DNA of 64,000 nt. It comes from Rhizobium sp. BK602 (lineage in GTDB: Bacteria; Pseudomonadota; Alphaproteobacteria; Rhizobiales; Rhizobiaceae). The stretch is taken from positions 1-64,000 of the forward strand of contig NZ_JACIBC010000011.1 of assembly GCF_014195095.1 (NCBI RefSeq), read 5' to 3'. Made by a program: the position numbers and the translations under genes. Positions 1 to 64,000 of this stretch are shown here, one piece after another. Each line of letters starts with the position of its first letter. Position 1 is the first letter of the stretch. Below the pieces are notes generated by a model. That model worked only from the letters and a program-made list of their open reading frames with translations. It ran no database searches and had not been told where the DNA came from.

Positions 1-252
1 AAGCTGATCGGGGCGACGGCGCATTATGTGACGGCGGATCTGGACGAGGGACCGATCATCGAGCAGGACACGGCGCGGATCACGCATGCGCAGTCTGCGG
101 AGGATTATGTGTCGATCGGCCGCGACGTGGAGAGCCAGGTGCTGGCACGGGCCATCCATGCGCATATCCACTACCGCACCTTCCTCAACGGCAACCGCAC
201 CATCGTCTTCCCGGCAAGCCCCGGAAGCTATGCATCCGAACGGATGGGGTAG
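1..252 (+). CDS. purU: Formyltetrahydrofolate deformylase, C-terminal part
   Basis: This is the last 83 residues of an enzyme that hydrolyses 10-formyltetrahydrofolate to tetrahydrofolate and formate in the cytosol. The reading frame is open from base 1, so the start and the N-terminal ACT domain lie outside the window. The visible piece matches the end of the formyltransferase-fold domain of PurU: a [11 protein letters not shown] stretch, the DEGPIIEQD segment and the closing [18 protein letters not shown] tail. The full protein is usually near 290 residues. It is not obviously linked to the cassette that follows on the opposite strand. Family assignment is firm; nothing can be said about its regulation from here. 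Confidence 0.9.
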
Positions 253-541
253 GGGATGGCGCCTTGCCGCCATGGCCGGGTTAACGCAGTGACCCGTCGG
301 CGGTTCGATCCCTTCGGGGCAGTTACGAGAGCTTGTTCTGATCCCAAACGGCGCATGGGATTACCGGCCGATATGATGCATTCTGAAATGTTGCGCGCCC
401 CTCCAGTTCTTTACGATCGATGCATGAAGGATGGATCAAATTCGGCGAAGCGATCTTTCTGCTGATCGTGAAAGTCGGACCTGTGTCTGCAGGCGACGCT
501 TGTTTCGGGTTCAGGAATTGCCGCTTTCGTTTCCCGTCGGA

Positions 542-1192
542 CTATCCGTAAACTACCTTGCAGACCGCCTCGCATTTGTCGAGATCCAGCCAGCCATTCG
601 TGCGAATGCCCGATTCCATGTCGATCCAATAGAGATCGCCGGCGCAAGCGCCGATGGCAGCGATGATGGCGGCAACATTGTCGGGCTTTATGCCGCCGGA
701 ATAGCCGCAAAATGGTCCGCCTTTTGGAAGCGTTGGCCATGCTTTCGGCGTAGCTCCGGTGCCGAAAGACGTGTCGAACAACCAGTCCAGGCGGGTCTCA
801 TCCGGAAACGCGTCCTTGCACTGAAGCATGGTCCGGACACCCAGCCGCCGACCGAAGCGCCAGCTATTGTCAATTTGCGTGGCCGAACTGCCGGAGAAGC
901 TGTGATTGACCTGAATGCGCTGAAAACCGGTGAGGTCGAGCGATACAGTGTCGGGTGCGTTGGCTATCTTCGATGCCTCCACGCCGCAGACATGGGCGGC
1001 GAGACGCAGGCCTCCGGCTGTCAGAAAGGCTTTGCGCGCTCCCGCATCCGGAAACAGCGGTTTTTCCTCCTGCGCATCATCCACAAGCACGCCCCATTCG
1101 ATCGGATAGCGCGCCGAAAGGCTCTGCAGATCGCTGATCAATCGCGCGTCGTCCAATCCGGTGAAGGCGATAAAGGCAGGCGCCTGGGCCAT
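542..1192 (-). CDS. TrpF-like (phosphoribosylanthranilate isomerase-like) barrel protein
   Basis: A 216-residue cytosolic protein resembling N-(5'-phosphoribosyl)anthranilate isomerase. The C-terminal phosphate-binding features are recognisable: a GGIKPDNV segment near residue 170 and a DMESGIRTNG segment near 195. An LFDTSFGTG segment near 140 carries the Asp corresponding to the TrpF general acid. The N-terminal KICGIT-type motif that supplies the catalytic Cys in TrpF is replaced by IAFTGLDDA, so the Cys seems absent and tryptophan synthesis is unlikely. The ATG at 1192 is chosen because an AGGA ribosome site lies just upstream; an upstream extension to 1279 would run over the promoter. 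It is divergent from the GntR regulator gene and shares its operator, which ties it to the ABC/glycohydrolase/kinase operon. A role in rearranging a phosphosugar amine is inference only. Confidence 0.75.
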   Translation of the reverse strand: MAQAPAFIAFTGLDDARLISDLQSLSARYPIEWGVLVDDAQEEKPLFPDAGARKAFLTAGGLRLAAHVCGVEASKIANAPDTVSLDLTGFQRIQVNHSFSGSSATQIDNSWRFGRRLGVRTMLQCKDAFPDETRLDWLFDTSFGTGATPKAWPTLPKGGPFCGYSGGIKPDNVAAIIAAIGACAGDLYWIDMESGIRTNGWLDLDKCEAVCKVVYG

Positions 1193-1250
1193 GGATGTTC
1201 CTCGATTTGTCGTTTGTGTGGGCATGTGCCTGTTTTGTGAGCTTCTTGGA

Positions 1251-1279
1251 AACATAATGGTACGTACCATATATGTCAA
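1251..1279 (-). promoter_or_regulatory. Promoter of the TrpF-like gene with GntR operator in the spacer
   Basis: Reading the minus strand, TTGACA (1274-1279) is followed after exactly 17 bases by TATGTT (1251-1256), a good sigma-70-type promoter for the gene starting at 1192. The spacer contains the perfect palindrome ATGGTACGTACCAT (1257-1270). The same core recurs at 1333-1344. A repressor bound here would block polymerase. Confidence 0.65.
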
Positions 1280-1323
1280 TTTTGTTCAGATAGGCTGAAA
1301 ACTTGGCGTAGTATGAATTTTTA

Positions 1324-1350
1324 TTGACACACTGGTACGTACCATATAGT
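1324..1350 (+). promoter_or_regulatory. Promoter of the gntR gene with second GntR operator
   Basis: TTGACA (1324-1329) is followed by the palindrome TGGTACGTACCA (1333-1344) and then TATAGT (1345-1350). The spacer is 15 bases if TATAGT is the -10, a little short. The palindrome is identical in its 12-base core to the one at 1258-1269, 75 bases away, and fits the GT...AC symmetry of GntR/HutC-family operators. Autoregulation of gntR is the simplest reading. Confidence 0.55.
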
Positions 1351-1381
1351 TCTAGCAAACAGTCATTTCGGAACTGGTGCG

Positions 1382-2149
1382 ATGGTGGACTTGCTGGACG
1401 AAACGGGTGATCTCGAACTGGCGCAGTCGGGCGTGCCGCTTTACCGGCAATTAGCTGCAAAGCTCAGGGCGGAAATCGAGAGCGGCTCGCGAGGCTCGAA
1501 CGAACCTTTGCCTTCGGAGCGTGATATCGCGGTTCGCTATGCGATGAGCCGGGACACGGTGCGCAAGGCTGTTCGTTTGCTGGAAGAGCAGGGGTTGCTC
1601 TATAGCGAGCACGGTCGGGGAACCTTCGTGGCGCCGTCGTCGGTCAGGGAGATGTCGCGGTTTCTCGACAGCTTCTCGCAGGATACCGAAAAGCGCGGAG
1701 GCGTTGCCGGCCAGGCCATCATCCTCGTCGAGCAAATGCCGGCCAACCTTGCGATTGCGGGTGTTCTCAAGATCGAGCCGCGCCAGATGGTCATGCGCGT
1801 GAAGCGCATTCGCACCGTTGATGGTTCTCCGGTCGGCATTCACGATGCCTATCTGGTGCTTCCGCCGGGTGCTGTCTTTACGGCCGACGATCTGGTTCGA
1901 TCGGGTTCGCTCTACAAGCTGCTTGGCGATCGTTTTGGTCTGAACGCGGCGGAGGGTCTTGAAAGCTTGAGTTCGGTTGCAGCCAATGCCGAGGACGCGA
2001 GCCGGCTCGGTGTGGCTGTCGGGGCGCCCTTGCTCCTGTGCGAGCGCATCACCCTTTCCGAGCGCAGGCAGCCGATGGAATATTGCGAGATGAAATACGT
2101 GTCGAGTTATCGCTACACGACGCGTGTCAACAAATTCAGTCAAAAATAA
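1382..2149 (+). CDS. GntR/HutC-family transcriptional regulator
   Basis: A 255-residue DNA-binding regulator. Residues about 18-85 form the winged helix-turn-helix of the GntR family (PLYRQLAAKLRAEI, then PSERDIAVRYAMSRDTVRKAVRLLEEQGLL and the HGRGTFVA wing). Residues about 100-245 fit the UTRA ligand-binding domain of the HutC subfamily. The gene lies between a divergent TrpF-like gene and a co-oriented transport/catabolism operon, with two copies of a TGGTACGTACCA palindrome in the intergenic region, one inside each promoter. It is therefore probably a ligand-responsive repressor of both arms and of itself. The ligand is unknown; by context it would be a nucleoside- or glycoside-like compound or a phosphorylated product. 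Confidence 0.9.
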   Translation: MVDLLDETGDLELAQSGVPLYRQLAAKLRAEIESGSRGSNEPLPSERDIAVRYAMSRDTVRKAVRLLEEQGLLYSEHGRGTFVAPSSVREMSRFLDSFSQDTEKRGGVAGQAIILVEQMPANLAIAGVLKIEPRQMVMRVKRIRTVDGSPVGIHDAYLVLPPGAVFTADDLVRSGSLYKLLGDRFGLNAAEGLESLSSVAANAEDASRLGVAVGAPLLLCERITLSERRQPMEYCEMKYVSSYRYTTRVNKFSQK

Positions 2150-2177
2150 AAATAGAGCAACCTCAGAGGGTTACGTT

Positions 2178-3254
2178 ATGGGAATGATCAGATTGGGCGC
2201 CGCTTTGCGGCGTGCGCGTACGATTGCCTTGTCCGCCGGCATGGTTCTTGCCGCGATGACGGTGGGCCATGCGGAGGACCTTAATCGTCCGGCGCAGAAC
2301 ATCGTCTACTTTGTCAACGGCACGCTCGGCGACAAATCTTTCTTCGACTCGGCGGAGCGCGGCATCCAGCGCGTCAAAAAAGAGCTGTCGGTTTCGACCC
2401 AGACGGTCGAAGGCGGTGTCGATCCCACCCGTTGGGAAAGCGCGATTATCGACCTCGCGGAGGGTGGTGACTACGATACGATCGTGCTTGGCACCTATAC
2501 GATGGTGCCCATGGTCGAAAAGATCGCGCCGCAGTTTCCCGACATCCGCTTCATCCTCTTTGACGGTGCGGTGGACTATTCCAAATGCAAATGCGGCAAT
2601 GTCTATTCCATTCTCTTCCGGCAGAACGAGGGAGCCTACCTGGCTGGTGTCCTGTCCGCGCGACTGACGCAAGCGGGTATTGCCGATATCGCCGCCGGCA
2701 GTCCGCTGGGTACCGTCGGTGCCATGCAGATCCCCGTCATCGACGACTTCCTGGTCGGCTACGAGGCCGGAGCCAAATCCGTCCTGCCGGATGTCAAGGT
2801 GTTGAAGCAATATGCCAATTCCTTCAGCGATCCGGCGACGGGCAAGGAGATCGCCAAGGCACAATTCGCCCAGGGCGCCGGCATCGTCTTCCAGGTGGCG
2901 GGTGCGACGGGGCAGGGTGTCATCGAGGCCGCAGCCGAGGCCGGGCGTTATGCCATCGGTGTCGATTCCGATCAGGCCCTGATCTATGAAACCTCCCGCC
3001 TGGACACGGCCAAGCGCATCGTCACCTCCGTCATGAAGAATGTTGACAATACCGTCGTTCGCTCTGTCGCTTTGATGAAAGAGGGCAAGCTGCCGCTCGG
3101 CACGGCGGAATCGCTCGGCCTGAAGGAAGGCGCAATCGGTCTGGCGGACAACAAGTTTACTCAAGCCATCGTTCCACCGGCTGTTATGGGCGAGGTCGAC
3201 AAGGTCAAGGCGGATATCATCGCCGGCAAGGTGAAGGTTCCGACCGCCTTCTGA
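2178..3254 (+). CDS. BMP-family ABC transporter substrate-binding protein
   Basis: A 358-residue periplasmic binding protein of the Bmp/PnrA (Med-type) family, whose studied members bind nucleosides. A Sec signal peptide is visible (Arg-rich start, hydrophobic stretch, VGHA/ED cleavage region), with no lipobox. Typical segments include YFVNGTLGDKSFFDSAERGI at the start of the mature domain, an NVYSILFRQNEGAYLAGVLSA segment mid-protein and the IGVDSDQ motif near the C terminus. The ATG at 2178 is preferred because of an AGAGGG ribosome site and because it begins a good signal peptide; an upstream in-frame start overlaps gntR. It is first in an operon with an ATPase and two permeases. Nucleoside-like substrates are the best guess. 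Confidence 0.88.
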   Translation: MGMIRLGAALRRARTIALSAGMVLAAMTVGHAEDLNRPAQNIVYFVNGTLGDKSFFDSAERGIQRVKKELSVSTQTVEGGVDPTRWESAIIDLAEGGDYDTIVLGTYTMVPMVEKIAPQFPDIRFILFDGAVDYSKCKCGNVYSILFRQNEGAYLAGVLSARLTQAGIADIAAGSPLGTVGAMQIPVIDDFLVGYEAGAKSVLPDVKVLKQYANSFSDPATGKEIAKAQFAQGAGIVFQVAGATGQGVIEAAAEAGRYAIGVDSDQALIYETSRLDTAKRIVTSVMKNVDNTVVRSVALMKEGKLPLGTAESLGLKEGAIGLADNKFTQAIVPPAVMGEVDKVKADIIAGKVKVPTAF

Positions 3255-3292
3255 CCGCTTATGGTCTCGTCTCTTGCGAGGAGCGTCCTTCG

Positions 3293-4903
3293 ATGGAGCA
3301 TCATCCTTCTGGCGCCCGCGGAATGGCGCCAGCCATAGAGCTGCGGGGTGTCAGCAAGCGCTATGGCAACGGCACCTTGGCGAACGAGGGCGTGTCGCTG
3401 ACGATCGAGCGCGGCGAGATCCACGCGATTTGCGGTGAGAACGGCGCCGGCAAGTCGACGATCATGAAGATGATCTACGGCCTGATCCAACCGAGCGCCG
3501 GCACCATTCTGATCGAGGGTGTCGAGCGTCATTTCACTCATCCAGGCCAGGCAATCGCAGCCGGCATCGGCATGGTGGCGCAGCATCTGAATCTCGTGCC
3601 CTCTTTCACCATCGCCGAAAATGTCGTGCTCGGTCAGGAACCGTCCGGCCGGGGCGGGCTCCTGAGCCGGGAGGCTAGCATCGTCGCCGTCCGGGAACTG
3701 GCGAAATCCTTTGGGCTTGATGTCGATCCGACCGCACGGGTAAGCGATGTTTCCATCGGGATGCAGCAGCGCACGGAGATACTGAAGACGCTTTATCGTG
3801 GCGCGCGGATCCTGCTGATGGACGAACCGACCGCCGTTCTGACACCGCAGGAAACGGACGAGCTGTTTGCGGCGATCCGCCGGCTGGTTGTGTCGGGCGT
3901 CACGGTCGTCGTTGTCACCCATAAGCTTGCCGAGGTGAAGGCGATTTCCGACCGGCTGACCGTGCTGCGCGATGGCCGGGTGACCGGGCATGCCGATACC
4001 GCCGACATCGATCACAAGACCATCGCCGAGATGATGGTCGGCCGACCGTTGGCGCCGCAGATCGTCAAGCGCATCGACGCGCGCGGTCGAGAGCCGCGTG
4101 TGCGGGTGCGTCAGCTTGGTTATGTCAATGCGCAGGGCAGCGTGCGTTTGTCCGATGTCAATTTCGATCTCGCCGGCGGCGAGATTCTCGGCATTGCCGG
4201 GGTCGAAGGCAATGGGCAGAATTCGCTGGCGCGTGTGCTGAGCGGGCTTGCCGCGCCGCATGCGGGAGGGGGCGATCTCGATGGTATGCCCTTTACCGGC
4301 CGGGGCGTTCGAGCCGCGCGTAAATCCGGTGTGGCGACGGTTCCCGAGGATCGCTTGACCGAGGGTGTCGCGGTCAATCTCGACATCGAGCAGAATATCG
4401 TCGCGACGACCTATTACGGACCGTCCTTCTCTTCCTTCGGCTGCCTGAAGACCGGCGCGATCGGCCAATGGGCCAGGGATCTGGTCAAGCAATTTGGGAT
4501 CAAGACGGATTCGAGCAAGACGCCGGTCGGCGCGCTTTCCGGCGGCAATATGCAAAAGGTGGTCATGGCGCGCGAAATATCGGGCGAACCGAAATTCCTC
4601 ATCGCCGCCCAGCCGACGCGCGGCGTCGATGTCGGTGCGGCCGGCTCGCTGCGGGACGAGCTGGTGGCGCTGCGCGATCGCGGCGCGGCCGTGCTGCTGA
4701 TCTCCGCCGACCTGGAGGAGGTCCTGAGCCTTTCCGACCGGATCGCCGTGCTCTTCAAGGGTGAGATCGTCGCGCATTTCCGCGCCGACACGGCCGACCA
4801 GCGTGAGATCGGCCTCTATATGACCGGGCTGAAGCGCCAGCCGGATGCGGCGGCGAGGCTCGACGCCGCCTTCGCCGCAACTCCACAGGAGGCAATCGCA
4901 TGA
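3293..4903 (+). CDS. Nucleoside/sugar-type ABC transporter ATP-binding protein (two NBDs)
   Basis: A 536-residue tandem ATPase of the RbsA/MglA/YufO type that powers uptake through the two permeases downstream. The first domain has an intact Walker A (GENGAGKS, about residue 45), a modified signature (DVSIGMQQR) and Walker B (ILLMDEPTAVLTP). In the second domain Walker A is degenerate (GVEGNGQNSL), as is common in this family, while the signature LSGGNMQKVVMARE is intact. It ends in an ATGA overlap with the first permease, so the two are translationally coupled. An internal Met ten codons in (MAPAIELRG) could be an alternative start. Confidence 0.9.
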   Translation: MEHHPSGARGMAPAIELRGVSKRYGNGTLANEGVSLTIERGEIHAICGENGAGKSTIMKMIYGLIQPSAGTILIEGVERHFTHPGQAIAAGIGMVAQHLNLVPSFTIAENVVLGQEPSGRGGLLSREASIVAVRELAKSFGLDVDPTARVSDVSIGMQQRTEILKTLYRGARILLMDEPTAVLTPQETDELFAAIRRLVVSGVTVVVVTHKLAEVKAISDRLTVLRDGRVTGHADTADIDHKTIAEMMVGRPLAPQIVKRIDARGREPRVRVRQLGYVNAQGSVRLSDVNFDLAGGEILGIAGVEGNGQNSLARVLSGLAAPHAGGGDLDGMPFTGRGVRAARKSGVATVPEDRLTEGVAVNLDIEQNIVATTYYGPSFSSFGCLKTGAIGQWARDLVKQFGIKTDSSKTPVGALSGGNMQKVVMAREISGEPKFLIAAQPTRGVDVGAAGSLRDELVALRDRGAAVLLISADLEEVLSLSDRIAVLFKGEIVAHFRADTADQREIGLYMTGLKRQPDAAARLDAAFAATPQEAIA

Positions 4904-6024
4904 GTGCATCGTCAAGCACTGCCTCCCGCCTCGTTGCACAGGTCCTGCGTCTCGCTTTTGTCGTCACTGCCGCTCTCGGCTGTGGCTTCGTCCTGACGGT
5001 TCTGGTCAGCGCCGAGCCGTTGAAAGCCTATGGGGCGTTGCTCACCGGCGCCTGGCCGGATTTCGGCTGGAACAGTGCGGGACAGTTCACGGTTCGCCGG
5101 ATGACCCGGCTTGGTTCGCTGCTCGAAGACGCGACGACATTGACGCTGTTGGGTCTCGCCGTCGCTATCCCTTTTCGCGCCCGGCAATTCTCCATGGGGG
5201 CGGATGGCCAGCTTTTCCTTGGCGCGATCGCCGCGGCGGCCGTCAGCCTTGCGCTGGGCGGTCCGGCGATCATCGTCATTCCCGCCGCCTGCCTGGCGGC
5301 GATGACGACCGGTTTCCTCTGGGGCCTGCTGCCGGGCGTGCTGAAAGCGCGTTTCGGCGCCAGCGAGATCGTCACCACCCTGATGCTGAACGTCATCGCC
5401 GTTCAGTTCTACCGCCTGGTCATCACCTATTGGCTTCGCGACCCCTCCGCCGGCTTTATCACCACGCCGTCACTGCCGGACGCGGCCGTGCTGACGGCGC
5501 TGCTCGCCCGCACCAATGTGACGGTCATGGGTTTTGTAGCGATACTCGCCGCCGTGGCCGCATGGTTCCTGATCAAGCGGACGACTGTCGGCTACGAGAT
5601 CACCCTTGTTGGCGAGAATTCGCGATTTGCCGAACAGGCCGGCATCCCCGTGAAGCGCGCCACGGCGCTCTCGATGGCTCTCGGTGGCATCTTTGCCGGC
5701 CTTGCCGGTTTCCATACATCGAATGCGCTTTTGAAAGCCCTGCCGGTCGATCTCGCACCCGGTCTCGGCTTCGAGGGTATCGTGGTGGCGCTGCTCGCCC
5801 GCAACAATCCGCTCGTAATCCCGATCGTGGCCATCCTCTATGCCTATCTTCGGATCGGCGCGCAGGTGATGGAGCGCAGCTCCGATGTCACGCGCGAGAT
5901 GGTCATGATCATCCAGGCCTTCATCATCCTGTTCGTCATCGCCGAGCGCTTCGGCCCGACCCTGCTGACGGGCTGGCTGCGGGCGCGATCATCTGCGAGG
6001 GCCGGAAAGGAGGTGCGTGCATGA
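4900..6024 (+). CDS. ABC transporter permease (BMP/nucleoside type), subunit 1
   Basis: A 374-residue inner-membrane permease of the branched-chain/ribose-type superfamily as found in BMP-type nucleoside importers (YufP-like). It has about nine hydrophobic segments. The stretch FRARQFSMGADGQLFLGAI near residue 90 and the GFEGIVVALLARNNPL segment near 295 are characteristic of this permease family. It overlaps the ATPase gene at its start and the second permease gene at its end by four bases each, and has a clear AGGAGG ribosome site. It forms a heterodimeric channel with the next product. Confidence 0.88.
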   Translation: MSASSSTASRLVAQVLRLAFVVTAALGCGFVLTVLVSAEPLKAYGALLTGAWPDFGWNSAGQFTVRRMTRLGSLLEDATTLTLLGLAVAIPFRARQFSMGADGQLFLGAIAAAAVSLALGGPAIIVIPAACLAAMTTGFLWGLLPGVLKARFGASEIVTTLMLNVIAVQFYRLVITYWLRDPSAGFITTPSLPDAAVLTALLARTNVTVMGFVAILAAVAAWFLIKRTTVGYEITLVGENSRFAEQAGIPVKRATALSMALGGIFAGLAGFHTSNALLKALPVDLAPGLGFEGIVVALLARNNPLVIPIVAILYAYLRIGAQVMERSSDVTREMVMIIQAFIILFVIAERFGPTLLTGWLRARSSARAGKEVRA

Positions 6025-7022
6025 GCACCGAATTCGTCCTTTGGGGAACATTCCTCGGAACGCTCCTTGCCGCCATATTGCGCGCTTCCGCGCCGATCAT
6101 CCTATCGGCCTTCGGCGGTCTGATTTCGGATCTTGCCGGCAGTGTCAACATTGCGCTCGAAGGTATCATGCTGGTCGCGGCCTTCTTTGGCGTTATCGCG
6201 TCGGCCTATTCGGCGATCTGGTTTCCCGAAGCACCGCTCTGGCTGCATCCGTGGATGGGTTGCCTTGCCGGCCTGATCGCGGGCACGGTGATTGCCGGCG
6301 TGCTCGCGGTCTTTCACCTCGAGCTTGGCGCCGACATCATTGTCGCCGGCGTCGGCATCAATATCCTGGCCTCCGGCCTGACGGTCTTCCTGCTTGTCTC
6401 GATCACCGGCGACAAAGGGTCGACCGCGACTTTGACCAGCTATGCATTGCCGTCGCTTCATATTCCTTTCGTCGATCATGTCCCGATCATCGGGACGATC
6501 CTCAACGGTGACGGCCTGGTCGGCCACAACATCGTCGTTTACGCGGCGCTTCTCGCCACGCCGCTCCTGTCGCTATTGCTGTATCGCACCCGCTTCGGGC
6601 TGAGACTCCGCGCGGTCGGCGAGAACCCGGATGCGGCCCTTGCGGCCGGCATCTCGGTCAAGCGCGTGCAGTATTCGGCTCTGTTGCTGAGCGGGTTGCT
6701 GGCGAGCCTCGGCGGCGTGTTCCTGAGCATGGGCTATCTCACGCTGTTCCAGGCCGACATGACCGGCGGTCGCGGTTTCCTGGCTCTGGCCGCGGTGTTT
6801 CTCGGTGGTCGCCGACCGCTCGGTACACTCGTCGCCGCTGTTATCTTCGGCGCATCGACCGTGTTTGCCGCACAGTTGGGCAGCTACAACGTGCCAAGCC
6901 AGGTCGTCTTCATGATCCCGCCGGCACTCACCATTCTCGCTCTGGTGTTCTTCAATATTCAGCAGAGGCGCCGGGTGGCCAAGCGCATCGCCAGGGCTGC
7001 GGTCGTTCTGCGCCACGCCTGA
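6021..7022 (+). CDS. ABC transporter permease (BMP/nucleoside type), subunit 2
   Basis: A 333-residue permease paired with the preceding one (YufQ-like). The ISDLAGSVNIALEGIMLVAAFFGV segment near the N terminus and TGGRGFLALAAVFLGGRRPLGT near residue 255 are family hallmarks. The ATG at 6021 is used because it follows GGAAAGGAGG and overlaps the previous stop (ATGA). The same frame stays open far upstream within the previous gene, but that extension has no membrane-protein character and is not coding. It completes the importer; the next genes encode the enzymes thought to act on the cargo. Confidence 0.88.
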   Translation: MSTEFVLWGTFLGTLLAAILRASAPIILSAFGGLISDLAGSVNIALEGIMLVAAFFGVIASAYSAIWFPEAPLWLHPWMGCLAGLIAGTVIAGVLAVFHLELGADIIVAGVGINILASGLTVFLLVSITGDKGSTATLTSYALPSLHIPFVDHVPIIGTILNGDGLVGHNIVVYAALLATPLLSLLLYRTRFGLRLRAVGENPDAALAAGISVKRVQYSALLLSGLLASLGGVFLSMGYLTLFQADMTGGRGFLALAAVFLGGRRPLGTLVAAVIFGASTVFAAQLGSYNVPSQVVFMIPPALTILALVFFNIQQRRRVAKRIARAAVVLRHA

Positions 7023-7065
7023 TGCCGGGAGTGTCGGCAAATGAACGATAAGAAACGGACCAGGG

Positions 7066-8133
7066 ATGACAACAAACAAGTTTTACGATTCGATCCTCGC
7101 CTCCCTTGCGCTTGCCGGCATCGGCGATGCGCTCGGCGCGCCAACGGAGCTTTGGGGGATAGACGAGATCTTCGCCCGTTACGGAGGGCTTGCCGATCGC
7201 TTCGAGGAGCCGACGCCGGACACGTTCGCGGGTGCCAACAACGGCAAGCGCGGCGAGGTCACCGATGACGCCAGCCAGATGTATTATCTTGCCCGTGCCT
7301 TGATAAGGGCAGGCGGCCAGCTCGATCAAGCAGGCTGGGTTGCTTGCCTGCTCGATTGGGCCGAGACCTCGCCGAAGGCCGGATTCATGGGGCCGACCAC
7401 TGCGGCGATCGTCGCCGCCTTGCGGGCAGGCGAAAGTCTTGACCATGTCGGCGTCGTCGGCACATCGCAACGCAAGTTGCCGACCATGGGCAACACCAAT
7501 GGCGCCGCCATGCGCGTTGCGCCTGTCGGTCTCGTGCATCCCGGCAATGTTGTCGCCGCTTGCCAACAGGCGCTGGTGACGTGCCTGCCGTCGCACGACA
7601 CCGATGTCGCCATAGCATCCGCCTGCGCGATCGCTGCCGGTACGGCTACGGCGCTTGTGGAACGCGATATCGGCGCTGTTGTTCGGGCTTGCTGGGAGGG
7701 TAGTGCGATCGGCGCGCGTTTGGCGGCCGGGCATGCGCGCGTGCCGCCGGGTCCGCGGTTCTCGACGCGGCTGGACATGGCGTTGGAGATTGCAGCGCGA
7801 GCGGCGGATGATCGCCAATTTCTGTACGATCTCGATGCGACCATTGGCGCTTCAATGCTCGCCTGCGAATCCGTGCCGGCGGCGATTGCCGTCTTTGCCT
7901 ATGCGAAAGGCGATCCGCTGCGCACGGTGGCACTGGCGGCAAGTGTGGGCAATGACACGGATACCGTCGCCACTATGGCTGGTGCGATGGCGGGCGCCAT
8001 GACCGGCACGGCAAAACTGCCGCAAACGCTTTACCGCGAGTTCATCGCGGTCAATGATGCAGAGTACCATTTGCAGAAGCTTGCGGCCGGGTTGGCCGAT
8101 ATCGCCTTGGAGAATGACAGCCATGGTCGATAA
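7066..8133 (+). CDS. ADP-ribosylglycohydrolase-family protein
   Basis: A 355-residue cytosolic protein of the ADP-ribosylglycohydrolase (DraG/ARH) superfamily, whose members use a di-magnesium site to hydrolyse N- or O-glycosidic bonds to (ADP-)ribose. The metal-site motifs are visible: GDALGAPTE at about residues 20-28, TDD at 66-68, a GNTNGAAMR segment near 145 and GNDTDT at 295-300. The second Gly of the usual GGDTDT is replaced by Asn. It sits directly after a nucleoside-type importer and overlaps the following PfkB kinase gene by 11 bases. An attractive inference is that it removes a ribosyl group from an imported N-glycoside, not that it reverses protein ADP-ribosylation. The actual substrate is unknown. 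Confidence 0.85.
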   Translation: MTTNKFYDSILASLALAGIGDALGAPTELWGIDEIFARYGGLADRFEEPTPDTFAGANNGKRGEVTDDASQMYYLARALIRAGGQLDQAGWVACLLDWAETSPKAGFMGPTTAAIVAALRAGESLDHVGVVGTSQRKLPTMGNTNGAAMRVAPVGLVHPGNVVAACQQALVTCLPSHDTDVAIASACAIAAGTATALVERDIGAVVRACWEGSAIGARLAAGHARVPPGPRFSTRLDMALEIAARAADDRQFLYDLDATIGASMLACESVPAAIAVFAYAKGDPLRTVALAASVGNDTDTVATMAGAMAGAMTGTAKLPQTLYREFIAVNDAEYHLQKLAAGLADIALENDSHGR

Positions 8134-9091
8134 CAGAACCGAACTTGCGACACTCTTCCAGAGAAATGCCGACCGCCCCTTCGATGTGCTCGCCTATGGC
8201 GACCCGAACATCGACTATGTCTTCGAGGCCGCGCGCGTGCCCTTGGCAGACGAAAAACTTCTTGGCCGACGGCTCGGCACATTTGCCGGCGGCACCGTGG
8301 CCAATGTCGCCAGCGCTGCGAGCCGGCTGGGTGCTCGCGTCGCGGCCTACGGGCGCGTCGGTGGGGATGCCGACGGTCAGCTGCTGTTGACGGCCAACGA
8401 GGAGGCCGGCGTGTCGAACGCATTCCTGCGCGTCGTGGAGCAGTCGACGGCGGCGGCAACGATTATTGTCGATGCTGCCGGCGAAAAGGCATTGGTCTAT
8501 GCGCCTATGTCGGGTGAAGCGGTGGACGAGCCGATCGTGTCGGCGGCGCTACGGCAAAGCCGGCTGCTTTATACCATGCCCTATGATCTCGCCGAATTCC
8601 GGCAGATTACCGCCCTGGCGCATGCCCACGGCGTTGCCGTCGCCATCGATATCGAGGCGGCCGTCGCGCCGACCCGCGAACGCCTCGATGCCTTGCTGGA
8701 ATGCTCCGATATCGTCTTCATGAACGAAGGCGGTTTTCGCGCCACGTTGGACGGAGAGATCACCGTTGAAACCATTCGCCCGCTTCTGGACAAAGGCCCG
8801 CAATTGATTGTCGTTACCATGGGGGCCGCCGGCGCTATCGCCTGCAGCCGCGCCGCATGGGCCGAACACCCGGCCTTTCCGGTCAAAATGGTCGATGCAA
8901 CTGGCGCAGGGGATTGTTTCAACGGCGCTTTCCTGGCCGCCTGCTTCAACGACCGTACCCTCCGGGAGAGTCTGGTCTTTGCCTGCGCGGCGGCAAGCAT
9001 CGCGGTTTCGGCAGTCGGCGCGCGAACCGCGTTGCCGACGACAAGGGAGGTCGAGGGCTTGATTTTGAATCACTCGGCGGGGAGAACATGA
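8123..9091 (+). CDS. PfkB-family carbohydrate (ribokinase-like) kinase
   Basis: A 322-residue sugar/nucleoside kinase. The N-terminal GG-containing motif (GTFAGGTVANVASAASRLGARVAAYGRVGGDADG) and the C-terminal signature DATGAGDCFNGAF (residues 258-270, with the catalytic Asp at 264) are both intact, so it should be active. The start at 8123 is preferred because GGAG lies ten bases upstream; an ATG nine bases earlier is too close to it. The gene overlaps the end of the glycohydrolase gene, indicating coupled expression. By context it phosphorylates the sugar or nucleoside delivered by the BMP transporter and glycohydrolase. Confidence 0.88.
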   Translation: MVDNRTELATLFQRNADRPFDVLAYGDPNIDYVFEAARVPLADEKLLGRRLGTFAGGTVANVASAASRLGARVAAYGRVGGDADGQLLLTANEEAGVSNAFLRVVEQSTAAATIIVDAAGEKALVYAPMSGEAVDEPIVSAALRQSRLLYTMPYDLAEFRQITALAHAHGVAVAIDIEAAVAPTRERLDALLECSDIVFMNEGGFRATLDGEITVETIRPLLDKGPQLIVVTMGAAGAIACSRAAWAEHPAFPVKMVDATGAGDCFNGAFLAACFNDRTLRESLVFACAAASIAVSAVGARTALPTTREVEGLILNHSAGRT

Positions 9092-9200
9092 GGCGTTGCC
9101 GCTTGGGCGGCCTCTTCATCGGTCGGATCGGCGGAAGCCACCGATGGTTTTCCGCGTGAAGAGGTGAATGCTATGATCAATGCCGTTTGCATGTGAAGTG

Positions 9201-9653
9201 ATGGTTGAATTTACTGTTTATCTGGGTCTGTTCATCGCTGCTTTTGCAGCCGCCACCATCCTGCCCATGCAGTCCGAGGCTGCTCTTGTCGCGCTGCTCC
9301 TGACAGGTGAGCATTCGGCCTTTATCCTGATTGCCGTTGCAAGTGCGGGCAATGTTCTCGGCTCGGTGCTCAACTGGGTTCTCGGACGCGGTGTCCTGCG
9401 GTTTCGTTCCCGGCGCTGGTTCCCCGTCGGCGAGGACAAAATGGAGCAAGCACAGAAATGGTATCGCCGTTATGGGCGATGGTCATTACTGGCAAGCTGG
9501 TTACCCATCATCGGAGATCCCATCACAGTCGTTGCCGGCATGCTGCGAGAGCCTTTACCCATATTTCTGCTGCTGGTGACGATCGCGAAGGTTGGGCGCT
9601 ATGTCGCGATTGCCTTGGCGACAACGAGCCTGGCTTCAGGCTTTTATTCCTGA
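9201..9653 (+). CDS. YqaA/DedA-family small membrane protein
   Basis: A 150-residue integral membrane protein of the SNARE-associated/DedA superfamily, short YqaA type. Four hydrophobic segments are visible, with the GNVLGSVLNWVLGRG segment near residue 50 and the conserved re-entrant-loop-like segment WLPIIGDPITVVAGMLR near residue 105. Other family members flip phospholipids or maintain the proton motive force; this subgroup has no settled function. The start at 9201 has only a weak GAAG ribosome site; an in-frame ATG at 9180 adds seven polar residues. It follows the kinase by about 110 bases and is probably not part of that pathway. Confidence 0.8.
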   Translation: MVEFTVYLGLFIAAFAAATILPMQSEAALVALLLTGEHSAFILIAVASAGNVLGSVLNWVLGRGVLRFRSRRWFPVGEDKMEQAQKWYRRYGRWSLLASWLPIIGDPITVVAGMLREPLPIFLLLVTIAKVGRYVAIALATTSLASGFYS

Positions 9654-9847
9654 ATCTCAATGCGACGCTCACGGCGCTGAAGCGTTTCGGCGTCGCAGAG
9701 CAGATGTGGGCCGCAAACGAGATTATATGGACAAAGATCCCGCAATACTTAGCCAGGGAACCGATTTCCAGTTCGCGCACCGAGGCTGGCGCTACCTTCG
9801 CCATATCATTGAAATATTAGCAGCTGGAAATCAGTGTGGCAAAGCAG

Positions 9848-10075
9848 CTACACCTGCCGCTCGCCAAGCATAAAACCGTAGTTTTCTAAAAATAGTCCGT
9901 AGTTTTCTAAAATACCGCCGTCACGAATGGCGCCATCCTCACCATCGTAACCATTCGGTGCGTTATGGACACTCAATTCCCAGGTTTTGAAATCTTTGCT
10001 CCGAAAATCGAGCCGGGCCGGATCGCCTTGCAACGGCAATGTGCCGACCGCCTCATCGGCGCTGAACTCGACCAT
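9848..10075 (-). CDS. Hypothetical 75-residue protein
   Basis: A short frame, not recognised. It starts at an ATG that directly follows an in-frame TAG and has a CAGG-like ribosome site eight bases upstream. The product is acidic and polar, with no signal peptide or membrane segment. Its C-terminal third contains the near-duplicated heptapeptide LENYG.F twice, produced by a 21-base tandem repeat. It may be the end of a degraded gene. Coding status is doubtful. Confidence 0.25.
   Translation of the reverse strand: MVEFSADEAVGTLPLQGDPARLDFRSKDFKTWELSVHNAPNGYDGEDGAIRDGGILENYGLFLENYGFMLGERQV
9876..9912. repeat. 21-bp tandem direct repeat
   Basis: The 16-base unit CCGTAGTTTTCTAAAA occurs at 9876-9891 and again at 9897-9912, a period of 21 bases. 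This is a whole number of codons, and the unit is AT-rich against a GC-rich background. The duplication is in frame with the minus-strand reading frame that covers it. Confidence 0.8.
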
Positions 10076-10376
10076 CTATTTGCCTGCCATGTCTATGGGT
10101 TGATCTCTCCGGCCTGTGCCGAACGGGAGCCGGCTCTTCAATTCGATATCTGCCGCGCGCTAGTCGCGGTACGGAGTGGTTTGTCCGGTTTCCAGCATGC
10201 TGGCAAAGCCAAGGCCAAACAGGACCAGATCTGACAAGACGTGCATCACCTGATGGATTTTGCCGCCGGCATGAAATGTGTGCGAAGCGTCGATCGTCCG
10301 TGACTTGCGCGTAGTGCATGCAGCCAACCTTTACGAATTCGGCAATGCCGATGCTTCAATCGATCGGGAGAGTCGC

Positions 10377-11561
10377 ATGAATACCGAAAAAATCATCATC
10401 TTCGACACCACATTGCGTGACGGCGAACAAAGCCCCGGCATCAACCTCGACGCCAGTGAAAAGGTCGAGATCGCGCTTATGCTCGAAGGGCTGAAGGTCG
10501 ACGTGATCGAGGCCGGCTTTGCCGTCTCCAGTCCAGGCGAGTTTGACGCGATCAAAGCCGTGGCGCGCGCTGTCAAGGACAGTACGATTTGCAGCCTGAG
10601 CCGGGCGGTCGAGCGCGACATCGACCTGACGGCGGAAGCTGTTTCCGGTGCGGCGTCGTCCCGCATCCATATCGTGCTGGCGACCTCGCCCATTCACATG
10701 AAATACAAGTTGCAAATGACACCGGAAAACGTGCTCGAGCACGCCGTTCGCGCCGTGCTCCACGCGCGGCGCTATTCCGAGGACATCGAGTTTTCCTGCG
10801 AGGACGCGAGCCGGTCGGAGCCGGAGTTTCTCGCGCGTTTCGTGGAACAGGTGATCAAGGCCGGCGCGACCACGGTCAGCCTGCCGGACACCGTCGGCTA
10901 TGCCACGCCGCACGAATACGGCAAGCTGTTCACCTATCTTCGCAATACCGTACCGAACGCCGACAGGGCCGTGTTTTCCGCGCATTGTCACAACGATCTG
11001 GGCATGGCTGTTTCCAACTCGCTGGAAGCGACCCGGCAGGGTGCGCGCCAGATCGAATGCACGATCAATGGCATCGGCGAACGCGCGGGCAATGCGTCGC
11101 TCGAAGAGATCGTCATGGCGCTGCACACCCGCGAGGATTTCTTCCGGTGCCAGACGTCGATCGAAACCCGCCGGTTGACCGCTGCATCCCGGCTCGTCTC
11201 GGAGATCACCGGCTTCGTTGTGCAGCCGAACAAGGCGATCGTCGGCAGGAATGCCTTCTCGCACCAGTCCGGCATTCACCAGGACGGCATGCTGAAGAAC
11301 CCGTCGACCTATCAGATCATGACGGCGGCGGAGGTCGGCGCCGACGAATATCGGCTGGTGCTCGGAAAGAATTCGGGTCGTAACGGCTTTCGCATGTGCA
11401 TGCGCACGCTGGGCGTCGAGTTTGGCTCCGATGCCGATCTGGATCTCGCTTTCTCGCGTTTCAAGGATATCGCCGATCGCAAGGCATCGCTTTGCGATGA
11501 GGATCTTCTGGCGACGGTTGCGGGCATGGAAGCGCTCTCCCAGGAAAAGCGCATCGCATAA
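10377..11561 (+). CDS. 2-isopropylmalate synthase-like enzyme lacking the regulatory domain
   Basis: A 394-residue LeuA-type aldolase that would condense acetyl-CoA with a 2-oxo acid. The TIM-barrel motifs are intact: FDTTLRDGEQSPG at 9-21 (catalytic Arg14, metal ligand Asp15), the ATSPIHMKYKL segment near 102, HCHNDLGMA at 203-211 (metal-binding His203 and His205) and the GIGERAGNASLEE motif. The protein stops after the linker subdomains, so the roughly 130-residue C-terminal LeuA allosteric domain is missing and leucine feedback is not expected. The length resembles homocitrate or other specialised synthases. The ATG at 10377 follows a GGGAGAG ribosome site. The next gene, 138 bases on, encodes a ThDP enzyme, suggesting a dedicated short pathway rather than bulk leucine synthesis. 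Confidence 0.82.
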   Translation: MNTEKIIIFDTTLRDGEQSPGINLDASEKVEIALMLEGLKVDVIEAGFAVSSPGEFDAIKAVARAVKDSTICSLSRAVERDIDLTAEAVSGAASSRIHIVLATSPIHMKYKLQMTPENVLEHAVRAVLHARRYSEDIEFSCEDASRSEPEFLARFVEQVIKAGATTVSLPDTVGYATPHEYGKLFTYLRNTVPNADRAVFSAHCHNDLGMAVSNSLEATRQGARQIECTINGIGERAGNASLEEIVMALHTREDFFRCQTSIETRRLTAASRLVSEITGFVVQPNKAIVGRNAFSHQSGIHQDGMLKNPSTYQIMTAAEVGADEYRLVLGKNSGRNGFRMCMRTLGVEFGSDADLDLAFSRFKDIADRKASLCDEDLLATVAGMEALSQEKRIA

Positions 11562-11699
11562 TTATGCTTCCAGGCCATGCAATCGGGATCGTCTGCGTGG
11601 CGGAGCCGTGCTTGCCTCCGGGCTCGGGTCGGTTTGGGCAAACACGCGTCAATATCTTGCGGAATTCAGGAACAGGGATCATCGCGGAAAGGCGAGCAA

Positions 11700-13475
11700 A
11701 TGACGGTGAATCTTGCAGTCGAAACGGCAGGAGATGTTCGGCTCGTCAAGCCGAAAACAGGGTATGAATTCCTGATCGACACACTCAGATCCTGGCATGT
11801 GCGTCACTATGCCGGTGTCACGGGGGGAGGGGTCATCCATTTGCTCAAACATCTCGAGCCGATGGTCCTTCCCGATGACGATGCCGAACGCCCGGTCTTT
11901 TTCAATATTGGAGAGTATGTCGCCGGCTTCATTCCCCTGGGATATTATCTGGCGAGCGGGAAAATCAGTGCGGCCATTGCAACGACAGGAGCCGCAACGC
12001 GGCTGCTGACCTGCGGCCTGAGTGACGCGAAGTTGCACAATATTCCCGCTATCTACCTCATTCCGCTCAGTCCGGCGGAGACGCGACACCGCGCACCGCT
12101 GCAGGACACCAGCCCGGAGGGCGCCGATGTCGTGGCTCAGTTGAAGGCCGAGCTGCCGTCCGGCACATTCGTCTTGGATGATCCGGACCATATCGGCGAA
12201 CAACTTGAGCAGGCCCGCAAACATCTCGATCAAGGCTCCCCCATCGCACTCCTGATGCCGCCGGAGGTGCTCGGAAAGATGATGCCTGAGCCGGTTTATA
12301 TGCCATGGCGCGGCGGCTCCATCGCAAAGCCGAACAAGATCGATCAAGGGTCCCTTGCTCATTTCCTGGCTGAGTTCCCGCGGCAATCGGCTGGGCGTCG
12401 GGTGATCGTGCTCGCCGGGGAAGAGGCGGCCATGTATCAACACATGCCCATGCTCACCACACGTTTATGCAAGGCATTACAGGCGCCTATCGTCTGGAGC
12501 ATAAACGGGGCGAATGCGGTGGCGCGCAACAATAGCTTCGGTTTCGGCTATCTGGGCTTTGGCGGCAATGATCGTGCGACGCAGCTCTGGAGAAGCCTCG
12601 GCCCCGACGATATCGTCATTACGCTTGGGTTTTGCCCTGACGAGTATACATTGAACTTCTCCGACATACCCGCCCATACGACATGGAATTTCACCAACCT
12701 GACCGCCCCATACGGCAGCGTTGGGGGCGAGTTTCGGCATCGTGTGCGCGGCGAATATTTCGATGTGCGAGGGCCGATCGATCAGGTGCTGAGCGAAGTG
12801 ATCGGCCGGATCGAGAATGTCCGTCCACAGCGGCCCCCGGCACCGGCTTTTATGGTCGATCTCAATGATCGCGAGATCCTGCCGCCGCGCGCCGGGACAA
12901 TCGATATCGCCCAATTTTACCAGGAACTCGATCGTCTGTGGCTGCCGGGAAGCATTGCATTCGACGATGTATGCCTTGCCTACAAAGACCGTCAATATGT
13001 CACGCAGCGCCCGCATCCGAACGTCCGCTTTCATTCGCTTTATCGCGGTTCGGCCATGGGCGGGGCATTCGGAACGGCAATCGGCGCAAAGCTTGCAAAG
13101 CCGGAGGCGACGATCTTCGCCTTCACGGGCGACGGGTGCTTCCGGTTGATTGCCGGTTGCCTGGCCGAAGCGCGGTCGTTGGGGATCGTCCTGTTCGTGC
13201 TGGACAACGGCGCACTCGGCATCATGGTGCAGGGCCTGCCCGTGGTCATTCCCGACCATTCGTCCTCCCGCTATCACAGCGATCTGCACCGCATCGACTT
13301 TGGAGCGATGGCGCGCGCATGCGGCTGGGAAAGCCGCAAGCTGATGCCGGATCTGAGCAATCTGGCCGAGATCATGCACGAAAGCTACAGTCCCGGTCAT
13401 CCATCCATATTGGTTGAGGTGCCAGTCGACGCAGAGCAGGTGGTGGGACAAAATCCACGGGCTAACAATCTGTAG
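11700..13475 (+). CDS. Thiamine diphosphate-dependent enzyme (acetolactate-synthase-like)
   Basis: A 591-residue cytosolic enzyme with the three-domain layout of the pyruvate oxidase/acetolactate synthase family. The N-terminal PYR domain carries the conserved Glu in IGEYVAGFIPLGYYLASGK near residue 65, followed by a middle domain. The C-terminal PP domain has the ThDP/metal motif GDGCF...DN near residues 477-505; the usual NN pair is DN here. Sequence around these motifs is divergent from ordinary IlvB, IolD or sulfoacetaldehyde enzymes, so the substrate is not assigned. The ATG at 11700 follows GGAAAGG; the frame is open upstream but has no better start. It follows the LeuA-like gene on the same strand, so decarboxylation or carboligation of a 2-oxo acid made by that synthase is plausible. 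Confidence 0.75.
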   Translation: MTVNLAVETAGDVRLVKPKTGYEFLIDTLRSWHVRHYAGVTGGGVIHLLKHLEPMVLPDDDAERPVFFNIGEYVAGFIPLGYYLASGKISAAIATTGAATRLLTCGLSDAKLHNIPAIYLIPLSPAETRHRAPLQDTSPEGADVVAQLKAELPSGTFVLDDPDHIGEQLEQARKHLDQGSPIALLMPPEVLGKMMPEPVYMPWRGGSIAKPNKIDQGSLAHFLAEFPRQSAGRRVIVLAGEEAAMYQHMPMLTTRLCKALQAPIVWSINGANAVARNNSFGFGYLGFGGNDRATQLWRSLGPDDIVITLGFCPDEYTLNFSDIPAHTTWNFTNLTAPYGSVGGEFRHRVRGEYFDVRGPIDQVLSEVIGRIENVRPQRPPAPAFMVDLNDREILPPRAGTIDIAQFYQELDRLWLPGSIAFDDVCLAYKDRQYVTQRPHPNVRFHSLYRGSAMGGAFGTAIGAKLAKPEATIFAFTGDGCFRLIAGCLAEARSLGIVLFVLDNGALGIMVQGLPVVIPDHSSSRYHSDLHRIDFGAMARACGWESRKLMPDLSNLAEIMHESYSPGHPSILVEVPVDAEQVVGQNPRANNL

Positions 13476-13688
13476 CGCCGGCACGTCGGCTCGCCGTTGT
13501 TATGCAGGAGAGAAGCGCGGGCTGCGAAAAGACGTTGAGCATGTAAAGATCTGGTCCTGTCGATCCGCGATCTCGGCTGGAAATTGCCATAGGGAGAATA
13601 TGCATGTGGAGCACCATCGTGCGATCGCGTATGTGTTGAGGTCGGTAAACAGTGCGATCATCTGCGCCTACGGAAGGCGATGTCTAGT

Positions 13689-14507
13689 TCAGATTCGAGT
13701 CTGCGGAGATTGATCGACTGGGTGCATGGCACTGGCGCTGTCATCTTTCAACGTCACCCCGCTGGCGCCCGAGCGAAAGGCATTATCGACAAGCCACGCC
13801 ATTTTGAATGCCGCAGCCTGATAGCTGAGACCGCCCGTCCGTATATTTGAGACGCAGTTACGGTTGGCATCCGTTCGATCTTGTCCTGGATCCAAAGTGA
13901 TGTATGCACCAAGGCTGTCAGCCGCTGATAGGCCGGGTCTCTCGCCAACCAGAATGATCGACAAGCGCGCCTTGCAGAGCGCGCCAATCTCATCAGCAAT
14001 CGCAACTCGTGCCTGTTTGACGAATACGAGTGGTCCCAGTGACAGATGCATGGATCTTAAGCGGGGGACCAAGTGAGAAAGCAAGGCTGCTGCGCCTTCC
14101 TGAACCGCCTTTGACGAGAGGCCGTCGGCGACAACGATGATGACGTCCTCGCTTTTGCTTCTGCGCTCCGACAAAGCCGTTCGAGACCATTCGGAAAGGC
14201 GACGCCCGAGATCTGGTCTCCTAAGATAAGTCTGTCTGTCGTTGCAAGCGCTCTCTACGACTATTTGCTCAAGCTCCAGTTCTGCGCAGCTCTGCCGGAG
14301 CGTGTCAAAATCCAATGGAGCGTGGACGGCATCGCGTGCGCGTGCGTGGTCGAAGGCAAAATCGAGTGTGGCCCGCGTCGGAAGGCTGGAACCGGCGCGG
14401 CCAAGCCCCAACCGTGCCTCGGTGGCATCAGCAGGTATCCGTACGATGTCGGGAGTGACAAAATCCTCCACCTGAGCGGAGTGGCCTTCAATCTCACCAG
14501 TGGTCAT
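13689..14507 (-). CDS. eutC: Ethanolamine ammonia-lyase small subunit
   Basis: The 272-residue small subunit of AdoCbl-dependent ethanolamine ammonia-lyase, which converts ethanolamine to acetaldehyde and ammonia. The conserved core is clear: LGLGRAGSSLPTRATLDFAFDHARARDAVH near residues 32-62, the IVVADGLSS motif, and ILVGERPGLSAADSLGAYITLDP...RNCVSNIR near 185-225, which forms much of the cobalamin-binding surface. It overlaps eutB by four bases (ATGA) and is last in the minus-strand operon. No microcompartment shell, EutA/EutG/EutE or cobalamin reactivase is present in the window. Confidence 0.92.
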   Translation of the reverse strand: MTTGEIEGHSAQVEDFVTPDIVRIPADATEARLGLGRAGSSLPTRATLDFAFDHARARDAVHAPLDFDTLRQSCAELELEQIVVESACNDRQTYLRRPDLGRRLSEWSRTALSERRSKSEDVIIVVADGLSSKAVQEGAAALLSHLVPRLRSMHLSLGPLVFVKQARVAIADEIGALCKARLSIILVGERPGLSAADSLGAYITLDPGQDRTDANRNCVSNIRTGGLSYQAAAFKMAWLVDNAFRSGASGVTLKDDSASAMHPVDQSPQTRI

Positions 14508-15892
14508 GCGGATAGCCTCATGATGCCCGAATTCAGCGGGTGATTATTTTGCAGAGGCTTGAGGCTGCCGTCAGCCGATGTGATGTCCATCTTGAGCAGC
14601 CATTCCGCGAATTCCGGGGATCGGCGAACGCCCAGTAGATCACGAGCGTAAAGCTGATCGTGAAACGATGTGGACTGATAGTTCAGCATGATATCATCGG
14701 CGCCGGGCACCGTAATGATGAAGTTTATTCCGGCCGATGCGAGAAGCGTCAGGAGCACATCCATGTCGTCCTGGTCGGCTTCGGCATGGTTGGTGTAGCA
14801 GATGTCGCAACCCATCGGTAAGCCCATCAGCTTTCCGCAGAAATGATCCTCAAGGCCCGCGCGGATGATCTGCTTTCCGTCATAAAGATATTCGGGGCCG
14901 ATGAAGCCGACCACCGTGTTGACCAGCAGCGGCGCGAAGGGGCGGCATGTCGCATAGGCACGTGCCTCGCATGTTTGCTGATCGACGCCATGATGCGCAG
15001 CAGCAGAGAGGCAGGAGCCTTGTCCGGTTTCGAAATACATCACGTTTTGGCCAACCGTGCCCCTATTTGCGGACAGGCCGGCATCATAGGCCTCGCGCAA
15101 CGTTGACAGAGAAATGCCGAAGCTCGCGTTGGCGGCTTCTGTGCCAGCGACTGACTGGAAAACCAGATCGACCGGGACATTACTTTCGATGAGTTTGATC
15201 GACGTGGTCGCGTGCGTCAGCACGCAGGACTGAGTTGGGATATCGTAACGGGTAATCAGCTCGTCCAGAAGATGAATGATTTGCGCGACCGTTGCCGGAG
15301 AATCCGACGCGGGATTGATGCCGATCACGGCATCTCCGCATCCATAGGTCAGTCCCTCGATGGTCGACGCGAGAATGCCGCGCGGGTCGTCGGTCGGATG
15401 GTTGGGTTGCAGGCGAGTCGCCATGGTACCGGCGAGGCCGATCGTGTTCCGAAACCGGGTCGTGACCTGGATCTTTGCCGCGACCTTAAGCAGATCCTGG
15501 TTGCGCATCAGTTTCGAGACGGCGGCGACCATTTCCGGTGTAAGTCCCGGCGCAAGACGCGCCAGCCGATCGCTCGTGGCGTGATCCGAAAGAAGCCAGT
15601 CCCGAAACTCCCCGACGCAAAGGTGAGAGACTGGAGCGAAGGCGACCGGATCATGCGTATCGACAATGAGCCTGGTGACCTCATCCTGCTCGTAGGGAAT
15701 GAGAAGGTCGGAAAGGAAGGTCTTGAGCGGAACGTCGGCCAGGCGGATGCGGGCGGCGGCCATTTCCTCCGCCGTTTCGGCTGCGATGCCCGCGAGAAAG
15801 TCTCCTGACCTCGGCGGAGTTGCCTTCGCCATCAACTTCTTCAGGTCCCGGAAAGCCCAAGTCTTATTCGCCAGTGTCGTTCTGTAGGTCAC
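14504..15892 (-). CDS. eutB: Ethanolamine ammonia-lyase large (catalytic) subunit
   Basis: The 462-residue TIM-barrel catalytic subunit that binds ethanolamine and pairs with EutC around AdoCbl. Diagnostic stretches include GDAVIGINPASDSPATV near residues 197-213, the MYFETGQGSCLSAAAHHGVDQQTCEARAYA segment near 302-331, and the closing GCDICYTNHAEADQDDMDVLLTLL and VPGADDIMLNYQSTSFHD blocks. Length is normal for the family. It overlaps both neighbours by four bases, so DadA-like, EutB and EutC are translationally coupled. The coupling to an amino-acid-type importer suggests ethanolamine or a related amino alcohol arrives from outside. Confidence 0.94.
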   Translation of the reverse strand: MTYRTTLANKTWAFRDLKKLMAKATPPRSGDFLAGIAAETAEEMAAARIRLADVPLKTFLSDLLIPYEQDEVTRLIVDTHDPVAFAPVSHLCVGEFRDWLLSDHATSDRLARLAPGLTPEMVAAVSKLMRNQDLLKVAAKIQVTTRFRNTIGLAGTMATRLQPNHPTDDPRGILASTIEGLTYGCGDAVIGINPASDSPATVAQIIHLLDELITRYDIPTQSCVLTHATTSIKLIESNVPVDLVFQSVAGTEAANASFGISLSTLREAYDAGLSANRGTVGQNVMYFETGQGSCLSAAAHHGVDQQTCEARAYATCRPFAPLLVNTVVGFIGPEYLYDGKQIIRAGLEDHFCGKLMGLPMGCDICYTNHAEADQDDMDVLLTLLASAGINFIITVPGADDIMLNYQSTSFHDQLYARDLLGVRRSPEFAEWLLKMDITSADGSLKPLQNNHPLNSGIMRLSA

Positions 15893-17109
15893 GATTGCAT
15901 GTCCTCGTGCATCTGTGCGGCGATCATCCTGCTCACCATGCGAGCCGTGCGCGGCGCCAGTGTCAGGCCGATATGCCCATGGCCAAAGGCGAGGATGACG
16001 TCCCTGCCGCCCTTCGACGGGCGGATGACAGGTACGGAATCCGGCATGGATGGGCGAAAGCCAAGCCAGCTTCGGGTCGGAGCACCGAGATAGGGGAAAA
16101 CGCGTCGAGCATTTGTCAGGAGGGCATCCAGACGTCTCTGATTTGCTGGTGCGGAAAGCCCGCCAAGCTCGACGGTGCCGGCGACGCGCAAACGTCCTGC
16201 CATAGGGCAGAAATAGAATCCGTGTTTCGTCGGGCAGACGGGACGCTCGACCGGCATTTCGTCCATGTCGAATTCCAGGTGATAGCCGCGCTCGGTATCG
16301 AGTTGGACCCGGTCGCCGACCTGGGCCGCAAGTCGGCCCGAATGAGCGCCGGCCGCGATGACGACAGTTTTGGCATCAACCATCGTACTCCTGGCGGTGA
16401 CCCGCACACGGCGATGTTGACGCACGATGGTGGAGGCGGCGTCCTTTAGAAAAAAGACGCCCGCAGTCGCAGCAGCCTGCTCCAACCGCTTCATCACCAT
16501 TCCCGGATCGGTGAAGTTGATGGCTTTTGGGAAGAACAGCCCCCCTCCGGCGATTTGCGGCAGATTGGGTTCCATTCGGCTAACCTCATCCGGAGACATC
16601 AGCTGCTGCTCGATGCCCACGTTTCGGCGCAGCGCAATATCGGATTGGGCCGACTTGAATGCCTGTTCCGTCTGATAGAGGTAGAGGCATCCCTTGGCGC
16701 TCAACAAGTCGGAAGCGTCAATCTGTGCCGCGAGTTCCAGCCATTCCGGCGAGGCTTCCGAAAGTAGGTCCGAAAGCTTGCGCGTATTGTCTCGGTAACG
16801 ATGCGGCAGGGATTCATAGGCGAATCTCGCCAGCCAAGGAAACAAGGTCGGCAAAGCTGCCTTGCGGATGGCGAGAGGACTGTCGGCGTTGAGAAGCAAC
16901 GATGCGATGTTTCTCAACACCGACGGCGTCCCGACGGGAATGATTGCGTAATCCGCAACGGTCCCCGCATTGCCATAGGATGCACCAGATCCGGGTTCAT
17001 TCGGCTCAATGAGAACGACGTCGCGACCTTCCGTCCGCAACTGGAGCGCAGTCGCCAACCCAATGACGCCGCCGCCGATAACGGCGATATCCGTAGTCAA
17101 TATTTTCAT
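15889..17109 (-). CDS. DadA-like FAD-dependent D-amino-acid dehydrogenase/oxidase
   Basis: A 406-residue flavoprotein of the DAO superfamily, closest in layout to the D-amino-acid dehydrogenase small subunit. The Rossmann dinucleotide fingerprint IAVIGGGVIGLATALQLRTEGRDVVLIE is at residues 8-35, a DadA-type SGASYGNAGTV segment follows near 42, and the C-terminal FAD contact GHGHIGLTLAP is near 385. Such enzymes oxidise the C-N bond of D-amino or N-methyl amino compounds. It is coupled by a four-base overlap to eutB. Possible roles, as inference only, are N-demethylation of a methylated ethanolamine upstream of EutBC or oxidation of a second substrate brought in by the same importer. Confidence 0.82.
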   Translation of the reverse strand: MKILTTDIAVIGGGVIGLATALQLRTEGRDVVLIEPNEPGSGASYGNAGTVADYAIIPVGTPSVLRNIASLLLNADSPLAIRKAALPTLFPWLARFAYESLPHRYRDNTRKLSDLLSEASPEWLELAAQIDASDLLSAKGCLYLYQTEQAFKSAQSDIALRRNVGIEQQLMSPDEVSRMEPNLPQIAGGGLFFPKAINFTDPGMVMKRLEQAAATAGVFFLKDAASTIVRQHRRVRVTARSTMVDAKTVVIAAGAHSGRLAAQVGDRVQLDTERGYHLEFDMDEMPVERPVCPTKHGFYFCPMAGRLRVAGTVELGGLSAPANQRRLDALLTNARRVFPYLGAPTRSWLGFRPSMPDSVPVIRPSKGGRDVILAFGHGHIGLTLAPRTARMVSRMIAAQMHEDMQS

Positions 17110-17215
17110 GATATTTCAGTCGTTTTTACGGAGGCGAGCATTGGTGATCGTAGCCAGTTGCGACTGGGCACCGCATCTCTTCGACATGCCGCACTGCCTT
17201 TTGGGGTTATAAAAC

Positions 17216-18016
17216 TCAGCCTGGGGACGCGTACCGGGCAACATAAGCCGCCGTGCGCGGTTCTTTTGGCCGTTCCAGAACCTCGGCTGCAGTTCCCTGT
17301 TCGATGATCCGCCCGCCATCGATGAACACGACCCAGTCCGAGACGTCCTTCGCAAAGGGCAATTCATGCGTAACGATAATCATCGTCATGCCGTCGGCCG
17401 CCAGTTCCCGCATGACGCGGAGCACTTCGCCGGTCGATTCAGGATCAAGAGCCGATGTTGGTTCATCAAAGAGAAGCACCGAAGGCCCCAATGCAAGCGC
17501 GCGAGCGATGGCAACGCGCTGCTGTTCACCGCCGGACATCTGTTCGGGATAGGCCATCGCGCGTTTTGCCAGCCCGACGCGGGTCAACAGCTCAACAGCC
17601 TTTTTAACGGCGTCGGCTTCCAGGATCGAAGCTGCGTGCATTTGCGCCAGAACAACATTTTCCACCGCGGTGAGATGCGGGAAGAGATTGAACCGCTGAA
17701 ACACCATGCCGACCCGCTGACGCAGCTTGGCAAGATCCCGGCACGCGACCTTGTCATCGGAGAAGATGGTTTCGTCGCCGATGGTGATCGAGCCGCGATC
17801 GGGTTGCTCAAGAAGGTTCACGCAGCGCATCAGCGTCGTCTTGCCGCCACCGCTCTGGCCGATGATGGTGACGATCTTGCCCTTCGGGACGTCGAGGTCC
17901 ACCTGGTCCAGCACCAGCCGTCCGTCGAAAGATTTGCGCAGGCCCGAAATCTTTATCTCAGGTCGACCGGCTGTCGGTGCCGCATCCGTTACAATTTCAA
18001 ATTTCGTTGATGCCAT
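17216..18016 (-). CDS. Polar amino acid ABC transporter ATP-binding protein
   Basis: A 266-residue ATPase of the GlnQ/HisP type. Walker A (GQSGGGKTT near residue 53), the Q-loop region, the signature MSGGEQQRVAIARALAL and Walker B LLFDEPTSALDPE followed by the switch His in TMIIVTHELPF are all intact. About 20 extra residues precede the domain. It lies three bases downstream of the permease stop and about 105 bases upstream of the DadA-like gene. It energises the permease and binding protein encoded by the preceding genes. Confidence 0.9.
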   Translation of the reverse strand: MASTKFEIVTDAAPTAGRPEIKISGLRKSFDGRLVLDQVDLDVPKGKIVTIIGQSGGGKTTLMRCVNLLEQPDRGSITIGDETIFSDDKVACRDLAKLRQRVGMVFQRFNLFPHLTAVENVVLAQMHAASILEADAVKKAVELLTRVGLAKRAMAYPEQMSGGEQQRVAIARALALGPSVLLFDEPTSALDPESTGEVLRVMRELAADGMTMIIVTHELPFAKDVSDWVVFIDGGRIIEQGTAAEVLERPKEPRTAAYVARYASPG

Positions 18017-18019
18017 GGC

Positions 18020-18763
18020 TCAGAGCCTCCCCTCGCTCAGAAGTGTTTTGGCAAGTGCGAGCCGACGCCTTCTACCGATTGAAAGCGGGACGCCCCCGTG
18101 AATTTTTCGTTCCAGGAAGAGCAACGACTGGGAAACCGGGTAGCAGATTGCGAAATAGACTGCCGAAATGACGAGGTAGACCTCAAGCGATCGGAATGTT
18201 TCGGATGCGATCAATTGCGCATTCGTCATGAGTTCCGCAGCCGATATCGTCACGAGCAGCGATGTGGACTTGATAAGATCGACGAACATCGTGTTCGTTC
18301 CGGGTAGCGCAAGACGAACGGCTTGCGGCAGCACCACGTGCGAGAACGTCTTGCTGCGGCTGAGGCCAAGGGCTTCCGATGCTTCCTGCTGACCGCGATG
18401 GACGCCGGAAATGGCTGCGCGGAAGATCTCGGACAAGTAGGCGGCGTAGAACAGAATGAGACTGAGTATGCCAGCTTCAAACACCTGCAGCTTCACGCCA
18501 ACGGACGGAAGGCCGAAATAGGTCAGGAAGATGATCGCCAGAAGCGGAATATTCTTGAAAATCTCGGTGTAGAACGCCGCAACGAAGCGGCTCGTCTTTG
18601 AGCGGTTAAGCCGCATCAGAGCGACGACCAACCCTAAGGCCGAGGCTCCGATAAAGCTTGCGACCGTGTAGCCGAGGGTCCGCAGCAGACCCTCGCCAAT
18701 GCTTCCTAGATAGTCGTTCCATGGCACTTGGAACAGGTTGCCTAATGCTGTGAACAAGGCCAC
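18020..18763 (-). CDS. Polar amino acid ABC transporter permease
   Basis: A 247-residue inner-membrane permease of the HisMQ/GlnP type with about five membrane segments. The coupling-loop region SEIFRAAISGVHRGQQEASEALGLSRSKTFSHVVLPQAVRLALPGTNTMF is typical. Only one permease is encoded, so it probably acts as a homodimer with the neighbouring ATPase. The short spacing to both neighbours marks a single operon. Confidence 0.9.
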   Translation of the reverse strand: MALFTALGNLFQVPWNDYLGSIGEGLLRTLGYTVASFIGASALGLVVALMRLNRSKTSRFVAAFYTEIFKNIPLLAIIFLTYFGLPSVGVKLQVFEAGILSLILFYAAYLSEIFRAAISGVHRGQQEASEALGLSRSKTFSHVVLPQAVRLALPGTNTMFVDLIKSTSLLVTISAAELMTNAQLIASETFRSLEVYLVISAVYFAICYPVSQSLLFLERKIHGGVPLSIGRRRRLALAKTLLSEGRL

Positions 18764-18787
18764 GGCTCCCCTTATAGGATTACAGTT

Positions 18788-19708
18788 TTACTGGATCGAC
18801 GGCGGCGCCCAGTCGGCCGGGCGATCGATTCCCCGACGCTGTGCTGCCATGTCAGGCGACGGTGTCAGGAACTGCTTCGGATCACCGCCCCATTTGGCAA
18901 CAAGAGCGGCCAGCGAACCATCCTTGTACATGGCGTCGATCTGGACAGAGATGGCCTTTTCCAGCTTCGCGGCCTGCTTCGGCAGGTAGAATGCCGTCAT
19001 ATAAGGTTCGAAGTACTTATAGTCTGGATGCGCCTTGATCTGCTCGGCCGTCGGCGGGATCATGTACTGGATCTTGACTTTCATGTCCGGCCGCTGCTGC
19101 TGCTGATAGGTGACGAGCAGCGGATCGAGGAAGCCGGCATCCAATCGTCCCGACGCGATATCCGCAAACACGCTATCCGCGGACGGGAAATTGCGGGCGG
19201 TGGCATGCGGAACCTGAGCGATCGATTTTGCCCAGACATAACCGGTCACAGTCCCAAGGCTCTTGCCTTCAAGGCTTGCTAGATCCGGAAGGTTTGTGGA
19301 TTCAAGCACCGCCATTGCTGGCGGGGAGTAATACGGCGGATCAGTAAACAACCCAGCTTTCTGGCGAGCTTCGGACCAGGCAATCCCGCCGATGGTGATG
19401 TCCGCGCGCTGCGCCTGCACCGATCCGAGCATGCCGGCAAAATCGGTAACGCTGTACTCGATCTTGAGGCCAAGCTTTTCCGCCACGGCCGACAGGATGT
19501 CGCTATCCAGGCCGACCAGCTTGTCGTCCTTGACTGCCGTATAGGGCATGTAGGGTTGGATTGTGACGGTCAGCGTGCCCGGCTTGATAAGCTCAAAGTT
19601 TTCCGCCTGTGCAGTTCCTGCTCCGCTTACAGTCAGCGCGGCGATGCCGAGACCGACGAATGCAGAAAGGCTGCGTGCGACGGACTTCCCGAAGATTCCA
19701 GTGATCAT
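18788..19708 (-). CDS. Polar amino acid-type ABC transporter substrate-binding protein
   Basis: A 306-residue periplasmic family-3 solute-binding protein and the first gene of the eut-type operon. The N terminus is a Sec signal peptide ending near AQA/ENF. The mature start GTLTVTIQPYMPYTAVKDDKLVGLDSDILSAVAEKLGLKIEY and the later DFAGMLGSVQAQRADITIGG segment are standard for the family. The substrate cannot be read from sequence, but coupling to EutBC favours a small amine or amino alcohol. Expression probably depends on the divergent FadR-type regulator. Confidence 0.88.
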   Translation of the reverse strand: MITGIFGKSVARSLSAFVGLGIAALTVSGAGTAQAENFELIKPGTLTVTIQPYMPYTAVKDDKLVGLDSDILSAVAEKLGLKIEYSVTDFAGMLGSVQAQRADITIGGIAWSEARQKAGLFTDPPYYSPPAMAVLESTNLPDLASLEGKSLGTVTGYVWAKSIAQVPHATARNFPSADSVFADIASGRLDAGFLDPLLVTYQQQQRPDMKVKIQYMIPPTAEQIKAHPDYKYFEPYMTAFYLPKQAAKLEKAISVQIDAMYKDGSLAALVAKWGGDPKQFLTPSPDMAAQRRGIDRPADWAPPSIQ

Positions 19709-19735
19709 TAGCTGCGTTCCCTCTTATATATTGGT

Positions 19736-19752
19736 GATATATTGACGATATC
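19736..19752. promoter_or_regulatory. Candidate operator between the binding-protein gene and gntR
   Basis: GATAT (19736-19740) and ATATC (19748-19752) form an inverted repeat with a seven-base spacer in an unusually AT-rich stretch (about 19725-19760) of the divergent intergenic region. The site lies 28 bases upstream of the binding-protein start on the minus strand and is a reasonable binding site for the neighbouring FadR-type regulator. Confidence 0.4.
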
Positions 19753-19846
19753 CATATATTGCCTTCTGTCAAGCACGATCGTATTGTGCGTATTAAATAG
19801 GCGTTTTGGTCTCGCTTGACCAAAAACTGGATGGGTTTTGAAAGAA

Positions 19847-20530
19847 ATGAACAACATGCTGGCACTTCACGCCGACTACGTAGAATCGGAGCCAACGATT
19901 GCCGATCGCACGTACATCCAGTTGCGGGAGGACATCATCACGACAGCACTTCCGCCTGGCACTTTGTTGCGGGAGACGGAGCTTATGGAACGGCTGGATG
20001 CCGGTCGCACACCTGTCCGCGAGGCAATTCAGCGGCTGCAGCGTGATGGCTTTGTGGTGGTCAGCGGACGACGAGGGACGTTTGTCAGCACGATCGATCT
20101 CAGCGATCTGACAGCAGTCTACGAAGCACGCGCGCGTATTGAATCATACGCTACCCGGCTGGCAACGGAGCGACTGCGAGAATACGAACGCCAGGAAGCG
20201 CGGGCTCTGATTGAAGAGTTGAAGGCGATCGTTGGTCCTATGGAGCTTGATGATATTCTAGCCCTAGACCGCCGTGTCCACCGCTTCATATATCGCACCG
20301 CGAAGAACCGGTATCTCCTGGATACCCTTGAGCACTATCACAATCTTTCCCTGCGCATTCTCTACGCCTCAATGAAGCGCTTCCCGGTCCTCGTTCCTCG
20401 GCTGGAAGATGTCTTGCGCGAGCAGATTATAATGCTCGAGGCCGTATGTAGTGGTGACGGAGAACGGGCGGAGCAGGTGTCCATGCATCATGTGCTCAGC
20501 TTCGAAATCGAGGTTCAGAAGATACTCTAA
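19847..20530 (+). CDS. FadR-type (FCD domain) GntR transcriptional regulator
   Basis: A roughly 227-residue regulator. Residues about 18-82 form a GntR winged helix (TYIQLREDIITTALPPGTLLRETELMERLDAGRTPVREAIQRLQRDGFVVV, wing RRGTFVSTI). The rest is an all-helical FCD ligand domain with metal-site-like residues in the order D-x3-H (DRRVHRFIY near 145) and a later His pair (MHHVLSFE). Start choice is uncertain: ATG at 19847 has a weak ribosome site, while TTG at 19838 has GGATGGG upstream. It is divergent from the ABC/DadA/EutBC operon and is its probable regulator. The ligand is unknown. Confidence 0.86.
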   Translation: MNNMLALHADYVESEPTIADRTYIQLREDIITTALPPGTLLRETELMERLDAGRTPVREAIQRLQRDGFVVVSGRRGTFVSTIDLSDLTAVYEARARIESYATRLATERLREYERQEARALIEELKAIVGPMELDDILALDRRVHRFIYRTAKNRYLLDTLEHYHNLSLRILYASMKRFPVLVPRLEDVLREQIIMLEAVCSGDGERAEQVSMHHVLSFEIEVQKIL

Positions 20531-20964
20531 CCTGGCGCAGTTGTGATCGATAAGCTCAACGGGCGGGCACTCAGTATTACGATCGCCGTAGGCAAAAGGC
20601 CTGCGAAGCGATTGACAGCTTCCTCATTCAGCTTGAAAAGGGGCCGACCCGGGTCGCTGCTTTTCCATATCCTGATCAGTAAAGAGCTGAAGAGTGCCTA
20701 TTAGAGAAGCACCGCCCACAAAACCACGTCATCCTGAAACGACGCCACTGACATCGCTCGTCAAAAGTCTCGCGGAAAATCCTTCCAGCTCTTTCGGGCC
20801 GCGACAGGATTTTTGCAACAGAGCCGCCCGGCTCTGGATTGAGAGGGAACTCGAACTTTTCCCGTCCGAAATCGAGCCAGCGATCCCATCAGTGATGAGA
20901 GCCGGCACATCGGCGGTCAACCCTGAGGAGGATCGCGTTGCCGCGATCCTCCCTTCTGCCTGTT
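20531..20964. other. Intergenic interval, no gene recognised
   Basis: Between the FadR-type regulator and the convergent mctP there are 430 bases. The short frames on either strand show no recognisable domain or ribosome site. The only clear structure is the inverted repeat near the mctP end, listed separately. Confidence 0.5.
20927..20952 (-). terminator. Stem-loop downstream of mctP
   Basis: A perfect 11-bp inverted repeat, GGAGGATCGCG (20927-20937) and CGCGATCCTCC (20942-20952), with a four-base loop, 12 bases beyond the mctP stop. There is no T-run on the minus strand, so it may work as a weak or Rho-assisted terminator or as an mRNA 3'-end stabiliser. Confidence 0.6.
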
Positions 20965-22440
20965 TCAGGCTTGCGCCGGGGTCCTTGCCGGGACGACGGC
21001 ATTGACCACGATGGCGACGGCGATGTTTGCCGCAAGGGCGAGCAGGCCGGTATAGACGGTGAAGGGTTCCCCACCGAGGCTGATCAGGTGCAGCGGCTTC
21101 CAGCCGGCATCCCAGACGAGATAGGTGCCGCCGATGAAGCCGACGAACCAGCCGGCAAGCAGGGCCGGTGCCCGGAACCAGTTGGTGTAGAGGCCGAAGA
21201 TCAGCGCCGGCAGCGTCTGCAAGATCCAGATGCCACCCAGCAATTGCAGATCGAGCGCGAATTGCGTCGGCAGGAAGATGATGACGAGCAACGCGCCCAC
21301 CTTGACCACGAGCGAGGTCAGTTTGGCGACCTTGGCTTCGCCCGCGTCGCTGACATTCGGATCGACATAGGCTTTCCAGAAGTTACGGGTGAAGAGATTG
21401 GCGGCACCGATGCTCATCACCGCTGCCGGCACCAGCGCGCCGATGGCGATCGCCGCGAAGGCGAAGCCGGAGAACCAGCCCGAGAACAGCGTCTTGAACA
21501 GGACCGGCACGACGTCGTTGGCGCTTTCGAGCTTCAGGCCGGCGGCGTGGCCCATATAGCCGAGCAGGGCGAGAAGGCCGAGCAGCAGCGTATAGGCCGG
21601 CAACAGGACGGCATTCTTGCGGATCGTGTTGCCGCTGTTGGAGGCGAAGATGCCGGTCAGCGTGTGCGGGTACATGAAGGCGGCAAGCGCCGAGCCCAAT
21701 GCCAGCGTGGCATAGGCCACATATTGATTGCCACCCAGCAGAAGATTTCCCGATCCCTTGGCCTGGAAAGCCGCATCGGCGGAGGCGAAGACGTTGGCAT
21801 AGCCGCCGAGCTTCGAGGGAATGAGCGCCACGGCCGCGATCACCACGATGTAGATCATGATGTCCTTGACGAAGGCGATCAGCGCCGGTGCACGAAGGCC
21901 GGCCGAATAGGTGTAGAGCGCAAGCACGACGAAGGCGATGGCCAGCGGCAATTCGCCATGAAGCCCAAGCGCCTTGAGGACCGCCGTCATGCCGACGAGC
22001 TGCAGCGCGATATAGGGCATGGTGGCGATGACGCCGGTTGCCGCCACGGCGAGCTCGAGGCCGCGCGATCCATATTGGCCATGCACGACGTCGCCAGCCG
22101 TCACATAGCCGAAATCCCTGGCGCGTTTCCACAGAAGCGGCATCACCATGAAGACGAAGGGATAGACGACGATCGTATAGGGCAGGGCGAAGAATCCGTA
22201 GGCGCCGACCGTATAGACCAGCGCCGGCACGGCGATGACGGTATAGGCCGTATAGAAATCGCCACCGACCAGGAACCAGGTGATCCAGGTGCCGAAGCTG
22301 CGGCCGCCGAGACCCCATTCGTCGATATGGGCAAGGGTTTTCGGCTTGCGCCAGCGCGAGGCGACGAAGCCGAGAACGGTCACCAATGCGAAGAAGAACA
22401 GGAAGACGGCGAGTGCTGTCGGATCGATATCAGTCGTCAT
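20965..22440 (-). CDS. mctP: Monocarboxylate transport permease (sodium:solute symporter family)
   Basis: A 491-residue inner-membrane symporter with about 13 hydrophobic segments, matching MctP of Rhizobium leguminosarum, which takes up pyruvate, lactate, acetate-type acids and alanine. Family landmarks are GGRSFGTWITWFLVGGDFYTAYT near residue 45, the FGYVTAGDVVHGQYGSRGLE segment near 110 and the FMYPHTLTGIFASNSGNTIRKNAVLLP loop near 255. It overlaps the upstream DUF3311 gene by 11 bases. The neighbouring MctS/MctR pair, encoded on the same strand, is its known type of regulator. Confidence 0.92.
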   Translation of the reverse strand: MTTDIDPTALAVFLFFFALVTVLGFVASRWRKPKTLAHIDEWGLGGRSFGTWITWFLVGGDFYTAYTVIAVPALVYTVGAYGFFALPYTIVVYPFVFMVMPLLWKRARDFGYVTAGDVVHGQYGSRGLELAVAATGVIATMPYIALQLVGMTAVLKALGLHGELPLAIAFVVLALYTYSAGLRAPALIAFVKDIMIYIVVIAAVALIPSKLGGYANVFASADAAFQAKGSGNLLLGGNQYVAYATLALGSALAAFMYPHTLTGIFASNSGNTIRKNAVLLPAYTLLLGLLALLGYMGHAAGLKLESANDVVPVLFKTLFSGWFSGFAFAAIAIGALVPAAVMSIGAANLFTRNFWKAYVDPNVSDAGEAKVAKLTSLVVKVGALLVIIFLPTQFALDLQLLGGIWILQTLPALIFGLYTNWFRAPALLAGWFVGFIGGTYLVWDAGWKPLHLISLGGEPFTVYTGLLALAANIAVAIVVNAVVPARTPAQA

Positions 22441-22627
22441 GGCGCGTGCTCCGATAGGCGATGAAGGTCAGCGCAGCGGTGATCGGCACCCAGAGAAGCT
22501 GATACCAATAGAAGAACGGAAAGCCGAAGAGTGCCGGCTCGCGGATATTGTAGAGAGACGGCCAGAGCAGGCCGATATAGGGGATGATGAGCAGCCAGAG
22601 CGCTGCCTTGTTCCGTGGTTTTTCCAT
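22430..22627 (-). CDS. DUF3311 small membrane protein
   Basis: A 65-residue protein with two membrane segments, the size and pattern of DUF3311 proteins that accompany solute:sodium symporters (IPYIGLLWPSLYNIREPALFGFPFFYWYQLLWVPI). The ATG at 22627 follows AGAGG and fits the family length; longer in-frame extensions upstream are not membrane-like. The end overlaps mctP by 11 bases, so it is probably a co-translated accessory subunit of the transporter. Confidence 0.88.
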   Translation of the reverse strand: MEKPRNKAALWLLIIPYIGLLWPSLYNIREPALFGFPFFYWYQLLWVPITAALTFIAYRSTRHDD

Positions 22628-22869
22628 CTCGGATACCTCTCGGGCGCCGGATGCGGCGCCAAGTTGCAGTTGTCGCGTGGAAGGCGGGCTCGTCAGTCGC
22701 TCGCCGCGGCAAAGCTGGCGCGGGCCGTCGCAACGGGTTTTCCGATTGAACGGAAGCGGATGTAATGCATTGAAATCCTCCCAACGGCATGCCCGTGGGC
22801 GGCCGCGATCAAGTCCTATGGCGAGGTTTTTTGTCCGGCAAGATGGCCGGAAAGATGAAATGCCCGCGT

Positions 22870-22887
22870 CTACCCAGAAGTGGGTAG
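22870..22887. promoter_or_regulatory. Inverted repeat between mctR and the mctP operon
   Basis: A perfect 7-bp inverted repeat with a four-base spacer, CTACCCA-GAAG-TGGGTAG, lies 7 bases beyond the mctR stop and about 240 bases upstream of the DUF3311-mctP operon. It resembles a dimeric NarL/LuxR-type response-regulator site and could be an MctR operator. It could also be the mctR terminator, although no T-run follows. Confidence 0.4.
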
Positions 22888-22893
22888 GTGCGA

Positions 22894-23538
22894 TCACTCC
22901 GTTTTCACACCGATGCCATGATCTAGCGCATAGCGGATCAGTCCTGCCGTCGTCGCAATGCCGAGCTTCTTCTTCAGGTTCTTGCGATGGGTTTCGGCCG
23001 TGGCCGGCGTGATGCCGAGGGCCTCGGCCATTTCCCTGTTGCTCCTGCCGGAGCCGATGAGGCCGAGAATGTCGCGTTCGCGCGGCGTCAGCGGGTCTGC
23101 GTCATTCCCGCTCTCCCGTTCCATGAGCACGTCGACGACACCAGACGAGAAATAGGTTCCGCCGTCGGCCACGGTCTCGATGGCCCGAACGATCTCGTCG
23201 CTGGACACGTCCTTGAGAACGTAGCCGGCGGCGCCACGCATCACCGACGAGGAAATATATTCGCGGCTGTCATGCATGGTGAGCATCACGATGCTCGTCT
23301 CCGGCAGTTCCTTGCGGAAGAGTTCGATGGCGTCGATGCCGTTCAGCTTCGGCATGTTGATGTCCATCAGGACGACCCGGGGCCGGACTTTGCGGCCGAT
23401 CTCGAGGCCGGCCTGCGCAAGCCCCGCCGTGCCGACGACCTCGATGTGATCGAAGCTCTCGAGCACGGCTTTCAGCCCGTCGAGAAGCACCAGATGGTTG
23501 TCGATCAGCAGGACCTTGATTTTCGCGGGGGCGGTCAT
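22894..23538 (-). CDS. mctR: NarL/LuxR-type response regulator MctR
   Basis: A 214-residue response regulator. The receiver domain spans residues 7-122, with the phospho-acceptor Asp59 (VVLMDINMPKLNG) and the conserved Lys in VLKDVSSDE. A LuxR-type helix-turn-helix follows (LTPRERDILGLIGSGRSNREMAEALGITPATAETHRKNLKKKLG). It overlaps the kinase gene by four bases and precedes DUF3311-mctP on the same strand, the arrangement known from R. leguminosarum, where the pair is required for mctP expression. Confidence 0.9.
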   Translation of the reverse strand: MTAPAKIKVLLIDNHLVLLDGLKAVLESFDHIEVVGTAGLAQAGLEIGRKVRPRVVLMDINMPKLNGIDAIELFRKELPETSIVMLTMHDSREYISSSVMRGAAGYVLKDVSSDEIVRAIETVADGGTYFSSGVVDVLMERESGNDADPLTPRERDILGLIGSGRSNREMAEALGITPATAETHRKNLKKKLGIATTAGLIRYALDHGIGVKTE

Positions 23539-24908
23539 GCGGCCTTGACCTGGTCGTGTGGCTGCATATTGGCCGATTTCGGCATCAGCGCCGTCAGGGT
23601 CGTGCCGGCCGCCGTGCTCTCGATCAGGAGCAGGCCGCGGAAATGTGCCATTCTTTCCTGCATGTTGCGCAGGCCGAGACCGCCGGGGCTTGCCTCCTCG
23701 CCAAAGCCCGTACCATCGTCGGAAATCATCATGCGGGCGCGTCCGTCTTCGCTCCAGAGCTTGACCGCGAGATGGCGGGCACCGGAATGCCGTTCGACAT
23801 TGGTGAACGCCTCCTGCGCCACGCGGTAAAGCGCCGTGCTGGCTTCGGGCTTCAGCTGGTCGACGAAGTCGGAAGCCTCGATATCCGTCGCAATGCCAGT
23901 TCGCTCCTGGAAGTTATGACACAGCGCCTGAAGCGCCGCGGTCAGTCCCATGTCGTCGAGCACGCGGGGGCGAAGATCGTGGGACAGGCGGCGAATTTCC
24001 TTGATCGCGCCGTTGAGAGCCTCGACGCCGCGATCTATGGTCGATGCCGCCTCATTGACATCGGTCCTGACCTTCCGTCCGGCGAGGTCCATCGCATAGC
24101 GCACGCCGACGAGGTTTTGCGAAATGCCGTCATGCAGTTCGCGGGCAAGCCGGGCGCGTTCCTCCTCTTGGGTATCGATCACCCGCTGGGTCAGCGCCTT
24201 CAGCTTGCCGTCGGCCAGGCGCCGCTCATGGAAGGTCAGAAGCATGCAGGTCGTGAAGACGACGAGAACGGCGGGCACCGCAATCAGCACCACGATCACG
24301 AAGGTGTTCTTGATGCTGTCACGCATGCTCGCATTCGCCGCCGCCGTCTGCGCGTAGACGTCGTCCAGATAGACGCCGGTTCCCACGACCCAGCGCCATT
24401 TGTCGAGGCTGACGACGAAGGAGAGCTTATCGGCCATCTGGCCGTTGGAGGGTTTTTGCCACTTGTATTGATGCAGGCCGCCGCCCGCCTTGGCGGTGGC
24501 GATCAGTTCCGCGATCACCTTGTCGCCGTCGGGATCGGTCAGGTCGAGCCAGTTGCGCCCATGCCTGAAGCTCTGGCGCGGATGGACGATATTGTTGCCG
24601 TCATAGTCGTAGACAAAGAAATATCCATCCTCGCCGTAGTCGAGCGAGGCCAGGATCGCTGCGACCTTGTCCTTGGCGGCCTGGTCGTCGGCGGACGCGT
24701 CGCGGTAGGTCGTCTGGGTTGCCGACAGGGCGAGATGGGTCAGGTTGAGGATTTCTGTTTCCTTGGCCTTCAGCATGTTCTGCTGGAAGGTGGCGATATT
24801 GTCCTGGGTCAGGTTCGCCGACTGCCAGGTGATGAAGCTCGTGATCGCCAGGATCGCGATCACGAGCGGAATGATCGCAAGCGCAATGATCTGGTATCTT
24901 AGCGTCAA
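23535..24908 (-). CDS. mctS: Sensor histidine kinase MctS
   Basis: A 457-residue membrane kinase. It has a transmembrane segment at about 7-27, a periplasmic single-Cache sensor at about 30-195 (DYGEDGYFFVYDYDGNNIVHP core, typical for small carboxylates), a second transmembrane segment at about 203-225, a HisKA_3 dimerisation domain with the phospho-accepting His near 259 (ARELHDGISQNLVG), and a HATPase with DDGTGF and GLGLRNMQER boxes. The start is a TTG at 24908, because GGAGGAG lies seven bases upstream; the ATG at 24950 has no such support. It is coupled to mctR by a four-base overlap. Confidence 0.9.
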   Translation of the reverse strand: MTLRYQIIALAIIPLVIAILAITSFITWQSANLTQDNIATFQQNMLKAKETEILNLTHLALSATQTTYRDASADDQAAKDKVAAILASLDYGEDGYFFVYDYDGNNIVHPRQSFRHGRNWLDLTDPDGDKVIAELIATAKAGGGLHQYKWQKPSNGQMADKLSFVVSLDKWRWVVGTGVYLDDVYAQTAAANASMRDSIKNTFVIVVLIAVPAVLVVFTTCMLLTFHERRLADGKLKALTQRVIDTQEEERARLARELHDGISQNLVGVRYAMDLAGRKVRTDVNEAASTIDRGVEALNGAIKEIRRLSHDLRPRVLDDMGLTAALQALCHNFQERTGIATDIEASDFVDQLKPEASTALYRVAQEAFTNVERHSGARHLAVKLWSEDGRARMMISDDGTGFGEEASPGGLGLRNMQERMAHFRGLLLIESTAAGTTLTALMPKSANMQPHDQVKAA

Positions 24909-25116
24909 AGAGATCTCCTCCCATGGCCCGGTCGGGTTCGCGCATCTCACTCCACGTCACGAACCGCCGAAATATCGTTCACTAAGGCGGCAAGGACAGC
25001 GTGCGGTCAAGTCTGGGGTTGCCCAATCGGATAGCATGTCGCCTGGCTCCGGCGATAGGAGGCGTTCTCGGAGCCGCCGGGCGGTAAATAAGGATGTTGC
25101 ACGATAGAGAGCGCTG

Positions 25117-26991
25117 TCACGCCGCTCTTGTCGGCGCGGGAAACACCGCTATGCGGTCTCGCCCGCCTGTTTTGGCATCGTAGAGCGCCCGGTCCGCCGC
25201 CTGTATGAGCTCCGACGGGGTCGAAAGGAAAGACGTCGCGCCGACGTTCGCCACGCCGATGCTGGCGGTGACGACGGATTTCGCGCTGGCGCGATGTGGG
25301 ATCGCACGTCCGTGAAGTTGGGCGCGAAGGGCTTCGGCCACATGCATCGCGCCATCGGCGTCGAGCCCCGGAAGAAGAATGGCGAATTCCTCGCCGCCAT
25401 AGCGGGCCGCGAGATCCGATGGGCGCTTGCAAACGGCCGTCAGGCATGCGCTGATCTGCTGCAGGCAGCGGTCGCCTTCGATATGGCCATAGGTATCGTT
25501 GAAAGCCTTGAAATGATCGATATCGATCAACAGCAGGCTCAGCGGCGATCCGTTGCGGGTAATGCCGGAAAACTCCCGGGCGACGGCGTTGTCAAAGGCG
25601 CGGCGGTTGGCGATGCCGGTGAGGGCATCGGTTTCGGCAAGTCCGCGCATGTCTTCGGCGAGCTTCTTCAGATGTTCCTCGGATTGCTTCATCGCCGTGA
25701 CATCGGACACGACGACGAGTGCGGAGCCGTCGGCGGCAAGACGCGTGCGCAGGCTGAGCCAGCGGCCGTCGAACATCGGAATTTCCGTATCGCGCTCGAG
25801 GAACAGCTGCTGTGCGGCGGCCTGAATCCACTCCTCGCTGACATCGGTGTCGACGTCGATGCGCTCGGCGTTGCGAACGACGGCGCGCACGATGTCGGCG
25901 ATATGCACACCGGGCTGGCGCGCATAGGCGGAACGGGGGAATGCGGCGCGATATTGCTCGTTGCAGAAGAGCAGCCGCCCTTGGGGATTGAACATCGCCA
26001 ACCCATCCGACATTTCCGCCATCGCCTGCGAGAGCAGGTTCCTGCTGTCCAGGAGCTCCTGTTCCAGCCGCTTCCTTTCGGTTATGTCGCGGGTCACGCC
26101 GGCCAATCCGATCAGATCGCCATGGCGATTACGCAGAGGAACCTTTGATATGAGAAACCAGCGTCCTGGGCCGTTTTCTTCAGGCAGATAGTCCTCGAAA
26201 TCCACCAATGGCTCGCCGGTATCCATGATCGCCTGCTCGCGATCGAAGTATTTCTGGGCGATATCGCGTGGATAAAGCTCAAAATCCGTCAGTCCGACCA
26301 TTTCTGACGAGCGCATGCGGCCATGTTGACGCGCAACGTTGAGGTTGGTCACCACGAACGCGCTGTCGAGATTCTTGACATAATGGAAATCGGGCGCTTG
26401 CGTCAGCGCGGCTCTCAGCATGTCGCGCTCGATCGTAAAGCCGCGGAAATAGGTGATCACCGAGGCGGCCAGCAATGTGGCAATGAACTTCAGGCCTGTC
26501 ATCAGCAGGCTGATCGTTCCGAAACCGGTGCCGCGCGCATCGAAGAGGACACTCATCGTCAAGGAAAACGCAGTCACCGTCAGGGCGGCGATCCAGATTC
26601 CCCTCGGACGGGCGGCCGAACGACCGAGCAGGAAGTGCACGGCCAATGAGACGAGCGAGAGGATAGTGATGGAGATAAGTCCCGGCACCATGCCGACGCC
26701 GCCCATATAGGCGCGACCGGCGAGCGTCATCGGGCCCGTGACCGCGATGGCGAGAGGGCCGCCATATATCGCCGAAATGGTGATCAGCGTCGAGCGCAGG
26801 TCGAGATAATATCCCGCATCGATCCTGACGGAGAGCAACATGGATACGAGAGCTGCCAGGCCCATCATCAGGCCGAAAGCCAAATTGGATTGGGCAGCGC
26901 TCAGCCGGTGGAACTTATAGTGCAGATGCATCCACACCGAAATCAGAAGCGCAACAGCCGTGACGTTGCCGATTAAAACCTGCCAGACCAT
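25117..26991 (-). CDS. Membrane-bound PAS-GGDEF diguanylate cyclase
   Basis: A 624-residue inner-membrane enzyme predicted to make cyclic di-GMP. The N-terminal 195 residues contain about six membrane helices of the 5TMR-LYT type (VRIDAGYYLDLRSTLITISAIYGGPLAIAVTGPMTLAGR). Two PAS domains follow (about 205-325, ending in the VTRDITERKRLEQEL linker, and about 335-450). The GGDEF domain runs to the end, with the active-site loop as GGEEF (around 530) and an RxxD inhibitory site five residues before it (RPSD). All catalytic features are present, so it should be active and product-inhibited. A second c-di-GMP enzyme is encoded just upstream on the same strand. Confidence 0.9.
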   Translation of the reverse strand: MVWQVLIGNVTAVALLISVWMHLHYKFHRLSAAQSNLAFGLMMGLAALVSMLLSVRIDAGYYLDLRSTLITISAIYGGPLAIAVTGPMTLAGRAYMGGVGMVPGLISITILSLVSLAVHFLLGRSAARPRGIWIAALTVTAFSLTMSVLFDARGTGFGTISLLMTGLKFIATLLAASVITYFRGFTIERDMLRAALTQAPDFHYVKNLDSAFVVTNLNVARQHGRMRSSEMVGLTDFELYPRDIAQKYFDREQAIMDTGEPLVDFEDYLPEENGPGRWFLISKVPLRNRHGDLIGLAGVTRDITERKRLEQELLDSRNLLSQAMAEMSDGLAMFNPQGRLLFCNEQYRAAFPRSAYARQPGVHIADIVRAVVRNAERIDVDTDVSEEWIQAAAQQLFLERDTEIPMFDGRWLSLRTRLAADGSALVVVSDVTAMKQSEEHLKKLAEDMRGLAETDALTGIANRRAFDNAVAREFSGITRNGSPLSLLLIDIDHFKAFNDTYGHIEGDRCLQQISACLTAVCKRPSDLAARYGGEEFAILLPGLDADGAMHVAEALRAQLHGRAIPHRASAKSVVTASIGVANVGATSFLSTPSELIQAADRALYDAKTGGRDRIAVFPAPTRAA

Positions 26992-27133
26992 GATGCTCTT
27001 CCTGAGAATTCAAGGAAAACTAGCTTGAATTCTTTGAGAAAGATTGAAAGACGGATCCTGCTTCGGGCCGCCTGCCAATGTTTTTCACAAGGCGCGCCGA
27101 ACATTGCCTCGGATCGATATTGTCCGGGCTTTC

Positions 27134-29278
27134 TTACGCGCGCTCTCGTTCCCATCGCAGATCCTCCTGGAGCAGCTTTCGCGAAATCTCGTCGGCCGAT
27201 ACGGGCTTGCCGACCATGTATCCCTGAAGCTGGTCGCATCCGGCGTCGCGCAATACCGCTGCCTGTTCAGCGGTTTCGATGCCTTCGGCCGTGACTGGAA
27301 TTCCCAGCGCCGTGGCCAGGGAAATGGTCGCACGCAAGACGTCGGCTCCGTTTCCGGCTGCCTCGACACCCGACACCAGCGACCGATCGATCTTCATGCG
27401 GTCGAAACCGAATTGCCGCAGCGCGCCGATGCTTGCATAACCGCAGCCGAAGTCGTCGAGCGCGAACCGGATGCCAATGTTCTTGAGTTGGTCGATCGAC
27501 CGGCGCGCCTGATCCGGATTGGTGATGAGGACACCTTCCGTGATCTCCAGGGTGAGCCGGGCCGGATCGAAACCGAAATCCTCCAGGACGGCGATCACCT
27601 GCGCGCCGAAATCCGGATTGCACAGCTGAATCGGCGATACGTTGACCGATAGCGTCAGGCCATCCCAGTTCTTTGCATGCGCGATCGACCGCCGCAGCAT
27701 GTGAATGCCCAAGGCGTCGATCAGGCCGGATTTTTCGGCCAGCGGTATGAAGATCTCGGGGCTGATGTTGCCCCTCGCGCTGGGCCAGCGCGCCAGGGCT
27801 TCAAGGCCGGTGATCATCCCCGTCGACGCGGACACCAGGGGCTGAAAGGCGGGTTCGATGATACCGCTGCCGATAGCATTTCTCAGCTCGCCTTCCAGTT
27901 CGGCGATCCGCTGACGATCCTGATCGAGCGCCGAATTATAGGCGACCGCATGGCCCTTTCCGTTTTCCTTGGCGCGATATAGAGCCATGTCGGCCCGGCG
28001 CAGAAGTTCCAACGGAGCGATGTCTGCGGCACTGGCTGCCGATCCAATGCTGGCGCCGGCCTCGATTGTCCGCCCATCGAGTTTGAAAGGCTCCATGAAG
28101 AGGTCGAGAATTGCCTTTTCCACCTCTTCGCGTGTGGCGAACCCGACCTGCACCAGCGCGAACTCGTCGCCGCCGAGCCTTGCCGCGGCAGCGATGTCGC
28201 GATGACAGTTCGGCAGTGCGTCGGCGATAATGCGGATCAGATCATCGCCGACGGCGTGCCCCCATGCGTCATTGACGGCCTTGAAGCCGTCGAGATCGAT
28301 CAGGTAGAGCGACATCGCCGTATTGCTCGAATTGCCCAGATGGTCGAGTGCGCTCAAAAGCCCATGCCGGTTGAGCAGGCCGCTGAGACTATCGTGGCTG
28401 GCTTCGAAACGGGCCGCTTCCGCAAGCGCGCGCAGGCGCCGTGCCTCGGACCTGCCGGCGAACAGGACGCCTCCCAGGAAGAGAACAAGAATGACGACCG
28501 CCGTCGCGATATAGGGATAGACATTGTGGAGCACCGCGGTTCCCGGTGCCTTGCTGGGCCAGACGAGATAGGTGATCGCCACGCCGTCGATATCCCTGAC
28601 GGGCGTGCTGAGGAGGTTCTGCGGGGGCACGGGCGCCAGGCGCAATTCCTCAAGTTCGTGTTCGTCCGACAATGTGTTGAGAACATCGGACGTCAGCTCC
28701 TTGTAGAAGCTGAGCACGCTGAGCTTCGGGAGTTCCACGCCCGGCGTGAAAGGCTGGATTGCCTGCGATGCCACGAGGGCAACACCGCTCTCGGTCTTCA
28801 TGAAATTGATGACAGGTTCCTGCCTTGGGCCGGCGGCGGCTTCGATCTGGCGATCGAAGGCTTCTCCGAAAAGGTCATGAGGCTGGAAGGGCTTGCCCTT
28901 GGAATAGGCCGAAATGACCGCGCCGTCCGGACCGATCACCGCCACGCCGTCATAGAGAGGATAGTTCGCGCTGGTCTTGCCCCAATTTGTGTAGGCCCAG
29001 TCTGCCGCGGTCGCCGAGCCGATTGCACTATAGGCATCGTCCCATACGGCGTTGTCCGTGGTGGTGCCGCTGAGACGCGAGATCAGCGCCGCCACCCCGG
29101 CCTGCGCGGCGCGGCCCGCGCGGGCATCGTCCATTTCGTTTGCCGAGCGTGTCATTGTCGTAAGGACGTGCGTTACAAGTCCCGTGAGCACGAGTGCGAT
29201 CAAAAGGAAGCAGGCGGTCACGGCGAACACGGAAGACGTCTGGGCACGCGCCTGCCCAGTTGCGCGGTTGAGCGACAT
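27134..29278 (-). CDS. CHASE4-like-GGDEF-EAL bifunctional c-di-GMP enzyme
   Basis: A 714-residue inner-membrane protein. Two transmembrane segments (about 17-40 and 260-280) bracket a periplasmic sensor resembling CHASE4 (TTDNAVWDDAYSAI...NYPLYDGVAVIGPDGAVISAYSKG). A GGDEF domain with intact LGGDEF near residue 367 follows; the RxxD inhibitory site is not present at its usual spot. The EAL domain has all catalytic motifs: EALARW near 490, the NVSP and EITEG segments, DDFGCGYASI, KIDRSLV, AEGIET and QGY. Both synthesis and hydrolysis of c-di-GMP are therefore possible from sequence; which dominates is not readable. Confidence 0.92.
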   Translation of the reverse strand: MSLNRATGQARAQTSSVFAVTACFLLIALVLTGLVTHVLTTMTRSANEMDDARAGRAAQAGVAALISRLSGTTTDNAVWDDAYSAIGSATAADWAYTNWGKTSANYPLYDGVAVIGPDGAVISAYSKGKPFQPHDLFGEAFDRQIEAAAGPRQEPVINFMKTESGVALVASQAIQPFTPGVELPKLSVLSFYKELTSDVLNTLSDEHELEELRLAPVPPQNLLSTPVRDIDGVAITYLVWPSKAPGTAVLHNVYPYIATAVVILVLFLGGVLFAGRSEARRLRALAEAARFEASHDSLSGLLNRHGLLSALDHLGNSSNTAMSLYLIDLDGFKAVNDAWGHAVGDDLIRIIADALPNCHRDIAAAARLGGDEFALVQVGFATREEVEKAILDLFMEPFKLDGRTIEAGASIGSAASAADIAPLELLRRADMALYRAKENGKGHAVAYNSALDQDRQRIAELEGELRNAIGSGIIEPAFQPLVSASTGMITGLEALARWPSARGNISPEIFIPLAEKSGLIDALGIHMLRRSIAHAKNWDGLTLSVNVSPIQLCNPDFGAQVIAVLEDFGFDPARLTLEITEGVLITNPDQARRSIDQLKNIGIRFALDDFGCGYASIGALRQFGFDRMKIDRSLVSGVEAAGNGADVLRATISLATALGIPVTAEGIETAEQAAVLRDAGCDQLQGYMVGKPVSADEISRKLLQEDLRWERERA

Positions 29279-29495
29279 GAAAAGTCCGAGGTACAGATTG
29301 GGGGGATCATGTCGGCGAGACTGCAGGAGACATCATGTCCGCAATGCGCTGCATCCTCAATCTACCTGATGATCGTGTAGGCGCGATTAAGGGGCGTGGT
29401 TAACAAGCCTGTTGGACCTGGGTCGCATTGATCCAGCTGTTTTAAGGATCGAACGTCATCGTGCGAGGCATCGAAGTCTGATCTCTGACGGTTCT

Positions 29496-29541
29496 GGCAA
29501 TATTTTGCTTGCTGGCGGAATCCATCTGGCAAATTCTTGCC
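29496..29541. promoter_or_regulatory. Twin palindromic upstream activator sites
   Basis: Copy 1 is GGCAA (29496-29500), four bases, TTGCT (29505-29509). Copy 2 is GGCAA (29528-29532), four bases, TTGCC (29537-29541). Both are preceded by TCT. They are 32 bp apart, about three helical turns, and 145-190 bp upstream of the sigma-54 -24 element, the classical position of enhancer sites for an NtrC/DctD-type activator. Confidence 0.6.
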
Positions 29542-29685
29542 GGATGAAGGGTTGCGGCCGAATCCCTCTCCACGATCAAATCTGGGGACGCGATCGTCGA
29601 TAAATTTCGAAATCTTAGAGTTTTTCGTACGTTAGCGGGAACGTCTCGTGTGGGAATTCGGCGGGTCTCCATCCCGGCGGGCATT

Positions 29686-29701
29686 TGGCACATGCCTTGC
29701 T
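29686..29701 (+). promoter_or_regulatory. Sigma-54 (RpoN) -24/-12 promoter
   Basis: TGGCAC (29686-29691), five bases, TTGCT (29697-29701). The invariant GG and GC pairs are exactly ten bases apart, matching the TGGCAC-N5-TTGCW consensus. The expected transcription start near 29712 precedes the ABC operon start at 29749. The kinase/sigma-54 activator pair at the end of the same gene run is the obvious regulator. Confidence 0.8.
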
Positions 29702-29748
29702 CCCGTATTGGCGATCCGTTTGTGGATCGCTGTTTTTGGGAGGAAAAC

Positions 29749-30705
29749 ATGAACAGTTTGAAGCGCCGGCTGCTGCTGGCCGCCGTTGCCCTTATGGCTG
29801 CAACATCCGTGAACGCTGCCGATAAGGTCCGGCTCGGCAATCTGAAATTCGCCCATTACGGTGCGATCTCCTACATGAAGGAGCTGGCTCCGAAATATGA
29901 TCTGGAGATCGAGGAGCGCTTCTTTGCCAAGGGCATCGACATCCTGCCGGCCATCGTCGCCGGCGAAGTGGATGTCGCCGCAAGCGCCGTCGACGCGGCA
30001 ATCGCCGGCCGCGCCAAGGGCGTGCCGATCTATGCCGTCGCCGGTTTCGCCAAGGGTGGCGCCCGCATCGTGGCCGGCAGCAAATCCGGCATCACCTCGA
30101 TCGCGCAATTCAAAGGCAAGAAGGTTGGCGTTGCCCGCGGCGGCGCCCAGGAACTGCTGCTGCTGGCCGAACTCGACAAGGCCGGCCTGACCTGGTCGGA
30201 AAAGCCCGGCAAGGACGTGCAGATCCTCTACATGGCCTATGCCGACCTCAACCAAGCGCTGATGGCCGGCGATATCGATGCCATGAGCCAGTCGGAACCG
30301 CAGGCGAGCCAGGCGATCAACAAGGCCTTCGGCGTCGAGATCCTCAAGCCCTACGATACGCCGATCGGCATGCCTGTGCGTTCGCTGGTCTTCTCGGAGG
30401 ACTTCTACAAGAAGGGCGACGTTGCCGAGCGCACCATGAAGCTTTTCGTCGAGGCGACGAAGACCTTCATCGGCAAGCCGGATCTGGCGGAGAAATACGT
30501 CATCAACGACATGTTCAAGGGCCAGATCACGCCGCAGGATTTCAAGGACGCCATCGGCAACTCGCCCTACAGCTATGAGATCACGCCGGAGCATGTTCAG
30601 ATCACCACCGACCTGATGGTGAAATATGGCGTCGGCAAGCTCGCCAATCCGCCGAAGGCGACCGACTGGGTCAAGACCGACCTGCTGGAAAGCGCCCTGA
30701 AATGA
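29749..30705 (+). CDS. NMT1/SsuA-type ABC transporter substrate-binding protein
   Basis: A 318-residue periplasmic binding protein of the NMT1/THI5-like (taurine/nitrate/sulfonate) family. The Sec signal peptide ends near VNA/ADKV. The mature protein has the family pattern GNLKFAHYGAISYMKELAPKYDLEIEERFFAKGIDILPAIVAGEVDVAASAVDAAIAGRAKGVPI. The ATG at 29749 follows GGGAGGA. It overlaps the permease gene by four bases. The substrate is unknown; relatives bind sulfonates, pyrimidines, nitrate or aromatic acids. Expression is probably sigma-54-dependent through the promoter 60 bases upstream. Confidence 0.88.
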   Translation: MNSLKRRLLLAAVALMAATSVNAADKVRLGNLKFAHYGAISYMKELAPKYDLEIEERFFAKGIDILPAIVAGEVDVAASAVDAAIAGRAKGVPIYAVAGFAKGGARIVAGSKSGITSIAQFKGKKVGVARGGAQELLLLAELDKAGLTWSEKPGKDVQILYMAYADLNQALMAGDIDAMSQSEPQASQAINKAFGVEILKPYDTPIGMPVRSLVFSEDFYKKGDVAERTMKLFVEATKTFIGKPDLAEKYVINDMFKGQITPQDFKDAIGNSPYSYEITPEHVQITTDLMVKYGVGKLANPPKATDWVKTDLLESALK

Positions 30706-31508
30706 TGAAGCGGCTGTTTCAGAATCTGGCCGTTCCGGTCGTCCTGCTGATCGTCTGGCAATTGATGTCGGTCTTCGGCCTGGTCAGGCCGGAGATCCTG
30801 CCGTCCCCCGTCGCGATCCTGGAGCGGTTCTGGCTCTATCTGGCGCCCGAGCAAAGCCTCCAGGAAGCTGGCGGCCTTGGTGCCTGGGTCATGTCGAGCG
30901 AGCTTCTGGGCGATCTGCTGGCAAGCCTCCAGCGCGTCGTCCTGGGTTTTGTCGTCGGAGCGGGCCTGGCATTGCCGCTGGGGCTGCTGATGGGTACGGA
31001 TCGCACGATCGAGCGCTATCTGAACCCGGTCATCCAGTTCCTGCGGCCGATCCCGCCGATCGCCTATATTCCGCTGGCGATCCTTTGGTTCGGCCTCGGC
31101 AACCCGCCGGCCATCTTCCTGATCGCCATCGGCGCCTTCTTTCCGGTGCTGATCAACACGATCAGTGGCGTGCGCAACGTCGACAGCATCTATGTGCGGG
31201 CGGCCACCAATCTGGGGGCGGACAGGCTGACGCTGTTCCGGCGGGTCATCCTGCCGGCCGCCACGCCGTATATTCTCACGGGCATGCGCATCGGCATCGG
31301 CACGGCCTTCATCGTCGTCATCGTCGCCGAGATGATCGCGGTCAACAGTGGTCTCGGATACCGCATCCTCGAAGCCCGCGAATATATGTGGTCGGACAAG
31401 GTGATTGCCGGGATGATCGCCATCGGCCTGCTCGGCCTTGCCATCGATCTCGGCGTCAACCGGCTGAACAGCCATCTCCTGCGCTGGCATCGCGGCATCG
31501 AGTCGTAA
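30702..31508 (+). CDS. SsuC/TauC-type ABC transporter permease
   Basis: A 268-residue inner-membrane permease with about six hydrophobic helices. The segments RPIPPIAYIPLAILWFGLGNPPAIFLIAIGAFFPVLINT and VRAATNLGADRLTLFRRVILPAATPYILTGMRIGIG (coupling loop) are typical of the SsuC/TauC/NrtB family. It begins within the end of the binding-protein gene (ATGA). A strong stem-loop separates it from the ATPase gene. Confidence 0.9.
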   Translation: MMKRLFQNLAVPVVLLIVWQLMSVFGLVRPEILPSPVAILERFWLYLAPEQSLQEAGGLGAWVMSSELLGDLLASLQRVVLGFVVGAGLALPLGLLMGTDRTIERYLNPVIQFLRPIPPIAYIPLAILWFGLGNPPAIFLIAIGAFFPVLINTISGVRNVDSIYVRAATNLGADRLTLFRRVILPAATPYILTGMRIGIGTAFIVVIVAEMIAVNSGLGYRILEAREYMWSDKVIAGMIAIGLLGLAIDLGVNRLNSHLLRWHRGIES

Positions 31509-31541
31509 TCCGGCGCAGCCACAGTCGTTTGTCTTCAATCT

Positions 31542-31585
31542 GCCGGTCCGCCTGTCCCGATGGATGGAGGGGACATCGGACCGGC
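31542..31585 (+). other. Intercistronic stem-loop between permease and ATPase genes
   Basis: A 9-bp perfect stem (GCCGGTCCG 31542-31550 with CGGACCGGC 31577-31585) encloses a second 5-bp stem (GTCCC 31554-31558 with GGGAC 31570-31574). No T-run follows, so it more likely modulates mRNA stability or read-through than terminates fully. Confidence 0.65.
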
Positions 31586-31629
31586 GCGATGGCATTGATC
31601 CATCAATGTTCGCGACAGGGAGGAACCAT

Positions 31630-32469
31630 ATGTCGATCACCTCTGCAAATCTCGCCCCGCAGGCGGCCACCGCCTCCGCGCCCCAGATTCTCGCGCGCGG
31701 CGTCAACAAGATCTTCGGCAAGGAGCCGGCTTCGGTCACCGCGCTGAAGGACATCGATCTTGAAATCAGCGCCGGGGAGTTCGTCTGCCTTCTCGGCCCT
31801 TCCGGCTGCGGCAAGTCAACCCTGCTTAATGCCATCGCCGGCTTTTCGCTACCGACGACGGGGACGCTGGAGGTCTCCGGCAAGGCCGTCGCCGCGCCGG
31901 GGCCGGATCGCGGCATGGTGTTCCAGGAATATGCGCTGTTTCCGTGGATGACCGTCGAGCGCAATATCGCCTTCGGGCTGGAGATACGCGGTCTGGGCAA
32001 GCAGCAGATCGCCGAGACCGTCAATCAGCTTCTCGATCTCCTCGGCCTCAAGGAATTCCGCCAGCGTTTCCCCAAGGATCTCTCCGGCGGCATGCGCCAG
32101 CGTGTGGCGATTGCCCGCGTTCTGGCGCTCGATCCGCCGATCATGCTGATGGACGAGCCGTTCGGCGCGCTCGATGCGCTGACGAGGCGCTCGCTGCAGG
32201 ACGAGTTGCTGCGTATCTGGCAGGCGGTCGGCAAGACCATCGTCTTCGTCACCCATTCCATCGAGGAGGCGATCTATCTAGGCTCGCGCGTCGTCATCCT
32301 CACCTACCGGCCCGGCACGATCAAAAAGGACATCGCGATCGAACTGCCCTATCCCAGGGACACCAACTCGGTCGAGTTCAACGAGATCAAGCGGGAGCTG
32401 GCGCAGATCGTCCATGCCGAGCAGGATCGCTTCGCGCTGGACGAGCGCAAGGGGCTGACCCTGGATTGA
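31630..32469 (+). CDS. SsuB/TauB-type ABC transporter ATP-binding protein
   Basis: A 279-residue ATPase that drives the preceding permease. Walker A (GPSGCGKST near residue 58), the Q-loop FQEYALFPWMTV, signature LSGGMRQRVAIARVLAL, Walker B IMLMDEPFGALDALTR and the switch His in VFVTHSIEEAI are intact. The ATG at 31630 follows GGGAGG. An in-frame upstream extension crosses the stem-loop and is rejected. It is followed 20 bases later by the kinase gene. Confidence 0.9.
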   Translation: MSITSANLAPQAATASAPQILARGVNKIFGKEPASVTALKDIDLEISAGEFVCLLGPSGCGKSTLLNAIAGFSLPTTGTLEVSGKAVAAPGPDRGMVFQEYALFPWMTVERNIAFGLEIRGLGKQQIAETVNQLLDLLGLKEFRQRFPKDLSGGMRQRVAIARVLALDPPIMLMDEPFGALDALTRRSLQDELLRIWQAVGKTIVFVTHSIEEAIYLGSRVVILTYRPGTIKKDIAIELPYPRDTNSVEFNEIKRELAQIVHAEQDRFALDERKGLTLD

Positions 32470-32489
32470 CAGATCGGGAGGCTGCGTGA

Positions 32490-34388
32490 TTGGAGATGTC
32501 CAATGCTCCTTCGTCACGCGGCTCATCCTGTTATGATGCCGCGATCGAGCATGGGTGGGGGACGCCGTTGCGATGGAAATACCTGATACTGGCGCTTGTG
32601 CTCGCGATCCTCTGCGTGGGCATGCCGGCGCTTGTTCAGGATATGACGCGCAAATACGGGCTGCGTGAGGCGGCGGTCCAGTCGCATGAGAGGCTGAAGC
32701 TGATTTCCGCCACGCTTTCGACCCGCATCGAACGGTTCCGCTACCTGCCCGACGTCGTGGCGCGCTCCAGCGAGATCGAGGATCTCTTCCGCTCCGGCAT
32801 GGCGCAGGCGAAGCGGCCGGACATCAACCGCTTCCTTGCGCGCCTTGCCGACGCTTCCGGCGCGGTGGCGCTCTATGTCACCGATACGACGGGACTGGCG
32901 ATCGCTTCGAGCAACTACGACACGCCCGACAGTTTCGTCGGCCATGACTATAGCTACCGGCCCTATTTCCGCGATGCCATGGCCAATGGCAATGGCGGCT
33001 ATTACGCGATCGGCGCGACCACGGGGCAGCCGGGCTATTTCCTCTCCGTACCGATCAAGGTCGACGACAGGGTGGTGGGTGTTTCCATCGTCAAGATCGA
33101 CCTGCTGCCGGTCGAAAAGCAGTGGCACGATGCCGGCGAAGAGGTCGCCATGACGGATAGCGAGGGTATCATTTTCCTCTCCTCGCGACCGGATTGGCGC
33201 TATACGGCAACCGTACCGATCTCGCCGACGGCATTGGCGCAGCTGAAGCAGGAGCGCCGCTATGGCGACGCGGCGCTGGCACCGAAGATCCGCGTCGTTC
33301 AATCCTCGGGCTTCGATCTGGCGACGGTCGGAAATGACGGGGCGTCGGAGCAGCGCCTGCAGGTCAAGGCACCGTTCGGTGAGAAGGGCTGGACGCTGAT
33401 CTATTTCGCCGATCTCGCCGACATCAGGCGGCAGGACGATATTGTCGCCGTCGCCACGGCGCTGGCCGGCCTGCTTGTGCTCGCCGGCATCACCATCGCG
33501 GTGCAGAGGCGCCGCGGCCGTCTGGCGGCAAGGCGGGCCTTCGAGCAGCTCGAACATCGCGTTGCCGAACGCACCCAGCAATTGAAGCTCAGCCATGACC
33601 TGCTCGAGCGGGAAATCGCCGAGCGCAAGGAGGCTGAACGGCAGCTGAGCGTCACCCGCAGCAATCTCTCGCAGGCAGAGAAACTGGCCCTGATCGGCCA
33701 GGCCTTCGCCGGTCTTGCCCACGAGATCAACCAGCCCCTGGCGGCCTTGTCGACCTATATCGCCTCCACGCGGCTGCTCTTGAAGCGCAAGCAATATGAG
33801 CCGATCGAGGAAAATATCGACACGATGAACGAGGTCGTCGGCCGCATTTCCGATCTGACCGGCCAGTTGAAGCGGCTGGCACGCCGCAGCGACGACGAAT
33901 TCGTCGATGTCGATCTCGGCGCGATCGTCAAGCGCACGCTGAAACTGCTGAAGTTTCGGTTTTCCGATCTCGGCATCAACGTGTCGCAGGATATCGATGC
34001 CCGGCTCAAGGTGCAGGGCAGTGCCGCGCAACTGGAGCAGGTGGTCCTCAATCTTCTCACCAATGCGGTCGATGCTGTAAGACACCGGAAGGACCCGGCC
34101 ATTCATGTCAGCGGACGGGCGGACGGGGCGTGGTGCATGATTACCGTTGACGACAACGGTCCGGGGATTGCCGCCGAGATGGGAACACAACTGTTCGAGC
34201 CTTTCTATACGACCAAACTGCCGGGCGAAGGCCTCGGTCTCGGCCTGGCGACGGCGCACCGCATTGCCAACGATCACGGGGGCTCATTGTCCTTCGACCG
34301 GTCACCGCTGGGTGGCGCCAGCTTCGTCCTGCGCCTGAGGCAGAACGGCAGCAGCGTATCGCGTCGCCGCGAAAGGAGTGAGGGATGA
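32490..34388 (+). CDS. DctB-like sensor histidine kinase
   Basis: A 632-residue membrane kinase. Transmembrane segments lie at about 28-50 and 317-338. Between them is a periplasmic double-Cache domain with the signature SYRPYFRDAMANGNGGYYAIGATTGQPGYFLSVPI, as in DctB. A coiled coil follows (VAERTQQLKLSHDLLEREIAERKEAERQL), then a HisKA domain with His411 (GLAHEINQPLAALSTYI) and a HATPase with VDDNGPGI and GLGLGLATAHRI boxes. The start is TTG at 32490, eight bases after GGGAGG; ATG at 32496 is the alternative. It overlaps the activator gene by four bases. It probably senses the transported compound and controls the ABC operon upstream. Confidence 0.9.
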   Translation: MEMSNAPSSRGSSCYDAAIEHGWGTPLRWKYLILALVLAILCVGMPALVQDMTRKYGLREAAVQSHERLKLISATLSTRIERFRYLPDVVARSSEIEDLFRSGMAQAKRPDINRFLARLADASGAVALYVTDTTGLAIASSNYDTPDSFVGHDYSYRPYFRDAMANGNGGYYAIGATTGQPGYFLSVPIKVDDRVVGVSIVKIDLLPVEKQWHDAGEEVAMTDSEGIIFLSSRPDWRYTATVPISPTALAQLKQERRYGDAALAPKIRVVQSSGFDLATVGNDGASEQRLQVKAPFGEKGWTLIYFADLADIRRQDDIVAVATALAGLLVLAGITIAVQRRRGRLAARRAFEQLEHRVAERTQQLKLSHDLLEREIAERKEAERQLSVTRSNLSQAEKLALIGQAFAGLAHEINQPLAALSTYIASTRLLLKRKQYEPIEENIDTMNEVVGRISDLTGQLKRLARRSDDEFVDVDLGAIVKRTLKLLKFRFSDLGINVSQDIDARLKVQGSAAQLEQVVLNLLTNAVDAVRHRKDPAIHVSGRADGAWCMITVDDNGPGIAAEMGTQLFEPFYTTKLPGEGLGLGLATAHRIANDHGGSLSFDRSPLGGASFVLRLRQNGSSVSRRRERSEG

Positions 34389-35734
34389 CGGAGACCCTTC
34401 CGGTCATTTTGCTGATCGAGGACGACGCGGCGCTGCGCCGCTCGCTCGCCCAATGGCTTTCGCTCAACGAACTGGAGGTGATCCAGGCCAAGGACGGCAA
34501 CGAGGCGCTCCGCATTTTGCGCACCACAACGGTCGATCTGGTGATCTCGGATGTGCGCATGCCGGGCATGTCCGGTCTCGAACTGCTTGCGATCGTGCGG
34601 AAGAGCTGGCCGGATTTGCCGGTGATCATCCTCAGCGGCCACGGCGACGTTCCGATGGCGGTCGCGGCCATTCAGGCCGGGGCATTCAATTTCCTGACCA
34701 AGCCCTATGTGCCGGAACAGCTGATCGGCACGCTGCAGAATGCGTTGGAACAGACGCGGCTGCGCCGGCGGCTCGTCTCGCTGGAACAGGGCAATGCGAC
34801 GCGGGCAAGGATCGAGCGGCAGTTGCTCGGCGCCGATCAGGCGGCTGTCCGGCTGAAGGCGGCAATAGAGCAGCTCGCCTCCTATCCTGTCGATGTGCTC
34901 ATCAAGGGGGAGACCGGCGCCGGCAAGGAAGTGGTCGCCCGGCTGCTGCATGAATGCAGCCCGCGCCAGTCCGGCCCCTATGTCGCGATCAATTGCGCGG
35001 CGCTGCCTCTCGATATCGTCGAAAGCGAGCTCTTCGGCCATGAGAACGGGGCATTTACTGGGGCGTCGGGCACACGCATCGGCAAGTTCGAATTCGCCAA
35101 TGGCGGTACGATCTTCCTGGATGAAATCGAAAGCATGCCTTTATCCGCGCAGGCAAAGCTGTTGCGCGTTCTGCAGGAGCGCAGGATCACCCGGCTGGGA
35201 TCGAACAAGGAAATCCCCGTGGACATAAGGCTGCTGTCGGCGACGAAGGAGGATCTGCGCGAGCGCGCCTCGCAGGGGCAGTTTCGCGAGGATCTATACT
35301 ATCGGCTGGTGGCAGCCGAGATCGACATTCCGCCCTTGCGCGAGCGTAGCCACGACGCGCTGCTGCTGTTCGAGCATTTCGCGCAATCCATGGCAAAGCG
35401 TCTGGAGCGCAGCGTCCAGCCTCTGACATCCGAGGAAACCCGCTTCATCCTCGGCTATGGCTGGCCCGGCAACGTGCGGCAGCTCAAGCTTCTGGCCGAA
35501 CGCCGCGCCCTGGGGCTGGACTGGCAGCCGGACGCCGGCCGGCAGGACCATCCGCCGATGGACGACCGTCCCCTGTCCGAGCTTGTCGATCAGTTTGAAC
35601 TTCAGATCATCGAACAGGCCCTGAACGCGGCCGGCGGCAAAGCGAGCCTTGCCGCCGAACGCTTGCAGGTGCCGCACAGGACGTTCAATGAAAAGCTGAA
35701 GCGGCTGAGCATGAAGCACAAGGATTTCGGCTGA
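34385..35734 (+). CDS. DctD-like sigma-54-dependent response regulator
   Basis: A 449-residue enhancer-binding activator. The receiver domain has Asp56 (LVISDVRMPGMSG). The AAA+ domain has Walker A GETGAGKE near 177, the sigma-54-contacting loop GAFTGA at 222-227, Walker B GGTIFLDEIES and the later FREDLYYRL and GWPGNVRQLK blocks. A Fis-type helix-turn-helix ends the protein (GGKASLAAERLQVPHRTFNEKLKRL). All essential motifs are intact, so it can activate RpoN promoters. The -24/-12 promoter with two upstream palindromes in front of the linked ABC operon is the most likely target. Confidence 0.93.
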   Translation: MTETLPVILLIEDDAALRRSLAQWLSLNELEVIQAKDGNEALRILRTTTVDLVISDVRMPGMSGLELLAIVRKSWPDLPVIILSGHGDVPMAVAAIQAGAFNFLTKPYVPEQLIGTLQNALEQTRLRRRLVSLEQGNATRARIERQLLGADQAAVRLKAAIEQLASYPVDVLIKGETGAGKEVVARLLHECSPRQSGPYVAINCAALPLDIVESELFGHENGAFTGASGTRIGKFEFANGGTIFLDEIESMPLSAQAKLLRVLQERRITRLGSNKEIPVDIRLLSATKEDLRERASQGQFREDLYYRLVAAEIDIPPLRERSHDALLLFEHFAQSMAKRLERSVQPLTSEETRFILGYGWPGNVRQLKLLAERRALGLDWQPDAGRQDHPPMDDRPLSELVDQFELQIIEQALNAAGGKASLAAERLQVPHRTFNEKLKRLSMKHKDFG

Positions 35735-35758
35735 CGCCCGAGGCGGCGACGGATAGCG

Positions 35759-36856
35759 TCAGCTTGCCAGCAGAACCCGCTCCTGCTCATAGTGGCGGCC
35801 GAAGCGGCTGTTCAGGAAGAGGTCGAGCTTGATCTCCTCCTGTTTGACGAAGCCCGTCGCCGATATCTCGCCCTTGGAGAGAAGATCGAGAACCGCGCAG
35901 ATGCTCGATGCCGTGGTGATCTGGATGGCACTCATGGTGCGTCCGGCGATCTTGGCGCTGTAGACCTTGTTTGCATAGGTTTCCTGCACCAACTGTCCGT
36001 TCCGGCGTCCGCAGACCGTCACGAAGATGATCACGACATCCTGCAGCGTCGAGGGCAGGGCATGCTCCAGAATGTCCTTCAGCACCTCGCGGCGGTGGCG
36101 CAGGCCGAGATCGTTCAGGAGCGCCTTCATGATCGCCGCGTGTCCGGGATAGCGGATCGTCCGGTAGTTCAGCGTCTTGACCTTGCCTTCCAGCGTTTCG
36201 CACAGCGTGCCGAGGCCGCCGGAGGTGTTGAAGGCTTCGTAGGTGACGCCGTCGAGCGAGAATTCCTCGCGCTCTTCCATCGCCGGAACTTCCGTGATCT
36301 GGCCGTTCACGATGGCCTCGCACGGCTCGATATATTCGTTGATGATGCCGTCCGTGCTCCAGGTGAGATTGTAGTTCAGGGCATTGGACGGGAATTGGGG
36401 CAGGGCGCCGACACGCATGCGCACGCTGTCGAGCGTGTCGAAGCGGCTGGCGAGATCGCTGGCGACGATCGAGATGAAGCCGGGGGCCAGGCCGCATTGC
36501 GGGATGACGGCAGTCTTCGCGGTCTCCGCGATCGCCTTGACTTTGCGGGTCGACTGAACGTCCTCGGTCAGATCGAGGTAATGGGCGCCGGCGGCGACCG
36601 CCGCGGTAGCGATCGGCACGGTCAGATGGAAAGGGGCAGCGCTCAGAACCGCGAATTTGCCGGCAAGAAGCGAGGCGAGCGCCGTCGCGTCCGTGATATC
36701 GATGTGGGCAACCGAAAGCGCCGGACCGGTTTCGAGCTGGCGCAGCAGCTCCGCGCTGCGGTCCGCGACGGTCACGCGGTAGTCGCCCGAATGCACGAGC
36801 ATGCGCGCGATGGTGGAGCCGATTTTGCCTGCGCCGATGACGACGATGTCTCGCAT
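35759..36856 (-). CDS. Saccharopine dehydrogenase-family protein
   Basis: A 365-residue NAD(P)-binding oxidoreductase. The Rossmann fingerprint IVVIGAGKIGSTIARMLVHSGDYRVTVADRS is at residues 4-34. A catalytic-domain stretch GAHYLDLTEDVQSTRKV...AVIPQCGLAPGFISIVASDLA follows, then a long alpha/beta C-terminal domain. Related enzymes work in lysine/saccharopine metabolism or as carboxynorspermidine synthase; the exact substrate is not assigned here. The gene is divergent from an Lrp/AsnC-type regulator with a perfect 18-bp palindrome between them, which supports amino-acid-responsive control. Confidence 0.8.
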   Translation of the reverse strand: MRDIVVIGAGKIGSTIARMLVHSGDYRVTVADRSAELLRQLETGPALSVAHIDITDATALASLLAGKFAVLSAAPFHLTVPIATAAVAAGAHYLDLTEDVQSTRKVKAIAETAKTAVIPQCGLAPGFISIVASDLASRFDTLDSVRMRVGALPQFPSNALNYNLTWSTDGIINEYIEPCEAIVNGQITEVPAMEEREEFSLDGVTYEAFNTSGGLGTLCETLEGKVKTLNYRTIRYPGHAAIMKALLNDLGLRHRREVLKDILEHALPSTLQDVVIIFVTVCGRRNGQLVQETYANKVYSAKIAGRTMSAIQITTASSICAVLDLLSKGEISATGFVKQEEIKLDLFLNSRFGRHYEQERVLLAS

Positions 36857-36929
36857 ATGAAGTCCCCTATAGCGATCCGAGAAATTTTTATGGTTTCTTT
36901 ATCCCGAACGCTTCTGTTAATTCATAGTG

Positions 36930-36947
36930 TCGGATCGATCGATCCGA
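36930..36947. promoter_or_regulatory. 18-bp palindrome in the lrp-like/dehydrogenase intergenic region
   Basis: TCGGATCGATCGATCCGA is a perfect 18-bp palindrome. It lies 74 bases upstream of the dehydrogenase start on one side and 40 bases upstream of the lrp-like start on the other. It is a likely operator for the Lrp-type protein. Confidence 0.6.
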
Positions 36948-36986
36948 TAAGCTATTTTAAGCGAATCGACGTTCAAGGTGATCAAT

Positions 36987-37418
36987 ATGACGTTGGCCGA
37001 CAAGGACAGGCAATTGCTGTTGCTGCTCGGTGAGAATGCGCGCATGTCAACGGCCATGCTGGCGCGCAAGCTCGGATTGTCGCGTACCACGGTGCAGACA
37101 AAAATCGAGCGTCTGGAGCGGGATGGCATCATCACCGGCTATGGCGTCCGGTTGTCGGAGGCCTATGAAAGCGGCCTGGTGAAGGCGCATGTGCTGATCA
37201 CCCTGAAAGCCAAGATGCTCGGCCGCGTCACCCAGCAATTGCAGGCGATCCAGAATGTGAGTTCGGTGCATTCCGTCAGCGGCAGTTTCGACATGATCGC
37301 CATGGTCGCCGCCACATCCATCAGCGAGCTCGACCGGGTGATCGACAAGATCGGCGAGATCGACGGCGTGGAAAAGACGCTGTCGTCGATCATATTGTCG
37401 ACCCGCATCGATCGCTGA
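36987..37418 (+). CDS. Lrp/AsnC-family transcriptional regulator
   Basis: A 143-residue regulator with an N-terminal helix-turn-helix (NARMSTAMLARKLGLSRTTVQTKIERLERDGIITGY) and a C-terminal RAM/AsnC ligand-binding domain (VKAHVLITLKAKMLGRVTQQLQAI...VHSVSGSFDMIAMVAA). The ATG at 36987 is preferred because AAGGTGA lies five bases upstream; the GTG at 36978 lies within that site. It is probably a local regulator of the divergent dehydrogenase. Confidence 0.9.
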   Translation: MTLADKDRQLLLLLGENARMSTAMLARKLGLSRTTVQTKIERLERDGIITGYGVRLSEAYESGLVKAHVLITLKAKMLGRVTQQLQAIQNVSSVHSVSGSFDMIAMVAATSISELDRVIDKIGEIDGVEKTLSSIILSTRIDR

Positions 37419-37613
37419 GCCCCTGCTCTTGGGCGTGCCGGTTGGGATTGCGACCGCGCGTGCGAACTATCCTTCATGCGACGGCTTGTCTTCTGCCTGT
37501 TTTGCCGGCAGAGCCCGCGCATTGCATTAGAAAGCCCTCACAATTGCCGGTTTAGTCAAAGTATTAATGAGTTTTGTCTATGCTAATCTAAGCCATATCT
37601 ACCGGGGATATTA

Positions 37614-39458
37614 ATGCTGCGCTTTCTATCGACATCCATCGTGCGTCAGGTCGTTGCGATCACACTCTGTCTGCTCGCCGCCAGTACGGCCGCAATCGTT
37701 GCTGTGACCTATTACAATCTCAGCCGCTACGTGATGGATAGCGCCGTTGCCGACGCAAGGGACGCCAGCCGCGCGATGGCGATCCTTTATGCGGGAGGCG
37801 ACGGGGCCGCGAAGATCGCGCTGAAGGACACCGATCTCGCTTCGGTGACCGAGGAGAAGATCCCCACCTTCGCCGACCATGATCTGGTTGACCGCGTGGC
37901 ACAGTCGATTGCCGGTGTTGCGACGATTTTCGAAAAGCAGGACGGCGATTATGTTCGCGTTTCGACCAATGTGAAGAAGCAGGACGGTAGCCGCGCGGTC
38001 GGCACCAAACTTGCTGCCGACCACCCCGCCCAGCCCGTGCTTGCCAAGGGTGAGGCTTACTATGGTCCGGCGCAGCTCTTCGGACGGAATTTCATGACGG
38101 GCTATTTCCCGGTCAAGAATGCCGCGGGTGCCAATGTGGGCATTCTGTTCATCGGCATCCCGATGGAAGTCTATTTCGCGCATCTGAACCACCTGCAGCT
38201 CCTCGTGCTGTCGGCCGGGGGCGCGGTCATGGCGTTGGTCGGCCTTCTCGCCTTTGTCGCCATCCGCCGCGCGACAAGGCCGTTGCAGGCCTTGACGAAG
38301 ACGGTTCACGAGATTTCGGCGGGCAATTTCAACGGTGTCATTCCCTGCGTCGAGAAAAGAAACGAGTTCGGCGAAATCGGCCGCGCCCTGGAGGCATTCC
38401 GCGACAGTGCGCGCGCGCGCCTCGATCTGGAAACGCGTGCGGCCGAGCAGCGCACGCTCGCCGAGGCCGAGCGCACGCGCAACGACGAGGACAAGCGCAT
38501 TCTCGACGGACAGATCGAATTTGCCGTCAGCCAGATTGCCGCCGGCCTCGGGCGCCTGGCGCAGGGCGACGTTTCGCTGACCATCGAAACGCCCTTTGTC
38601 GGCCGTCTCGAGCAGCTTCGCATCGATTTCAATGCCTCGCTCATCCGTCTGCAGGATACACTGACCCATATCCGCGACAGCGCGACCGTCATCCAGCGCA
38701 ACAGCAGCGCGATGCGCTCCTCCGCCGATGAACTCTCCAAGCGGACCGAGGCACAGGCGGCCAATCTCGAGGAAACCGCCGCGGCGGTGGAGGAAATCAC
38801 CGTCACCGTCCGTTCGTCGGCCGAACGGGCTCGTGAGGCCAATGGCGTCGTCGCGCTGACCAAGAAGACCGCCGATGGTTCCGGCACCGTCGTCGGGGAT
38901 GCGGTTGCCGCCATGTCGCGCATCGAGCAGGCATCGCAGCAGATCGAGCAGATCATCGAGGTGATCGACGATATCGCCTTCCAGACGAACCTGCTTGCCC
39001 TGAACGCCGGCATCGAGGCCGCACGCGCCGGCGAAGCGGGCAAGGGTTTCGCAGTCGTCGCGCAGGAAGTGCGCGATCTCGCCCAGCGCTCGGCTGGAGC
39101 CGCCCGCGAGATCAAGGGGCTGATCGAAAAATCGACCGGAGAGGTCACCGCCGGCTCGGCGCTGGTGCAGAAGACCGGTAGCGTCCTTGCCTCGATCAGC
39201 GAGGAAATCATCGCGATCAGCAAGCATGTCGAAACCATCGCGACCGCCAGCCAGGACCAGGCTGTCGCGTTGCAGGAGGTCAATGGTTCCGTCAACGCCA
39301 TGGACCAGATGACCCAGAAGAACGCGGCCATGGTCGAGGAAACGACGCAGGCCAGCCGTGGACTTGCCGAAGAGGCCGATACGCTGATGAAGCTCTTGCG
39401 GCAGTTCCGTATCGATGCGCCTTCGCAGCGTCATGGCGGGCAGAGGCAAGCGGCCTGA
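37614..39458 (+). CDS. Methyl-accepting chemotaxis protein
   Basis: A 614-residue transmembrane chemoreceptor. Transmembrane helices lie at about 12-32 and 195-217, with a periplasmic single-Cache sensor between them ([32 protein letters not shown]...[21 protein letters not shown]). HAMP modules follow. The signalling domain has the highly conserved hairpin tip [54 protein letters not shown] near 455-505. There is no CheR-binding pentapeptide at the C terminus. It stands alone, about 200 bases after the lrp-like gene. Confidence 0.93.
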
Positions 39459-39696
39459 TCGAGGCGATTGGCAGCGGCCGCGATTCCCCCCGCCAGCCAT
39501 CTCGATCCGCTCAGCGGCAAGAATGCAAGCGCCATTCTTGCCGCCGGTATCGCTGAGGATCGGGGCGGCGCCGGTAGCCGTGATTTTTATGTTGCCGAGA
39601 TTAAGCCCGATACGTAAGGTTCCCTTGATATAGCTATAGGGGTATTTCCTGGAGTCCGACGCACGAGGAACCACATGGCCAAAGATCCGCCGCCGA

Positions 39697-41352
39697 GTGC
39701 TACAATCGGCGCCGACATTGATCTTGGCATTGTGTATAGCTGGGCTTTTGTCCGCGGAGCTGTGGCGAAGCTATTGGGCGGCGCGACAAGATGGCGAAAG
39801 AACCGTTTTCAATCTGGTCCATGTCCTGTCCGAGCAAACGGCCAGGACGGTGCAGTCGATCGATCTGAATATCCAGGATATCGTGAAGGAGCTTTCGGAT
39901 AATCCGTCGCTGCCCGACAACGACGCCGATTTTCGGGCCGAACTGCATAATCGGTTGAGCACGCTGCCCTATGTCCGGGCGATCTTTGTCATCGGACCCG
40001 ACGGATTCATCACCCACGACACCGATTATCCCACGACGCCGCATGTCAGCCTTGCCGACCGGCAATATTTCAAGGCGCATGTCGACGATCGCTCGCCAGC
40101 TCTGCATATCGGTCCGCCGCTGATGAGCCGATCGGTCAACCGCTGGTTCATAAGCCTGACCCGGCGCATCGAAGGAAAAGACGGGCGTTTCGCGGGCGTC
40201 GTCGTCGCGGCAATGGAGCCGCGTTACTTTAAGGAGTTCTACCAGAAGCTGTGGGTCGGCGACGGGACGATCGCGCTCCTGCTCGCCGACGGAATATTGC
40301 TGACGCGTTCTCCGACAGACGAGGGCGTCGTGGCCAAATCCTTTGCGGATGCGGAACCGTTCAAGAGCCTGCTTTCCCGGGGCAATCGCGGCGTCTTGTG
40401 GTCCGAGAGCCCGATTGACGGGGTCCGGCGCGTGGTCGGTTACCAGCGGCTGGAGAGTGCTCCGCTCGTCATGCTTGCCACCCTGAACGAACATGACGTC
40501 ATGGAGCCCTGGCGCTCGCATGCCATGATAGAACTTTCAGGCGCCGGAATACTTCTGGTGTTGCTGGTGATACTGCAATGGCTGGCATGGCGGTATCGCC
40601 GTCGCGAGGAGCTGGCACAACAGCGGCTGGAGCGGACGCAGCGGCTGGAATCGATCGGCCGTTTTGCCGGCGGCGTGGCGCATGATCTGGGCAACCTGCT
40701 GAGGGTTATTCGCTCGTCTGTCCTGCTGTTGCGGCCGACCGTCAGCGACCGGCCGGAGGCGCTCGGCGTCCTCGACGAACTCGATGGATCGCTGGATTCG
40801 GGGCGCGAGCTGGTCAATCAGCTGCTATCTTATGCTCGTGACAGGCAGTTTCAGGCCGGGGCGACGGATCTGGCGCGCCTGATCACCGATGTCCTGCCGA
40901 TCCTGAAGCAGGCAGCAGGCCCGAGAATATCGATCGTCAAGACATTTGCGGATGTCAGGGCCATATGCGTCATCGACGACGCGCAATTTCGCGCGACGAT
41001 GGTCAATCTGGTTTTGAACGCCCGCGATGCGATGCCTTCTGGCGGCGCGATCTTCATCGATCTTCGTTTGGTCGGCGAACGGAAGGCGGACAACAGGCCC
41101 GCCTGGGCCGAGGTCGCCATTCGCGACGAGGGAACAGGGATGAGTGAACATGTGCGCAAGCAGGCATTCGATCCCTTCTTCACGACAAAAGGGCCCGGTT
41201 CGGGCAATGGTCTGGGGCTCAACCAAGTTGCTGATTTCATTGAGAGGTGCGCCGGTCAGGCCGAATTGGTCAGCGAGGAAGGCAAGGGTACGACTGTCAA
41301 ACTCCGCTTTCCGGTGAGCGAGGCTGACGACGCGTCGGATACCGGACGTTGA
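39697..41352 (+). CDS. Sensor histidine kinase with PDC/Cache sensor
   Basis: A kinase of about 551 residues. An N-terminal membrane segment, a periplasmic dCache/PDC domain (about 30-265; LPYVRAIFVIGPDGFITHDTDYPTTPHVSLADRQYFKAH), a second membrane segment near 280-300, a dimerisation domain with the His in FAGGVAHDLGNLLRVI, and a HATPase with DEGTGM and a GSGNGLGLNQV G-box are visible. The usual HELNNLL phospho-box reads HDLGNLL. The start is doubtful: GTG at 39697 lacks a ribosome site, whereas a good ribosome site and ATG at 39675 lie in a different frame. It is followed by a NarL-type response regulator. Confidence 0.82.
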   Translation: MLQSAPTLILALCIAGLLSAELWRSYWAARQDGERTVFNLVHVLSEQTARTVQSIDLNIQDIVKELSDNPSLPDNDADFRAELHNRLSTLPYVRAIFVIGPDGFITHDTDYPTTPHVSLADRQYFKAHVDDRSPALHIGPPLMSRSVNRWFISLTRRIEGKDGRFAGVVVAAMEPRYFKEFYQKLWVGDGTIALLLADGILLTRSPTDEGVVAKSFADAEPFKSLLSRGNRGVLWSESPIDGVRRVVGYQRLESAPLVMLATLNEHDVMEPWRSHAMIELSGAGILLVLLVILQWLAWRYRRREELAQQRLERTQRLESIGRFAGGVAHDLGNLLRVIRSSVLLLRPTVSDRPEALGVLDELDGSLDSGRELVNQLLSYARDRQFQAGATDLARLITDVLPILKQAAGPRISIVKTFADVRAICVIDDAQFRATMVNLVLNARDAMPSGGAIFIDLRLVGERKADNRPAWAEVAIRDEGTGMSEHVRKQAFDPFFTTKGPGSGNGLGLNQVADFIERCAGQAELVSEEGKGTTVKLRFPVSEADDASDTGR

Positions 41353-41417
41353 GGAATGGGTCATAGCCGCCCCGGATGCCGCTGTAGGGCGCTGAAATAC
41401 TGCTGAAAGTCGAAAAT

Positions 41418-42065
41418 ATGACTGGGCATATGCCGAAAATCGTAATTGCGGACGATCATCCGATCGTTCGAGCCGGTATACGGGCCGCTCTTGCGCGCCG
41501 GCCGGACTGGCGCGTCTGCGCCGAGGCCGATGATGGGGAAGCCGCCATTCGGCTCTCTCTCGAGCATGGCGCCGACATCATCATTCTCGATCATAGTCTA
41601 CCGATCATCAATGGGCTCGAGGCAACCCGACGGCTATCCCGGGAGATGCCGAAGCTCGGCGTTCTGGTCTATACGATGTATGAGGATCATGGCCTTGTGC
41701 GGGATATCCTGAAGGCGGGCGCACGCGGCTATGTGCTCAAGACCGAGGACGATGCCAGCCTTCTTGCCGGCGTCGAGGCGCTGATCGGCGGCAAAAGCTA
41801 TATTTCCCGACAGGTGCAGGACAGTATCGCCGAGAGCGAGGGAAGCGGAGAGAGGTTCGATCATCCCGATTCCCTGACGCCGAGAGAGCGTGAAGTGGTG
41901 CAGTTCGTCGCGGAGGGAAAGTCCAACAAGACGATTGCCGAGCTTCTGGGCGTCAGCATCAAAACCGTCGATTCCCATCGGACCTCCTCGATGAGGAAGC
42001 TGAAATTGCGCACGGCGGTCGATCTGGCGCGATACGCGATCCGGAACAAATTGATCAAGCTTTAA
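41418..42065 (+). CDS. NarL/LuxR-type response regulator
   Basis: A 215-residue regulator. The receiver domain has its acidic pocket in IADDHP, phospho-acceptor Asp58 (IIILDHSLPIING) and the Lys of YVLKTEDD. A LuxR-type helix-turn-helix follows (LTPREREVVQFVAEGKSNKTIAELLGVSIKTVDSHRTSSMRKL). It lies 65 bases after the kinase gene and is its probable partner. Target genes are unknown. An alternative start is the ATG four codons later (MPKIVIADD). Confidence 0.9.
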   Translation: MTGHMPKIVIADDHPIVRAGIRAALARRPDWRVCAEADDGEAAIRLSLEHGADIIILDHSLPIINGLEATRRLSREMPKLGVLVYTMYEDHGLVRDILKAGARGYVLKTEDDASLLAGVEALIGGKSYISRQVQDSIAESEGSGERFDHPDSLTPREREVVQFVAEGKSNKTIAELLGVSIKTVDSHRTSSMRKLKLRTAVDLARYAIRNKLIKL

Positions 42066-42566
42066 GGCAGGTCGCAGGCGCGGCTGAACCGCCGCCCCAT
42101 GTTTGCGCGCAAAGGGCGAAAGCGACCAGCATTTCCAGCCGAGTATCCCGCCAGGGGTCATGTGCTTGGGCATTCTTGTCAGGTCTACACCTGATGGTTC
42201 CCCGATTGGCGGCATGCTATCGACGTGCCTGCTTCTTCGACCGGTCATGGAGGGCGGCCAAATGGTCGGGGAGCGGAAGCCGTCGCTGTCCGCGATGGCC
42301 CCAGCATCATTGAGAGCGGCGCATGTTCCGGAAACGAAATTTTTCATCTCTTCGCAATTTCGTCACGGCCTGCTCAACAGCCCGCCGGCCTTGGCCGGGC
42401 GAAATGCCGGCATGTCACATCCGCTGAACATCCGTGCCGTGATGTCCTTCTCATCATTCCCTTCTCCTCCTTCTTTCCAATCGATCTCCAGGGCAAGAAT
42501 GCGCCATCCCCATCGCGATGTGCTTGCCGATATGAACAGTGGAGTGGGTCCGCAAAGGCGCAGAGC
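42066..42566. other. Intergenic interval, no gene recognised
   Basis: Five hundred bases between the response regulator and the XRE-cupin regulator. Frames of 100-150 codons exist on both strands, but none shows a recognisable domain, a ribosome site or the codon pattern of the neighbours. It may be a decayed gene or leader sequence. Confidence 0.45.
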
Positions 42567-43118
42567 ATGACAAAAAATATCGACGTCGCGGGCCGGATTC
42601 GCGCGATCCGCAAGCAGTTGAACATGACCCAGGGCGAGCTTGGCGAGCAGGCCGGCCTCAGCCTTGCCACTATCGGCAAGATCGAGCGTGGCGAGATCAG
42701 CCCGACGATTGCCGCCCTTCAGAAAATCGCCGTCTGCCTGCGCGCACCCCTTGCGGCTCTCATCGATGACGCGATCGACGGGCCGAGGCGGATCTTCTTC
42801 GCCCGCAAGGATCTGACGGTCGCATCCTTCGGCAAGCATACAGTCCGCCAGGTGGGTAGGAATCTCGGCCGTCGCGCGCTGCAGATGACCGAGGATACCT
42901 ATGAGGTCGGCGCCGACACCGGAGAGATGATGCAGAGCCACGCCGGCGAGGAGGCGGGCTTTGTCATTCGCGGCAAGCTCGAAGTCATCGTAGGCTACCA
43001 GTCGCGGATTCTCGGTCCGGGCGAAGCCTATTTCTTCGAAAGCCGGCTCCCTCATCGTTTTCGCAATGTCGGAAGCGAAATCTGCGTGGTCGTTACCGCG
43101 ACGACGCCGCCGAACTAA
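42567..43118 (+). CDS. XRE-family regulator with cupin sensor domain
   Basis: A 183-residue regulator. Residues about 8-65 form a Cro/CI-type helix-turn-helix (IRAIRKQLNMTQGELGEQAGLSLATIGKIERGEISPTIAALQKIA). Residues about 105-180 form a cupin_2 barrel (HAGEEAGFVIRGKLEVIVGYQSRILGPGEAYFFESRLPHRFRNVG). Proteins of this layout (PuuR-like) usually control amine or amino-acid catabolism. The next gene, on the same strand, encodes a dimethylglycine/sarcosine dehydrogenase-like enzyme and is the likely target. Confidence 0.9.
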   Translation: MTKNIDVAGRIRAIRKQLNMTQGELGEQAGLSLATIGKIERGEISPTIAALQKIAVCLRAPLAALIDDAIDGPRRIFFARKDLTVASFGKHTVRQVGRNLGRRALQMTEDTYEVGADTGEMMQSHAGEEAGFVIRGKLEVIVGYQSRILGPGEAYFFESRLPHRFRNVGSEICVVVTATTPPN

Positions 43119-43356
43119 GGCTGCGTCTTGCCGTAGCGCCGTCTCTGGCACCGATACACGGCAATTCATTTGTCGGCTTTCGCTGATATCCGGACGGCGT
43201 ATGCTTGCAAGCGATGCCCATGCCCAATCCGACGGGGAAATCTCTTGCTGCCTGTGGGCTGGTCGTGATGCATTTTGATAATGTCGCAGAAAAGCTCCGA
43301 TGTCGCAGTTGCTCGGGGTAATGTCTCGGCAAATCCAAAGCGTGGAGTCGCAAGCA

Positions 43357-45918
43357 ATGGCAGAGTTTCCTCAAAAGGCCAAAGTCGTCATCGTCGGCCT
43401 GGGCGGTATCGTAGGCGCATCGATCGCCCATCATCTGATCGAGCGCGGATGGGACGATATCGTCGGTATCGACAAATCCGGTATCCCTACCGATATCGGC
43501 TCGACGGCGCATGCCTCCGACTTCTGTTATACCACCAGCCACGATTATCTCTCGGTCTGGACCACCCAGTATTCGATCGATTTCTTCGAGAAGATGGGGC
43601 ACTACGCCCGCATCGGCGGCCTCGAGGTTGCGCGAACGGGTGACGATACCTGGATGGAAGAGATCAAGCGCAAGGTTTCCTCCGGCAAGGCTTTCGGCAC
43701 CAATGTCCGCCTCGTCACCCCCGCCGAGATCAAGGAAATGTTCCCGCTGATCGAAGAGGATCAGGTGCAGGGCGGCATGTTCGATCCGGATGCCGGCCTC
43801 GTCGTTCCGCGCTCGCAGACGGTTGCCGGCAAGCTGGTGGATGCCGCCGAAAAGTCCGGCAAGCTGCAGGTATACGGCAATACGCCGGCGCAGTCGCTGA
43901 TCGTCGAGGGTGGCCGCATCAAGGGCGTGGTCACGCATCGCGGCACGATCATGGCCGACCACGTCGTGGTTTGCGCCGGCATCTGGGGCCGCCTGATCGC
44001 CGAGATGGTCGGCGAGGACCTGCCGGTCATGCCGGTCGATCACCCGCTCACCTTCTTCGGTCCCTATAACGAGTTCGAAGGCACGGGCAAGGACATCGGC
44101 TTCCCGCTGCTGAGAGACCAGGGCAATTCCGCCTATATGCGCGACACCGGCGATCCGAAGACGACGGAAGGCGGCCAGATCGAGTGGGGCTATTACGAGA
44201 CCACCAATCCTCGCCTCTGCCACCCGCGCGACATTCTGGAAAAGCATGAAGCCCGCCTGTCGCCCTCGCAACGCGACCTCGAGATGGAACAGATCATCGA
44301 GCCGCTCGAGCGCGCCATGGAGCTGACGCCGATCCTCGGCGAACTTGGCTACAACGAGGGCCATTCCTTTAACGGCCTGCTGCAGGTTTCCGCCGCCGGC
44401 GGCCCGTCCTGCGGCGAAAGCCAGAAGGTGCGCGGCCTCTGGTACTGCGTCGCCATCTGGGTGAAGGACGGTCCGGGCTACGGCAAGCTCATCGCCGACT
44501 GGATGACCGACGGACGCACCGAGATCGACCACAACTCGATCGACTATGCGCGCTTCTATCCGCACCAGCTGACGGAAGAGTTCATCGAGGGCCGCTGCTT
44601 CGAAGCTGCCCAGAAGATCTATTTCCCGGCCGTGCACACGCGCGAACCCTACGCCTCGGGCCGCAACGTCAAGCGCTCGCCGTTCTACGAACGCGAGAAG
44701 GAGCTCGGCGGCTATTTCATGGAGCTCGGCGGCTGGGAGCGCGCGCATGGTTATGCCGCGAACGAGCATCTGCTGGAGAAGTACGGCGATCGCGTGCCGG
44801 TGCGCGAGAACGAGTGGGACAGCCGCCATTTTTGGCGCGTCTCCAATGCCGAACATCTGGCGATGAGCGAGGATTGCGGCATCGTCAATCTCTCGCATTT
44901 CCACATGGTCGACCTTGAAGGCCCTGATCATGTCGAGCTGCTGGAGTGGCTGTGCGCGGCAAAGATCGGCGGCGACGGCAATATCGGCAAGGGCATCTAC
45001 ACCCACTTCCTCGACGACGAGGGCATGGTGCGGGCCGACTTTACTGTCATTCGCATGGCCGATCGCTGCCGGCTGATCAACGGTGCCGATGCCGGACCGC
45101 GCGACTTCCATTATATGCGTCGCGTCGCCCAGGACCGTGGTCTCGACGTCACCATCACCGACGTGACCGAGAAGTTCATCACCATCGGCATCTGGGGTCC
45201 GAACGCCCGCGAAACGCTGAAGAAAGTCGTCGCCGATCCGGCGGGGCTCGATGCGGAAAACTTCCCCTTCGCGGCGATCAAGCAGATCGAGATCGGCGGC
45301 AAGCCGGTGACCGCCTTCCGCATCTCCTATGTCGGTGAGCAGGGCTGGGAACTGCACATGAAATACGAGGACGGCCTTGCCGTCTGGGATGCGCTGCGCT
45401 CCACCGGCGTGATGGCCTTCGGCGTCGAGACCTATGCGAATTCACGTCGCATGGAAAAGAGCCTGCGCCTGCAGAATGCCGACCTTCTGACCCAGTACAA
45501 CCTGATCGAAGCCGATCTCGCCCGTCCGAAGGTCAAGGAAGCCGACTTCCGCGGCAAGGCGAAGCATCTGGAGTACAAGGCCCGCGATCATCAGCCGGCC
45601 ATGCTCTGCACGCTGGTCATGACGGAGAATACGGACAGCCAAGGCGTCAAGCGTTATCCGGTCGGCAATCTGCCTGTTATCGATCCGGAAACCGGCAAGG
45701 TGCTTGTCGATGAACTCGGCCGCCGGTCTTACACGACCTCCATCGCCTTCGGTCCGACCATCGGCAAGAATATCGCACTGGCCTATCTGCCCTGGGAATA
45801 TTGCCAGGAAGGCCGCAAGCTGCAGGTCGAGTATTTCAACGAGGCCTATCCGGTCGAAGTCGCCGGCATCGGCTACAAGCCGCTCTATGATGCCGAAAAC
45901 CTGAAGCCGAGAAGCTAA
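43357..45918 (+). CDS. Dimethylglycine/sarcosine dehydrogenase-like FAD and folate enzyme
   Basis: An 853-residue two-part enzyme that would oxidatively demethylate an N-methylglycine-type substrate and pass the one-carbon unit to tetrahydrofolate. The N-terminal FAD domain starts with VVIVGLGGIVGASIAHHLIERG (residues 10-31), followed by GIPTDIGSTAHASDF and the substrate-domain region. The C-terminal half, from about residue 480, is a GcvT-like aminomethyltransferase domain (WRVSNAEHLAMSEDCGIVNLSHFHMVDLEGPDHVELLEWLCA) with a closing GCV_T C-terminal barrel. ATG at 43357 is preferred: GGAG lies ten bases upstream and the FAD domain begins directly after. It is a single-gene transcript ending in a strong terminator. 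Confidence 0.88.
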   Translation: MAEFPQKAKVVIVGLGGIVGASIAHHLIERGWDDIVGIDKSGIPTDIGSTAHASDFCYTTSHDYLSVWTTQYSIDFFEKMGHYARIGGLEVARTGDDTWMEEIKRKVSSGKAFGTNVRLVTPAEIKEMFPLIEEDQVQGGMFDPDAGLVVPRSQTVAGKLVDAAEKSGKLQVYGNTPAQSLIVEGGRIKGVVTHRGTIMADHVVVCAGIWGRLIAEMVGEDLPVMPVDHPLTFFGPYNEFEGTGKDIGFPLLRDQGNSAYMRDTGDPKTTEGGQIEWGYYETTNPRLCHPRDILEKHEARLSPSQRDLEMEQIIEPLERAMELTPILGELGYNEGHSFNGLLQVSAAGGPSCGESQKVRGLWYCVAIWVKDGPGYGKLIADWMTDGRTEIDHNSIDYARFYPHQLTEEFIEGRCFEAAQKIYFPAVHTREPYASGRNVKRSPFYEREKELGGYFMELGGWERAHGYAANEHLLEKYGDRVPVRENEWDSRHFWRVSNAEHLAMSEDCGIVNLSHFHMVDLEGPDHVELLEWLCAAKIGGDGNIGKGIYTHFLDDEGMVRADFTVIRMADRCRLINGADAGPRDFHYMRRVAQDRGLDVTITDVTEKFITIGIWGPNARETLKKVVADPAGLDAENFPFAAIKQIEIGGKPVTAFRISYVGEQGWELHMKYEDGLAVWDALRSTGVMAFGVETYANSRRMEKSLRLQNADLLTQYNLIEADLARPKVKEADFRGKAKHLEYKARDHQPAMLCTLVMTENTDSQGVKRYPVGNLPVIDPETGKVLVDELGRRSYTTSIAFGPTIGKNIALAYLPWEYCQEGRKLQVEYFNEAYPVEVAGIGYKPLYDAENLKPRS

Positions 45919-45957
45919 GCGGAGCCATTCGCCTCCGGCTTTGGTGTCAATGAAAAA

Positions 45958-45990
45958 ACGCCGCCTGGATGAGAGATGTCCAGGCGGCGT
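45958..45990. terminator. Bidirectional intrinsic terminator
   Basis: A perfect 12-bp stem, ACGCCGCCTGGA (45958-45969) with TCCAGGCGGCGT (45979-45990), has an A-run before it and a TTT/T-rich stretch after it. It can terminate both the dehydrogenase transcript (plus) and the acetyltransferase transcript (minus). Confidence 0.9.
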
Positions 45991-46013
45991 TTGCATTTAC
46001 TGTTTTGGTGGCG

Positions 46014-46514
46014 TCAGCCGGACTCCGACACTTCGCTTGGATTGGCGAGCGGCAGCATGCCGCGATAAATGCCGGGCACGGAGCCTTCGATGGGGATGGC
46101 GCCGACGCTACGGCGATAGAATTCCATCGGGCCGGCACCGCCGATGACGCCATAGGCATAGCCCTGGGCGTGCATGTCCAGAAGCGTGGTCAGCAGCAGG
46201 GCATGGCCGACACCCTTGCCGCGCATGACGGGATCGACGCCCGTCGGGCCGAAGAAGCCCTTGGCGGTCGCCTCATGGCATGCGAAGCCGATGAGGGCAT
46301 CATCCTTGACGGCAATGAAGCAGGAGGGCGGCTGGCGCATGGTGGCCACTGTGGCCTCCGCCGCCCAGCCGGCGCCGAACAGCGGTTCGATCCAGGCGGT
46401 CAGCGCCTTGAGTTCGGGCGCCAGCACCCGGCGGATGACGATCCCTTCGCCGTCCATGCGCTTCTGGAGAGCTGGGTCCGGCTTCAGATCGTAGAGTCTC
46501 ACAAGCATGTCCAT
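46014..46514 (-). CDS. GNAT-family acetyltransferase
   Basis: A 166-residue cytosolic acetyltransferase. The acetyl-CoA binding motif is seen as GVDPVMRGKGVGHALLLTTLLDMHAQGYAYGVIGG (residues about 102-136), with the preceding beta strand FIAVKDDALIGFACHE and the C-terminal PMEFYRRSVGA segment. The substrate is not known. The ATG at 46514 or the Met two codons later could start translation. It is last on the minus strand before the bidirectional terminator and 18 bases after the sugar permease, so it may be co-transcribed with that operon. Confidence 0.85.
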   Translation of the reverse strand: MDMLVRLYDLKPDPALQKRMDGEGIVIRRVLAPELKALTAWIEPLFGAGWAAEATVATMRQPPSCFIAVKDDALIGFACHEATAKGFFGPTGVDPVMRGKGVGHALLLTTLLDMHAQGYAYGVIGGAGPMEFYRRSVGAIPIEGSVPGIYRGMLPLANPSEVSESG

Positions 46515-46532
46515 GGATATGTCCTTGTCTCG

Positions 46533-47411
46533 TCACCCTTTCACTGCGCCCGCCGTCAGGCCGGCGACGATCCGTCTCTGGAAGAGCAGGACCACGAGGA
46601 TGAGCGGTAGCGTCACGGTGATGGAAGCGGCCATGATCTGCCCGAAAGGATATTCGTAGCGGCTGTTGCCGGCAATCAGGCCGATGGCGACCGGGACGGT
46701 GCGGTTCTCGTCGGTGAGGATGAAGGTGAGGGCGAAGAGGAATTCGTTCCAGGCCAGGATGAAGGCAAGGATGCCGGTGCTGGCGAGCGACGGCCCCATC
46801 AGCGGCAGCAGGATCTTCATCAGGATGCGGAAATGCGAGCAGCCGTCGATGATCGCCGCCTCCTCGAGCTCGCGCGGAAACTCGCGGATGAAGGTGGTGA
46901 GAATCCAGGTGGTGAACGGCACGGTCGACAGCAGATAGGTGAGGACCAGCGCGCTCGGGCGGTTGAAGAGCCCCATCCAGTTGATCAGTTCGAACATGCC
47001 CGACAGCACCACGACCTGCGGAAAGATCGACACCATCAGCACGATCATCAGCACCGCCCGCCGCTGCGGAAAATCGATGCGGCCGAGCGCATAGGCGGCG
47101 CTGAGACCGATGACGAGCGACAGCAGCGTCGTCGCCGTGGCGACATAGGCGGAGTTGAGCAACGAGCCCATGAACACCGGATTGTCGAGCAATTGCCGAT
47201 AATAGGTAAAATCGAGGGCCGGCAGCAGCGCCGACCGATAGAGGGCAGCACCCTGCTTGGTCGAGGAGACGAAGGCCCAGTAATAGGGAAAGAGCGTATA
47301 GGCGAGCACGAGCAGAAGTGCGCCGCCCTGCAAGCCCTGGATGAGCCGCCGCCTGAGCCGGTAATAGGACGCCGATTTGCGTCTTGGTCTTTGAATGATT
47401 GCGTCTGCCAT
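46533..47411 (-). CDS. Carbohydrate ABC transporter permease (MalG/UgpE type)
   Basis: A 292-residue inner-membrane permease with six membrane helices and the coupling-loop signature EAAIIDGCSHFRILMKILLPLMGPSLASTGILAFILAWNEFLFAL near residue 190. ATG at 47411 is the biologically sensible start: it falls five bases after the upstream permease stop. The same frame stays open for 231 codons further, but only as an out-of-frame reading of the neighbouring permease gene. It pairs with the next permease to form the channel of a sugar importer. Confidence 0.9.
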   Translation of the reverse strand: MADAIIQRPRRKSASYYRLRRRLIQGLQGGALLLVLAYTLFPYYWAFVSSTKQGAALYRSALLPALDFTYYRQLLDNPVFMGSLLNSAYVATATTLLSLVIGLSAAYALGRIDFPQRRAVLMIVLMVSIFPQVVVLSGMFELINWMGLFNRPSALVLTYLLSTVPFTTWILTTFIREFPRELEEAAIIDGCSHFRILMKILLPLMGPSLASTGILAFILAWNEFLFALTFILTDENRTVPVAIGLIAGNSRYEYPFGQIMAASITVTLPLILVVLLFQRRIVAGLTAGAVKG

Positions 47412-47416
47412 CGGCG

Positions 47417-48307
47417 TCAATGCCCCGCTGCCCGGTCGAGGCGAAGCACCCCGATGATGATGATTGCGACCAGCGCGACCAGCAGGAAAACCCAGGTCGA
47501 AGCGGCCGAGCCGATGCCGAGTTCCTGGAAGCTGATCAGCCTGTCGCGGGCGTAGATCGATACCGTCATGACATTCTCGTTGCTGGCGGCCATGACATAG
47601 GCGAGGTCGAACATGCGAAGCGCGTCGAGCACGCGAAACAGCACGGCCACGCCGATGGCCGGCCGCAGCATCGGCAGGGTGATCGACCAGAAGCGCTTCC
47701 AAGCCGGGATGCCATCCACTTCGGCGGCCTCGAAAATCTCCGCGGAGATGAGCTGCAGGCCGGCAAGGATCAGAAGCACCATGAAGGGCGTGGTCATCCA
47801 CACGTCGACGAAGATGACGACCCCCATGATCAGCGAGCTGTTCGCCGTCCAGGCGACACCATGGTCGATCAGGCCGAGTTCGATCAGGATCTTGTTGATG
47901 ACGCCGAACTGGTCGTTGAGCATCCATTCCCAGATCTTGGTGGAAACCACCACGGGAATGGCCCAGGGAACGAGAATGGCGGCGCGTGCAAGCCCCCGGC
48001 CGGGGATTGCCTGGTTGACGAGAAGCGCGATCGCAAGGCCGAGAACCGTTTCGATCGCGACGGAAATCACCGTGAAGATGAGGGTATTCTTGACCGCGAT
48101 CCACCAGCCGGGATCCTGGATGACCTCGATGAAATTACCGATACCGACCATGGAATAGGCGGTGGGATTGTCGAGATAGGCGTCGGTGAAGGCAAAGAAG
48201 AAGGTGCGGGCGAGTGGCCAGAGGGCCACCGCCAGCATCACCGCGATGATGGGAATGAGAAAAAGCCATGCGGCCCTGTGATCTCGGCGGGCAAGTCGCG
48301 CGCTCAT
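47417..48307 (-). CDS. Carbohydrate ABC transporter permease (MalF/UgpA type)
   Basis: A 296-residue permease with six helices and the signature EIFEAAEVDGIPAWKRFWSITLPMLRPAIGVAVLFRVLDALRMFDL near residue 200. It starts at 48307, overlapping the end of the ATPase gene by four bases (ATGA). The order ATPase, MalF-like, MalG-like after the binding protein is common in Rhizobiaceae sugar and polyol importers. The substrate is not assigned. Confidence 0.9.
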   Translation of the reverse strand: MSARLARRDHRAAWLFLIPIIAVMLAVALWPLARTFFFAFTDAYLDNPTAYSMVGIGNFIEVIQDPGWWIAVKNTLIFTVISVAIETVLGLAIALLVNQAIPGRGLARAAILVPWAIPVVVSTKIWEWMLNDQFGVINKILIELGLIDHGVAWTANSSLIMGVVIFVDVWMTTPFMVLLILAGLQLISAEIFEAAEVDGIPAWKRFWSITLPMLRPAIGVAVLFRVLDALRMFDLAYVMAASNENVMTVSIYARDRLISFQELGIGSAASTWVFLLVALVAIIIIGVLRLDRAAGH

Positions 48308-49422
48308 CGACCCGTCCCCTCGATTGCCTTGACGACGGAGGGATGGTTTACGGTCAGGCGTTTGCCATTGGCATCGAAGACGAAGACGGCGGCTTCCGAA
48401 AAATCGAGGCCCACGCGCGTGCCGATGAGATCGTGTTCCGGCGCCGTTGCGAGCCGGATCACCCAGATCACGTCGTCGGCGATGCGGCAATAGCCGAAAT
48501 GCTCATGGCCGAGATCCTCGATGCGCTCCAGCGTGCAGGTGATGCGGCCCTTGTCCGCCGCCACTAGGCGCAGCGCCTCCGGACGAATGCCGATCTCGGC
48601 GACAGGCTCGGAGGAGGTTTGCATCGAGGCGCTCAAGGAGAGGCCGCCCGGACCCTCGATGCGGCCGGCGCCGGCGGCCTGGCGCATGGTGACGGGCACG
48701 AAGTTCATACGCGGGCTGCCGATGAAACCCGCCACGAAGCGATTGTCCGGTGCGTGATAGAGCTGCTTCGGCGTTCCAACCTGTTCGATGCGGCCGTGAT
48801 TGAGGACGACGATCCGGTCGGCTAGAGTCATGGCTTCGGACTGATCGTGCGTCACGTAGATCATGGTGGTCTTGAGATCGTCGTGCAGCTTGGCGATCTC
48901 CATGCGCATCTCCATGCGCAGGTCCGAATCGAGATTCGACAGCGGCTCGTCGAACAAGAATATCTCCGGCTGACGCACCAGAGCCCGACCGATCGCCACG
49001 CGCTGGCGCTGACCGCCGGACAATTCCCTGGGACGGCGCTCGAGCAAATGGTCGACCTTGAGCATGCGCGCGACGGCGGAGACCTTCTGGGCGATCGCGT
49101 CGCGCTTCAGCCCCAGCGTTTCGAGGGCAAAACCGATGTTGCGGGCCACGCTCATATGCGGATAAAGCGCATAGGACTGGAAGACGAAGGCCACACCGCG
49201 TTGCGAGGCCGGCACATCGGTGACATCGTCGCCTCCGATGCTAACGATGCCTTTGGAAGCCGAGATCAGACCGGCGACGATGCGCAGGAGGGTCGACTTG
49301 CCGCAGCCGGAGGGGCCGACGAAGACGACGAATTCGCCATCGTTGATCTGAAGATTGACGTCTTGAATGACGGTATGCGTACCAAAGCTTTTCGAAACGG
49401 ATTCGAGCGAAACCGATGCCAT
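48304..49422 (-). CDS. Carbohydrate ABC transporter ATP-binding protein (MalK/UgpC type)
   Basis: A 372-residue ATPase. Walker A GPSGCGKST near residue 37, Q-loop FVFQSYALYPHMSV, signature LSGGQRQRVAIGRALVRQP, Walker B IFLFDEPLSNLD and the switch His in IYVTHDQSEAM are intact. A C-terminal TOBE/OB-fold regulatory extension of about 130 residues follows, as in MalK and UgpC. It is separated from the binding-protein gene by two tandem stem-loops and overlaps the next permease gene. Confidence 0.92.
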   Translation of the reverse strand: MASVSLESVSKSFGTHTVIQDVNLQINDGEFVVFVGPSGCGKSTLLRIVAGLISASKGIVSIGGDDVTDVPASQRGVAFVFQSYALYPHMSVARNIGFALETLGLKRDAIAQKVSAVARMLKVDHLLERRPRELSGGQRQRVAIGRALVRQPEIFLFDEPLSNLDSDLRMEMRMEIAKLHDDLKTTMIYVTHDQSEAMTLADRIVVLNHGRIEQVGTPKQLYHAPDNRFVAGFIGSPRMNFVPVTMRQAAGAGRIEGPGGLSLSASMQTSSEPVAEIGIRPEALRLVAADKGRITCTLERIEDLGHEHFGYCRIADDVIWVIRLATAPEHDLIGTRVGLDFSEAAVFVFDANGKRLTVNHPSVVKAIEGTGR

Positions 49423-49451
49423 TTTACACCCGGGCCTAGGACAACAGGAGG

Positions 49452-49514
49452 CTCGCCGCCTCTTTGAGCGGCGGCGAGACAGCGGCGCGAGCCGGCGGAG
49501 TGGTCCCCGCCGGC
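49452..49514 (-). other. Two tandem stem-loops between binding-protein and ATPase genes
   Basis: Stem 1: CTCGCCGCC (49452-49460) with GGCGGCGAG (49470-49478), 9 bp perfect. Stem 2: GCCGGCGG (49491-49498) with CCGCCGGC (49507-49514), 8 bp perfect. Both lie in the 105-base gap after the binding-protein stop. Such structures usually protect the binding-protein mRNA and lower expression of downstream genes. Confidence 0.75.
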
Positions 49515-49527
49515 GTTCAAGGCCTCG

Positions 49528-50784
49528 TCAGCGGCTTTCCTTGAGCTTTTCCAGCCGTCCGGCAAGCGAGGTCAGACCCGACTTGATATCGGTGCCGCCC
49601 GAAAGCATGTCGTGGACAGAGCGATAAAAGGCCTGCGAGACGCGGTTGTAGCTGGTGCCGGTATAGCCGGAGGGGCGCACGGCGCTGTCGGCAAAGGCCT
49701 GCTGATTGTCTTTCAGGAACGGGATCTTCGCCAGGATCTCCGGATCGCTATAGAGCGCCGGAATGGACGGATTGACCGCGGCCTGGATCGCCCGCATCTT
49801 CTGCATCTCCGGTCCGGTGATGAAGTTGACGAAATCGGCGGCAACCTGCGGCTTGGCGCTGTATTTCGACACGCCGTAATACATCGGCCCCAGGCAGCCG
49901 CTCGACTTCTGTCCTTCCTTGCCAACCGGCAGTGGCATGACGCCAACCTTGTCGACGATGGCGCTGCCCGTCTGGTGCGAGGTTCCCCAGACATAGGGCC
50001 AGTTGCGGTGGAAGACCGCATTGCCGGATTCGAAGATCGCCCGCGAGGCTTCCTCGTCATAGTTCAGCACGCCCTCGGGGCTGATCGAGCCGATCCAGCC
50101 CTTGGCCTTGCCGATCGCTTCGGCGGCCTGCGGATTGTCGATCGTCACCTTGCCATCGTCGGAAATGATCGTGCCGCCGCCATTGGAGGCAACGACTTCG
50201 ATCGCGTCGCAGGTCAGGCCCTCATAGCTCTTGGCCTGCCAGACGTAACCCCACATGTCGCCCTTGCCGGCGGCGCGTTCCTTGTCCTGAATCTCCTTGG
50301 CGGTGGCCGCCAGTTCGTCCCAGGTCTTGGGTGGCTGCTTGCCGTATTTCTCCAGCAGGTCCTTGCGATAGAACATCAGCCCGACGTCCATATAGGCGGG
50401 CATGGCGATAAGATTGCCGTTGAGCTTGGCGGCATTGAGCGTCGAGGCAAAATGCTTGTCCTGATCGGCCTGCGGGATCAGCGTCTTGAGGTCGAGCAGG
50501 TTGCTCTTGAACATGCCAAGCCAGATGACGTCGAGAAACAGGACGTCGATGTCTTTCGATTTCGCGGCAAGCAACTGTTGGTAAAGCGGGATCGCATCGT
50601 CCAGCAGGGCCGGCATCTTGTTGATCTTTGCCTCATTGCCCGTCTTTTCCTTCCAGGCATTGGCGACGTTGGTGCACAGTTCGAACTCCGTCGGGGCGCA
50701 GAAGACGGAAATCGTCTCGGCATGGGCCGAGACCGTCCAGAGACCGGCCAGGAGCGAGAGGGCGGCAATACTTTTCTTAAACAT
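49528..50784 (-). CDS. Carbohydrate ABC transporter substrate-binding protein (family 1)
   Basis: A 418-residue periplasmic sugar-binding protein and first gene of the operon. ATG at 50784 begins a Sec signal peptide ending near AHA/ETI. Family-1 features include FLDVIWLGMFKSNLLDLKTL near residue 85, the AMPAYMDVGLMFYRKDLLEKYG block near 130, and MPLPVGKEGQKSSGCLGPMYYGVSKYS near 300. The sugar is unknown. A 7-bp-arm GntR-type operator lies about 70-90 bases upstream, so expression is probably repressed by the divergent HutC-type regulator. Confidence 0.9.
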   Translation of the reverse strand: MFKKSIAALSLLAGLWTVSAHAETISVFCAPTEFELCTNVANAWKEKTGNEAKINKMPALLDDAIPLYQQLLAAKSKDIDVLFLDVIWLGMFKSNLLDLKTLIPQADQDKHFASTLNAAKLNGNLIAMPAYMDVGLMFYRKDLLEKYGKQPPKTWDELAATAKEIQDKERAAGKGDMWGYVWQAKSYEGLTCDAIEVVASNGGGTIISDDGKVTIDNPQAAEAIGKAKGWIGSISPEGVLNYDEEASRAIFESGNAVFHRNWPYVWGTSHQTGSAIVDKVGVMPLPVGKEGQKSSGCLGPMYYGVSKYSAKPQVAADFVNFITGPEMQKMRAIQAAVNPSIPALYSDPEILAKIPFLKDNQQAFADSAVRPSGYTGTSYNRVSQAFYRSVHDMLSGGTDIKSGLTSLAGRLEKLKESR

Positions 50785-50853
50785 GAAGTGTTCCCTTGAT
50801 TGTGATAGTGCTTCGGCATCGGACGGAACTCTTCGGTTCCTTGAAGACAATAG

Positions 50854-50871
50854 GACTGGTTATGACCAGTC
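50854..50871. promoter_or_regulatory. GntR/HutC-type operator for the sugar ABC operon
   Basis: GACTGGT (50854-50860) and ACCAGTC (50865-50871) form a perfect 7-bp inverted repeat around TATG, fitting the GT...AC core of HutC-subfamily sites. On the minus strand a TTGACA (50873-50878) abuts it, so the operator sits in the promoter spacer of the binding-protein gene. Confidence 0.65.
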
Positions 50872-50973
50872 ATGTCAACATGGACTTTCAAGAGATTTGC
50901 GTCAATGATGGTGAAGACCCGGATGAGGTCGTGAGGGAAGCGGCAGTTGAATACACGCCAGAGCAGGGACACA

Positions 50974-51744
50974 TTGATTGAAACACAGGCAATGGTTGAT
51001 CGAGGCGATCCGCGCCCGCTGCACAAGCAAGTCTATGAAGCCTTGCTGGCCTCCATCCGCGACGGCAAGCTTCCGCTACGCGGCAAGCTGCCATCCGAGC
51101 GGGAACTCGTCGACCTCTACGATGTCAGCCGCATCACCGTTCGTCATGCGATCCGCGAGCTGATCCAGCAGGGCGTCGTCCAGAGCCAGCCGGGCAAGGG
51201 GCTCTACGTCACCGAGCGCGGCAGCGGCTTCGAGCTGCAGGTCTTGAAGAGCTTTACCAGCACCGCGCTGGCCAATGGCCGCAATCCCGGCCACCGGCTG
51301 ATCGAAGCCAGCATCGTGCGCGCGCCGCTCGATATCAGCCGGCCGCTGTTTCTCGCGCCCGGCGCCGAGGTCATCGTGCTGTCCAGACTTCGCCTGCTCG
51401 ATAATATACCGGCGGTCATCCAGACAGACTGGATTCCGGCCGCCCGAGTCGCCGGGCTTCTCGACCTCGACTGGGGCGTCGCCAACCGCTCGCTTTATGA
51501 GGAGCTGCGCGAGCGCTACGGGATCTATCCGAAGCGCGGTCAGACGACGCTCAGCGCCCGTATCGCCACCGACGAAGAGGCTGAGATCCTGGAGCTGTCG
51601 CCGCCGGCCGCCGTCCTGACCGTCGACCAGATCGCCTTCGACGATCGCAACAGGCCCGTCAACATGACGGCACTCGTCCATCATCCCGCCCGCTATCCAC
51701 TGACGTTGCTGCAGTCGGAGACGGGGGATTTTACGCAGTATTAG
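50974..51744 (+). CDS. GntR/HutC-family transcriptional regulator
   Basis: A regulator of about 256 residues. The GntR winged helix is near residues 15-80 (PLHKQVYEALLASIRDGKLPLRGKLPSERELVDLYDVSRITVRHAIRELIQQGVV, wing PGKGLYVTERG). A UTRA ligand domain fills the rest. The start is uncertain: TTG at 50974 has AGGGA five bases upstream, ATG at 50992 and TTG at 50947 are alternatives. It is divergent from the sugar ABC operon and should bind the operator at 50854-50871. The effector is probably the transported sugar or its phosphate. Confidence 0.88.
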   Translation: MIETQAMVDRGDPRPLHKQVYEALLASIRDGKLPLRGKLPSERELVDLYDVSRITVRHAIRELIQQGVVQSQPGKGLYVTERGSGFELQVLKSFTSTALANGRNPGHRLIEASIVRAPLDISRPLFLAPGAEVIVLSRLRLLDNIPAVIQTDWIPAARVAGLLDLDWGVANRSLYEELRERYGIYPKRGQTTLSARIATDEEAEILELSPPAAVLTVDQIAFDDRNRPVNMTALVHHPARYPLTLLQSETGDFTQY

Positions 51745-51822
51745 GGCGGTTATTTGGGAGGGTGATACTAGCGCGTGCCCGCCGTCGTTGGAGGCCGAAT
51801 GAGAAGTGGGGTCCGTTGGAGA

Positions 51823-52179
51823 CTATTCGTCAATTGGGCGCGACGCGAGTGAGCTTAGATCTTCTGCAAGCCGAACGGGTAGGTCCATTCGATCATGCAG
51901 GAGGCTCATGATGCCGATCTTGCCGCTCGGAAGTATCCGGAAAAACACGTAATGCCGCTCGTAGCGGCTGAAATAGGCCTCAAGTCGGAGGTCGGCAGGG
52001 ATGATGAGAGTGCCTGGCAACCGGCGCCAAAGGGCGCGGGTTTCGGAGAGTTTTTGCAAATGGGCGTGCAGACCGCGAATATAGTTTACAGCTTGCTGCT
52101 CGCCCCAGGTCGCAACCGTATCCTTCCAGATGCGATCCTGGGCAGCATCCGCGGTCGGATAAAAGAGATATCCGGCCAT
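51823..52179 (-). CDS. ParE/RelE-superfamily toxin
   Basis: A 118-residue type II toxin-like protein. The family pattern is visible as YLFYPTADAAQDRIWKDTVATWGEQQAVNYIRGLHAHLQKLSE and the C-terminal Y-S-R-YERHYVFFRILPSGKIGIMSLLHDRMD block. It lies two bases after the antitoxin stop, the usual antitoxin-first order. The ParE subgroup poisons DNA gyrase; whether this member does so cannot be told from sequence. Confidence 0.82.
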   Translation of the reverse strand: MAGYLFYPTADAAQDRIWKDTVATWGEQQAVNYIRGLHAHLQKLSETRALWRRLPGTLIIPADLRLEAYFSRYERHYVFFRILPSGKIGIMSLLHDRMDLPVRLAEDLSSLASRPIDE

Positions 52180-52181
52180 GT

Positions 52182-52439
52182 TCAGCGGCTTTGATTCTGG
52201 TTCCGTCGGATCACGTCGTCAGCTGAAACTGTCTTGAACTCGCTCTCGTCCGCCCGAAGGGCCGGTTCCAACTGCCTGCGCAGCCACGCCCAAGCCTCAT
52301 CCTGGCCCTCAAGATCCTTACGGATGAGCGCCCGGATGTACTCACTGGCATTCTCGTAAAGGCCGTTCTCGCCGATTTGCTGCTGGATATGCGCCTGAAG
52401 CGGTCCGCCAACCCGGACATGAATGCTTTCCGATGCCAT
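52182..52439 (-). CDS. ParD-family antitoxin
   Basis: An 85-residue ribbon-helix-helix antitoxin of the ParD/CopG type, with ESIHVRVGGPLQAHIQQQIGENGLYENASEYIRALIRKDLEGQDEAW forming the DNA-binding part and an acidic tail for toxin contact. ATG at 52439 follows GGAAGGA; an in-frame ATG at 52460 would add seven residues. It is expected to autorepress the pair. Confidence 0.85.
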   Translation of the reverse strand: MASESIHVRVGGPLQAHIQQQIGENGLYENASEYIRALIRKDLEGQDEAWAWLRRQLEPALRADESEFKTVSADDVIRRNQNQSR

Positions 52440-52551
52440 TGCATATCCTTCCTTTTCCATAATTCATGGAATGTGTAGCAGAATATGTCAATATTTGCGA
52501 CAGCTGGACGATCGCATCGCATTCGCCCGCTGCAGGCGGTGATGGCCCAAC

Positions 52552-53571
52552 TCAGTTCGACGCGACCCAATCGTGCCATTCGTCCTCGCTGCCATGGAAG
52601 GCATTGAGATCGATGCGGCCCTCCACGCCTTGCGACAGGCCGGACCCGGAATATTGCCAGAAGAGCCATTTGCGTCCCGGATAGACCTTCATGGGATGCT
52701 CGGCAACCGCGCGGAGCCAGAAGTGGTAGTTGAGGAACTCGCCCCTCAGATTGTCGCGATAGAAATCCGGCGCGGTGTAGATGATCGGACGCTGGCCGTA
52801 GTGGCGTTCCAGCTTGTCCATGAAAGCCTGCATCTTTTCGAGCACCCGCGCGCGGGAGACGCGCTGCTTGCAGCTCGATTCCCCGTTCCATTCGACATCG
52901 ATGACCGGCGGCAGCGCGCCTGCTTCCTTTGGAACGTTGCGGATGAACCAGTCTGCCTGTTCGGCGCCCGTTCTGCACCAATAGAAGAAATGATAGGCGC
53001 CGTGCTTCAGCCCGGCTTCCTTGGCGCCGCGCCAGTTCTGCTTGAACATCGGATCGAGATGATCGCCGCCATCGGTTGCCTTGATATAGACGAAGTTGGC
53101 ACCCTGCGTGCGCAGTGTCTGCCAGTCGATGTCGCCCTGCCAGCGCGAGACGTCGACGCCGTGAACGGCAAGATTTCTGGGCGAGGAGGCGCGGCCGAAA
53201 TTGATCGGCTTGGCATCGCGGAACCGTCGGCTATAGACCTGCGAGCGTTCCCGCGGCATGGCGCCGACGCTTGGGTTGGTCGGCATGAGCATGGCGACCG
53301 GGCGCTCCGTCGGCAGCGGCATGCCGGTGGTCTTGGTGATGGGCACGAATGCCTGCGGCCGGGGCGCCGTGGTGACCGACATATCCTGCTGCCGTTCCGC
53401 CTGGGCAATCACGTCGCCGATGCTGACGGCGGGTACGGGGCCATTGGAAATGGAGCTGGTCGTCTCGCGCGACGGCAGCCCGCTTGCGATCTCGTCGGCA
53501 CCGGAACTGGTGCTGCAGCCCGAGAGGACCAGGGAGGCGAGAAAAGTTGCTGACACAGCCGATAGACGCAT
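52552..53571 (-). CDS. GH25 lysozyme-like lipoprotein
   Basis: A 339-residue secreted lipoprotein. The signal peptide ends in a lipobox (LVLSGC, Cys at about residue 19), so it is predicted to be membrane-anchored. A low-complexity linker of about 110 residues follows, then a glycoside hydrolase 25 (Chalaropsis-type muramidase) domain: HGVDVSRWQGDIDW near 136, FVYIKATDGGDHLDPMF, the catalytic DVEWNG near 226, and YPGRKWLFWQYSGSG near 300. ATG at 53571 gives the proper lipoprotein signal; an upstream ATG adds 13 residues. It probably trims peptidoglycan during envelope growth. Confidence 0.88.
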   Translation of the reverse strand: MRLSAVSATFLASLVLSGCSTSSGADEIASGLPSRETTSSISNGPVPAVSIGDVIAQAERQQDMSVTTAPRPQAFVPITKTTGMPLPTERPVAMLMPTNPSVGAMPRERSQVYSRRFRDAKPINFGRASSPRNLAVHGVDVSRWQGDIDWQTLRTQGANFVYIKATDGGDHLDPMFKQNWRGAKEAGLKHGAYHFFYWCRTGAEQADWFIRNVPKEAGALPPVIDVEWNGESSCKQRVSRARVLEKMQAFMDKLERHYGQRPIIYTAPDFYRDNLRGEFLNYHFWLRAVAEHPMKVYPGRKWLFWQYSGSGLSQGVEGRIDLNAFHGSEDEWHDWVASN

Positions 53572-53695
53572 AGGAGCCCGCACGCAAAACAAGAATCGAC
53601 AGCGTTCCATGCCGCTGAAAGTTCACCAGCTTGAATTGCTAACGGACAATTACCAAAAAAGACTAAATGCAATCTTTACAGCGCGATCTTATCGC

Positions 53696-53738
53696 AAAGG
53701 GGCCGGGATGTGTGATGAAGGCCACATGCCGGCCCTTT
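53696..53738 (-). terminator. Stem-loop downstream of the enolase-superfamily gene
   Basis: GGGCCGG (53700-53706) pairs with CCGGCCC (53729-53735), extended by an ATGTG/CACAT inner stem and flanked by AAA and TTT. It lies just after the stop of the minus-strand dehydratase gene and is a reasonable intrinsic terminator. Confidence 0.65.
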
Positions 53739-53745
53739 CTGTTCA

Positions 53746-54933
53746 TCAGGCGAAGGCGTAGGAGCCGTCGGGACGCTTGGGAACGCGGCGCTGCCAGTGA
53801 ATGTAGCCTTCCTCTTCCATGGCCTTTTCATCCATCTCGACGCCCCAGCCGGGCCGGTCGGGACGAAGCTCGAGATAGCCGTCCTTCGGCAGATAGGGGT
53901 CGACGACATAGCGCGTTTCGCCCTGCCGCTTCTCGATATCGTTGCCGCCATAGACATAGGCCTGGCCCTTCGGCAGCCGGTATTCGAGAATGCGGAAGTT
54001 CTGGGTGGCGGCCGAGAAATGGACGTTGACGGCGGTTGCCAGCGGTCCCATCGGATTGTGCGGCGCGACGCCGACGAAATAGGCTTCGGCCAGCGTCGCA
54101 ATGCGCCGCATTTCGCTGATGCCGCCGACGACGCAGATGTCGGGCTGGATCAGGTCGGCACCCTTGACCTGCAGGAGCCGCAGGAATTCGTTGCGATTAT
54201 AGAGCGACTCGCCGGTCGCCAGCACGCAATTCAACCCCTGCTTCAGATCTCCCCACATATCGATGTTTTCCGGCCGCAGCGGCTCTTCGTAGAACAGCGG
54301 ATCGTAGGGGGCCAGCGCATTGCCGAGCTGTCTTGCGGCGACGGGCTCGAAAATCTGCGCATGCGCATCGAAGGCGATCTCGTAGTCGTCGCGCACGGTT
54401 TCGCGCAGCGAGCGGAAATAATCCGCCGACGCCTTGACGACATTGCCCCAGCGATGGGCGTGGATGTCGACGCGCCAGGGGCTGAGCTTGAAGGCGCTAA
54501 AGCCCCATTCGGCGTTCAGCCGATCAAACTCGTCGCGGGCCGCCGGCGCATCCGGCGCGGTATAGACGCCGGCATAGACCTTGATGCGGTCACGCACGGC
54601 ACCGCCCAGCAGCTTGTAGACGGGGACATTCGCGGCCTTGGCGGCAAGGTCCCACAGGCAATGGTCGAGCGCCGAGATTGCGGAAAGGCCGAGCGCGCCG
54701 GGCGGGAAGCGGCTTTGCTGGATGAGCAGGTTCACCAGATAGTCGACGCGGGTCGGGTCCTGCCCGGACAGGAAGCCGTAGAGATAGTCCAGAATGGGCG
54801 GCAGCGCCTTGTCGGGGCCGTGATTGTAGCACTCGCCCCAGCCAGTCAGCCCGTCATCCGTATCGAGCGCGACGATGACGCGCGGGCGGTCCTTGTCGCG
54901 GGTCACGAAAACCCGCATGCGGTCAATCTTCAT
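53746..54933 (-). CDS. Mandelate racemase/muconate lactonizing-type enolase-superfamily enzyme (sugar-acid dehydratase-like)
   Basis: A 395-residue cytosolic enzyme. The N-terminal capping domain is followed by a beta/alpha barrel entered at SAISALDHCLWDLAAKAANVPVYKLLGG. Metal ligands are expected at Asp189 (AFDAHAQI), Glu216 (YEEPLRPEN) and Glu242 (GESLYN). His292 (APHNPMGPLA) fits the general acid/base of acid-sugar dehydratases such as D-galactonate dehydratase, and His191 follows the first ligand as in that subgroup. ATG at 54933 fits the family N terminus. It ends a run of ABC transporter genes and faces a DHDPS-family aldolase in the same locus, so sugar-acid dehydration followed by aldol cleavage is likely. 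The substrate is not assigned. Confidence 0.85.
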   Translation of the reverse strand: MKIDRMRVFVTRDKDRPRVIVALDTDDGLTGWGECYNHGPDKALPPILDYLYGFLSGQDPTRVDYLVNLLIQQSRFPPGALGLSAISALDHCLWDLAAKAANVPVYKLLGGAVRDRIKVYAGVYTAPDAPAARDEFDRLNAEWGFSAFKLSPWRVDIHAHRWGNVVKASADYFRSLRETVRDDYEIAFDAHAQIFEPVAARQLGNALAPYDPLFYEEPLRPENIDMWGDLKQGLNCVLATGESLYNRNEFLRLLQVKGADLIQPDICVVGGISEMRRIATLAEAYFVGVAPHNPMGPLATAVNVHFSAATQNFRILEYRLPKGQAYVYGGNDIEKRQGETRYVVDPYLPKDGYLELRPDRPGWGVEMDEKAMEEEGYIHWQRRVPKRPDGSYAFA

Positions 54934-55060
54934 CTGTCTGTCCTTCCATTGCTTGATATGCGTGCGGCGCGGGAGGTGCCTCCGCACATGGGAATGCCCA
55001 ATGCCGGCTTGCGTGTCGAAGAGCCGATATGGGCAAAAGGCGCGTATGGTCGCCGGATTT

Positions 55061-56785
55061 TCATCGCGCCGCGCTTCCGTTCTTCAACAGGTCCGGTTCG
55101 ACGTAGCGGAAGCGGCGCGAGCGATCCCGATCGCGTGGGTCGGGGCGCGGAATGGTCGAGAGGAGAGCCTGGGTATAGGCGTGCTCCGGCGCGTTGCAGA
55201 CCTTGTCGGCCTCTCCCACCTCGACGAGGCGGCCCTTGTACATCACGCCGACGCGGTCACACATGTAGCGGATGACGCCGATGTCGTGACTGATGAAGAT
55301 ATAGGCGAGGCCGAGTTCGTCCTGCAGGCGCATCAGCAGATCGAGCACCTGCGAACGGACGGAAACATCGAGCGCCGACGTCGCCTCGTCGGCGACGATG
55401 ATGCGCGGCTTGAGGGTGATGGCGCGGGCGATGCCGATGCGCTGCCGCTGGCCGCCGGAAAAGGCATGCGGATAACGCTCGCGCGCTCGCGGATCGAGGC
55501 CGACCTGTTCCATCAGCTGGCAGACGCGTTCATCCAGAGCACGGCCCTTGGCGATGCCGTTGACGAGCAGCGGCTCGCCTATGATCTGCGAGACAGTCAT
55601 GCGCGGGTTGAGCGAGCCGAAGGGGTCCTGGAACACCATGCGCAATTCGCGCCGCGCCGCCGCCAGAACCGGCCCCTTGGCCGTCGCCAGATCGATGAGG
55701 TCGCCGTCCGCGCGACGATACAGGATCTCGCCACCGCTCGGATCGATGAGACGCATGATGGATCGCCCCATCGTCGTCTTGCCGGAGCCGCTTTCACCGA
55801 CGATACCGAGCGTCTCGCCCGGCCTCAGCGCAATCGACACATCGTTGAGCGCCTTGACCTCGCCGAAGGCCATCGACACGTTGCGGAGCTCGAGAATAGG
55901 AGCGGCTGCCGTATCGAGCGGCGGCCGCGCCAGCCTGATCTCGGCCTTGCTCTCCAGTTTCAGGACCGAGCCGATCAGCATGCGCGTATAGTCGTCCTTC
56001 GGAGCATGGAATATTTGCTCGACCGGGCCGTATTCCTTGGCGACGCCGTTGTGCATGACGAGCACGTCGTCGGCGATCTGTGCCACCACGCCCATGTCAT
56101 GGGTGATGAAGAGCACCGCCATGCCGTTGGCCTTCTGTAGCCGGGCAATCAGGTCGAGGATTTCCGCCTGCGTGGTGACGTCGAGCGCGGTCGTCGGTTC
56201 GTCGGCGATCAGGAGCTGCGGCTTGCAGGCGAGCGCCATGGCGATCATGGCGCGCTGGCGCATGCCGCCGGAATATTGGAAGGCGTAGCGGTCGACGGCC
56301 TTTTCCGGCGAGGGGATTTCCACCTGTCCGAGCAGGGAGATCGCCTCGGCGCGTGCCTGCACCTTGCTCATCCTGGTATGCAGGCGAAGCGCTTCCATGA
56401 TCTGGTCGCCGACCGTGTGGACAGGCGAAAGGGACGCCATCGGCTCCTGGAAGATCATGGCGATGTCGCGGCCACGAATGGCGCGGATCTGGCGGCCGCG
56501 CGGATTGAGGCTGACGAGATCGATGGAGCTTCCGTCCGAACCGTTGAGGACGATCGATCCGTTGGTAATACGTCCGGGCGCATCGACGATCTGCAGGATC
56601 GAGCGCGCCGTCACCGACTTGCCCGATCCGCTTTCTCCGACGACGCAGAGCGTCTTGCCCGGTTCGATGGCGAAGGAAAGGTTATCGACCGCCCGGAATA
56701 TGCCCGTGCGCAGGGGAAAGTCGACCGTCAGGTTCTTCACCTGCAGGAGCGGCCTGCCGCCGGTCATGGAAATGATATCGGTCAT
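55061..56785 (-). CDS. Oligopeptide-type ABC transporter ATP-binding protein (fused DppD-DppF)
   Basis: A 574-residue protein with two complete ATPase domains, as in GsiA/YejF. Domain 1: Walker A GESGSGKS near 49, signature [15 protein letters not shown], Walker [17 protein letters not shown]. Domain 2: Walker A GESGSGKT near 328, signature [15 protein letters not shown], Walker [17 protein letters not shown]; here the usual Pro after Glu is Ala. Each is followed by the usual short oligopeptide-type extension. ATG at 56785 is used; the longer open frame upstream lies inside the permease gene. It powers the two permeases encoded just upstream. Confidence 0.92.
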
Positions 56786-56792
56786 GCCGGCC

Positions 56793-57914
56793 TCATTTGT
56801 TGTAGGGGTCGGCCGCATCGCGCAGGCCATCGCCGAGAAGGTTGAGCGCCATGACGGCGACGACGACTGCAAGGCCCGGCAGGAAGAGCCAAGGCGCGGT
56901 CGCGATCGAGCGGATGTTCTGCGCCTCGCGCAAGAGCACGCCCCAGGAGATGGTCGGCGGCTGCAGGCCAAGCCCCAGGAAGGAGAGCGACGTCTCGGCA
57001 AGGATCATCGCCGGCACGGCGAGCGTGATCGAGGCGATGATATGGCTGGCGAAGCTCGGCAGCATGTGGCGGAAGATGATGCGGCTCTCGCGTGCACCGT
57101 CGAGCCTGGCGGCGGCCACGAATTCCTCGGTGCGCAGCGACAGGAAGCGGCCGCGGACGACGCGGGCGAGCTGCGCCCAGCCGGTCAAGGACAGGATGAT
57201 GGTGATCATCATATATTGCAGCGTCGCGGGCCAGCCCTGCGGCAGAGCCGCGGCCATGGCGAGCCAGATCGGGATCGTCGGCAGCGACAGGACGAAATCG
57301 ATCAGACGCTGCATGAAGAAGTCGATCCGGCCGCCGTAATAGCCCGAAATGCCGCCGAGCACGACGCCGAGCAGCAACGACAGGAAGACGCCGACGAGGC
57401 CGATCGACAGTGAGACCTGCGCGCCCTGGACCGTGCGGCTGAAGACGTCGCGCCCGAGCCGGTCGGCCCCGAACAGCAGCAGCGGCGTGGATTTATCGGT
57501 CGAGGTGAGCAGGTGGATATTGCTGTTGAAGAGCCCGAACACGGAATATTCGTAGCCGCGGCCGAAGAGGGTAACGGCCACCCGCTTCGTCGTATCCTCC
57601 TTGAAGATCGCCGCCAGTGTCTCCGGATCGCGCGTCAGCTTCAGTGGATAATAGTGCAGGCCAAGGGAGAAGCCATTGTCGGTATCGATGAAATGCAGCC
57701 TTTGCGGCGGGTGGAAGGTTGCCCGCGCATTCTGCAGGTATGGATCGTTGATGGCGAAGAAGCCGGGGACGAGGGCGACGATATACATCGCCACCGTGAC
57801 GAAGAGGGCCACCATGGCAAGCCGGTGGCGGCGGAAGGCCCACCAGATGAGCTGCCATTGCGAGGCGACGGCTGCGCGGTCGGGACGCAGGTTTGTGACG
57901 GATATGTCGGCCAT
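56793..57914 (-). CDS. Oligopeptide-type ABC transporter permease (DppC-like)
   Basis: A 373-residue inner-membrane permease. The first helix is near residue 35-55, and the DppC signature FGADRLGRDVFSRTVQGAQVSLSIGLVGV begins near 147. About 90 residues of periplasmic sequence precede that signature, where typical DppC proteins have 20-30. The coupling loop EEFVAAARLDGARESRIIFRHMLPSFASHII is near 270. It follows the DppB-like gene by about ten bases and precedes the ATPase by seven. Confidence 0.9.
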   Translation of the reverse strand: MADISVTNLRPDRAAVASQWQLIWWAFRRHRLAMVALFVTVAMYIVALVPGFFAINDPYLQNARATFHPPQRLHFIDTDNGFSLGLHYYPLKLTRDPETLAAIFKEDTTKRVAVTLFGRGYEYSVFGLFNSNIHLLTSTDKSTPLLLFGADRLGRDVFSRTVQGAQVSLSIGLVGVFLSLLLGVVLGGISGYYGGRIDFFMQRLIDFVLSLPTIPIWLAMAAALPQGWPATLQYMMITIILSLTGWAQLARVVRGRFLSLRTEEFVAAARLDGARESRIIFRHMLPSFASHIIASITLAVPAMILAETSLSFLGLGLQPPTISWGVLLREAQNIRSIATAPWLFLPGLAVVVAVMALNLLGDGLRDAADPYNK

Positions 57915-57923
57915 GGGCGGCTC

Positions 57924-58910
57924 CTATTCCAACCGGATTCGGGGGTCGACGAGCGCCAGCAGGATGTCGCTGATCAGCGAGCCGATCAGCGTCAGCGCGC
58001 AGATCAGCAGCACGAAGGCACCGGCGAGATACATGTCCTGCGCCATCAGCGCCTGCAGCAGCAGCGGCGCCGCCGTCGGCAGATTGAGGACGATGGCGAC
58101 GACGACGGAGCCGGAGATCAGGTTCGGCAGCAGCCAGGCGATCGTCGAGATGAAGGGGTTGAGCGCGATGCGCAGCGGGTACTTCATCAGCAGGCGGAAC
58201 TCGGAGAGGCCCTTTGCCCGCGCCGTGGTGACATAGGGCTTCGGCAGCTCGTCGAGCATGTTGGCGCGCATGACGCGGATCAGGCTCGCGGTCGAGGATA
58301 CGGCCAGGATGATGACCGGCAGCCACAGATGCTTCAGGAGGTCGACCATCTTGGCGATGCTCCAGGGCGCCGTCTCGAATTCGGAGGAAAACAGGCCGCC
58401 GACATCCTGGCCGAACTCGACTGCCGCGACGTACATCAAGACCAGCGCCAGCAGGAAAGAGGGAATGGCGAGGCCAAGGAAGGTGAAGGCGGTGAAGAGA
58501 TAATCGCCGATCGAATATTTCTTCACGGCGGAATAGACGCCGATCGGCAGGGCGATCGCCCAGGTGGCGATCAATGTTGCCAGCGCCAGCACCAGCGTCA
58601 GCGCCATGCGCTCCCAGATCAGTCCCGAGACCGGCTGCTGCCATTCGAAGGAGATGCCGAAATCGCCGCGTGACAGGATACCCCACATCCATTTGAGATA
58701 TTGGATGATCATCGGCTGATCGAGGCCGAAGCGCTCGCGCAGTTGCGCCGCCGTGTTCTGATCGACGACCTCGTTCGAGGAGGCGAGGGTAGCGATGTAG
58801 GTCGTCACATAATCGCCCGGCGGCAGCTGGATCAGCACGAAGGCCAGGAAGCTGATGGCAAAAAGGGATGGGATCATCCACAGAAGCCGTTTGGAGATGA
58901 AGACCAGCAT
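57924..58910 (-). CDS. Oligopeptide-type ABC transporter permease (DppB-like)
   Basis: A 328-residue permease with six helices. The N-terminal hallmark is LLWMIPSLFAISFLAFVLIQLPPGDYV, and the coupling loop ASLIRVMRANMLDELPKPYVTTARAKGLSEFRLLMKYPLRIALNPFI is typical of DppB/OppB. It forms the translocation pore with the DppC-like protein. A strong hairpin lies between it and the binding-protein gene upstream. Confidence 0.92.
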   Translation of the reverse strand: MLVFISKRLLWMIPSLFAISFLAFVLIQLPPGDYVTTYIATLASSNEVVDQNTAAQLRERFGLDQPMIIQYLKWMWGILSRGDFGISFEWQQPVSGLIWERMALTLVLALATLIATWAIALPIGVYSAVKKYSIGDYLFTAFTFLGLAIPSFLLALVLMYVAAVEFGQDVGGLFSSEFETAPWSIAKMVDLLKHLWLPVIILAVSSTASLIRVMRANMLDELPKPYVTTARAKGLSEFRLLMKYPLRIALNPFISTIAWLLPNLISGSVVVAIVLNLPTAAPLLLQALMAQDMYLAGAFVLLICALTLIGSLISDILLALVDPRIRLE

Positions 58911-59000
58911 GAAGCGTCCTTATCCGTGTAGGGAACGCCGCTCTTTGCGTGGGAGGGGAAGGACCCATCGCTCGCGTCGAGAGCGGCGCGCTTGAGGGGA

Positions 59001-59021
59001 GCGCCGCCCATGGGGCGGCGC
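59001..59021 (-). other. Intercistronic hairpin after the binding-protein gene
   Basis: GCGCCGCCC (59001-59009) and GGGCGGCGC (59013-59021) pair over 9 bp with a three-base loop, 14 bases after the binding-protein stop. No T-run follows. It is a probable 3'-end stabiliser that sets binding protein above permease expression. Confidence 0.7.
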
Positions 59022-59034
59022 CGAACCGGCTGGA

Positions 59035-60978
59035 TCAGCTCGTGAAGGTGAATTGCTGCGGCAGCGCCGGTCCCGGATTCGGCCAGGACCAGCTGTCCGG
59101 TTCCTTTTCCGGGACGTTGCGCAGATTGTTGCGGATGATGCCGAAGCCGCCGACCGCAAGGCAAAGCCCGACGGTCTCGAATTCGTCCGCGGCGATATCG
59201 AAGATCTGTTTCATGACCGCACCGCGCTTGTCGAGGTCGGCTGTGGAGCGGGCATCGTCGAAGAGCTTCATGCGCTTCTTCTGGCTTTCCGGCGGTTCCT
59301 CGCCCTTCTTGCCGTTCGAGGTGTACCAGAGGGCCCAGGGAATGGCATAGCGCGAGCCCTGCGGATGGAAGGCGAAGAAGTCACGCGGGTCGAGCATCGG
59401 ATCGAGGCCTCCGGGGCCTGGCCAGACCTGCGCGTCATGGGCATTGTCGTCGCCGCGCGTGTAATAGAGCGCGCGCTCGATCGTGTTGACCTTCATGTCG
59501 ACGCCGATCTGCGCCCAATGTGCCTTGACCAGCTCCAGCGCGTCGACGAGGTCGGGATAGAGCGTGGGGATGACGTCGACGGCGAAGAAGACTTTCTGTC
59601 CGTCCGGCCTGAGGCGGAAGCCGTTGGCGTCCTTCTTGTCGTAGCCCGCTTTGTCCAGCAAGGCGCCAGCCTTGTCGGGATCGTATTCGGTGAACTGCCG
59701 TGCGAGCTTTTCGTGATACCACGGATGTTCCGGGCGCGGCCCGGCCTGATAGCCTTGGCTCTGACCGAAATAGACGATGTCGATCACTTCCTGTCGGTTG
59801 ATGCCGAGCGACAGTGCCTGACGCACCGATTTGTCCACAAACATCTTGCGCATGGCCGGATCTTTGTGGGTCATGTTGAAATAGATCTGGCATTGCTGCG
59901 AGGTGGAAGGCACAAGCGTCAGGAGGCGATAGTCGCCTTTCTTCATGTTCTGCGAGAGCGTCGGCTTGTTCGCCAGCACGCTGATATGGCGCTCCTGAAT
60001 GTCGATCTTGCCGGAGATGACGTTCAGCATCAGCGATTCGACATCCTGCGAAATGCTGAAGTTGAGCTCATCGATATAGGGAAGCTGGTTGCCCTCGGTG
60101 TCGACCTGCCAGAAATACGGATTGCGGGTCATGACGACGCGCGTCGCGCCGCCGCTATAGGGCTCCTTGATGACCCATGGATCGAGCGTCGGCTTGTCGG
60201 GATTGCCCCAGCGTGACGGGATCTCGATATCGCCGCAGCGTGCACGGAAAAGCTCCGGCCAACTGCTGACGCCGGCCTTCTTCACGTCCTCGGCGATGTT
60301 GGAATTGTATTTCGGCAGGAACTGGCTGCAATAATGCTTCGGAAACAGCGTCGGATGCTGCCCGAGCGGTGTGGCTAGATTCTCCAGATAGAGCGCGTTG
60401 GCTGCGGCGAAGGTGAATTTCACCGTGAAATCGTCGATCTTCTCGACATTGACCGCCTTGCCGGCCACCGAAAGCTGCGCCGGCGTGGCGCTGTAAAGTT
60501 CGCTGTTCTTCACGCAGTCCTCGATGGCGAAGACGATATCGTCGGCCGTGAATGGATGGCCGTCCGACCAGCGCGCACCTTCTATGAGATGGAAGGTGAA
60601 TTGCGAGGCGTCGTCGTTGACCTCCCAGCGCTCGGCGAGGTTGGGCAGGACCTTGGTGAATTCCATGTTCCAGCGCACCAGGCTCTGATTGCCCACCATG
60701 CGCAGGATGCCGTTATGGTCGGACGAGCCGCGCAGACCGCGCCGCAACGTGCCGCCATAGGTGCCAACCTTTTCGAAGGGGGTGACCACCATCGGCTTTT
60801 TCGGCAGCCGATCGGCAAGCGGTGGCAGCTTGCCACCCTTGACGAGTTCGGCGAGTGCCGGGGCTTCGCCGCCGGCTGCCGCTGCCGCCCGACCGGCAAG
60901 AGACAGGGCCGCCACTCCGGCCATTCCGCCAAGAACGGCGCGTCGTGTCACGCCGCGAGACAGTATTTCATCGCGCAT
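59035..60978 (-). CDS. ABC transporter substrate-binding protein (family 5, Tat-exported)
   Basis: A 647-residue periplasmic binding protein of the DppA/OppA superfamily, large subgroup. The start is the ATG at 60978, after GGGAGGA. The N terminus is a twin-arginine signal (TRRAVLGG, then a hydrophobic stretch and AAAAAGG), so it is likely exported folded by the Tat system. Family features include WEVNDDASQFTFHLIEGARWSDGHPFTADDIVFAIED near residue 130 and a conserved VRQALSLGINRQEVIDIVYFGQ segment near 400. By context it binds a sugar acid, oligosaccharide or related compound rather than a peptide. Confidence 0.9.
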   Translation of the reverse strand: MRDEILSRGVTRRAVLGGMAGVAALSLAGRAAAAAGGEAPALAELVKGGKLPPLADRLPKKPMVVTPFEKVGTYGGTLRRGLRGSSDHNGILRMVGNQSLVRWNMEFTKVLPNLAERWEVNDDASQFTFHLIEGARWSDGHPFTADDIVFAIEDCVKNSELYSATPAQLSVAGKAVNVEKIDDFTVKFTFAAANALYLENLATPLGQHPTLFPKHYCSQFLPKYNSNIAEDVKKAGVSSWPELFRARCGDIEIPSRWGNPDKPTLDPWVIKEPYSGGATRVVMTRNPYFWQVDTEGNQLPYIDELNFSISQDVESLMLNVISGKIDIQERHISVLANKPTLSQNMKKGDYRLLTLVPSTSQQCQIYFNMTHKDPAMRKMFVDKSVRQALSLGINRQEVIDIVYFGQSQGYQAGPRPEHPWYHEKLARQFTEYDPDKAGALLDKAGYDKKDANGFRLRPDGQKVFFAVDVIPTLYPDLVDALELVKAHWAQIGVDMKVNTIERALYYTRGDDNAHDAQVWPGPGGLDPMLDPRDFFAFHPQGSRYAIPWALWYTSNGKKGEEPPESQKKRMKLFDDARSTADLDKRGAVMKQIFDIAADEFETVGLCLAVGGFGIIRNNLRNVPEKEPDSWSWPNPGPALPQQFTFTS

Positions 60979-61090
60979 CGATATCCTCCCGTTTGACGCC
61001 GGCCGCATATTTGCCTGCCGGCGCGACAAGCTCCCCAACTCGCCGCAAAAACGCCTTTCCCGGCGCCGGAAGCGACCATAGATACGTTCT

Positions 61091-61122
61091 CAGATAATTA
61101 CAAGAGTTGACAGATATTTACA
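61091..61122. promoter_or_regulatory. Direct-repeat operator candidate in the divergent intergenic region
   Basis: CAGATAATTACA (61091-61102) and CAGATATTTACA (61111-61122) match at 11 of 12 positions and are 20 bp apart, two helical turns. They lie between the divergent binding-protein gene and the FadR-type regulator gene, in an AT-rich stretch, and are good candidates for its binding sites. Confidence 0.5.
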
Positions 61123-61191
61123 GATTTAGTAGCCCTTGCCCTGAAGAAATGGGGTGAAAGCCGTCATCTGGCGGCGGGGAAAAGGACGAGG

Positions 61192-61905
61192 ATGAAACTG
61201 CCGGCCGCCATGGATACGGACGCAGGTGCGACGCGTTTCGGCGACATCATCTACGAGAGGATCGTCGGCATGATTGCGGATGGAAACTTCCCGGTGAATG
61301 AAAGATTGCCGTCGGAGGAAAAGCTTGCCGTCATGTTCGGGGCCTCAAGGCCGGTCATTCGCGAGGCTCTGGAACATTTGCGCAGCGATGGTCTGATCGT
61401 CTCGCGCAAGGGTTCCGGTTCCTATGTGCGGCAGAGGCCGGATTCGTCGATGCTGAAGATGGTTCCGGTCGGTTCGCTTGCCGATGTGCAGCGGTTTTTC
61501 GAGTTTCGCGCCGGCCTTGAGGCCGAAGCGGCGGAACTTGCCGCCCGCAATTGGCAACCGGCCGACAAGGAGCGCATCACGGCCGCACTTCTCGATATCG
61601 AGCAGTGTCTGCGGGACGGCAAGCTTGGTGCGGAAGAAGATCAGGCCCTGCACGACGCAATCGCCATGGCGACCGGAAACCAGTTTCACATCACGGTGCG
61701 CGAATGGTTTCGGCCGCATTTCGCCATCGGTCATTCCGTCACGCGCAGCCTCAGCCTGAAGCGGACGGAGGAGCAGATACGCAGCGTCCAGGACGAGCAT
61801 GCGGTGATCGTCGAGGCGATCCTGGCACGGCGCGAGGCGGATGCGCATGACGCGATGAAGAGGCATATTTTGAACGCCCGCGCCCGCATGTTCCAGGGGG
61901 TGTGA
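61192..61905 (+). CDS. FadR-type (FCD domain) GntR transcriptional regulator
   Basis: A 237-residue regulator. The GntR winged helix is at about residues 17-85 (DIIYERIVGMIADGNFPVNERLPSEEKLAVMFGASRPVIREALEHLRSDGLIVSRKGSGSYV). An all-helical FCD domain follows from about 100 (FFEFRAGLEAEAAELAARNW; DQALHDAIAMATGN; DEHAVIVEAILARREADAHDAMKRHI), in which Asp and three His residues could form the usual metal site. ATG at 61192 follows AAAGGACGAGG. It is divergent from the ABC operon and co-oriented with the aldolase gene, and probably controls both. FCD regulators commonly respond to organic or sugar acids. Confidence 0.9.
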   Translation: MKLPAAMDTDAGATRFGDIIYERIVGMIADGNFPVNERLPSEEKLAVMFGASRPVIREALEHLRSDGLIVSRKGSGSYVRQRPDSSMLKMVPVGSLADVQRFFEFRAGLEAEAAELAARNWQPADKERITAALLDIEQCLRDGKLGAEEDQALHDAIAMATGNQFHITVREWFRPHFAIGHSVTRSLSLKRTEEQIRSVQDEHAVIVEAILARREADAHDAMKRHILNARARMFQGV

Positions 61906-61994
61906 GGGACAATTGGCGAAGGGCAATGCGGCTGTCGGCTCCGGCCGGTGCCGTCGTCCTCCGCGTCAATGATTGATCGAGATGGAACAAGGGG

Positions 61995-62942
61995 ATGAAG
62001 ATGAGCATCGCAACCATGCGCCAGGCGCTCAAGGGCGTGTCGGGTGTTCCTGTAACGGCCTATGACGCCAAGGGAGAGGTCGATGCCGGGATCACGGCGA
62101 AGGTCTATGACCGCGTCGCGACCGCCGGCATTCACAATATCGTTGCGGCGGGCAATACCGGCGAGTTCTACGCCCTGACGCCTTACGAGATCCGCCAGGT
62201 GCATGAGGCGGCGGTCGCAGGCGTTGCCGGCAAGGCGCCGGTGACGGCGGCGATCGGCAGGTCGCTGCGCGAGGCGATCGCCATGGCCAGGGACGCGGCG
62301 GCGATCGGCGCATCGGCCGTCATGTCGCACCAGCCCGTCGATCCCTTCGCGGCTCCCGCCGCCCAGATCGGCTATTTCTGCGATCTCGCCGAAGCCTCCC
62401 CTTTGCCGCTGGTCGCCTATGTGCGCGCAGACGGCTTCAGCGTCGACGATATGGTGCGGCTTTCCAGCCATGCCAATATCGCCGGCATCAAATTCGCCAC
62501 CACCGACCTGATGCTGCTGTCGCGCGCCATCGCGGCCTCCGACCCGGCCGGCGCGCTCTTCGTCTGTGGTCTTGCCGAAAGCTGGGCGCCGACCTTTACG
62601 GCTGCCGGTGCGCGCGGCTTCACCTCCGGCCTCGTCAATGTGGCGCCGCAGCTGTCGCTTGCCGTCCTCGATGCGCTGGACAGGGGCGATTTCGCCGCCG
62701 CCCGTGCCATCGTCAATAAGCTCGAGCCGTTCGAGCGTATGCGCACGAAGTTCCGCAACGGCGCCAATGTCACCGTGGTCAAAGAGGCGGTGACCTATTC
62801 GGGTCTGAATGTCGGCCCCGTGCGCGTGCCGGGATTGCCTCAGCTCGATGAGAAGGATCGCGAGGAGCTGCATCGCCTGCTGCGGGAATGGCAGTCGAGC
62901 GATACGGCCGGGAGGCAGGCTGCCGCGCAGGCCGCGGGCTGA
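61995..62942 (+). CDS. Dihydrodipicolinate synthase-family aldolase/lyase
   Basis: A 315-residue class I aldolase-type barrel. Lys166 (AGIKFATTD) is the expected Schiff-base lysine and Tyr142 (LVAYVRA) the partner tyrosine. The substrate carboxylate motif is GNTGEF at 53-58. The YVRA context, rather than DapA's YN, and the catabolic neighbourhood argue against lysine biosynthesis and for cleavage of a 2-keto-3-deoxy sugar acid, such as the product of the enolase-superfamily dehydratase nearby. The start may be the first or third Met codon. A new ABC binding-protein gene begins 73 bases later. Confidence 0.87.
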   Translation: MKMSIATMRQALKGVSGVPVTAYDAKGEVDAGITAKVYDRVATAGIHNIVAAGNTGEFYALTPYEIRQVHEAAVAGVAGKAPVTAAIGRSLREAIAMARDAAAIGASAVMSHQPVDPFAAPAAQIGYFCDLAEASPLPLVAYVRADGFSVDDMVRLSSHANIAGIKFATTDLMLLSRAIAASDPAGALFVCGLAESWAPTFTAAGARGFTSGLVNVAPQLSLAVLDALDRGDFAAARAIVNKLEPFERMRTKFRNGANVTVVKEAVTYSGLNVGPVRVPGLPQLDEKDREELHRLLREWQSSDTAGRQAAAQAAG

Positions 62943-63015
62943 GCCCGCTCGATTCCAGCAGTTTCAAAGGAGGCATGCGGGCATCGCCTGCACGACAAGA
63001 TTGGGAGGTCTTGAT

Positions 63016-64000
63016 ATGCTGAAAAGCCTACTGACGTCGGCCGCAATAGCCGCGGCCCTGGCCGTCGCCCAACCGTCCTTCGCGGCATCGCCACCGAACA
63101 TGCTGGTGATCGGCACCAATCTTACCGGTATTCGCACGCTCGATCCCGCGCAGAACAATGCCCGCACGGTCTCCGAGCTGATCTCCAATCTCTACGACAA
63201 TCTGGTGCAGCTGTCCCCGGACGATCTCAAGACGCTGAAACCGATGCTGGCGACCAAATGGAGTGTGTCGCCGGACGGCAAGATCATTACGCTCGCGCTG
63301 CGTGACGATGCGACCTTCCAGAGCGGCAATCCGGTGACGGCCGATGATGCCGCCTGGTCGATCCAGCGCGTCATCAAGATGGGACAGGTCGGCTCGACCG
63401 ATATCGCGCTCTGGGGATTTACGACTGAAAACGTCGACAGGCTCGTGCGCGCCAAGGATGCGCACACGCTGGAAATCGAGCTGCCGCAGGCCGTCAATAC
63501 CGATCTCGTGCTCTATTCCCTGGCCGGCTCGTCGATCGGTATCATCGACAAGAAGACGGCCCTGTCGCATGAGGCCAATGGCGATTTCGGTGGTACATGG
63601 CTTTCGGCCAATTCCGCCGGCAGCGGGCCGTTCGCGCTGGCGCAATGGCGGCCGAACGACGTTGCGATCTTCAATGCCCGCAAGAATTACTGGGGCGGGG
63701 CGCCGGCCATGGCGCGCGTGGTGGCCCGCCATATCCCGGAATCGGGCAATCTGCGGCTACAGATCGAAGCCGGCGACGTCGATGTCGGGCAATATCTTTC
63801 AAGCGGCGATCTCGACGCGCTGGCCAGCAACAAGGCCGTGGTGATCGACAATGTGCCCGGCCTCGGTTTTTACTATATTGCCCTCAATCAGAAGGACCCG
63901 GACCTGCAGAAACCCAAGGTCCGCGAGGCGTTCCAGCATGCCTTCGACTGGAAGGCGATTTCCGACAACATCATGCGCTATACCGGTTTTCCGTGGCAGT
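63016..64000 (+). CDS. ABC transporter substrate-binding protein (family 5), N-terminal part
   Basis: The first 328 codons of a DppA/OppA-type periplasmic binding protein, cut by the window edge. ATG at 63016 follows GGGAGG. A Sec signal peptide ends near SFA/ASP, unlike the Tat signal of the protein encoded at 59035-60978. Family features include IRTLDPAQNNARTVSELISNLYDNLV near residue 40, the WSVSPDGKIITLALRDDATFQSGNPVTADDAAWSI block near 80 and a VREAFQHAFDWKAI segment near 305. It probably opens a second peptide-type ABC operon in the same locus. Confidence 0.88.
   Translation, partial: MLKSLLTSAAIAAALAVAQPSFAASPPNMLVIGTNLTGIRTLDPAQNNARTVSELISNLYDNLVQLSPDDLKTLKPMLATKWSVSPDGKIITLALRDDATFQSGNPVTADDAAWSIQRVIKMGQVGSTDIALWGFTTENVDRLVRAKDAHTLEIELPQAVNTDLVLYSLAGSSIGIIDKKTALSHEANGDFGGTWLSANSAGSGPFALAQWRPNDVAIFNARKNYWGGAPAMARVVARHIPESGNLRLQIEAGDVDVGQYLSSGDLDALASNKAVVIDNVPGLGFYYIALNQKDPDLQKPKVREAFQHAFDWKAISDNIMRYTGFPWQ

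Follow-up and report, generated by a model that had tools for sequence, protein, structure and literature searches.

The closest described relative of the locus considered here is the yegTUV operon of E. coli K-12 with its GntR/UTRA regulator YegW (GgaR). In the report on that regulator (PMC10819704), ADP-glucose releases GgaR from DNA and glycogen is increased in the mutant, ADP-glucose having been chosen as candidate effector from predicted functions. The core of a GntR regulator, an ADP-ribosylglycohydrolase (ARH) family protein and a PfkB kinase is already known from there, the enzymes being uncharacterised, and a sequence-only reading of our locus as an ‘undescribed’ pathway holds for the unproven functions of those enzymes but not for the core itself. 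Modules of ARH and PfkB recur with varied importers, in yegTUV and in further relatives. A literature search, mostly without subscription papers so that its silence is weak evidence, brought up no substrate for the enzymes of such modules.

The window, by which is meant the whole analysed stretch of 64,000 nucleotides from Rhizobium sp. BK602, carries between 542 and 9091 two divergent genes, for a TrpF-fold protein and a GntR/UTRA regulator; on the regulator's side come the genes of a BMP-type ABC importer and then those for an ARH homologue and a PfkB kinase. The genes that had been called there from sequence are all open as reading frames at their positions and all pass the curated Pfam cut-offs by which domains were assigned:

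542–1192, minus strand: TrpF-fold protein, putative phosphosugar isomerase, 216 aa (Pfam PRAI 25.8 bits, cut-off 22.7)
1251–1279, minus strand: promoter-like site TTGACA-17-TATGTT of the TrpF-like gene (10/12; mean of shuffles 0.4)
1258–1269: predicted operator TGGTACGTACCA, copy 1 (exact palindrome match)
1333–1344: predicted operator TGGTACGTACCA, copy 2, upstream of gntR (exact palindrome match)
1382–2149, plus strand: regulator of the GntR/UTRA type, presumed to repress both arms (Pfam GntR 63.5, UTRA 87.9)
2178–3254, plus strand: BMP/PnrA-type substrate-binding protein (Pfam Bmp 206 bits)
3293–4903, plus strand: ABC transporter ATPase with two ATP-binding domains (Pfam ABC_tran 164)
4900–6024, plus strand: ABC permease 1 (Pfam BPD_transp_2, the two permeases scoring 131 and 119)
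6021–7022, plus strand: ABC permease 2 (Pfam BPD_transp_2, as above)
7066–8133, plus strand: ARH-family enzyme, presumed riboside hydrolase (Pfam ADP_ribosyl_GH, PF03747, 176 bits)
8123–9091, plus strand: PfkB/ribokinase-like sugar kinase (Pfam PfkB 165 bits)

The arh and pfkB genes overlap at 8123-8133, and the start of the TrpF-like gene is most likely the ATG at 1192 rather than the mechanical TTG at 1279.

Copy 1 of the palindrome lies within the spacer of TTGACA-17-TATGTT, and copy 2 is placed behind a TTGACA whose second hexamer is poor (8/12). Even with one mismatch allowed, the 6.33-Mb genome holds no match besides these two, against 7 for a reversed control motif. Among the window and 27 loci from other genomes, TGGTACGTACCA is present in 19/19 that contain gntR and in 0/9 that do not, a count to be read with the relatedness, and hence non-independence, of the loci in mind; the nine comprise cut contigs (L005, L006, L007, L017, L022) and Nitrospirillum loci (L008, L015, L025, L028). 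At the level of whole genomes, 13 of the 14 with a cassette together hold 27 exact sites, every one on the cassette-bearing contig, with none for the reversed control. Several one-mismatch sites fall within genes, e.g. L010:5014 and L018:7924, and some operator-like sites adjoin genes with no evident link. No text pairing the string GGTACGTACC with GntR was found in the literature, again mostly without subscription papers, so that the absence is weak. From site placement and conservation, the GntR protein would repress at both divergent promoters from TGGTACGTACCA, and a pathway metabolite would free it from the operator.

Most of the 27 loci found in other genomes through relatives of the ARH, which were sought with exact peptide patterns and so are close relatives only, retain the neighbours. 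The conservation that had been looked to is clear for the permeases (27/28, window included) and PfkB (26/28), but the TrpF-like gene is found less regularly: it lies in the counted span of 7/28 loci and, in one more (Duganella), just outside it. Each accessory gene was counted with a single query (45% coverage, E 1e-8), which gave a nucleoside hydrolase within the cassette in 20/28 loci and a TonB receptor in 15/28, clustering showing TonB in more loci than this one-query count. The slot between arh and pfkB is taken by the TrpF-like gene in L006, and by double-SIS genes in L007, L008, L015, L025 and L028; the SIS-bearing loci have neither operator nor gntR, and in 16/28 loci the counted span contains no gene of either type, TrpF-like or SIS. 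With the shared operator and the conserved loci, the proposal of one GntR-linked unit of nucleoside-type importer, ARH, PfkB and TrpF-fold protein is borne out, and sequence comparison supports the cassette as a conserved co-regulated unit in alpha- and betaproteobacteria, its carriers being bacteria of soil or associated with plants.

What the neighbourhoods and operators of relatives bring in is informative as to the kind of compound. Besides nucleoside hydrolase, TonB receptors and a phytase-like protein, there are 5′-nucleotidase, adenosine deaminase and transaldolase-family genes. In Duganella an operator-linked TrpF-like gene is divergent from a TonB receptor, an adenosine deaminase and a transaldolase-family gene, in Ramlibacter a 5′-nucleotidase and a PF13449 gene are operator-linked, and in the L019 genome so is a distant pfkB; operator-linked adenosine deaminase was seen in one genome only, and 5′-nucleotidase likewise. 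In the L012 genome there is a TrpF-like copy for which the 16 kb examined contain no operator, and its four scanned neighbours gave no Pfam match. One palindrome defines the regulon, and the presence in it of 5′-nucleotidase, nucleoside hydrolase, adenosine deaminase and TonB receptors points to external nucleotides. We consider it somewhat better than an even chance that the cassette belongs to a substrate-inducible regulon by which an external nucleotide, or a nucleoside-like riboside, probably with adenine in it, is salvaged, and on the best reading it is an unusual part of the salvaged compound that needs the ARH, the PfkB and the isomerase. The same gene content makes quite unlikely a control of glycogen or ADP-glucose metabolism of the type proposed for GgaR and yegTUV: the GntR, ARH and PfkB core is in common and the report cited above links GgaR to ADP-glucose and glycogen, but the effector there was a candidate by predicted functions, the extended regulons hold 5′-nucleotidase, nucleoside hydrolase and adenosine deaminase, and the scanned genes, which cover part of the neighbourhoods only, include no glycogen-family match.

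The binding protein offers a direct route to the ligand. Its solved relatives are PnrA, BmpA and BmpD, and both base-stacking Phe of PnrA/BmpD are kept in its orthologues (F55 in 22/23 and F216 in 23/23, positions being mapped by count from alignments). The Asn that follows the SF motif and belongs to the base network of BmpD is Asn in five aligned solved relatives but is replaced by Phe in 22/23 orthologues and by Tyr in 1/23, so that the ligand may be something other than a plain purine nucleoside. Plain scavenging of ordinary nucleosides, in which the ARH and the TrpF-like protein would have secondary or repair functions, has in its favour the nucleoside-type importer and regulons with nucleoside hydrolase, ribokinase-like kinases and adenosine deaminase. 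We regard it as unlikely, given that PfkB follows the ARH more often (26/28, ARH being constant by search design) than a nucleoside hydrolase is present (20/28), and that the window cassette is devoid of nucleoside hydrolase while ordinary ones are encoded elsewhere in the same genome.

In the ARH, T66, D67, D68, D297, D299 and E28, which include the metal-site motifs TDD and DxD, are invariant in 24 rows, and its model is closest in fold to MJ1187 (Z 37.5), ARH3 (up to 36.2) and DraG (up to 34.3). Level with MJ1187 is a chain of a chloroplast FtsHi complex (8xks, Z 37.4). Fold and metal-site motifs would suit an enzyme that reverses protein ADP-ribosylation, as DraG or ARH1/ARH3 do, its place in one operon with a sugar importer being incidental, but scores fall far below the cut-offs for DraG (NCBIfam equivalog, 42.7 bits against 337.05) and Tri1 (36.8 against 490), and importer and kinase constantly accompany the ARH, making such a role distinctly improbable. 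The DraG partner DraT (DRAT) had no match in the genome, a result that says little since the search control was silent too. For the PfkB, the nearest NCBIfam model is ribokinase (144.6 bits, cut-off 299.65), with the cut-offs for the fructoselysine 6-kinase of the Frl pathway (66.3 bits against 247) and the pseudouridine kinase PsuK (27.1 against 540) far from reached; among the nine window genes scanned there was no PsuG-type match.

The AF2 model of the TrpF-like protein (pLDDT 94.1) finds as its best ten VIA-align rows PRA isomerase or TrpC-TrpF chains at Z 16.4-19.1 (top 1nsj, 19.1), the second structural family being PdxJ at 16.1, tying with the weakest TrpF rows (16.4). TrpF catalysis we take to depend on a Cys at the end of strand 1 and on an Asp. 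Fold, Asp and the GG/SG phosphate-loop motifs are shared with TrpF, Asp140 aligning in 4aaj and 1lbm with the Asp of LLD, but the Cys is not: a global profile alignment, itself weak (probability 46%), puts Thr11 at its position, strand 7-11 is without Cys, and Thr is at this position in 96% of 95 rows, the family carrying its own set of invariant residues. Identity as the housekeeping TrpF was rejected, a PF00697 protein (151 bits) being located on contig C7. The family is also phage- and plasmid-borne, without a name in the libraries searched, and the cassette lends it a metabolic context. Deduction of function from the phage and plasmid neighbours was dropped, these being mostly unannotated or replication/modification genes (cytosine methylase, Dam, DnaA-C domain), and a literature search on phage PRA-isomerase-like proteins found nothing on point.

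TrpF-type chemistry on a phosphosugar amine, the rearrangement that the sequence-only reading had proposed, is left unsupported by the combination of a barrel that lacks TrpF's Cys and an unrelated double-SIS protein in the equivalent operon slot. In its fuller form, an imported N-ribosyl amine would be phosphorylated by PfkB and taken through an Amadori rearrangement by the TrpF-like protein, whose place in Nitrospirillum would be taken by a double-SIS protein of GlmS/NagB-II type. The retained fold, Asp and phosphate-loop motifs speak for this, as does the nearness of the SIS proteins to GlmS and NagB-II, which are amino-sugar enzymes. Nevertheless, the SIS scores are 42-48 bits against cut-offs of 418-430, the fructoselysine kinase model is as poorly matched as given above, the Cys is missing and the regulon genes indicate nucleotides, and we judge it rather unlikely.

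For the favoured salvage of a nucleotide or riboside, one that probably contains adenine, the steps envisaged are as follows. In the fuller versions, outside phosphatases and TonB receptors would prepare and import the compound, and the BMP ABC importer would, from what is known of its family, bring the dephosphorylated glycoside into the cell. There the ARH-family enzyme may hydrolyse a ribosyl-type bond beyond the scope of ordinary nucleoside hydrolases, the sugar so released may be phosphorylated by PfkB, and the TrpF-fold protein (in Azospirillum/Nitrospirillum perhaps the double-SIS protein instead) may convert the phosphosugar to an isomer that can enter the pentose-phosphate route. The ordinary nucleoside part would be split by a nucleoside hydrolase, which many loci have in the cassette and the window's genome has elsewhere.

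A specific version, in our estimate rather improbable, has as its substrates ribosyl-adenosine compounds with an O-glycosidic ribose-ribose bond, for example the core left when poly(ADP-ribose), or the plant TIR signal pRib-AMP, loses its phosphates. Outside phosphatases would strip the phosphates, and TonB and BMP proteins would import ribosyl-adenosine; once an ARH3-like enzyme had cut between the two riboses, the products would be used by nucleoside hydrolase, deaminase and PfkB kinases. Were this so, bacteria of soil and roots would feed on a signal of plant immunity and, as a by-product, remove it, and yegTUV, at present an orphan operon, would gain a relative with a defined job.

Compared with yegTUV/yegW, the window's regulator is 28% identical to YegW/GgaR, its ARH 32% to YegU and its PfkB 23% to YegV; the ARH gene is directly followed by that for PfkB and a nucleoside-type transporter is part of the unit in both. 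The confinement of TGGTACGTACCA to its own locus suggests a regulator which, as for YegW/GgaR, has few or single targets. A palindrome scan of the yegT promoter region (L029, 1566-1830) showed no TGGTACGTACCA-like operator. Where yegTUV has an MFS nucleoside:H+ symporter, YegT, the window has the BMP ABC importer, and the TrpF-like gene is absent from yegTUV. With PnrA, BmpA and BmpD and their ABC importers there is likeness in Bmp family membership, both stacking Phe and a GVDxDQ-like motif, and difference in the loss of the base-side Asn and the linkage to ARH, PfkB and isomerase genes. Unlike MJ1187, ARH3 and DraG, the ARH of the window sits in an operon for import and sugar phosphorylation.

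Eight genes occupy window 542-9091, those on the plus strand being overlapping or tightly spaced from the ABC ATPase gene onward:

542-1192, minus strand: TrpF-fold gene, divergent from the other seven
within 542-9091, plus strand: gntR, bmp, ABC ATPase, two permeases, ARH and pfkB, in this order

Directly downstream, at 10377-13475, are a homocitrate-synthase-like HMGL gene and then a thiamine-diphosphate enzyme gene, with the ethanolamine ammonia-lyase genes eutC and eutB at 13689-15892 on the minus strand. The cassette is a conserved unit. Scanning genome contigs with the window ARH (ADP-ribosylglycohydrolase-family) protein gave 27 loci, in Rhizobium, Azospirillum, Nitrospirillum, Herbaspirillum, Duganella, Massilia, Ramlibacter, Yoonia and others. 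Distribution is patchy, with ARH at E 1e-40 or better in 6 of 199 genomes of the family, the five besides the window's own having ARH of 35-39% identity.

Cassette genes in 28 loci, window included (Pfam family names; genes absent from cut contigs scored as misses)
ARH: 28/28, by design of the search
Permeases: 27/28
PfkB: 26/28
ABC ATPase: 24/28
BMP: 23/28
Inosine-uridine-type nucleoside hydrolase: 20/28
GntR: 19/28
TonB receptor: 15/28
PF13449 (phytase-like): 12/28
TrpF-like: 7/28
Double-SIS: 5/28
PhoD-like: 4/28
Two or more PfkB: 4/28

Two exact copies of the operator palindrome, TGGTACGTACCA, lie 75 bases apart between the divergent arms of the window cassette, and a search of the 6.33-Mb genome allowing at most one mismatch gave no further site, against seven for the reversed control motif. 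Among the loci there are 27 exact sites versus 0.0 in shuffled loci, and 39 versus 0.4 at up to one mismatch; at that tolerance the operator is present in 19/19 loci with gntR and 0/9 without (five cut contigs and four Nitrospirillum). The minus-strand copy occupies the spacer of TTGACA-17-TATGTT, and the other is preceded by TTGACA with a poor second hexamer (8/12). In several relatives the palindrome is likewise between -35- and -10-like hexamers, e.g. TTGACA-18-TACAAT in locus L018. GntR is presumably a repressor.

The regulon extends beyond the cassette. In 14 whole cassette genomes, 27 exact sites are spread over 13 genomes, all on the cassette's contig, and the reversed control motif has none. 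A site reaches a pfkB about 55 kb from the cassette in the L019 genome (L193), and in the L012 genome (L195) one precedes a TonB gene by about 0.5 kb. PF13449 genes are operator-linked in Rhizobacter (L009) and in Ramlibacter (L192), where a 5'-nucleotidase also has a site and the PF13449 gene is divergent from a phosphonate-type binding protein gene. In Duganella (L173) the operator-linked gene is TrpF-like, sharing 55% identity with that of the window, and is divergent from genes for a TonB receptor, adenosine deaminase and a transaldolase-family protein, with AMP nucleosidase adjoining. Some sites in relatives' genomes are without a sensible target. Operator-like sites at L201:7035 and 7059 (7035-7070) are near an NnrS gene with no evident link, and those at L194:14434 and 14558 (14434-14569) are beside genes without Pfam match, including a 1622-aa open frame.

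The TrpF-like protein has a confident AF2 model (pLDDT 94.1), for which PRA isomerase or TrpC-TrpF chains make up the top ten VIA-align rows (Z 16.4-19.1), the next being PdxJ (Z 16.1); NCBIfam and PHROG gave no match. TrpF has catalytic Asp and Cys. Asp140 aligns with the former, with both the GG and the SG motif retained, but the Cys position corresponds, in a weak global alignment, to Thr11, and the first strand of the model (7-11) has no Cys. Invariant residues in 49 aligned rows include G12, L36, H67, C69, Q94, N96, Q124, D140, S142, W189, D191 and E193, an enzyme-like pocket different from TrpF's. Of 289 genomes of the class, 5 have a member of this family (window's own counted), and relatives are also in 15 plasmid and 4 phage records and 84 IMG/VR stretches, of which 80 were kept as loci (L044-L123). 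Phages and plasmids (L044-L123, L030-L037) carry this barrel family with active-site-like residues strictly kept, annotated, where at all, as hypothetical. In a 95-row tree the seven cassette members require two origins, the second being locus L006 on a long branch. The L012 genome has a second TrpF-like gene (L174:8688-9347), with no operator in the 16 kb covered and no Pfam match for the four neighbors scanned.

In L006 the TrpF-like gene is between arh and pfkB, a slot occupied in Azospirillum and Nitrospirillum by a double-SIS gene. Two such proteins (L007:3868-4917, L008:10059-11105) are GlmS/NagB-II-like, far below curated cut-offs. Since two unrelated phosphosugar-type folds share one slot, isomerization probably accompanies the kinase step.

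The predicted ARH fold matches MJ1187 at Z 37.5, ARH3 at up to 36.2 and DraG at up to 34.3, with T66, D67, D68, D297, D299 and E28 invariant in 24 rows and a score far beneath DraG and Tri1 cut-offs; it may be a riboside hydrolase. PfkB is closest to ribokinase but scores under the ribokinase cut-off. Like PnrA/BmpD, the BMP protein, presumably serving import, has both stacking Phe, pocket residues being placed by manual count of positions; Phe or Tyr in 23/23 orthologues replaces an Asn that in BmpD, according to PMC7093131, belongs to the base network. A modified base or larger glycoside would fit, and the substrate probably contains adenine. Ribosyl-adenosine compounds, suggested by the ARH3-like fold, two glycosidase classes, phosphatases and adenosine deaminase, are an improbable choice.

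The sequence-only reading proposed an undescribed glycoside-salvage pathway. E. coli yegTUV/yegW shares the GntR, ARH and PfkB core (28, 32 and 23% identity respectively), though its transporter is MFS, unlike the window's BMP importer. According to Saito et al. (PMC10819704), YegW/GgaR represses yegTUV, three genes to which they ascribe no clear function, and ADP-glucose releases it. Distant ARH/PfkB pairs have an SBP_bac_8-type ABC importer (stretches L166, L163) or a BPD_transp_2 permease (L165), and in one more genome (L164) ARH adjoins a purine/cytosine permease. The core is therefore of an already known kind, its function unsolved; the variant lies in the use of a BMP importer, in a regulon defined by the operator and in the putative TrpF-like/SIS step.
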